Virus record (IMG/VR): IMGVR_UViG_3300037574_000131
Location: 1 to 30,192 of that record
Origin: a virus
Length of the DNA: 30,192 nucleotides
Direction: 5' to 3' (one strand)
Within the stretch, counting starts at the first letter, position 1, and the number at the start of each line of letters is the position of its first letter. Under the pieces are notes generated by a model. That model saw only the letters and a program-made list of their open reading frames with translations, was not told the DNA's origin and ran no database searches. Below are positions 1-30,192 of this stretch, piece after piece. The translations under genes were made by a program, and so were the position numbers.

Positions 1-192
1 AACAGTTTCACGCCATTCTCTACTCTCTAATGAGTCACCTTCTAGCATATCTCTATTCCAACCGAATACACTTGCAACTCCGTCTTTGAGTTTATCTGCA
101 AAACTTAACTTAATGAAATTGTGTTCTCCGACTAGAATGTCCGCAACTGTACCTTTGCCTGAACTGATTAGTCCTGTGATACCTATTATCAT
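1..192 (-). CDS. gp1: Deoxynucleoside monophosphate kinase (T4 gp1-like), N-terminal part
   Basis: Only the first 64 codons lie in the window; the frame stays open to base 1. The protein begins MIIGITGLISSGKGTVADIL, a P-loop (G7 to T15, form GxxxxGKGT) directly at the N-terminus. It is followed by FIKLSFADKLKD and FGWNRDMLEGDSLESREWRE, which match the phage T4 gp1 dNMP kinase pattern. Such kinases phosphorylate deoxynucleoside monophosphates in the cytoplasm to feed phage DNA synthesis. The ATG at 192 is the first in frame. No clear Shine-Dalgarno sequence precedes it. An exact sigma-70 promoter lies just upstream at 221-250, consistent with early expression and unlike the late promoters of the neighbouring structural genes. 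The family call is firm for the visible part; the rest of the protein cannot be judged. Confidence 0.88.
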   Translation of the reverse strand, partial: MIIGITGLISSGKGTVADILVGEHNFIKLSFADKLKDGVASVFGWNRDMLEGDSLESREWRETV

Positions 193-220
193 TTAATGGC
201 TATTCATACTTAATAAGTAT

Positions 221-250
221 ATTATAACACATCAATCGACTAATTGTCAA
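221..250 (-). promoter_or_regulatory. Consensus sigma-70 (early) promoter for the dNMP kinase gene
   Basis: On the minus strand TTGACA (250-245) is followed after 18 nt by TATAAT (226-221). Both hexamers match the bacterial sigma-70 consensus exactly. The predicted start near 214 leaves about 20 nt before the ATG at 192. The site lies between the stop of the DUF1289 gene and the kinase gene. It is inferred to be read by unmodified host RNA polymerase. Confidence 0.8.
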
Positions 251-255
251 TGTTT

Positions 256-456
256 TTATGAGTTTATATCTCGGGATTCTATATCTTTCAATATGGCGTC
301 TTTCATGTTGTCAGTATAATCAAGCCAATCAAAAATTTCAGTCATGTGGCGTTTGCATCCAACACAATAGTTATTTTTGTTATATTTACATACACTGATG
401 CAGGGACTTTTTGTATTTCCGTGTAAAGGAGATAATGGACTCTTATAGTTAGCCAA
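256..456 (-). CDS. DUF1289-family small cysteine-motif protein
   Basis: A 66-aa protein with four cysteines spaced CX3C-X7-CX2C (C19, C23, C31, C34) in the context SPCISVCKYN...CVGCKRHMTEIFDW. This is the signature of the DUF1289 family, short bacterial proteins of unknown function thought to bind a metal or iron-sulfur centre. The only usable start is TTG at 456, since no ATG or GTG lies in frame nearby. It overlaps the last 8 nt of the gp13 gene, so translation is probably coupled to it. An AGGTG upstream could be the ribosome binding site. The family call is good; the exact start is less certain. A phage copy may act on host iron-sulfur or redox metabolism, but that is only inference. Confidence 0.78.
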   Translation of the reverse strand: MANYKSPLSPLHGNTKSPCISVCKYNKNNYCVGCKRHMTEIFDWLDYTDNMKDAILKDIESRDINS

Positions 457-1201
457 TCATAACACCTAAAGGTGCTGAACCATCTATATATAGTTTCAAT
501 TCAGTTTCTAATTTCTCTATATCTGCGGCGGCATCTGCTTTCAAGGCATCACCGTTTAATGAAACTCCGCCTTGAGCGCCAGGAAGTGTAGAAAATTTTG
601 AACGAGCCTCGCCAATCATTTTCTTACAATATGCCAGAGAATAATCTCTCATCCATGATTTTAAGTAAGGGTCCATTAGAAGTTGGTCGTCTGGACGTTC
701 TAAATATACATGAAGTAGAACGATTTCATCTGCTCTCATTTTTCTTAAAAGTTTAATCTTATGAGTGTTTGGATTCCAGATAAATTGAATATCAGTTGCC
801 GCAACTCTGTTTAGTGTTTCGCGGTACTGAGAGAATAATTCATAAGTTGAAATGCCACCTATATGATTGTTCATAAAGAAATATGAATTTGCGTATGCCA
901 ACTCAAATGGGTCCATATCAACACCAGCAGATATACCATGACCAAAAGAACGATGCCATATTTTCTTTACTTCTGTTATTTCTGCAGGAAGAGAATATTC
1001 ATCGACATCTTTTTTAAATTCGATAGTATAAAAATCTTCTTCTACTGCATTTTCAGAACGTTGTCTAATCTTGTCTAATGCAATATCGATTGCAAGGTCG
1101 TAATGTTCTGGGTCTAATTCAATGTCAATCATACCGTCACCAAGTAACAGTCTAATCTGTTTAATTACATCATTTTTTACTTTATTGCGTTGTTTTGGCA
1201 T
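449..1201 (-). CDS. gp13: Neck protein, T4 gp13-like (head completion)
   Basis: A 250-aa protein resembling the marine T4-like gp13 neck protein. It has an N-terminal helical part with LDPEHYDLAIDIALDKIRQR, a central part with short beta-like segments (EYSLPAEITEVKKIW), and a C-terminal segment with GGVSLNGDALKADAAADIEK followed by LETEL, which is the part I match best. In T4, gp13 and gp14 form the neck that closes the filled head and docks the tail. The start ATG at 1201 has a GAGGG ribosome binding site about 8 nt upstream. A GATAAATAC late promoter lies 37 nt further up. The stop overlaps the TTG start of the DUF1289 gene. The usual partners gp14 and gp15 lie 2 kb away on the other strand. 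The assignment rests on remembered family patterns; another neck or connector protein is possible. Confidence 0.72.
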   Translation of the reverse strand: MPKQRNKVKNDVIKQIRLLLGDGMIDIELDPEHYDLAIDIALDKIRQRSENAVEEDFYTIEFKKDVDEYSLPAEITEVKKIWHRSFGHGISAGVDMDPFELAYANSYFFMNNHIGGISTYELFSQYRETLNRVAATDIQFIWNPNTHKIKLLRKMRADEIVLLHVYLERPDDQLLMDPYLKSWMRDYSLAYCKKMIGEARSKFSTLPGAQGGVSLNGDALKADAAADIEKLETELKLYIDGSAPLGVMIG

Positions 1202-1237
1202 TATATGACCCTCAAAATATCGTTAGAACTATAAACA

Positions 1238-1246
1238 GTATTTATC
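1238..1246 (-). promoter_or_regulatory. Late promoter upstream of gp13
   Basis: GATAAATAC on the minus strand, close to the T4 late consensus TATAAATA, followed by TGTTTATAG. It lies 37 nt before the gp13 start and overlaps the stop codon of the 429-aa gene. Confidence 0.7.
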
Positions 1247-2534
1247 AAAAAACTTTTATAATCAAACTATGAGGATTAAATCTGCCATTCATTTTCACTT
1301 CAAGAGTAGTAATAGCATCAAATTCTTTGTTTAATGAACGTTTTGCTACCTTCTTAAACGTTGCTAACTGTTCAAGAGGCTTTCGTAATGTCTTGCATAC
1401 ACTTATTTTAGGATCAAATCCTTGAATAGTTGTGCCCTTAACACTTAATCCTGTACCCTCTCTTTTTAATCTTTTAGGATCTATATTACTAGCATGGTAT
1501 ATTCCTAGTTTTCTCGTCTTAGAATTGTATACAACCGCGGCATTTGCTCCGATTAATTCAGTTGGATTAACACTAATTGATTTTGTTTCTGGATGATGGT
1601 CTAGATATTTGAACTTACTAATTAACTTTTCTTTACTTACTATCTTTTTCTTACGTGGTTTTCTTGTTACTTTTCCTTTTAATACAATGTTCTCACATGC
1701 ATCTCCTATCGTTTTATACATCTTATAATGATTTTTTATAGCAGTCTTAGACATATGAGAATAACCTTCTTTAAGTTGATTATGCATATCCTTTTCATGT
1801 GCATTCATCTTCTTAATATCTGGTGGATTAAGAAGTTCATCAAACTCATTAAACATTGGTTCATATAATTTTGATATGATTTTAGCATGATTAGGTTTTG
1901 CGCCAACAATCAATAATATTCTTTGAGGGTCGAATTTAGCCAACATTTCGTTTGAACCGTCATAATCATAAACAAAATCATCAATATCCCATGCCATCTC
2001 TAATGACTTATTTTCTAAAAGTTCTTGAATCGATGGCTTATACTTCTTAACTTTAGTTGTTTCTTCAAATGCTTTTTCTTCTTTAATTTTTTTACCCATT
2101 TTGATGATATTATCTACATCATTTCTGACTTCTTCACTTACATCTCTTAATCCTAATTCAGGATTCATAATACCAGGTAGTGTTATAAAATATTCTGGAA
2201 TATCTTTATGATTCTCTGGCATTCCTCTTGATAATGCTCTAATCGAGCCACCAAGTGAACTTTTTGTGCGCCAATCTGGTGCCGCTTTATATGATGCTAC
2301 ATCTTCTTTAGTATATCCATTAGATAACATCCAATCTACTACCCACGGAATAAAATCTTTTGTTTTATAATAGTAACCATAGTAATAAGAAGTACGGGAA
2401 CGTTCTCTGTAATAACGTTCCGCTGACCATTTGCCCGAATCCGTCCATACGGGTTCTGAACCCGTAAATACTTCGTCAAGAAATTTTGCTTTTCTAATTA
2501 TCTTCTTTTTTCTCTTTATCATTTGTGTTATCAC
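1245..2534 (-). CDS. Orphan 429-aa protein, function unknown
   Basis: No confident family assignment. The N-terminus is basic (KRKKKIIRKAK), then comes an aromatic stretch SRTSYYYGYYYKTKDFIPW. The middle is acidic and helical. Around residues 285-310 there is a lysine-rich patch (KVTRKPRKKKIVSKEKLISK). The C-terminal 110 residues look like a compact beta-rich domain (TKSISVNPTELIGANAAVVY, then KLGIYHAS and GLSVKGTTIQGFD). No signal peptide or membrane segment is seen. The GTG at 2534 has GGAAG 4 nt upstream; an ATG four codons later (2522) is the alternative start. Unlike its neighbours it follows an exact sigma-70 promoter (2570-2598), which suggests early expression and a role before virion assembly. 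The basic patches would fit nucleic-acid contact, but this is not shown. Confidence 0.8.
   Translation of the reverse strand: MITQMIKRKKKIIRKAKFLDEVFTGSEPVWTDSGKWSAERYYRERSRTSYYYGYYYKTKDFIPWVVDWMLSNGYTKEDVASYKAAPDWRTKSSLGGSIRALSRGMPENHKDIPEYFITLPGIMNPELGLRDVSEEVRNDVDNIIKMGKKIKEEKAFEETTKVKKYKPSIQELLENKSLEMAWDIDDFVYDYDGSNEMLAKFDPQRILLIVGAKPNHAKIISKLYEPMFNEFDELLNPPDIKKMNAHEKDMHNQLKEGYSHMSKTAIKNHYKMYKTIGDACENIVLKGKVTRKPRKKKIVSKEKLISKFKYLDHHPETKSISVNPTELIGANAAVVYNSKTRKLGIYHASNIDPKRLKREGTGLSVKGTTIQGFDPKISVCKTLRKPLEQLATFKKVAKRSLNKEFDAITTLEVKMNGRFNPHSLIIKVF
2448..2466. repeat. Intragenic inverted repeat near the 5' end of the 429-aa gene
   Basis: TACGGGTT and AACCCGTA form 8-bp arms around a CTG loop, about 70 nt inside the coding sequence. 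The GC-rich arms stand out in AT-rich DNA. No T-run follows on either strand, so it is not a standard terminator. Confidence 0.6.
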
Positions 2535-2569
2535 AATTCTTCCATACCATATATATCAATATTACAGAT

Positions 2570-2598
2570 ATTATATGATAAATTTATCATTTTGTCAA
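2570..2598 (-). promoter_or_regulatory. Consensus sigma-70 (early) promoter for the 429-aa gene
   Basis: TTGACA (2598-2593), a 17-nt spacer and TATAAT (2575-2570) on the minus strand form a perfect sigma-70 match with optimal spacing. The spacer contains the 12-bp palindrome GATAAATTTATC (2577-2588). That palindrome resembles a late-promoter core on both strands and could be an operator. The start codon at 2534 lies about 30 nt after the predicted transcription start. Confidence 0.8.
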
Positions 2599-2610
2599 GT
2601 TTTTCGATAT

Positions 2611-3318
2611 TTAATGTACGAATCTTGCTGTCTTGTTCGACATATCTACTTCTTTAATTCTTTTCATTATGTTTACATCAAGTGCATTTATCAGTAATGC
2701 ACTTCTAAAATCTTCACTATTATTTGGCATAGTACTATGTAATGTTCTTGAATTATATATTAACGCATCGCCCGGACTTGAAACAAATTGAAATCCTTGT
2801 GTTGTTAATAAGTCATTATATTTCTCTTGATTATCTTCTATATCTTTGTAATAAAATCTGTTAGAATGTGAACCAGGCAAAACACACGTTGCACCATTTT
2901 CTATTGTGAATCTATCTAATGGAATTATACATTGTACTCCAAGAACTTCATCATTCGATGTATGAGCATAATCTTCAAATCTATACGGAGTATCAATATG
3001 TGCCCTAATTTTTTGACTCTTAGGTCTTGTTGTAATAGTATCAACAACATGAATGTCCCATTCTCTTCCGTCAAACATTGCATCAAAATATCTACTCAAA
3101 ATATCTACTATGGGCTGCCACATCTCTCTTGGCGGCTCTTTACTCCAACAAACGTTATATTGTCTACCTTTGCGATGTTTTGCGTAGTATACCCCATTTA
3201 CAGCGTTACCACGGTGTATATTAGCAGGGTTTATTGCCCATAACTTAAACTGTCTTACAGCAAAAGGTGAAATTAATTCTTTTATTGAAATATATCCTTG
3301 ATTTTCGTGATTTAACAT
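2611..3318 (-). CDS. PhyH-type Fe(II)/2-oxoglutarate-dependent oxygenase
   Basis: A 235-aa protein with the phytanoyl-CoA dioxygenase fold signature. The metal-binding HxD is H107-I-D109 in RAHIDTPYRF. A conserved NGATCVLPGSH segment lies at 141-151. The distal ligand His is H194 in RTLHSTMPNN, and R205 is placed to bind the 2-oxoglutarate carboxylate. All expected catalytic residues are present and the length is normal, so it should be an active soluble oxygenase using O2 and 2-oxoglutarate. The substrate cannot be read from sequence. Marine T4-like phages often carry such genes. A TATAAATA late promoter (3341-3348) precedes the ATG at 3318, so it is probably made late, perhaps to modify a virion component or host metabolite. 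It sits at the strand switch between the minus block and the gp14-gp15 genes. Confidence 0.85.
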   Translation of the reverse strand: MLNHENQGYISIKELISPFAVRQFKLWAINPANIHRGNAVNGVYYAKHRKGRQYNVCWSKEPPREMWQPIVDILSRYFDAMFDGREWDIHVVDTITTRPKSQKIRAHIDTPYRFEDYAHTSNDEVLGVQCIIPLDRFTIENGATCVLPGSHSNRFYYKDIEDNQEKYNDLLTTQGFQFVSSPGDALIYNSRTLHSTMPNNSEDFRSALLINALDVNIMKRIKEVDMSNKTARFVH

Positions 3319-3340
3319 AATTGTTGTCTTCTTAAATGTT

Positions 3341-3348
3341 TATTTATA
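3341..3348 (-). promoter_or_regulatory. Late promoter upstream of the oxygenase gene
   Basis: An exact T4 late-promoter octamer TATAAATA on the minus strand, 23 nt before the ATG at 3318. It is back to back with the plus-strand promoter at 3377. Confidence 0.7.
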
Positions 3349-3376
3349 ATTTAAAAATTATATAACACTATTATAT

Positions 3377-3385
3377 GATAAATAC
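3377..3385 (+). promoter_or_regulatory. Late promoter upstream of gp14
   Basis: GATAAATAC on the plus strand, 32 nt before the gp14 start at 3417. Its first base is the G of an in-frame ATG at 3375, which makes that ATG unlikely as the true start. Confidence 0.72.
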
Positions 3386-3416
3386 ACAAAGAAGTCAAAT
3401 ATGGAGAACATTTAAT

Positions 3417-4424
3417 ATGGGTAGACTTAGCCTATGGAATCCTAAAAAGGGTAACGATTACAAATTTATTGATAAAACTGTTAAGGCACATTTTGACCAT
3501 GGCGGAACATCGCTTCTGATTCATAAGTATCTTGGTTCACAAGATACTACTGATCCAGATTATGACCCGGCTATGCCCGCAATACAAGATTTGCTCTTTT
3601 TAGAAAATCGTGATAGAAAATATGAAAAAGATTTATACGACTTAAGAGGTGTATATAATGTAACTGACCAAGATTTCGAATTATCACAATTCGGTATGTT
3701 CTTGGGCAATGACCAACAAGTTTTTACTCTACATTTGAACGAAATGGTTAACATGCTAGGTCGTAAGATAATGACCGGTGATGTAATCGAACTTCCTCAT
3801 ATGCGTGAAGACATGATGCTTGAAGGCAATGATGGGGTTGATCCAGATGCTGTTAATCAGTATTGGGTAGTCCAAGAAGCAACAAAGAGTGCTGACGGAT
3901 TTGACGCTGGTTGGTGGCCACATATTTGGCGTGTTCGTTGTAAGCAACTACAAGATACACAAGAATACTCAGATATTCTTGGTACTGGTGAAGAAGCAGA
4001 CGATTTGAAAAACATTTTGTCTACTTACAATAAAGAACTTCAAATTACTGATGCTATTGTCCTTGAGGCACAAGATAATGTTCCTGGAAAATACTGGGAC
4101 TATAGAACAAACAATTTAATGTATGCTACACCAAGCAATCATCCAGATGATGTAGATTACGCAACAGTCGTTCATGGAACACAGTTTCCTGATTCTCCAA
4201 CAGACGATTCCTATTTTTTAAGAACTGACTACTCACCTTCAAGATTATTTCAATATAGAGATAACAAATGGTACAGAATCAATGATGACGATGGAGCATG
4301 GGAAGTAGGACACGCATTGCATCATCAATTTATTAACAATAGTGGTACAGTAGTGTTAGATGACGGCACTATTATAACATCAAAAGTAAATCTGTCAAAA
4401 GCAGTAAGACCAAAGGTAGACTAA
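3417..4424 (+). CDS. gp14: Neck protein, T4 gp14-like
   Basis: The 335-aa product resembles T4 gp14, the neck protein that with gp13 joins head to tail. The core carries FELSQFGMFLGNDQQVFTLH followed by a GDVIELPHMRE segment, equivalent to the T4 region where a beta strand is followed by GDLIYFPM. The ATG at 3417 is chosen because GGAGA lies 10 nt upstream and the late promoter occupies 3377-3385; an in-frame ATG at 3375 would add 14 residues but overlaps the promoter. T4 gp14 is 256 aa. The extra length is mostly a C-terminal tail with RLFQYRDNKWYRINDDDGAW and HALHHQFINN. The gp15 gene begins 2 nt after the stop. The family call is good, and the tail may be an added external domain. Confidence 0.8.
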   Translation: MGRLSLWNPKKGNDYKFIDKTVKAHFDHGGTSLLIHKYLGSQDTTDPDYDPAMPAIQDLLFLENRDRKYEKDLYDLRGVYNVTDQDFELSQFGMFLGNDQQVFTLHLNEMVNMLGRKIMTGDVIELPHMREDMMLEGNDGVDPDAVNQYWVVQEATKSADGFDAGWWPHIWRVRCKQLQDTQEYSDILGTGEEADDLKNILSTYNKELQITDAIVLEAQDNVPGKYWDYRTNNLMYATPSNHPDDVDYATVVHGTQFPDSPTDDSYFLRTDYSPSRLFQYRDNKWYRINDDDGAWEVGHALHHQFINNSGTVVLDDGTIITSKVNLSKAVRPKVD

Positions 4425-4425
4425 T

Positions 4426-5805
4426 ATGGCACAAAATCATTTCTATGACAATCAAATTCGAAGATACATTTTACAATTTATTAGAATGTTCAGTGGATTC
4501 ACAGTTAAAACTGGAAAGAAATTAAACGATGGCACAACTGATTATTATATCAGAGTTCCATCAAGATACGGCGATGTATCAAGAATGGCAGCAACTATTC
4601 TCAAGGGAAACTCTGAGAACGTAGTAAACTCTGCCCCATTTATTGCGGCTCATGTTCAAAGTTTACAACCAGACAGACAACGACTACAAGAGCCATTCTT
4701 TCATGATGCTGTAAGTGTCAACGAAAGAAAATTTGATGAAGGCACTCAATCATATACTAGTGAACCTGGACAGAAATATAATGTAAAACGATTAATGCCA
4801 GTTCCTTACTTACTGAACATGCAAGTAGATATTTGGACTTCTAATACAGACCAAAAACTTCAACTACTTGAACAAATACTAGTATTGTTTAACCCAGCAT
4901 TAGAAATACAACACAACGATAATCCAGTCGATTGGACTACTATTACAGTAGTAGAAATGACTGACTTGCAATGGACAAGCAGAGGAATACCTGCTGGAAT
5001 TGAAGACCAAATTGATATCGCAACGATGATATTCCAAATTCCTATTTGGATTAACCCGCCAGCACAAGTGACAAGACAAAACGTAGTTAGAAATATTATT
5101 AACAACATATACACATATACAGATTTAGATACACTTGATTACGACCCGGATGCATTTGAGTTCTTTAGAGATTTACAAGCACAATCAAGTGTTATTGTGA
5201 CTCCAGGAAACTATGCCTTACGAGTTTATGAAAATAGTGGAACAGTATTATGTAGACCATATGCAAACGGAAACTATGATGACAGTATTGAATGGGCGAC
5301 TGTACTTAAAGAGTATGGTACGTTAGATAGTGGAGTATCAAGGCTTCGATTAAAATATCACGGAGAGATAGATGACCTTAATGCTGATGTTATTGGTACA
5401 TTGACATCTACAACTGATGCGACTACGTTAGAATTTACAATAGATACCGATACATTACCAACAAATACAGTGACATCAGTTGATAAAATCCTTGATGCAT
5501 CTACAGCCCAACCTGGATTCGCTGGATTACCAGCGGCGGCAGTAGGTCAACGATATCTAACATTAGATGATGCTACGAGTAGCAGTGTATGGGGAGTCGA
5601 TGTTTCTGCCAATGATATTATGGAATATAATGGAACTTCATGGGTACTTAGTTTTGACGCAAGTGTTTATACTACACGTGCTTATGTAACAAACACATTC
5701 ACATCACAACAATTCAAATTTGAGAAAGGGGAATGGACTGATACGTTTCAAGGAATATATGAGTCAGGATATTGGAGACTAGAACTAGTAGTAACGAGCC
5801 CATAA
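4426..5805 (+). CDS. gp15: Tail sheath stabiliser/completion protein, T4 gp15-like
   Basis: The N-terminal 230 residues match gp15. Visible landmarks are HFYDNQIRRYILQFIRMFSG, VKTGKKLNDGTTDYYIRVPS, YGDVSRMAATIL, RLMPVPYLLNMQVDIWTSNT, and IDIATMIFQIPIWINPPAQV. In T4, gp15 forms a hexameric ring on top of the finished tail tube and sheath and docks it to the neck. T4 gp15 is 272 aa, while this protein is 459 aa. The added C-terminal 190 residues look beta-rich and include NDIMEYNGTSWVLSFDAS and FKFEKGEWTDTFQGIYESGY. The ATG at 4426 follows the gp14 stop after one base, with AAAGGT as ribosome binding site inside the gp14 end. The stop overlaps the next start (TAATG), so gp14, gp15 and the Nudix gene appear to form one translationally coupled unit. 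Confidence 0.85.
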   Translation: MAQNHFYDNQIRRYILQFIRMFSGFTVKTGKKLNDGTTDYYIRVPSRYGDVSRMAATILKGNSENVVNSAPFIAAHVQSLQPDRQRLQEPFFHDAVSVNERKFDEGTQSYTSEPGQKYNVKRLMPVPYLLNMQVDIWTSNTDQKLQLLEQILVLFNPALEIQHNDNPVDWTTITVVEMTDLQWTSRGIPAGIEDQIDIATMIFQIPIWINPPAQVTRQNVVRNIINNIYTYTDLDTLDYDPDAFEFFRDLQAQSSVIVTPGNYALRVYENSGTVLCRPYANGNYDDSIEWATVLKEYGTLDSGVSRLRLKYHGEIDDLNADVIGTLTSTTDATTLEFTIDTDTLPTNTVTSVDKILDASTAQPGFAGLPAAAVGQRYLTLDDATSSSVWGVDVSANDIMEYNGTSWVLSFDASVYTTRAYVTNTFTSQQFKFEKGEWTDTFQGIYESGYWRLELVVTSP

Positions 5806-6242
5806 TGAAAGAAAGCAAAATTAAAGCGGCTGGTGGATGCATACTTGCAAAAAACACAGGTCGTATACTTCTTCAACAACGAACATTGAATGGATCATTT
5901 CCTAGAAATTGGGGATTCTTTGGTGGTAAAGTAGAAAACTATGAAAACATTTCTCAAACACTGTTGCGAGAGTTAACAGAAGAATTAGATATAAGTGTTG
6001 AAAAAGATGTCGTTAAAATATATCCACTAGACCAATATCATACGAGAAATGGTGAATTTAGTTATTACTCTTTTGTTATATTAGTTGAAAAAGAATTCAT
6101 ACCAAGCATAAATCACGAATCAGGTGGATACGCCTGGGTCGATACTAATTATATACCTAAACCACTTCATCCCGGTACTAGACGTACCTTATTCAGAAAG
6201 AAAAAACTAAAAATCATAAAAAACATTATATCGTCACTTTGA
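5805..6242 (+). CDS. Nudix hydrolase
   Basis: A 145-aa protein with a near-perfect Nudix box GX5EX7REUXEEXGU: G41, E47, R55-E56, E59-E60. The glycine usually found near the end of the box is D62, a tolerated substitution. The metal-binding glutamates are intact, so it should hydrolyse a nucleoside diphosphate linked to another group X; the substrate is not identifiable. The upstream IKAAGGCILAKNTGRILLQQ strand and GFFGGKVE are typical. The ATG at 5805 shares a base with the gp15 stop (TAATG); an upstream ATG at 5772 would read through the gp15 end and add 11 atypical residues. The C-terminus is basic (RRTLFRKKKLKIIKN). A housekeeping-type enzyme inside a neck operon is odd and implies late expression. 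Confidence 0.88.
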   Translation: MKESKIKAAGGCILAKNTGRILLQQRTLNGSFPRNWGFFGGKVENYENISQTLLRELTEELDISVEKDVVKIYPLDQYHTRNGEFSYYSFVILVEKEFIPSINHESGGYAWVDTNYIPKPLHPGTRRTLFRKKKLKIIKNIISSL

Positions 6243-6257
6243 CCGCCGAGTCAACAT

Positions 6258-6266
6258 CCTAAATAC
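6258..6266 (+). promoter_or_regulatory. Probable late promoter upstream of the 233-aa gene
   Basis: CCTAAATAC followed by TATTGTAAG. It departs from GATAAATAC in the first two bases, but its downstream sequence is the same as at the 1592-aa gene promoter. It stands 32 nt before the GTG start at 6298, the same distance as for gp14. Confidence 0.55.
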
Positions 6267-6297
6267 TATTGTAAGAGAGAAGTTTTGAGGAGACATA

Positions 6298-6999
6298 GTG
6301 AATCATATAATAAACTTAGAAAAACAACGATTCATTCGTGATTGTAAGCAAGTTCTTAAAGGTGAAAGAATCACGGACAGCCTAAGAAGAACTATCGTTC
6401 ATTCAAGTCCAGGACATGTAGAATATCTTAAAAGAGACTTGAACGTTACTGAGACACGCCTTGTAGATATAGTAGTCGCAAAGGTAAAAGAAGAATCAAA
6501 AAAATTATTATCAGCAAGTAGTCAACGAATTAATATATTGGCTATAAGTGTGCTGGAAAATTTATCAACGGAAAGTTCAGGATTTGCTATTGAAGAAATA
6601 GTAAAAAGATACAGAGAAAGTATTAATCCAGTGAAAGCCCTATACTATGATTTACAAGAAATTATGTTTCTCTATGACGGTAAACCAAAAAACAAACATC
6701 ATCAATTTCTTATCAATAAATTCAACAAGATAGAGGCATTCGAAGTAATATTTTTGGCAATCAATCGAGATATTGATGACTTAAATGAATGTAAACAACG
6801 TGTCAATAAGTTAAAAACTGACCACAATTATCCAAACACTAGTGAACATCTAAAGAAAATAGTAGATTTACATAATGAAATGATTCAGTGGAAAACACTG
6901 TTTGAAAAGTTTCCTGAGTGGATTGAAGAGAACTCATTACCTGTTGACCCTAAAGGTTCTACAAACTTTTGTAGAACTATCAAAAAAATATTTAAGTAA
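6298..6999 (+). CDS. Orphan 233-aa helical protein, function unknown
   Basis: Not recognised. The sequence is charged and appears almost wholly alpha-helical (for example VVAKVKEESKKLLSASSQRI and HLKKIVDLHNEMIQWKTLFE). It has no signal peptide or membrane segment, and a short basic C-terminus FCRTIKKIFK. The GTG at 6298 is supported by a strong GAGGAG ribosome binding site 5 nt upstream. A late-type promoter at 6258-6266 gives it its own transcription start after the gp14-gp15-Nudix unit. It ends 6 nt before the stop of the convergent 129-aa gene, so two late transcripts meet here with no clear terminator. A virion or assembly role is plausible from context only. Confidence 0.75.
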   Translation: MNHIINLEKQRFIRDCKQVLKGERITDSLRRTIVHSSPGHVEYLKRDLNVTETRLVDIVVAKVKEESKKLLSASSQRINILAISVLENLSTESSGFAIEEIVKRYRESINPVKALYYDLQEIMFLYDGKPKNKHHQFLINKFNKIEAFEVIFLAINRDIDDLNECKQRVNKLKTDHNYPNTSEHLKKIVDLHNEMIQWKTLFEKFPEWIEENSLPVDPKGSTNFCRTIKKIFK

Positions 7000-7005
7000 T
7001 TTCTT

Positions 7006-7395
7006 CTAAAGAAGGTCTGACATCGTAAATTCTACGTTTGCCGGTTCAAGTGTAACTCCGTCAATTGTTGTGCCAAAAAAGATTTGATTTAGAACTGCAA
7101 TATTATCCCCGCCCGCTTCAAACACTTTACCGTGTTCTACTGCAAACTTAAAGATAAAACCAGCGCCAGTTAAAGTTGGTGCTAGACTGTCTAGCGTAAC
7201 TGATAATGGATTATTCATAATGACAGGCTGTGCAACCAATGATATAATATTTACTATATCATCTAAGTTTTGTTGAGTTTGGTCTAATATATCGCCAGTG
7301 TGTGTAATATCCAATGTCTTTACATACATTGTATAAAAGTTAATGTTTCCTGCTAGGTTTTCACCTGCTGTTGCCGCGCCGTGTATTCTTGCCAT
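7006..7395 (-). CDS. Small structural-region protein, 129 aa, unknown
   Basis: No family assigned. The protein starts MARIHGAATAGENLAGNINF, has a helical stretch (QQNLDDIVNIISLVAQPVIM) and a glycine-rich C-terminal half ending VTLEPANVEFTMSDLL. There are no cysteines, membrane segments or signal peptide. Start ATG 7395 has GGAGA about 9 nt upstream and a GATAAATAC promoter at 7420-7428, so it is a late gene with its own promoter. It is the last gene of the leftward fibre module. A small virion or fibre-associated protein is the likeliest role by context, without direct evidence. Confidence 0.7.
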   Translation of the reverse strand: MARIHGAATAGENLAGNINFYTMYVKTLDITHTGDILDQTQQNLDDIVNIISLVAQPVIMNNPLSVTLDSLAPTLTGAGFIFKFAVEHGKVFEAGGDNIAVLNQIFFGTTIDGVTLEPANVEFTMSDLL

Positions 7396-7419
7396 AATGA
7401 TATCTCCAAACTATATATA

Positions 7420-7428
7420 GTATTTATC
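7420..7428 (-). promoter_or_regulatory. Late promoter upstream of the 129-aa gene
   Basis: GATAAATAC on the minus strand followed by TATATATAG, 25 nt before the ATG at 7395. It lies in the short gap after the 285-aa gene. Confidence 0.7.
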
Positions 7429-7446
7429 TAAAATTAGACTTGATTG

Positions 7447-8304
7447 TTATGCAATAAGGTCAGAATCCGTTATTAAACCTCTATCATATGTGTAAGAATC
7501 TGTATCTGTGTCTGTAATAGCACCGTAATTAATGCTAGCCACATCTGAAGTTTCTGTAATAGCACCAAAGTCGTGTGAATCACCAGTTGCTAATAAGTGT
7601 CCAAGTTTGACCCAAGATGCGCCATTGAATCCTTCAAAATAATCTACATCAGAATTAAAACGTAACATACCAACAACTGCTGTTCCTGGTCTTTGTGCTG
7701 TTGTACCTGTTGGTATTACAATAGCACCAGTAGTAGTCATCTCAGATCCATTAAGTGTCGGACTAGTTAAAGTTTTGTTTGTAAGTGTTTCAGTACCTGT
7801 CAAAGAAACAAAATTATCACCAGATAATGCAGTATTGAACTCAGTCAATGTTCCAGACAAAGTATTATTTGTTAGGTCAACTGATTTATTGGTTAATGTA
7901 TCTGTTGTTGCTCTACCAACCAAAGTGTCTGTTGCATTTTGTATCGTAACAGTTCTGTCCGCTGTTGGGTCTTCAACTGTTAAATTTGTTTCGTAAGCAT
8001 CTGAAGTAGAACCTTCAAACTTTAAAGAATTTTGTACTTGAATTTCTGTTGAGTGTACTGTAGTTGTGGTACCTTGAACTGTTAAGTCGCCAGTTACAGT
8101 TAAATCTGAGGCAGTCGTAATTCCCGACCATGCATTTGAGACACGAAACTTTACTGTGCCATTTGTTGTATCAAACCAAATGTCATTTGTGTTTACTGTA
8201 TAAGTACTGCTCGGGTCCGAAGTTCCTTGAAAGAAAGTTGTTCCCTGCTTACCAATTTTAAAGTAAGGAACACTTGTTCCTTTCGCATTAATCGTTACTG
8301 CCAT
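7447..8304 (-). CDS. Fibre-like structural protein, 285 aa
   Basis: A threonine-, asparagine- and glycine-rich beta-type protein, related in style to the three giant fibre proteins downstream of it in coordinates. Residues 1-60 resemble a phage fibre head domain (NTNDIWFDTTNGTVKFRVSN, then AWSG). A DLTVTGDLTVQGTTTTVHST segment follows that recurs in the larger proteins. Residues 130-175 carry the common fibre pattern TDTLTNKSVDLTNN and TETLTNKTLTSPTLNG. A later segment has MLRFNSDVDYFEGFNGASWV, the usual phage-fibre display-type motif. The C-terminus is aspartate-rich (ITDTDTDSYTYDRGLITDSD). Start ATG 8304 has GAGGAA upstream. It is inferred to be a tail-fibre or decoration subunit. Confidence 0.75.
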   Translation of the reverse strand: MAVTINAKGTSVPYFKIGKQGTTFFQGTSDPSSTYTVNTNDIWFDTTNGTVKFRVSNAWSGITTASDLTVTGDLTVQGTTTTVHSTEIQVQNSLKFEGSTSDAYETNLTVEDPTADRTVTIQNATDTLVGRATTDTLTNKSVDLTNNTLSGTLTEFNTALSGDNFVSLTGTETLTNKTLTSPTLNGSEMTTTGAIVIPTGTTAQRPGTAVVGMLRFNSDVDYFEGFNGASWVKLGHLLATGDSHDFGAITETSDVASINYGAITDTDTDSYTYDRGLITDSDLIA

Positions 8305-8379
8305 TGTCGTTCCTCAACGTTCATTTTAATGTCAGTCCTAATAAATTAAGTCTGTCGTTAAAGATATTTTCTCTAGTTA

Positions 8380-8388
8380 GTATTTATC
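8380..8388 (-). promoter_or_regulatory. Late promoter upstream of the 285-aa gene
   Basis: GATAAATAC on the minus strand followed by TAACTAGAG, 76 nt before the ATG at 8304. It stands immediately after the terminator of the 1592-aa gene. Confidence 0.7.
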
Positions 8389-8426
8389 TTTTAAGTCTAT
8401 ATATATCTTTTTTTAAACACAGAACG

Positions 8427-8455
8427 AAAAAAAGGGGAACTTAGTTCCCCTTTTT
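8427..8455 (-). terminator. Rho-independent terminator after the 1592-aa gene
   Basis: A 7-bp GC-rich stem (8434-8440 with 8444-8450) around a 3-nt loop is flanked by an A-run (8427-8433) and T-run (8451-8455). On the minus strand it ends in seven T's. The A and T runs extend the stem and would allow bidirectional action, but no plus-strand gene reads into it. Confidence 0.85.
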
Positions 8456-8498
8456 ATATCACCGTAATGGTAATTAGTTATTATAGATTACTTACAAA

Positions 8499-11400
8499 TT
8501 AGATTTGCTTGTATTCTGCTGTAACAATTACTGCACCAGTTGTAGGTGAAGCAGATGCGCCGCCATTCTGGATTGTACCAGTAATAGTTGCACCACCTGT
8601 TGTAGCATTTTCAAAACCTAAGTCTACAATATATAAACCGCCCTCAGAAAGGTCAGCCTCAGTTGTAGCCATTAGAGTATTTGTGCCGTCAGAAATAACT
8701 AACTCGTCTGCACCAACAAAAGCAGTAGTAACTTTAGCAGAAATACGACTTACGTAGTAAGACTTTCCTGCAATGTTAGCCATTGTGCCAATTGTGAATG
8801 AAGATGAACCGTTAGCAGTGAAAGCCACACGTCTAGTACCTGAAGAACCTGATTCTGACGCTTTCGTGTCAACATATCCTTTAGATGCTAGTGCATGATC
8901 CACGCCACTTGACATATCATAACCTGAAGGTGCTAGTACAAGACCAGAACCTTTTGGAGCCAATTTCAAATTGACGTTTGTAGTGTCACCAGCCATTGCT
9001 AGTTCTACACCGCCAATACCATTAGTTACTGTTAAGTAATCAACCGCATTTGCAACCGTTACAAAAGTAGCGATTTCATTGTCGTCTGCGTCCTTAATCT
9101 GAACGTTTCCGTCTGAAGCGCCGCCGTTACCACCTTTAACGATAACAGAACCTGAAGCGTTGCCGCCTACACCATTACCACCTTTAAGGATTAAGTCACC
9201 TGCCGCACTGCCAGAAGCATCACCACCACCTACTGTTAAGTCAGTATTAACTTCACCTTGAATTAAGGCTTCGCCTGATTGACCAACAATAAATACATCA
9301 CCGCCTGCTTGACCTTGTAGATACATATCTACAGCGCCAGAACCGGCTGCGTTTTTGGCAGTTAGTGTTACTTTACCAGTTGCATTAGTTAATGCAATAT
9401 ATTCACCAGAACCTGAAGTAACGCCAGAACCATCAATAGCCATAACGCCAGTTGAATTACGTAATTGACTTACGTATTCCATACCTAGTGCTGAACCATT
9501 TGAAGTCATAACTTTATTATCAGAACCAGCCGCTGTCAAACCAGTACCACCATTCGCAATTGGAAGAGTGCCAGTTATGTCAGCAGTTAAATCTACTTTC
9601 GCATAACCAAGAGAACCGTTTGAAGCCACTTTAAGTACAGTTGAATTAGAACCTTTAGCAAGTTCTGAAACTCCTGCTGAACCACTCATTATCATAAGTG
9701 AATTTGCACCATAACCTGAAGTATCAGTATGTGTACCACCCATGTTTAATGGTAGATCGTTTGCTAGAGTGATTTCATTAACAGTTAGATCCATGATATG
9801 TAAGTCTGCTTTAGCAGAACCTACAAGCAATTCCCAACCGTCAGTTGTTTCATTCCAGTTTAGAGCCGCATCGTCAGACGCACCACGTTCAACTAAAATA
9901 CCAGCGTCTTGTGTAGCCGCACCAGTATGATTAGAGTTAAGAACGATAATGTTATCTTCGATTGCAACTGTTTCAGATAGAGTAGTTGTTACAGAACCCG
10001 AAACTGTTAGATTACCAGTTACTGAAGCGTTTCCAGTTACTGATAGCGAACCAAGTGTCGAAGCACCTGCCGCTAGTGTGTTAGCACCAAAGTCACCAGC
10101 AACACCAAATGTTGCAGTAGTGTCTGAAAGTGTTAACTTTGTTGCTGTTGCATTGTCATCAATACCAGTTGAAGCAAATGTAGAGATTGTACCACCATCA
10201 ACAGAGTTACCAGAAATCTGGTTAGCCGCTAATGTTAGAGTACCCGCAGATACGTCTATTGTACGACCCGCGCCTACAGTAATATCATAACCACTCATTG
10301 TGTCAGCAGAACCAACCAAAGAAGCGTTAGAAATAGTACCAGCGTGAATCTTATCACCTGAAATTGAATCATTAACTAATGTCAATGTTTTGCCAGTCAT
10401 ATTAACATCTGCACCAGAAATAGCACCACCTGTTATAGTAGCGTTACCTGAGTTTAGATTAGTTGCTGTGACTGTTGTCATTGCCGCAGTACCGCCTGTT
10501 ATAGCCGCACTTGCAGTTGTCATTGTAGAGAATGTACCTGCAGCCGATGTATTAGCACCGATTGTAGTTCCATCAATAGCACCACCGTTGATATCAACAG
10601 TACCCGCTACTAAATTACCAGTTACATCACCAGTTACGTTACCAGTTACTGCACCAGTATGAACACCAGCACTGTTACCAGTTAAATTACCAGTTACATT
10701 ACCAGTTACATTACCTGTTACTGCACCAGTTACTGCGCCTGTGTGAACACCTGCACTGTTACCAGTTAAGTTACCAGTTACATTACCCGTGTGAACACCA
10801 GCAGAGTTACCAGTTAAGTTACCAGTTACATTACCCGTGTGAACACCAGCAGAGTTACCAGTTAAAGCACCAGTTACTGCACCAGTATGAACACCAGCAG
10901 AGTTACCAGTTAAGTTACCAGTTACATTACCAGTTACATTACCTGTTACTGCACCTGTGTGAACACCAGCAGAGTTACCTGTTAAGTTACCAGTTACATC
11001 ACCAGTTATATCACCAGTTACATCACCAGTTATATCACCTGTTACGTTACCAGTTACGTTACCAATAACTGCACCAGTATGTACACCAGCACTTGCACCT
11101 GTTAAATCACCAGTTACATCACCAGTTACATCACCAGTTAAATTACCTGTTACGTTACCAGTTACAGCACCAGTTAAGGCACCAATAAATGTACTTGCTT
11201 TAAGGTCAGTTAATGATGTACCTTCTTTGATTTCCCACTGAGTTCCAGTTTCGTTCCAAAGTAGAGTTGCATTATCACCTGTACCTCTATCAATTTCTAT
11301 ACCTGCTGTGCCTTCAGTAACGACTGCACCTGCTTCGCCTTTGTTAAGAACAATGACGTTATCTTCAATAGTAGTATTAGTTGTATCAATTGTAGTTAAA

Positions 11401-13277
11401 GCACCGTTAACTGTTAAGTTACCAGTTACTGTAACTGCGCCTGCAAATAAAGCCGACTCATCAGCACCTAAAGTTAGGACTGTTTGGTCTGCATTATCAT
11501 CAATACCAGTTGAAGTAAAGTTAGAATATGTACCACCGTCTAGTGCATCACCAGAAATCTGATTAGCCGCTAGAGTTAGAGTATCACCTGAAACGTTAAC
11601 TGAACCAGTATGAACACCAGCAGAGTTACCAGTTACATCACCAGTTACATCACCAGTTACATCACCAGTTAAGTTACCAGTTACATTACCTGTGTGAACA
11701 CCTGCACTATTACCAGTTAAGTTACCAGTTACATTACCAGTTACATTACCTGTTACTGCACCAGTGTGAACACCAGCAGAGTTACCAGTTAAAGCACCAG
11801 TTACGTTACCAGTTAAGTTACCAGTTACATTACCAGTTACTGTACCAGTTACATTACCATCTTTAAGTAAAACACTATCAACAGTAACACCAGCCGCGCC
11901 AGTTCTTTCACTGATTAAATCAGATTTAAGAGCCGTAGTTGCTGTCATTGTACCAGTTACTGCTACATCACCAGTGATATCCATTGGAGCCGAAACAGCA
12001 ATGTTTGTGCCCGAATAGTTATCTAGTGTATTTGCTTTCAGAGTACCTGAAGCCGTTATGTTTGTACCTGTTATAGCACCTGCAACAGTACCACCAATAG
12101 TAACGCCGTCAATAGCACCACCATTAATGTCAACTGAATTAGAAGCCATAGTTGTAAATGTACCTGCCGCTGAAGTTGTACTACCAATAGCAACATTATC
12201 AATGTTACCACTTGAAGCATCAATATCAACAACACCATCAATGTCTAGAGTCTTACCAGCCGCAATAGTAATATCAAATGCAGAGATAGTCTTGCCTGCA
12301 CCACCTGAAAGGTTTGCAGAGTCAATTGTACCACCTGAGATTTTATCACCAGAGATTTGGTTAGCCGCTAGAGTTAAAGTTCCACCTGAAATGTCAATTG
12401 AACCACCAGTGATTGCAACAGAACCTGAATTCTGTACAGCCATTGAGCCCAAACCTAGGTTTGAACGTGCAGTTGTTTTGCCACCGGCACTAGATGCGTC
12501 AACACCCAAGCCACCGTTTATTAGTGGTAAGGCACCTGCTATAGCGTTAGCATTAGTTAAATCTAAAGCACCGTAGGCAACGCCGCCAGAACCATTTGAT
12601 TTTAATACTTCACCAGTAGTAGTTGTACCTTTAATTGTAAGGTCATCTGAACCATCAACTTTTATATAAGTATCGTCAACATTAACATTAAACGTGTTAC
12701 CTGATTTAGATAAACCGCTACCTGCTGTAAGTTGTCCAGTACCTGTAAATTGTGTAAAAGCGATAGAAGTAGTACCAACAACAATAGTGCCGTTAGTAGA
12801 ACATACGAAGCCTTGGTCAGAGTTTATAGTACCTTCTTCAACAAAGAAAAAAGCGCCAACGAACTCATCAGCACCATCCATATCAGTAGCACGTGTCATT
12901 GCTGACGCGGCTCCAGTCCATAGATAGATACCATTTTGTGAACCAGTAGACTGGTTCTTAAGTAGAACACGGTCGCCCGCTGCCATAGTTACGCCATCAA
13001 TTGTCGCACCAGGTCCACTTATAGTTAATGTTGCTGTTGAAGCCGCACGAACTGAATCTTTTACATCCAATCCTGAAGCAACATTGTCAACATAACTTTT
13101 GTTTGCCGCATGGTTATCCGAGGTTGGAGTTGCAACATTCATATTGCCAAGTGTAGAACCGTCAGTTGTTACTTTGAAAAGGGAGTTACCCGAATCATAA
13201 ACAACACGACCGCCTGACTTACCAAACTGAACGTCTGCACCAATACCTTTGATACCAAAGTTTTTTATATCAGCCAT
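8499..13277 (-). CDS. Giant modular tail-fibre-like structural protein, 1592 aa
   Basis: The largest gene here. Residues 50-178 form a recurrent phage-fibre module (AANKSYVDN, IDGVTMAAGDRVLLKNQSTG, NGIYLW, TRATDMD, FVEEGT). There are two cassettes of the type IEDN(V/I)IVLN, GI(E/L)(I/V)(D/E)RG, WNET (about 615-690 and 1095-1160). Two blocks of a four-residue TGNV-type repeat broken by NSAGVHTG lie at about 473-557 and 698-889. A glycine-rich stretch with GGNGVGGNASG lies near 1360. The last 110 residues (from TRRVAFTANGSSSF) look like a folded terminal beta domain. It contains no catalytic motif that I recognise. It should be a long trimeric beta fibre outside the virion, probably for host contact. 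Start ATG 13277 has TAGGAG. Its transcript has a leader of about 215 nt with predicted hairpins and its own terminator. Conceptual translation is continuous despite the repeats. Confidence 0.85.
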   Translation of the reverse strand: MADIKNFGIKGIGADVQFGKSGGRVVYDSGNSLFKVTTDGSTLGNMNVATPTSDNHAANKSYVDNVASGLDVKDSVRAASTATLTISGPGATIDGVTMAAGDRVLLKNQSTGSQNGIYLWTGAASAMTRATDMDGADEFVGAFFFVEEGTINSDQGFVCSTNGTIVVGTTSIAFTQFTGTGQLTAGSGLSKSGNTFNVNVDDTYIKVDGSDDLTIKGTTTTGEVLKSNGSGGVAYGALDLTNANAIAGALPLINGGLGVDASSAGGKTTARSNLGLGSMAVQNSGSVAITGGSIDISGGTLTLAANQISGDKISGGTIDSANLSGGAGKTISAFDITIAAGKTLDIDGVVDIDASSGNIDNVAIGSTTSAAGTFTTMASNSVDINGGAIDGVTIGGTVAGAITGTNITASGTLKANTLDNYSGTNIAVSAPMDITGDVAVTGTMTATTALKSDLISERTGAAGVTVDSVLLKDGNVTGTVTGNVTGNLTGNVTGALTGNSAGVHTGAVTGNVTGNVTGNLTGNSAGVHTGNVTGNLTGDVTGDVTGDVTGNSAGVHTGSVNVSGDTLTLAANQISGDALDGGTYSNFTSTGIDDNADQTVLTLGADESALFAGAVTVTGNLTVNGALTTIDTTNTTIEDNVIVLNKGEAGAVVTEGTAGIEIDRGTGDNATLLWNETGTQWEIKEGTSLTDLKASTFIGALTGAVTGNVTGNLTGDVTGDVTGDLTGASAGVHTGAVIGNVTGNVTGDITGDVTGDITGDVTGNLTGNSAGVHTGAVTGNVTGNVTGNLTGNSAGVHTGAVTGALTGNSAGVHTGNVTGNLTGNSAGVHTGNVTGNLTGNSAGVHTGAVTGAVTGNVTGNVTGNLTGNSAGVHTGAVTGNVTGDVTGNLVAGTVDINGGAIDGTTIGANTSAAGTFSTMTTASAAITGGTAAMTTVTATNLNSGNATITGGAISGADVNMTGKTLTLVNDSISGDKIHAGTISNASLVGSADTMSGYDITVGAGRTIDVSAGTLTLAANQISGNSVDGGTISTFASTGIDDNATATKLTLSDTTATFGVAGDFGANTLAAGASTLGSLSVTGNASVTGNLTVSGSVTTTLSETVAIEDNIIVLNSNHTGAATQDAGILVERGASDDAALNWNETTDGWELLVGSAKADLHIMDLTVNEITLANDLPLNMGGTHTDTSGYGANSLMIMSGSAGVSELAKGSNSTVLKVASNGSLGYAKVDLTADITGTLPIANGGTGLTAAGSDNKVMTSNGSALGMEYVSQLRNSTGVMAIDGSGVTSGSGEYIALTNATGKVTLTAKNAAGSGAVDMYLQGQAGGDVFIVGQSGEALIQGEVNTDLTVGGGDASGSAAGDLILKGGNGVGGNASGSVIVKGGNGGASDGNVQIKDADDNEIATFVTVANAVDYLTVTNGIGGVELAMAGDTTNVNLKLAPKGSGLVLAPSGYDMSSGVDHALASKGYVDTKASESGSSGTRRVAFTANGSSSFTIGTMANIAGKSYYVSRISAKVTTAFVGADELVISDGTNTLMATTEADLSEGGLYIVDLGFENATTGGATITGTIQNGGASASPTTGAVIVTAEYKQI
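10611..11184 (-). repeat. 12-bp-period tandem repeat encoding TGNV-type tetrapeptides
   Basis: A degenerate 12-nt unit (plus strand: GTTACCAGTTAC, GTTACATCACCA and similar) repeats in frame, encoding V-T-G-N, L-T-G-N or V-T-G-D. It is interrupted seven times by an (N/A)SAGVHTG phrase. The phase is kept throughout, so the coding frame is not disturbed. Confidence 0.9.
11605..11859 (-). repeat. Second block of the same 12-bp repeat in the 1592-aa gene
   Basis: The same tetrapeptide-coding unit as at 10611-11184, with three NSAGVHTG phrases. Near-identical stretches in both blocks make recombination between them possible. Confidence 0.88.
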
Positions 13278-13308
13278 TATATTATCTCCTATAAATAGCC
13301 ATTAAATA

Positions 13309-13492
13309 ATTATTCCATATATCATACACGGAATAATAAACATAGAATTACCTTAAAAAGGATTCTTTGTTTTGCTTAGTTTTTGATTTTTTATATATCT
13401 GGAAAGAATCTCAGATATACTGACCGGAAGAATCTCAGTCATTTGATTGGTCGGAAGATATCTCAACCATCGCAAGTCTTTATCTGACTTAC
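13309..13492 (-). promoter_or_regulatory. Hairpin-array 5' leader of the 1592-aa gene
   Basis: The gap 13278-13590 holds this leader, its promoter and the 84-aa gene terminator. In the minus-strand transcript the leader can form six hairpins. Stems: 13474-13478/13486-13490; 13445-13451/13466-13471 (one bulge); 13419-13423/13435-13439; 13394-13401/13412-13419 (8 bp); 13344-13354/13358-13366 (9 bp with a two-base bulge); and 13309-13316/13330-13337 (8 bp). Hairpins two to four share TGAGATTCTTCC-like sequence across loop and stem edge, while their stems differ. The last hairpin ends 31 nt before the start codon. The folds were found by eye; energies were not computed. Confidence 0.6.
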
Positions 13493-13496
13493 AATA

Positions 13497-13505
13497 GTAT
13501 TTATG
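13497..13505 (-). promoter_or_regulatory. Late promoter of the 1592-aa gene
   Basis: CATAAATAC on the minus strand, followed by TATTGTAAG. It is 220 nt upstream of the ATG at 13277, the longest promoter-to-start distance in the window. Confidence 0.68.
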
Positions 13506-13536
13506 CAAAAGAGATAAAAATTAAAACTCAGACATT

Positions 13537-13562
13537 AAAAAACCCCTCGTAAAGAGGGGTTT
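13537..13562 (-). terminator. Rho-independent terminator after the 84-aa gene
   Basis: A stem of AACCCCTC with GAGGGGTT (13541-13548/13554-13561) around loop GTAAA, followed on the minus strand by a run of T's (complement of 13537-13542). It separates the 84-aa gene from the promoter of the 1592-aa gene. Confidence 0.85.
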
Positions 13563-13590
13563 TGGTTTTCTGTATAAACTTAATACTATA

Positions 13591-13845
13591 TTAGTATACG
13601 AAGTCTGTTACTGTCCAGCCTGCACCCAATTCAGTTTGCAAAGTTGCTGCCGTCCATGCGCCGTTGTTTTCAACTGCGATTCTGGCGCCACCGTCACCAA
13701 CTAGAACAACTGTTGCTCTCATTGATGCCGCTTCTACTAAATCTTTGATTACGATAGATGCGTGTGCGATTGTGAAATGTGTTAGGCTTCCTGTTAAGAA
13801 TTGACCTTCTGACCATGTGTCATGCGTTTTTGTTACTGATGCCAT
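13591..13845 (-). CDS. Small structural-region protein, 84 aa, unknown
   Basis: Not recognised. The sequence has a beta-like, mildly hydrophobic character (TGSLTHFTIAHASIVIKDLV, then RATVVLVGDGGARIAVENNG) and ends LGAGWTVTDFVY. There is no signal peptide, cysteine or membrane helix. Start ATG 13845 has AAAGGAG 8 nt upstream. It is an independent unit with its own late promoter (13933-13941), an inverted-repeat-rich leader and a strong terminator (13537-13562). That much dedicated control for such a small gene between two giant fibre genes suggests a product needed in high or tuned amount, such as a decoration or fibre-assembly protein; this is inference from context. Confidence 0.7.
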   Translation of the reverse strand: MASVTKTHDTWSEGQFLTGSLTHFTIAHASIVIKDLVEAASMRATVVLVGDGGARIAVENNGAWTAATLQTELGAGWTVTDFVY

Positions 13846-13861
13846 GTTAATGTCTCCTTTT

Positions 13862-13933
13862 AGAGTGTTATTATAAATTAAAGAACATGTTCTTTAATCT
13901 TGCTTGGTGGGAATATTGTTATCCCTACACTCT
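13862..13933 (-). repeat. Nested inverted repeats in the 84-aa gene leader
   Basis: A perfect 22-bp palindrome lies at 13877-13898 (half-site ATTAAAGAACA). A GGGATA/TATTCCC imperfect hairpin lies at about 13908-13925. Both are enclosed by the 7-bp inverted repeat AGAGTGT/ACACTCT (13862-13868 with 13927-13933). The outer arm next to the promoter may lie at or before the transcription start, so the outer pairing could act in DNA rather than RNA. Confidence 0.7.
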
Positions 13934-13941
13934 TATTTATC
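13933..13941 (-). promoter_or_regulatory. Late promoter of the 84-aa gene
   Basis: GATAAATAA on the minus strand, followed by GAGTGTAGG, 88 nt before the ATG at 13845 and just after the terminator of the 1056-aa gene. Confidence 0.6.
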
Positions 13942-13970
13942 TACTTATTGCTAAAAAGTAAACTACGAAC

Positions 13971-13999
13971 AAAAAAAGGGAGCATTTCTGCCCCCTTTT
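13971..13999 (-). terminator. Rho-independent terminator after the 1056-aa gene
   Basis: AAAAGGGAGCA and TGCCCCCTTTT pair with one A-C mismatch around a short loop. The minus strand continues into seven T's. It begins about 30 nt after the gene's stop codon. Confidence 0.8.
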
Positions 14000-14028
14000 G
14001 AATTGCTTTGTAAAGTATTAATTAATTA

Positions 14029-17000
14029 TTACTTACCTACTTTAACTTCAATGTAACCAACTGCGTCAGTTGTCTTGTCTTCAATCGCAATACCAACGTA
14101 TGCTGTCATACGAGGGTCTGTAGTTGAATCAGTCCATGCTGTAGCAATACCTGAAACTTCTGAAGCAACAAGCATGTCGCCTTTAGAAACTGTACCCATT
14201 ACTTTACATGGAACACGTCCTTGTAGAGCAATATATGGATGAGTTTCTGAGTTACCAGCCGCTTCGTTCATTGCGAATGCTGGCTTAGTAGAAACTACAC
14301 CTGCAATCTTAGTTGAACCATAGCCTTGAGCAGAAGTTACTTCTGCTTCACCACCAAACATTACAACCGTGCCTTCTTCATATGGGGCATCAGCCGCATA
14401 TCTTTCTGCAAGGTCGGCGTATAAGGCGTAAGTTGCTGTACCATTAAAGCGAGTAGCAGTTACATCACCACCTTGAGCAGTAATATCACCAGATACTGTA
14501 AAGTCTCCAGTATACTGTCCATCCATTGAGAACACTGTACCACTTAGTCCTAAACCGTTACCGGCAGTATAAGTTGTATTAGTATACCCTGTGATATAAC
14601 CAGCACCGTTAGTTATCTGATTATTATTAGTGACATTTGTTGCACTTGCCGCAATACCATCTAACTTACTGTTGTCTGCTGATGTAAAGTTAATTTGAGT
14701 TAACCCACCATCGCCTACTGAGTAAGTAGTATTAGTATCTGTGTAGTTACCAGCGTGAACGTTAGTTGCACCTTGGTCTGCTGTCCAATCAATATGCTCG
14801 TTAGCAACGAAACCCGATAGAGAATCGTGATTAAGAGCCGCGATTGCGTTAGACAGTTCAGTGTCAGTAGCCATTACGTTAGCAATTTCAAGTAATGTAT
14901 CTAATGATGCTGATGCACCTGCTGTAAGAACAGCAACTTTAGCCGTTGCATCTGCACTTGCTGTTGCTTCTGCTGCCGATTGGGCTGCATTTGCTTTAGA
15001 AGTTGCGTCTGCACTTGCTGTAGAAACTGCTGCCGATTGGGCTGCATTTGCTTTAGAAGTTGCGTCTGCACTTGCTGTAGAAACTGCTGCCGCTTCTGAG
15101 GCATCTGCGTAAGCATCTGAAGTTACCATACGTGCGATATCTTTAGATTCCGCTGAAGCGATTGCTGCCGCTTCTGAGGCATCTGCGTAAGCATCTGAAG
15201 TTGTCATACGAGCAACGTCTTTTGCTTCTGCCGCTGCCGCCGCTGTAGTAACTGCGTCTGCTTCGGCTGTATCTGCATATGATTGTGCTGATGATAATGT
15301 TGAAGAATCACCTGCGTCTGCATAAGCCTTGATAGACTGTTGTGTTGCTAGTTTAGTAGCACTGTTTGAAACCATGTTGTCTTCATCTACAACCATTGAC
15401 ATTGCTGCCGTTGTTGCATCTGATTCCATAACTGCACCAGCCGCCGCTACGTTAGTTCCATCTGTAACATCTGCTGTAGACTCTATAGCATTTAATTTGC
15501 TATGGTCTGCATCAGTGAATACATTTGAATCTGAAGCCGCTTCAACTCCCGCTCTGATTTCTGCATCAGTTTGGTCTGCTGTCGCACTTGCTTCGATACC
15601 ATCTAACTTAGAATGGTCTGCTGTTGTAAAGTTTTCGTCAGTTTGACTTGCAACTACGAAGTCCATCGTACCGTCAGAATCTTCATAAGTTACTGTAATA
15701 CCTGTTTCAGTATTACCTGTAAGCATTCCACCAACAATATCTTCTACTGTTTCATCATTCATTGTGAATGATATAACACCAGTTGTTGAATTATACGCTA
15801 GAGAGCCAGTAGCAGAAATTGCCGCTCTTGCTCTTGCATCTGTATAATAAAGGTTAGTTGAACCTTCAACGATTTCGTCTGTGTTATCTTCTGTTAATAT
15901 TTGTGCATCAACATAAGCCTTAACAGACTGTTGTGAAGCAACTTTAGTTGCACTATTTGAAGCCATGTTGTCTTCGTCTAGTAAATGTGCCGCGATACTT
16001 GTTACAGTACCTGCACTACCTGAAGTGTTACCAGTTACGTTACCAGTTACTGCGCCAGTATGAACACCAGCAGAGTTACCAGTTAAGTTACCAGTTACGT
16101 TACCAATTACATTACCTGTTACTGCACCAGTTACTGCACCAGTATGAACACCAGCAGAGTTACCAGTTACATTACCAGTTACATCACCAGTTACATTACC
16201 AGTTATATTACCAGTTATATTACCAGTTACATCACCAGTATGAACACCAGCAGAGTTACCAGTTAAAGCACCAGTTACGTTACCAGTTAAATTACCGATA
16301 AAAGTAGAAGCATCAATGTCTTCACTAGAAAGTGACCATCTGTCGTTTGTTTCGTCCCATATCAATTGTTTGTTCGCATCATCACCACGTTCTACTTCTA
16401 TACCAGCGTTGATTGTAGCAGTACCTGTAGCATCTGAATTTAATACAATAATATTATCAGCAATATTAATTTGTGCTGTATTAATTGTTGTAGTTGTACC
16501 AGAAACTGTTAAGTTACCTGCCATAGTTACGTTACCAGAGAAAGCACCAGTTGTTACTGAAAGTGCATTTGCACCACCTGTTACTGCTGAAGCAGACGTT
16601 GTATCAACGTACGCTTTGTTTGCCGCATCAGTAGTAGAAACCGGAGTTGCTACTTCTTTAATCAAGTATGAGTTCATATCAATGTGGTCACCGATTTGTA
16701 AATCACCTGAAGTTGCACCAAGTTCGCCAGTAAGGTTAATACCATTTGCCGAAATTAGTTTTAAAGTACCTGTACCACTTGTAGTGATTTTAAGGTCTTC
16801 GTTTATATCTGTTGTAATGTTAATCGTACCAGAGTCATCTTCGATAACTTTTGTACCATTAACGTATAATGAACCAGGACCAACGTAGATGTCTCTCCAT
16901 TGTTTTGAAGATGAACCTAAGTCATAAGTTACGTCTGCCGAAGGCAATACGTGTCCAGTCATGGTTAAATTACCAGCAACTGATAATGTACCACCGATAG

Positions 17001-17199
17001 TTACATTCGATGAGAATGTACCAGTAGTTGTGTTCGTTGCGGCACCCTCTAGTGCCAGGGCCGAACCGCCCGCGTTTGAACCGTCGTGAACAACTATTGT
17101 TTTCTTAGTTGTGTCAACAGTAACTTCACCCAATAAACCTGTGAAAGAGTTATGTTCTGTCGTTGTACCACGTCGGAATTGAATTGCATATGCTGCCAT
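14029..17199 (-). CDS. Giant modular tail-fibre protein, 1056 aa, with Mtd-like N-terminus
   Basis: The N-terminus (IQFRRGTTTEHNSFTGLLGE, TIVVHDGSNAGG) matches the short head domain seen in the major tropism determinant (Mtd) and many phage fibres. Then come a cassette IADNIIVLN, GIEVERG, WDETNDRW (about 232-290), TGNV-type repeats with three NSAGVHTG phrases (about 300-391), fibre phrases NLYYTDARARAAISATGS and ADHSKLDGIEASATADQT, and an alanine/serine-rich region that looks coiled-coil-like (about 636-766). The C-terminal 135 residues (ADLAERYAADAPYEEGTVVM, AGVVSTKP, ALQGRVPCKVMGTVSKGDML) are homologous to the end of the 1381-aa protein. A Peptidase_G2/intramolecular-chaperone relation is possible but unproven. 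The start ATG 17199 has GGGAG. The leader is about 185 nt long. It is likely a receptor-binding or side fibre. Confidence 0.85.
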   Translation of the reverse strand: MAAYAIQFRRGTTTEHNSFTGLLGEVTVDTTKKTIVVHDGSNAGGSALALEGAATNTTTGTFSSNVTIGGTLSVAGNLTMTGHVLPSADVTYDLGSSSKQWRDIYVGPGSLYVNGTKVIEDDSGTINITTDINEDLKITTSGTGTLKLISANGINLTGELGATSGDLQIGDHIDMNSYLIKEVATPVSTTDAANKAYVDTTSASAVTGGANALSVTTGAFSGNVTMAGNLTVSGTTTTINTAQINIADNIIVLNSDATGTATINAGIEVERGDDANKQLIWDETNDRWSLSSEDIDASTFIGNLTGNVTGALTGNSAGVHTGDVTGNITGNITGNVTGDVTGNVTGNSAGVHTGAVTGAVTGNVIGNVTGNLTGNSAGVHTGAVTGNVTGNTSGSAGTVTSIAAHLLDEDNMASNSATKVASQQSVKAYVDAQILTEDNTDEIVEGSTNLYYTDARARAAISATGSLAYNSTTGVISFTMNDETVEDIVGGMLTGNTETGITVTYEDSDGTMDFVVASQTDENFTTADHSKLDGIEASATADQTDAEIRAGVEAASDSNVFTDADHSKLNAIESTADVTDGTNVAAAGAVMESDATTAAMSMVVDEDNMVSNSATKLATQQSIKAYADAGDSSTLSSAQSYADTAEADAVTTAAAAAEAKDVARMTTSDAYADASEAAAIASAESKDIARMVTSDAYADASEAAAVSTASADATSKANAAQSAAVSTASADATSKANAAQSAAEATASADATAKVAVLTAGASASLDTLLEIANVMATDTELSNAIAALNHDSLSGFVANEHIDWTADQGATNVHAGNYTDTNTTYSVGDGGLTQINFTSADNSKLDGIAASATNVTNNNQITNGAGYITGYTNTTYTAGNGLGLSGTVFSMDGQYTGDFTVSGDITAQGGDVTATRFNGTATYALYADLAERYAADAPYEEGTVVMFGGEAEVTSAQGYGSTKIAGVVSTKPAFAMNEAAGNSETHPYIALQGRVPCKVMGTVSKGDMLVASEVSGIATAWTDSTTDPRMTAYVGIAIEDKTTDAVGYIEVKVGK
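14937..15107 (-). repeat. 57-bp tandem repeat in the 1056-aa gene
   Basis: About three copies of a 57-bp unit. Two are nearly identical (phase points at 14994 and 15051) and encode AVSTASADATSKANAAQSA; the third, at 14937, is diverged. The neighbouring stretch to 15229 has a 78-bp unit carrying TSDAYADASEAAA twice. Both periods are multiples of three. Confidence 0.85.
16027..16297 (-). repeat. 12-bp tandem repeat in the 1056-aa gene
   Basis: The same tetrapeptide-coding unit as in the 1592-aa gene, with three NSAGVHTG phrases. It directly follows the cassette WDETNDRW, as one block does in the 1592-aa gene, so cassette and repeat seem to move together. Confidence 0.88.
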
Positions 17200-17391
17200 T
17201 TTATTTTTCTCCCGTCTTATATTTTATAAAATATTATTAATAAGAATGTTTCCATTCCCTCGACTAAATTAAAGGTTAGTCTAGTAGAAGAGATTTATTT
17301 AAATACTCATCCATTTAATGAACGATAGTGAATAAGGAATTCTTTCTTCTACATAAGTTATAAAGAGACCCTTTATATCCTCTCTACAGTA
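17200..17391 (-). promoter_or_regulatory. Long structured leader of the 1056-aa gene
   Basis: Inverted repeats: TATAAAG/CTTTATA around GGTCT (near 17358-17376, 7 bp); GTAGAAGA/TCTTCTAC (17345-17352 with 17284-17291, 8 bp, enclosing 53 nt with an inner TCAT/ATGA pair); GACTAA/TTAGTC (17262-17281, 8-nt loop); and a 16-bp AT palindrome at 17219-17234. GGGAG follows just before the start codon. The sequence differs from the 1592-aa leader, but length and hairpin density are alike. Found by eye. Confidence 0.5.
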
Positions 17392-17400
17392 GTATTTATC
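17392..17400 (-). promoter_or_regulatory. Late promoter of the 1056-aa gene
   Basis: GATAAATAC on the minus strand followed by TACTGTAGAG, 193 nt upstream of the ATG at 17199. It lies 32 nt after the stop of the 1381-aa gene. Confidence 0.7.
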
Positions 17401-17432
17401 GTTGCCTATCAAAAAGCAATGCTTATAGTTAA

Positions 17433-20400
17433 CTACAGAATAGAAACTTCTATGACTTTTTTACCGTCTGTTAAGTCTGTTTCTATAGATTTGGCAAACA
17501 CTGAATGACCTGCGTCATTCTTGCCAATGCTTTGAGCATAACCCGGCTCATTATCGGCGGTGACAATTAAATCACCTTTTGATACGGGACCAATTAGTTT
17601 ACATGGAACTCTTCCTTTCAATGCTACGTAAGGATGAGTTTGTGAATTACCTGCGTCTGCGTTTAACTTGAGTGCTGGATTTGTAGAAATCACGCCCGCA
17701 ACAGAAACATCTCCTGTCTCTGTCGTTGTTGTTATTTCTGATTCGCCACCAAATACTACAACTGTTCCTTCTTCATAAGGAACGTCAGTTGCATATCGTT
17801 CTGCGATATCGGCATATGTTGCTTCTACTGTGTGACCATATATGTTGGCATACTTTTTAGTAGTACTACCTAAGTCATATGTGTTATCTGTTGCTGGAAT
17901 TATACTTCCTGTAATATCTGTAGTTGAGTTTGTACTATCAATAGTAAAGGTAGGATATGTTCCAGTAACAGTAGTAGCACCTGTTCCTGTTAGTGATACT
18001 GTTTGGTCTTGAGCAGTGTTTCTGAATTCTGTTCCAACAAGAGTAAGTCCAGTTCCTGCTGTATAAGTTGTGTTACCTGTGTTAACATAGTTACTAGGAT
18101 CAATAGTTCCTGCTGAGGCTGTTGTCCAATCAATATGTTCGTTTGCAACAAAGCCAGTTAAATTGTCGTGATTCCAATCTGAATCTACATAAGTTGTATC
18201 TCCAGTATCAGTATAGTTACCTGCATGTATATTAGTTGAACCTTGGTCTGTTGTCCAATCTATGTGTTCGTTTGCAACGAAATCTGCAAATCCATCGTGT
18301 GTAAGATTATTGACTAATATTGTATTAGCACTAACCAAATTAGTCATAGTAGTAACGTGATTTGCATCATCACCTAACGCCGCGGCTAATTCGTTTAACG
18401 TATCTAATGTGCCTGGTGCTGAATCTACTAATGCGTCAATTTTTAATTGTGCCCTTGCATCTGCTCTCGTATCTGTATAATATAAGTTTGTTCCTTCTGA
18501 CAAATCACTTGTAGAAGCGGCTGCCATCTTGATATCCCAACGAGCATCTGTGTAATATAAATTAGTTGAACCCTCTGCAATGTCATCTGTTGTTAATGTT
18601 GTCCATGATATATCACCTGAACCATCAGTCTTCATTACTTGGTTTGCTGTGCCATCTGCGACAGGGAATTTATAAATTAAATCTCCTGAACTATCAAGTA
18701 ACCAAAGTCTTGCATCTGTTGCCGAACCAACTACTAAACTTAATTCATTTGTCGTACCTGTATTACCAGTCATTATAATTGGAACATCAGTTACTGTTAG
18801 TGCAGACTGATATCCCGTTCCATCTATCGTAACTGTTGTTAATCCAGATAGTATAGAAGAACCAGTAGGATGGTCATAAATTAGAGTTCCTACTACTTCA
18901 CCAGTTAATAATCCTGTTGTGAACTCTAAATCACCCATTGCAAAAATATCATTAGTAGATGATGTTAAAGAGAAACTTTCAGCAGTTGCAACTAGTCCAG
19001 TTTCAGAAAATGTTTCTCTGCCCCAAGTAAACAATGCTGTTTGGGCTGATGGACTAACTACTTCAATAACTTCTCCAACAGTTACATCGTGTGTCCAAAA
19101 AACAATCTTATAATCATTGCCAGAAGTATTAGTAACTGTTACGTGGTCATTATCAATATAAAATCCATTAGAATCTTTAAGTTGAATATTACTACTAGTC
19201 AATGTAGTTGAAGTCGTTACTGTCATTTCTCCATAAGCATATTGCTTGAAGTAAATATCATTATCAAGTGAATTTATTGGAAATGTTGGATCTGTTGGTA
19301 ATGTAAATGTGTATTCGTCTGTTGGCGGAGAATAAACAGTAATCATATTATTTTGTTCTGCACTATCAGATACATCTCGCCAAACAAAATTACTTGTTGG
19401 AGCAGCCGCGCCAAAATAAGTTAATGATATCTCACCTTCAAATCCTAAATTAGTTATTTCAGTCGTAGTAAGAGTTATGTAACTACTTACTGCGTTTCCA
19501 ACATCCGCCTGTGTGTTAACTGTAACTGTTGTGTTAGATAAATTTGTGTCTGTTGATGCTGTAACAGTTCCTGATGTTAAACTTGACGTTGCTGTTGTTG
19601 TTAGAGTAACAATGTCATCAGTTGTAGTAAGGTCAAATGTATTTAAATCTAAATCTCCACCTAACTGAGGAGTAGTATCTTCTACAATATTGTTTATTGA
19701 AACTGCTTGTGCCCTTGCATCTGTATAATATAAACTTAATGAACCTTCTGCTAAGTCATCTGTATCTTTTGTTGCTAGTCTTGTATCAAAATCTGTATTT
19801 GCTCTAGTAGATGTATAGTATAAATTACTACCTTCTGTTAAATTAGTTGTTGATTTAGTTGCTAAATCTGTGTTGAACTGTGATGTATCACGTGCTGTTG
19901 TATAATATAAATTAGTTCCTTCTGCTAAATTAGTTGTTGACTTAGTTGCTAATCTTGTATCAAAATCTGTATTTGCTCTAGTAGATGTGTAATATAAATT
20001 AGTTGAACCCTCTGCTAAATCATCTGTAGTAGAAGAAGCAAGCCCACTTGATGAAATAACACCAGTTGATGAATTATAAGTTAAATCTCCTGAAACACTA
20101 ATAGAGTTTCTGGCTCTTGCATCTGTATAATAAAGATTAGTTGAACCTTCTGTTAATGTATCTGTTGTAGTGTGCCCCGAATCTGTTTCTGGTGCCCATC
20201 TTGTATTTGTGTTATCCCATTTAAGTACTTGACCATCTGTTGGTGCTGTAGTGTGTACGTTTGATAAATCTGATAAACTTGCCGCTGTAATACGTGCATC
20301 GGCTCTAGCATTAGTGAAATATAAATTAGTTGTACCTTCAGTAATTTCATCCGTATTATCTTTTGTTGCCACTGCTGTTGCTATTGCTGATGTGATTGCT

Positions 20401-21578
20401 GTTGAAGTCATAGCGTCTGTAATGCCATAGCCTGCAATTGTAGTTGGTGTACCTGTAGTCTGCGCCCAACTTAAGAAGTGATTTGGAAGATTTCCACCTA
20501 ATGTGGTTGCGTCTGTTATAGAACTTGTCGTTGTATTTGTTGCCAACTTTAAAACATCCATCTTAGCACCGTTACCCAACGGAGATGTCAATGTTAATGT
20601 TGTGCCAGAAATTGCGTAGTTAGTTACTGGATGTTGAACTTCACCATCAATATAAACTAGTACTTGCCAATCTTGAGACACTGCATATGGCAATGTGTAG
20701 ATACTAACAGAACCATTACCAGTAAATGTGTTATTTGCTAACTCGTTTAGTTTTGAACTAGTATCTATTACAATCTCATCACCAGAAAGTGAGACTAATA
20801 AGTCACCGTGACCACCTGAGCCAACTTGCCCCTCTCGAATAGTTCTAAACTTTGCTTGTACTGTATCTGTTGTGTCTAGTATCGCAGTTCCTGTACCAGC
20901 GTTAATTGGATCAAATTGTATAACAAATTCATTTGATACGTCATCATAAGTCGCAGACAATCCATATGCCGCATCAAATAAATTATCAATTCTGTCGTCT
21001 ACACGTTCGTCTGTGTAAAATAAATTTGTTGTACCTTCTGTTAAATTATCAGTATTATAATTTGTAAAAACATTAGTAATTGCTGAACCGTCACCAGTTA
21101 TAAGAGTAAAATTACCAGCCGCGGGAGTAGTTGCACCAATTGGAGTACCATCTATTGTTCCACCATTTATATCAATACTTGAAAATGTACTTGTTCCTGT
21201 TGATGTTACATCACCCGTTAAGTTACCAGTTAGATTACCTTCAAATGTACCAGCAACAAAAGACTCGCCATTGACTGTCCATTTATCGTCTGTTTCATTC
21301 CATGTTAATAATTTGTTCGCTGAACTACCACGATTGATTTCTATACCGACAGATTCTGTTGGTGCTCCTGTAAGGTCGCCGTTAAGTAAAATTGTAGGGT
21401 CAGCAAAACTAGTTTGAAGTGAATTAACTGTTGTCATGTCACCAGTTACTAAGAGATTACCTTCAATTTGAACTGTTCCACTTTCAGATTTAATAACACC
21501 AGCGCCAGCGCCATTATCTAGGATTATTGTGTTGCCCTTGAGAAAGAGTTTATCCCCAAATTTAATCTGTTCTGCCAT
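17433..21578 (-). CDS. Giant modular tail-fibre-like protein, 1381 aa
   Basis: The N-terminus (QIKFGDKLFLKGNTIILDNG) leads into a cassette FADPTILLN, GIEINRG, WNETDDKW (about 45-112). Residues 277-345 form a known fibre module (FTGNGSVSIYTLPYAVSQDW, VYIDGEVQHPV, TTLTLTSPLGNGA). A long region, about 405-630, repeats EGSTNLYYTDARA-type phrases, with more near 990-1045. Two FVANEHIDWTT modules follow. The C-terminal 127 residues (ADIAERYATDVPYEEGTVVV, AGVISTNP, ALKGRVPCKLIGPVSKGDLI) are homologous to the end of the 1056-aa protein. It is threonine- and asparagine-rich, with no membrane segment. It is inferred to be a trimeric fibre or fibre-baseplate linker. Start ATG 21578 has only a weak CGGAAT signal. 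No terminator is visible between it and the next promoter. Confidence 0.85.
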   Translation of the reverse strand: MAEQIKFGDKLFLKGNTIILDNGAGAGVIKSESGTVQIEGNLLVTGDMTTVNSLQTSFADPTILLNGDLTGAPTESVGIEINRGSSANKLLTWNETDDKWTVNGESFVAGTFEGNLTGNLTGDVTSTGTSTFSSIDINGGTIDGTPIGATTPAAGNFTLITGDGSAITNVFTNYNTDNLTEGTTNLFYTDERVDDRIDNLFDAAYGLSATYDDVSNEFVIQFDPINAGTGTAILDTTDTVQAKFRTIREGQVGSGGHGDLLVSLSGDEIVIDTSSKLNELANNTFTGNGSVSIYTLPYAVSQDWQVLVYIDGEVQHPVTNYAISGTTLTLTSPLGNGAKMDVLKLATNTTTSSITDATTLGGNLPNHFLSWAQTTGTPTTIAGYGITDAMTSTAITSAIATAVATKDNTDEITEGTTNLYFTNARADARITAASLSDLSNVHTTAPTDGQVLKWDNTNTRWAPETDSGHTTTDTLTEGSTNLYYTDARARNSISVSGDLTYNSSTGVISSSGLASSTTDDLAEGSTNLYYTSTRANTDFDTRLATKSTTNLAEGTNLYYTTARDTSQFNTDLATKSTTNLTEGSNLYYTSTRANTDFDTRLATKDTDDLAEGSLSLYYTDARAQAVSINNIVEDTTPQLGGDLDLNTFDLTTTDDIVTLTTTATSSLTSGTVTASTDTNLSNTTVTVNTQADVGNAVSSYITLTTTEITNLGFEGEISLTYFGAAAPTSNFVWRDVSDSAEQNNMITVYSPPTDEYTFTLPTDPTFPINSLDNDIYFKQYAYGEMTVTTSTTLTSSNIQLKDSNGFYIDNDHVTVTNTSGNDYKIVFWTHDVTVGEVIEVVSPSAQTALFTWGRETFSETGLVATAESFSLTSSTNDIFAMGDLEFTTGLLTGEVVGTLIYDHPTGSSILSGLTTVTIDGTGYQSALTVTDVPIIMTGNTGTTNELSLVVGSATDARLWLLDSSGDLIYKFPVADGTANQVMKTDGSGDISWTTLTTDDIAEGSTNLYYTDARWDIKMAAASTSDLSEGTNLYYTDTRADARAQLKIDALVDSAPGTLDTLNELAAALGDDANHVTTMTNLVSANTILVNNLTHDGFADFVANEHIDWTTDQGSTNIHAGNYTDTGDTTYVDSDWNHDNLTGFVANEHIDWTTASAGTIDPSNYVNTGNTTYTAGTGLTLVGTEFRNTAQDQTVSLTGTGATTVTGTYPTFTIDSTNSTTDITGSIIPATDNTYDLGSTTKKYANIYGHTVEATYADIAERYATDVPYEEGTVVVFGGESEITTTTETGDVSVAGVISTNPALKLNADAGNSQTHPYVALKGRVPCKLIGPVSKGDLIVTADNEPGYAQSIGKNDAGHSVFAKSIETDLTDGKKVIEVSIL

Positions 21579-21617
21579 TATATTATTCCGAAAATATCAA
21601 TAAGTTATATGTTTATT

Positions 21618-21626
21618 GTATTTATC
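21618..21626 (-). promoter_or_regulatory. Late promoter of the 1381-aa gene
   Basis: GATAAATAC on the minus strand followed by AATAAACAT, 40 nt before the ATG at 21578 and just after the gp23 terminator. Confidence 0.7.
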
Positions 21627-21650
21627 TTATGGGGTTTGGAATCAGACAAT

Positions 21651-21675
21651 AAAAAAGCCACCCTAAGGTGGCTTT
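21651..21675 (-). terminator. Rho-independent terminator after gp23
   Basis: GCCACC (21657-21662) pairs with GGTGGC (21667-21672) around CTAA; flanking A and T runs extend the stem. The minus strand ends in six T's. It closes the capsid operon before the fibre genes. Confidence 0.88.
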
Positions 21676-21704
21676 CTATATTCAATTTATAATATAATAA
21701 AATA

Positions 21705-22859
21705 TTATAGGAATGAAAGGTTGCTTATTGCAATTTTTGAAACGTAATCAGCCGCATTACCAAGTGATGATGCAGTGTTGTTAAGTTCAACATAGCCATA
21801 ACGAGTCATAAATGAAACAACTGGCTCGAAAGTTGACGGATCAACTACAACGCCTGATGACATCAATGGAATGTATGGGCAATAGAACGCAGCCGCGTCT
21901 ATTTCGCCTGAACCTTTATAGCCAAGTAGTACTGGTGTTGCGTCACCGGCGTATGTATTTACATAGATACGCATAGTACCATTTAGAGTACCAACAAACT
22001 TAGTGTTTGTAGGTGCTTCAAAAGTACCTTCAGTAGTACGAGCAAATGCTGATGTAGTTGCAGACTGTAGCACAGTTAGTGCCGCAGGTGATACAACTGC
22101 CCAGTTTGCCGCGCCTCTACGAGTACGTTGAGCAATTAGGTTTGCTTCTCTGTTCATCATTGTTGCTAGAGCGGCATGCTCATCACCAACGAAAGTTGGA
22201 GTACCTGTTGCTTGAGTCTGGTCATATGACGCAGAACCTGTTGCTAGGTTGCCTAATGATGTTAAGATTTCCTGGTCGATTTCAGCAGTGATTTCCATAG
22301 CAAGTGCTGCCATGATTTCTGCTTCAACGTCTAGACCATGCATTGCATTGGCATCTTGTGCCGCTTCAAATGTCCAACGAGCAGATAGTTTGCGAGTTTT
22401 CGCTTCAACTGTTTGCTTTAGAACTTGAATTGACATTCTGTTACCGCCAGTACCTTCAAGTGACGCTGTTGCTGCCGGAGCCGCTGAGCCGTCGCCTGAG
22501 TATGCTTCAGCAATATCAAAAGGTGATAGTGCTTCTGAACCTGCTGTAGTAGAACCTACAGTGTCCGCATAACGTACACGCAATGTGTGAATTTGTCCAA
22601 CTGGACCAGTCATTGGTTGAACACCAATGATTTCGTTTGCAATTACAGTAGGCATAACACGTCTAATGATTGGTAAAATAACTTTGTTTAAAGTAGCCAT
22701 ATTACCAGCCGATGTTCCACCTGCTGTAGCACTTTCTGTTAGTGCTTGTTTTGTGTTTTCTAAAACTGAAGACATTACGTCACGTTTGTTACCTTCTAAA
22801 CCGTCTAGAAGTGTTTCACGTGTAGTGTCCCAATTTTTTCCTTCGAAAAGATTTTCCAT
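21705..22859 (-). CDS. gp23: Major capsid protein, T4 gp23-like
   Basis: A 384-aa protein with the T4-type major capsid pattern: a helical N-terminal arm, LNKVILPIIRRVMPTVIANE, IIGVQPMTGPVGQIHTLRVR, LSARWTFEAAQDANAMHGLD, EAEIMAALAMEITAEIDQEI, and the C-terminal VVVDPSTFEPVVSFMTRYGY. The HK97-fold capsomer lattice is built from this protein. T4 gp23 is 521 aa, so this form is compact and probably lacks the inserted surface domain. A possible gp21 cleavage site, L-T-E with cut after E42, lies at QALTESATAGG and fits the T4 (I/L)xE rule. ATG 22859 has a strong AAGGAG 8 nt upstream. It is the last gene of the gp67-21-22-23 unit, 14 nt after gp22, and is followed by a terminator. Confidence 0.96.
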   Translation of the reverse strand: MENLFEGKNWDTTRETLLDGLEGNKRDVMSSVLENTKQALTESATAGGTSAGNMATLNKVILPIIRRVMPTVIANEIIGVQPMTGPVGQIHTLRVRYADTVGSTTAGSEALSPFDIAEAYSGDGSAAPAATASLEGTGGNRMSIQVLKQTVEAKTRKLSARWTFEAAQDANAMHGLDVEAEIMAALAMEITAEIDQEILTSLGNLATGSASYDQTQATGTPTFVGDEHAALATMMNREANLIAQRTRRGAANWAVVSPAALTVLQSATTSAFARTTEGTFEAPTNTKFVGTLNGTMRIYVNTYAGDATPVLLGYKGSGEIDAAAFYCPYIPLMSSGVVVDPSTFEPVVSFMTRYGYVELNNTASSLGNAADYVSKIAISNLSFL

Positions 22860-22873
22860 CTTTTTCTCCTTAA

Positions 22874-23992
22874 TTATTTAAGTCCAGCCAATTTCTTTAA
22901 CTGGATTATATTGGCATCGCTACTTTCTGACTCTGTTGATGAAATAATTATCTGTTCATCTCTGTTGCCAGTGTGTTCTGTTACTTTGCCTTCATTTAAC
23001 GATTGTTTTGCCTCTGACGAGACACCTTCATTCAACACTGCAGGTAAATACTTCTTAAATGCAGTCTTTAAATTCGTTGTTTTTACTGTTTCAAGTAAGT
23101 CTATCATTACGTTACGCTTTTCTTTGCCTAGCGGTGATAAAAGACCTTCCATGACCTTTTGTCGGTCCATTCTGTCTTCTAGTACACGCTGTGCTGTTTC
23201 CGCGTTTGTAATGGCTTTTTCTTTCTCAGTGATTGTTTCTTCTAACTTCGCAATCTTAGTAGCAGATTTATCTAATTTCTTAGTAATCTTAGCAACTTCA
23301 GTTCCTTCACTTAATTGTGAAGTCATGAATTCGCCTGCGAATGTGTCAAAAATCTTACGGCCAAACTCGTTTTCTTTAGCCGTTTGAATGTCCTCTTTAA
23401 GAACAGACAATTCAGAACGTAAAGCCTTGTCAATAGTCTTTTCGACTAATTCTGCTGAACGTTTGATAAATGCATTTTTAGTTTTAGTAAAAATTTCTTT
23501 ACCGTCTGCTACCATGCGTACTTTAGTTTCCACTAAGTCACGCTTATCATTGTGAAACTCTGCTAGTTCACGTGAAAGTTGTTTAACTACGAATTCTTTA
23601 GTTCTTCCTAAATGTTCGTTAACTTTCGCACGATCCGCTCGGAGTTCTTTCACTTCTGATGCTAGTTGAGAAGTAATGAATCTTTCAAGTAGAGATGCAT
23701 GTTCAGAAATTGCTTTCTTATATGCAACACGTTCTGCGATTAGTTGTTCGCGGTCTGTTTTAAACTCATCCATTTCAGTTTTAATCGCAGTAGTAAGCAT
23801 GTTATCCATTGCTTCTACGATTACTGATTTGTCGTGTTCAAACTTCTGTGCGAATTCTTCACGCAACTCGGCTGTTATCTCTTCTCTTGCTTCATTTATT
23901 TGTGCTTCCCAAGCCTCTGATATTTGAATACTTACTTCTTCACTCAAAACATCAGACTCAAGAAGACCAGCAAGGATTTCATTTGTTGCCAT
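22874..23992 (-). CDS. gp22: Prohead core scaffolding protein, T4 gp22-like
   Basis: A 372-aa, highly charged, almost wholly helical protein. It has long coiled-coil stretches (EAWEAQINEAREEITAELRE; DKSATKIAKLEETITEKEKA) and no hydrophobic core domain. This is the nature of gp22, the internal scaffold around which gp23 assembles and which gp21 then degrades. Position between the protease and the capsid gene is the T4 order. The C-terminus SSDANIIQLKKLAGLK resembles the conserved end of marine gp22 proteins. It is about 100 residues longer than T4 gp22 (269 aa). ATG 23992 has AAGGAG 9 nt upstream. The spacing to gp21 is 20 nt and to gp23 14 nt, so all three are co-transcribed. Confidence 0.92.
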   Translation of the reverse strand: MATNEILAGLLESDVLSEEVSIQISEAWEAQINEAREEITAELREEFAQKFEHDKSVIVEAMDNMLTTAIKTEMDEFKTDREQLIAERVAYKKAISEHASLLERFITSQLASEVKELRADRAKVNEHLGRTKEFVVKQLSRELAEFHNDKRDLVETKVRMVADGKEIFTKTKNAFIKRSAELVEKTIDKALRSELSVLKEDIQTAKENEFGRKIFDTFAGEFMTSQLSEGTEVAKITKKLDKSATKIAKLEETITEKEKAITNAETAQRVLEDRMDRQKVMEGLLSPLGKEKRNVMIDLLETVKTTNLKTAFKKYLPAVLNEGVSSEAKQSLNEGKVTEHTGNRDEQIIISSTESESSDANIIQLKKLAGLK

Positions 23993-24012
23993 CGTTGGTT
24001 CTCCTTCTTCTA

Positions 24013-24642
24013 TTAAAGTTTTAGTTCTCTTATGAACTTAACTATTTCTTTTGACAAATATTTTTGTGCGTATTTGTCGTTTTGAACATCTTGTGCAAGT
24101 TTCCACGTATCGTAGCCACCTTGCATGTTCATTAATCCTTCATATATTGCTTTTGGATATGCTTCCGGGGCACTTGGCTGTGCCACGATATCAACTGTAA
24201 TAATCTCATAATTGCTCACATTACCACTGGCATCAACTTCACCAGAACCACGAGAAGAGACACCTAAAGTGGCGCCTGATTCGATTAATGTTCTAATAAT
24301 GTTACCCATTGGTGTAGGAACAATTTTAAGTTTACCAAAGCCGTTTGGACCATCCATCCACATGTTTTCAATTATATGTGAAACACGGTCAACGTTGACT
24401 GTCAATTCAGGTGGGTGGTCGCACTCGCCTAACACTGGAAATCCATCCTTAATTCTTCCTTGGACGTTTTCTACTGCTTTAGCGATTTCTTTCACCGGGT
24501 ATATTCGTTCGTTGGCATTTTTAACGTTACCTTGAACAAAAATTCCTTCCATGAACATACTCTTATTACCGTCCTCGCTTTCAACGATTCGTGATTTTAC
24601 ATTTGCTTCATTATATGTTAATCTCTCAATAAGAATGGTCAT
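24013..24642 (-). CDS. gp21: Prohead core protease, T4 gp21-like
   Basis: A 209-aa serine protease that matures the prohead by cutting gp22, gp23 and other core proteins. The catalytic His is H76 in GECDHPPELTVN and the nucleophile lies in LGVSSRGSG (S129 or S130), as in the T4 protease family. Other family features are EGIFVQGNVKNANERIYPV and the C-terminal VDIVAQPSAPEAYPKA. The length matches T4 gp21 (212 aa). The ATG at 24642 is preferred because GGAG lies 7 nt upstream; a TTG at 24654 would start inside that signal. It probably cleaves after (I/L)xE sites. Confidence 0.95.
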   Translation of the reverse strand: MTILIERLTYNEANVKSRIVESEDGNKSMFMEGIFVQGNVKNANERIYPVKEIAKAVENVQGRIKDGFPVLGECDHPPELTVNVDRVSHIIENMWMDGPNGFGKLKIVPTPMGNIIRTLIESGATLGVSSRGSGEVDASGNVSNYEIITVDIVAQPSAPEAYPKAIYEGLMNMQGGYDTWKLAQDVQNDKYAQKYLSKEIVKFIRELKL

Positions 24643-24667
24643 TGCTTTCTCCAAATAGAATATTTAC

Positions 24668-25471
24668 TTAGGCTTTTGGTGCTGGTGCTTTCTTGTTACC
24701 AACAACATTTACATTACCTGTTTTCATGTCTTCTGCTTTTGCTGAACCGCCAGATGTATTACCATCTTTTTGTCCAACTGGTCCTGCATCACTTTCGTCT
24801 GCACCACCATCTTTCGCTACTGGAGAATCTTTCTCGCCATCAGCGCCTTCTTTTGCAGAAACTGGAATAGTATATTCTTCCAATTTTTCTTCTTCTTCTT
24901 CATCTAAATCTTCAGTTGAAGCCTCTTCTACTGCTTCTTCATCAGTTGAATCTTCTTCAGTTACTTCTTCAGCAAATGCTTCATCTTCTAATGATTCTTC
25001 AACATCTAAATCTAAGTCTAAGTCGATTTCATCTTCCATATCAACTTCTTCGTCTTCATCTGTAGCATCGTCTACTTCGCCAGACATAATTTTTTCAAAT
25101 TCTGCTTCTAAGTCTGCTAATGCTGATTCTAAATCTTCTACTCTGTCTTCAATTTCTTCTTCAGGTGCTTCTTCATCACTCATTTCTAAGTCATCTTCAG
25201 CCTCTTCATCTGAAATATCTTCATCGTCATAAATTTCTTCATTTTCAATCTCGTCTGAATCTTCTTCGATATCATCTGCTAAAGATTCGACTTCTTCTGT
25301 TTCTTCAATTTCCTCAAGTTCTTCTTCTACAACGTTATCGCTTTCGTTAAGAGAATCCTCATGGATTTGTCGTGCTTGTTCAACAACAAAATCATGTAAA
25401 AGCGATTCTGCTTTTTCAGTTTCTTCGTTGATTAACAATTCTAGCACTTGTTCTAGTGTACTTCTTGACAT
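24668..25471 (-). CDS. Acidic prohead core protein, gp67-like, enlarged
   Basis: A 267-aa protein with a helical N-terminus (STLEQVLELLINEETEKAES, then LLHDFVVEQARQIHED), a long almost uninterrupted Asp/Glu region (about residues 40-215), and a Gly/Lys/Ala-rich tail ending GNKKAPAPKA. T4 gp67, an essential core protein in the same position upstream of gp21, has the same plan, a short helical head and an acidic tail, but only 80 aa. Homology is therefore likely by position and architecture; sequence identity in acidic tracts is not informative. It should lie inside the prohead and be cut to peptides by gp21. ATG 25471 has AAGGAG; the promoter at 25586-25594 probably drives gp67-21-22-23. Confidence 0.72.
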   Translation of the reverse strand: MSRSTLEQVLELLINEETEKAESLLHDFVVEQARQIHEDSLNESDNVVEEELEEIEETEEVESLADDIEEDSDEIENEEIYDDEDISDEEAEDDLEMSDEEAPEEEIEDRVEDLESALADLEAEFEKIMSGEVDDATDEDEEVDMEDEIDLDLDLDVEESLEDEAFAEEVTEEDSTDEEAVEEASTEDLDEEEEEKLEEYTIPVSAKEGADGEKDSPVAKDGGADESDAGPVGQKDGNTSGGSAKAEDMKTGNVNVVGNKKAPAPKA

Positions 25472-25585
25472 TATAAGTCTCCTTAAAAATCTTATTCATA
25501 GCCACTACAATTGCGGCAGGGTTATAGAAACGAACATATAGGGTACCATAATCTAAGATTAAGATACAATTTGTTTCATACACAA

Positions 25586-25594
25586 GTATTTATA
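25586..25594 (-). promoter_or_regulatory. Late promoter of the gp67-21-22-23 operon
   Basis: TATAAATAC on the minus strand, an exact T4 octamer, followed by TTGTGTATG. It is 115 nt before the ATG at 25471. No other convincing promoter was seen before gp21, gp22 or gp23. The leader holds a small GCCGC/GTGGC hairpin. Confidence 0.72.
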
Positions 25595-25604
25595 GGGATT
25601 ATGG

Positions 25605-25625
25605 TCGTATATAGGGAATATACGA
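25605..25625. repeat. Perfect hairpin just upstream of the gp67 operon promoter
   Basis: TCGTATAT and ATATACGA form 8-bp arms around a 5-nt loop (AGGGA on plus). It ends 10 nt before the late promoter. There is no T-run, so it is not a typical terminator; a weak stop for upstream transcripts or a protein site is possible. The rest of 25626-25720 shows nothing else clear. Confidence 0.6.
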
Positions 25626-25720
25626 TAAAATGAGTAGTTTTTGACTATTTTACAGTGAACTTAAGATATTTAGCATATCGTTACTCTTTATAAAGTGATA
25701 CGTAATCTTATAATATTGTA

Positions 25721-25945
25721 TTATAGTTCTAAATCAGCAGGGCCTGATGCTTCTGCTGAGGGTCCGTATTGTTGTTTGATTTGGGCTTTTTCAGCACCTT
25801 TTTGATATTTTCTATATTCTCTTATCTTTCTTAGTTTAGAAAGATGGGCAAGAGTCAAGCGAGTTTTACGAGTATCTTCAAGGTCAATACTCGTAAATGC
25901 ATCCTCTTCTGGAGAATAGTTTTCGTTTATTTCTATATATTTCAT
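25721..25945 (-). CDS. Small basic protein next to the portal region, 74 aa, unknown
   Basis: Short protein with an acidic N-terminus (MKYIEINENYSPEEDAFTSI), a strongly basic helical middle (RKTRLTLAHLSKLRKIREYR, then KYQKGAEKAQIKQQYG) and an acidic end. The middle looks amphipathic. It occupies the place between gp20 and gp67 where T4-like marine phages often have small unnamed genes. It could be a head-core component such as a gp68 equivalent, which I cannot establish. The ATG at 25945 has only a weak ribosome binding site (TTTTAGT), and no late promoter was found directly before it, so it may depend on read-through from the 120-aa gene 42 nt upstream. Confidence 0.7.
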   Translation of the reverse strand: MKYIEINENYSPEEDAFTSIDLEDTRKTRLTLAHLSKLRKIREYRKYQKGAEKAQIKQQYGPSAEASGPADLEL

Positions 25946-25987
25946 ACTAAAACTTATCTGTCTTCAATGAAAACGTGATTACTTTTA

Positions 25988-26350
25988 TTATTCTTCGTCT
26001 TGGTCGGTGCCGAACGCATCGTCTTGACGTGTTGTCAATCCAGGAAGGGCAGGGCTATCTTCAGATACTACTGTCCATCCAGCGTCTGCGAATACTGAAG
26101 CGTCAACTCCTTCTAATGCTGAAAATTTAGTCCAACATTCATCGTGCCACATACGGGTGATAGTAGCGACATCTCCTTCTTCTGAAAGTTTTTCAGTAGT
26201 AACTAATGTTCCATCAGCAGTGCATGACTCTACCATATCAATTGTCGTAGCAAGACCTGAGCAATCTTCTGTTAATTTGTCCATTAATTCGGCTAATGTT
26301 GCGTGTGTGTTACTATTGTCAGTGATAGTTATTATTTGTTTTACTGGCAT
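25988..26350 (-). CDS. Small acidic protein downstream of portal, 120 aa, unknown
   Basis: Not recognised. It starts MPVKQIITITDNSNTHATLA, has a helical segment (AELMDKLTEDCSGLATTIDM), three cysteines (in EDCSG, ESCTA and DECWT), an ADAGWTVVSED phrase and a C-terminus rich in Asp/Glu (FGTDQDEE). The GWTV phrase also ends the 84-aa protein, but the rest does not align. ATG 26350 has AAGGAG 8 nt upstream and a CATAAATAC late promoter at 26410-26418 that overlaps the portal stop codon. A structural or assembly role is inferred from position only. Confidence 0.72.
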   Translation of the reverse strand: MPVKQIITITDNSNTHATLAELMDKLTEDCSGLATTIDMVESCTADGTLVTTEKLSEEGDVATITRMWHDECWTKFSALEGVDASVFADAGWTVVSEDSPALPGLTTRQDDAFGTDQDEE

Positions 26351-26409
26351 GATATTATTCTCCTTGAATAAGTTTATTATAGGGATGTTTTATACGTCCC
26401 TTGCTTAAT

Positions 26410-26418
26410 GTATTTATG
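26410..26418 (-). promoter_or_regulatory. Late promoter of the 120-aa gene
   Basis: CATAAATAC on the minus strand, 60 nt before the ATG at 26350. It overlaps the portal gene's TAA stop (26414-26416). An imperfect GGGACGT/ACATCCC hairpin lies in the leader. Confidence 0.62.
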
Positions 26419-28123
26419 CTTTTTCGTCGGAATCTGTATCTGTGTCTGCGTTTTCGGCACCAGAAATAAGAGACTCCGTACCCGTTACATCTTCATCTGC
26501 ATCATCTAAATCATCTGGATCAAAATCTTCACCACCGAAATCCCCACCTGGTCCTGGTGATGCACCTACGCCTTTAAGTTTGTCTTCACTTTGTGCAAGA
26601 GGATCATTAAGGTCACGTTCTTCTTTCCACATTGCTTCATTTTGTAAGACTTCTTCGTCAGATAATCCTAAGAAACGTTTTAATGCAAAGCGTTTACTAA
26701 TATAATCTGCACTCTCAATACTCGTAAATACATTCATCGCTACTTGGTCTACTTCTGCTTGACGATACTTGCCGAAGTTCTGAACAACATTAAATGATAA
26801 GTCAAACGTGCTACTTTCAATCAAAACACCACGATGTTTTAAGAACATCTTAAATTCGTTATCTAATTCTTCAACGATAAGTTGTTGTAGTCTTTCACAA
26901 TATTTTGTAAATCTAAACTCTTGAATCATTGCAGTGCCAGTTCTACCGTCATTAAACGCAGAACCATTGCCATCCATACCACCCAAATAACTTGGTGGTA
27001 CTCGCAATCCTCTTAATAGTTTATCATTAAAGAATTTCAAGTCATCAATTTCACCTAAGTTCTCACCACCTGGTAGTGTTTCAACTTTAGAACCACGACC
27101 CTCGGCTGTTTGAGCAAAGAAATAATCTTCCATAATTGATAATGGATTATATGCACTATCAACAACGTTAGCACCACCACCTGTTTTAGATGGGATTCTT
27201 CGTTGATGAATTTCATTCTTAATACGTTCTAAGTGTTGACGTGCTTTATGTGTCGGCATATCACCAACGTCAATATAAAATACTCTACGTTCTGGCGCAC
27301 TTTGAACACGATAGATAATGATAGAGTCTTCTAATAATTCTTTTTGTTTGTATACTTTAAATACAGGCTCAAGCATACTTGTACCGAAAGGCCAGTATTG
27401 GTCTATACCTTCACTTAGAGATATATGAATAACATGTTTGGCATCAACCGCAGTTGAAGTCATATCTTGTGCAAAACGAGAACCTTCTGGTGAAGCCGCA
27501 GAATAACTTTGCTGTGTACCAGCAGTTTGAGTTGGAATACCCATATGTTGACTGCCAGTTTGTGATAATTTCACACTATCAGCAGTAATGTTAAGACTTT
27601 GCATATTGATATCCATATCTTTGATATAATATGCTTCAATTTTCTTGCCTTTGCCTTCGTTTACGACAACTTTTTCAACCTTTGCTGGATTTACCCAGTA
27701 TAACTTGTATGTTTCTGGATCTCTTACGAATAATTGGTCACCATATTTGATTGTATTTCTAAAAATTCTAAAAATACGTTTGTTCATTTCATTCATTGAA
27801 CACCATTGGCGTAATGATTTTTGAAGAACTTCGTTCTCAGTAAATGATGGGTCTTCGTTGAATTGTACAGAAAATGGCAACTTTGTACTTTCACTAAACA
27901 AAGTAGAAAATTCTGCGATAGTATCTAAAGCCGCATTAACCTCTGAATCCATGTCCATTTGGTCATATTGACTATATCTTTGAACTCTGTTTGGTTGGCC
28001 CATATAAACTTCTGGTAGCCAACTGCTATATTTTGAACTAGACGCATGTGTATCTCCTGCGCCAGTGTCCGGTGCCCGGCGAGGAACACCGTCATATGTT
28101 TTAAAGTACTTTTTCCAAGTCAT
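26414..28123 (-). CDS. gp20: Portal vertex protein, T4 gp20-like
   Basis: A 569-aa protein with clear gp20 landmarks: MDSEVNAALDTIAEFSTL, FRIFRNTIKYGDQLFVRDPE, SAPERRVFYIDVGDMPTHKA, RIPSKTGGGANVVDSAYNPL, IMEDYFFAQTAEGRGSKVET, and LLRGLRVPPSYLGGMDGNGS. Gp20 forms the dodecameric ring at one head vertex through which DNA is packaged, and it starts prohead assembly. It is slightly longer than T4 gp20 (524 aa), mainly by an acidic C-terminal tail (DFDPDDLDDADEDVT and onward). Start ATG 28123 has TAGGA 8 nt upstream. The gene is preceded by a tape-measure-like gene rather than the tail-tube gene found before gp20 in T4. Confidence 0.95.
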   Translation of the reverse strand: MTWKKYFKTYDGVPRRAPDTGAGDTHASSSKYSSWLPEVYMGQPNRVQRYSQYDQMDMDSEVNAALDTIAEFSTLFSESTKLPFSVQFNEDPSFTENEVLQKSLRQWCSMNEMNKRIFRIFRNTIKYGDQLFVRDPETYKLYWVNPAKVEKVVVNEGKGKKIEAYYIKDMDINMQSLNITADSVKLSQTGSQHMGIPTQTAGTQQSYSAASPEGSRFAQDMTSTAVDAKHVIHISLSEGIDQYWPFGTSMLEPVFKVYKQKELLEDSIIIYRVQSAPERRVFYIDVGDMPTHKARQHLERIKNEIHQRRIPSKTGGGANVVDSAYNPLSIMEDYFFAQTAEGRGSKVETLPGGENLGEIDDLKFFNDKLLRGLRVPPSYLGGMDGNGSAFNDGRTGTAMIQEFRFTKYCERLQQLIVEELDNEFKMFLKHRGVLIESSTFDLSFNVVQNFGKYRQAEVDQVAMNVFTSIESADYISKRFALKRFLGLSDEEVLQNEAMWKEERDLNDPLAQSEDKLKGVGASPGPGGDFGGEDFDPDDLDDADEDVTGTESLISGAENADTDTDSDEKA

Positions 28124-28143
28124 AATCTATTCCTAATTTATCT

Positions 28144-28172
28144 ATATTAACATATTTTATATTCATTGTCAA
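28144..28172 (-). promoter_or_regulatory. Possible sigma-70-type promoter upstream of the portal gene
   Basis: TTGACA (28172-28167) with a 17-nt spacer and TAATAT (28149-28144), which matches four of six bases of the -10 consensus. No usable late promoter lies in this gap. It is much weaker than the other two sigma-70 sites. Confidence 0.35.
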
Positions 28173-28192
28173 CCCTCAGTGTATATATTTTG

Positions 28193-30192
28193 TTAGTTTG
28201 CTTCCATTCCTTCAGCGATTCTTTTCATCACTGCAATTTGTGATTCCAATGCATCAATCAATTTTTTATTTTGTGCATTTTTTACATCATCGCCGCCGCT
28301 TGATATGTACTCCATTATTGTATCATACCAACCTTGCTCTTTATCATCTATTCTGGATTGTGTTGCATCTATCAACAACTGAATTTGTTCTTTGTTCATT
28401 TTCAGGAGAGTTTTTTCAAAACCTTTCAAGTCAATGGAGTCTCCAAGAGTTTGGGCAATTCCTAGTTCGGTCTGGGAAGTGAGTGTATTGTTAAAGTCTG
28501 CTGTACCGATATTCGTCATTTGATTATAGTTTTGGACAGGAGTATTATCAAATGTGCCCCATTCTGCTGGGGCTAGAAGTGCCATTCTTGCCGACCAAGT
28601 AAGACTTCGGTCTATTGAAGTTGCCGCGTTATTTATACTATCAAGAAATTGTGTGTTATAAGTAAGAGTCTTTGCTGCCTGTTCAGCAAATAGTCTATTT
28701 GTTTCAGTCAAAAGTTCAACATTTTTAACAAATCCCGGCATTACTGTAGTCATTGACCTTTCTGCCAATGTTGTCGCTTGACGTTGTTGTTCTGTCCATG
28801 ACATAGCGGCTGTGTCTTCTTGACCACCACCACTAATACCTTTCGCCGCATCTTTCATATTTTGCGCCATTTGATTTATCTGTGCAAGTATAGTCGCCAT
28901 ACCGTCATCGGCCAAAATCAGACCACGAGTACCTTGTTGACCCATCATCTCTATTATTCGCTGAACTTCTTGCGGTAATGTATTTGCTAATTGTGATTGA
29001 AATGCTTGGTCGCCCTGGTTTTCCAATGTTGGTGCTACTTGTTGAACATATTTTATTAATTCTTGTCCAATCATAGAGCCCGACATTTGTTTAAATTCGC
29101 TTGTTAACATGAATCCTTGGTCAGAACCTGCTCCAAGTCTTGCCGCAAGTAAATCCATTATTGGTCCTTCACCGCCACCTGCAAATTGTAAACCTGCCCG
29201 AATAGAATCTTGCATTTCTTGTGGAAGAGTTAATAGTCTACCTCGGTCGGCTTCTCCTAGAGAGTTTTTCATTATTTCCGCCGCTTCTTCCATTGAAACT
29301 TTCAATACATTCGAAGTAGCCTGGACATTAGACATGAAACTATCCATTCCTTTTCTTAATTGTTGCTCTGACCTTCCTTGAAGTTGTCCTGAAATTCTTA
29401 ATCCTTCAAGATATTGTCCTGACATATTGATAACTTGACCAAAATGTAGACTAAATTTATTCATAAGTCCACCAGCATCACCTGTGTGTGCCATAGATTT
29501 AACAAACTTTAATGTACTCTGTACTCCATTGACTCCGACTGTTTTAGAGAAATTTTTAGTGAATTCCGCTGCCTCACCAAAAGTAAATCCTGTCTCACTA
29601 ATAATTTTTGAAAGTTGTATAAAGCCTTGATTTATATCAGTAAATCCTGCCGTTAAACCCGATTGGCGTAATTCGGATGCCATATCAAATCTTTCCATGA
29701 AACCAGTCTTTGTGGCTTCTTCTATTCCTGTTACAAGGGCATATATTGACGCTCCAATCTTCGTAAAGTTTTTTCTTATCGATTTTACAAATTCACCACT
29801 ATCTTTTCCGCCTCGGAATCCGTTTGACTCTTCGACAAGACTCGTTGCTTCTGGTCTGGTGAATCCACTTTTCACCAATGATTCAATCTGTTTTGAGGCA
29901 TTTACTGTAGCCCGATGATTCACAATCAATTGCTGAACTATTCTATCATCACCCATGCCAACTTTAGACATTAGACCTTTCCAGAATTGTCCTTGTTTCG
30001 CTGCCTCAATCCTCTCGGTCTTTTGTCCTGCCTGTGCTGCCTTGTTTGAGGATCGAACTTCGTTGCCCATTTCGTTCATCTCTTTTGTAGACATTTTTGT
30101 GCCTGCGGCGACATGATTAAGTAAATTTATAAGTTGACTATTCTGCCCTGCTATTTTACTTAATGTTGCTGATATTCTACCTGCCGTTGCCT
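28193..30192 (-). CDS. Large helical tape-measure-like tail protein, 3' part
   Basis: The frame stays open through 30192, so the gene starts outside the window and an internal ATG at 30094 is not the true start. The visible 665 residues are largely helical, rich in Gln, Ala and Met. They contain the type of pattern seen in tail tape-measure proteins (SETGFTFGEAAEFTKNFSKT, VGVNGVQSTLKFVKSM, SMEEAAEIMKNSLGEADRGR) and a moderately hydrophobic stretch FTKIGASIYALVTGIEEA. I cannot name a T4 homologue; gp29 is the T4 tape measure but lies elsewhere in that genome. A tail-length or tail-hub role is plausible, otherwise an unnamed virion protein. It ends about 20 nt before the possible promoter of gp20. 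Confidence 0.7.
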   Translation of the reverse strand, partial: ATAGRISATLSKIAGQNSQLINLLNHVAAGTKMSTKEMNEMGNEVRSSNKAAQAGQKTERIEAAKQGQFWKGLMSKVGMGDDRIVQQLIVNHRATVNASKQIESLVKSGFTRPEATSLVEESNGFRGGKDSGEFVKSIRKNFTKIGASIYALVTGIEEATKTGFMERFDMASELRQSGLTAGFTDINQGFIQLSKIISETGFTFGEAAEFTKNFSKTVGVNGVQSTLKFVKSMAHTGDAGGLMNKFSLHFGQVINMSGQYLEGLRISGQLQGRSEQQLRKGMDSFMSNVQATSNVLKVSMEEAAEIMKNSLGEADRGRLLTLPQEMQDSIRAGLQFAGGGEGPIMDLLAARLGAGSDQGFMLTSEFKQMSGSMIGQELIKYVQQVAPTLENQGDQAFQSQLANTLPQEVQRIIEMMGQQGTRGLILADDGMATILAQINQMAQNMKDAAKGISGGGQEDTAAMSWTEQQRQATTLAERSMTTVMPGFVKNVELLTETNRLFAEQAAKTLTYNTQFLDSINNAATSIDRSLTWSARMALLAPAEWGTFDNTPVQNYNQMTNIGTADFNNTLTSQTELGIAQTLGDSIDLKGFEKTLLKMNKEQIQLLIDATQSRIDDKEQGWYDTIMEYISSGGDDVKNAQNKKLIDALESQIAVMKRIAEGMEAN

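Follow-up and report, generated by a model that had tools for sequence, protein, structure and literature searches.

The leader ahead of the longest tail-fibre gene of a giant marine phage is, on comparative sequence evidence, a real and gene-specific cis-acting RNA element of the late fibre mRNA, with a conserved string of hairpins; the fit of the first motif loop to the gene's own ribosome-binding site suggests an RNA switch setting the amount of fibre. Regulatory RNA in the late structural genes of T4-type phages is, to our knowledge, little described. With a leader that is supported by covariation, confined to one gene and shared by many marine phage contigs, translational control of a tail fibre gains a concrete test case, and the RNA motif can be modelled and sought elsewhere.

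Architecture of the leader and its relatives

The whole stretch of DNA analysed here, referred to as the window, comprises 30,192 nt of the IMG/VR record IMGVR_UViG_3300037574_000131, and the leader is read on its minus strand. The closest matches of the major capsid protein come from jumbo T4-like phages, for example Sinorhizobium phage Phosso, Vibrio phage 2.275.O and PA5oct. Positions 13492-13278 form, as originally described, a 215-nt leader ahead of a 1592-aa fibre gene, running from the late promoter to the start codon at 13277 (Table 1). From the late promoter the mRNA is taken to start at 13492, where the stem of HP1 begins. The fibre protein contains numerous GNVTGNLTGDVTGNSAGVHTG-like repeats, and fibre-like genes of many other phage contigs share its N-terminal 46 residues.

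Table 1 Features of the fibre leader and its surroundings in the window
Feature	Positions	Strand	Basis
Terminator-like hairpin and T run, putative end of the upstream transcript	13537..13560 (about)	-	Sequence
T4-type late promoter CATAAATA	13498..13505	-	TATAAATA-like site conserved in position among relatives
HP1, 5'-terminal hairpin at the inferred mRNA start	13472..13492	-	Fold; relatives; other late leaders
HP2, first motif hairpin	13445..13471	-	Stem and loop forms in group A; covariation
UAUCUUC in the HP2 loop, complement of the SD region	13454..13460	-	Complement scan; energies; covariation
HP3, second motif hairpin	13421..13441	-	Fold; covariation; group A listing
HP4, third motif hairpin	13393..13420	-	Fold; covariation; group A listing
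A-rich unpaired spacer	13373..13392	-	Fold and relatives
HP5, predicted in the window, not conserved	13338..13372	-	Stretch lost or substituted in most relatives
HP6, last conserved hairpin, about 20 nt 5' of the SD	13311..13335	-	Pairing kept through G-U and double changes
SD region GGAGAUA	13283..13289	-	Sequence; unpaired in nested group A folds
1592-aa fibre gene downstream of the leader	8499..13277	-	phrog_2647 and tail fibre matches

Relatives were gathered with the first 199 residues of the fibre protein as query. Full-length orthologues show 83-92% identity in group A and about 75% in group B, and two further scans supplied group C, composed of L136 and L137 (62% and 58% to the window) together with L149/L150 (70% to L137). 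Every leader of groups A and B, and most of those of group C, has a TATAAATA-like promoter site in the corresponding position; in L149 it reads GTAAATA. As to a transcript start downstream of the hairpins, no ATAAATA occurs between them and the gene; in group A, TATAAAAA, with one mismatch, is found 3' of HP4.

The leader folds far better than dinucleotide-shuffled sequence, as the original prediction requires (MFE -57.0 kcal/mol against -36.4 +/- 4.0 in 200 shuffles, z = -5.14, 0/200 as good). The 16 distinct group A leaders, window included, give fold z values of -4.2 to -5.8 (60 shuffles each), while those of group B are mixed (-0.9 to -4.2). The six hairpins proposed at the outset stand in part: HP1-HP4 and HP6 are conserved in relatives, and HP5 is deleted or replaced in most. 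'Six hairpins' hence overstates the case, because only five are conserved and HP1 is common to long late leaders in these phages. The 16 group A leaders keep the 5'-terminal hairpin, the three tandem motif hairpins and the last hairpin, and the motif hairpins stand at constant spacing in 16/16; the hairpin listing asked for stem pairs, and the plain leader sequences served as the unfiltered check. Group B keeps one motif hairpin. Both the stem sequence and the loop of HP1 vary among relatives, and the pairing of HP6 is preserved via G-U and double changes.

Covariation of the motif hairpins

HP2, HP3 and HP4 carry TGAGATATCTTCC, TGAGATTCTTCC and TGAGATTCTTTCC, respectively, on stems that differ and yet all pair, and the comparison with relatives confirms this pattern of a shared motif on changing stems. 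An alignment of 17 distinct motif hairpins shows a stem of 6 bp enclosing a conserved loop side, with 102/102 cells paired, a percentage inflated because the gathering scan demanded pairing. Double changes are seen in 32 cells, counted with every sequence related by descent taken singly, so that cells are not events. Compensatory changes are thus abundant in related phages, and covariation reaches 0.90 against 0.21 in shuffled rows and at most 0.11 with slid partners. The bare 12-mer motif with 3 mismatches has 38 matches in the window against 25.7 expected, which is barely above chance, and the strength of the signal therefore lies in motif plus stem.

In group A the motif hairpins consist of a stem, a U-G wobble, a G-C pair, a bulged A, two pairs and a loop of 4-5 nt. 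One pair is a conserved U-G wobble in 14/17 hairpins, which favours RNA, since the corresponding bases of a DNA inverted repeat would be mismatched. The bulged A below the two-bp cap is kept in the aligned group A hairpins, and the cap fails in several group B ones. HP2 has four stem forms in group A and a loop identical in 15/16 leaders, whereas nine loop variants occur for HP3 and four for HP4.

Specificity to the fibre gene

A covariance-model search shows motif and stem to be specific for the fibre-gene leader. Among phage records, which reach 342 kb, the motif is found only there, barring one match in coding sequence and weak ones at chance level; the former, a second match in G006, was set aside as chance because it lies inside a coding frame. 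L030 has its own hairpin with a longer loop, which falls below the cut of the model. The possibility that the motif belongs to all late leaders was rejected, as it is found at the fibre leader only.

Throughout IMG/VR, every exact copy of TTGAGATATCTTCCGA with at least 3 further stem pairs is behind a late promoter, and these copies are situated before the fibre gene or at a contig edge (the copy in L317 was labelled 'other' solely through the reading of a closer ATG). The remaining copies have 0-1 further stem pairs. For the group B pattern, 80 of 117 matching stretches were examined and seven of them have at least 3 further pairs, two at the fibre gene and five without a late promoter. Two contigs of 31 and 185 kb (L371 and L423) carry the group B motif on a seven-bp stem (CACGCTG...CAGCGTG) without a late promoter.

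The exact HP3 pattern gave no match in IMG/VR. No Rfam family was found in the window at gathering score, and a relaxed search of the leader gave scores far below gathering. Blastn of the leader against GenBank phages returned only weak matches near the gene start, and literature searches on known phage RNA motifs and jumbo-phage late leaders gave no match. Reading the leaders of Salicola phage SCTP-2 and PA5oct by eye revealed no motif.

Complementarity between the first motif loop and the SD

The fit between the HP2 loop and the SD region, missed by the original prediction, suggests an RNA-only route to translational control, for which HP2 is the best candidate in this leader. The best complement of the own SD lies at one fixed leader site in 24/25 leaders of groups A, B and C, which are not independent and amount to three groups. 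For groups A and B this site is the loop of the first motif hairpin, for group C it is GACCCUCCC, and L030 is the exception. The single HP2 loop change within group A adds a pair. Between groups A and B the loop and the SD have changed in a compensating fashion, each loop fitting the SD of its own group better than that of the other. The group A loop binds the A SD at -6.9 and the B SD at -4.5 kcal/mol, and the B27 loop binds the B SD at -9.4 and the A SD at -5.6 kcal/mol; the group C SD, however, is matched no worse by either loop, and such pyrimidine-rich loops fit partly by default because the B and C SDs still share an AGGAG core.

When aligned, the loop-SD helix has 97.5% of cells paired and a covariation of 0.225 against 0.067 shuffled, with double changes at two pairs that stem from about two events. 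Site position and covariation speak for SD sequestration, but the loop-SD energy of the window taken alone does not, being no better than in shuffled leaders (P = 0.66). The SD is predicted to be unpaired in nested group A folds. A consensus pairing of HP1 with the SD was set aside, since the whole-leader alignment misplaces HP1, the length of which varies.

In group C leaders (L136, L137 and L149) the hairpin is another one, with CCGAACGAA as its loop and stems that vary, and is followed by GAGGCAGACCCTCCC. The CUCCC of GAGGCAGACCCTCCC fits the SD GGGAG, and the element occurs once per record in L136 and L137.

Proposed mechanism and alternatives

We tentatively favour a reading in which pairing between the HP2 loop and the SD would restrain translation, behind a generic 5' stabilising hairpin. 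HP1, at the presumed 5' end of the mRNA, most likely guards against decay that depends on this end; a protective role is probable because a similar 5' hairpin opens the majority of the other long late leaders of these phages. The HP2 loop UAUCUUC most likely pairs with the SD region GGAGAUA of its own gene, judging from complementarity and compensating changes. This would form a long-range pseudoknot that lowers ribosome access as long as it is not opened, either by ribosomes or by a bound factor. HP3 and HP4, further copies of the fold, probably aid leader folding or bind the same factor. As a net effect, synthesis of a very long structural protein would be held down or timed.

SD sequestration has precedents in T4 genes e, soc, 49 and I-TevI, where the SD is masked in an RNA helix at the initiation region (PMC3014915). 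The proposed mechanism likewise sequesters the SD by pairing within the mRNA, but the pairing partner here would be the loop of a hairpin at the 5' end of a late transcript, some 170 nt before the SD.

Loop-SD pairing explains neither why HP3 and HP4 are conserved nor the GAG side of the motif. The loops of these two hairpins fit the SD poorly, and the fact that they keep the fold without such a fit points to a shared binder or a role in folding. The main rival reading, plausible though less favoured, is that HP2-HP4 are tandem sites for an RNA-binding protein of phage or host, the SD complementarity being secondary; the binder could perhaps be the fibre protein itself, giving translational autoregulation. 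A protein operator would agree with the one bulged-A architecture shared by every group A motif hairpin, kept in HP3 and HP4 despite variable loops, and with the placement of the hairpins before one gene only. However, there is no known candidate protein, group C carries a different element, and in group B several hairpins lack an intact two-bp cap over the bulge, all of which speaks against this idea.

The coat-protein operator hairpin of MS2 consists of a stem, a bulged A, two base pairs and a small loop of 4 nt. The group A motif hairpins resemble it in this order of parts, and the HP3 loop is also 4 nt. The loop sequence is nevertheless different here, the cap is not kept in several group B hairpins, and the motif belongs to a dsDNA phage for which no coat-like protein is known.

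In T4 itself, the leader pseudoknot of gene 32 and the hairpin operator of gene 43 are bound by the repressors gp32 and gp43, so that T4 offers precedents for protein operators as well as for SD masking (PMC3014915). These leaders, which belong to replication genes, resemble the present one in that the mRNA of a T4-type phage is structured ahead of its SD, with translational control proposed (PMC3014915), while here the gene is a late fibre gene and the leader has three tandem hairpins, a loop fitting the SD and no known binder.

Loop-SD control and a protein operator are not mutually exclusive. We regard it as unlikely that a dsDNA jumbo phage combines tandem bulged-A hairpins with an RBS lock in the first loop, so that a virion protein and the pseudoknot jointly time the fibre.

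It is quite improbable that the hairpins act in mRNA stabilisation only, shielding the 5' end of a long mRNA without any role in translation. HP1 does lie at the presumed first nucleotide, as in the ompA-type 5' stabilising hairpin, other long late leaders also begin with hairpins, and such stems stabilise E. coli mRNA according to references given in PMC3997798. However, this accounts for HP1 alone; a simple clamp would not require a conserved loop, nor would it call for three copies at one gene.

A DNA-level element or chance, where the repeats bind protein as DNA or are functionless and RNA folding is incidental, would suit the near-chance frequency of the bare 12-mer in the window but is very improbable given the fold at z of -5, the strong covariation and the kept U-G wobble.

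Other features of fibre and late leaders

A six-codon frame, AUG GCU AUU UAU AGG AGA UAA, overlies the SD (13282-13302, minus). It is kept in the group A leaders read (M-A-N/I/Y-Y-R-R-stop) and mostly absent in group B. A GCUAUU-like stretch immediately 5' of the SD (13291-13300) is present in groups A, B and most of group C.

The motif model finds no motif in the distant relatives L264-L306, which share the first 46 residues; by eye their leaders show other hairpins. Many of them (L269-L301) have GTAACGTT...AACGTTATCGATAACG, in which a middle arm could pair with either neighbour. The leader of L264 contains a 5' hairpin, a motif-like hairpin and then GGGAAATCTG...CAGATTTCCTTTTTT, a terminator-like stem inside the leader.
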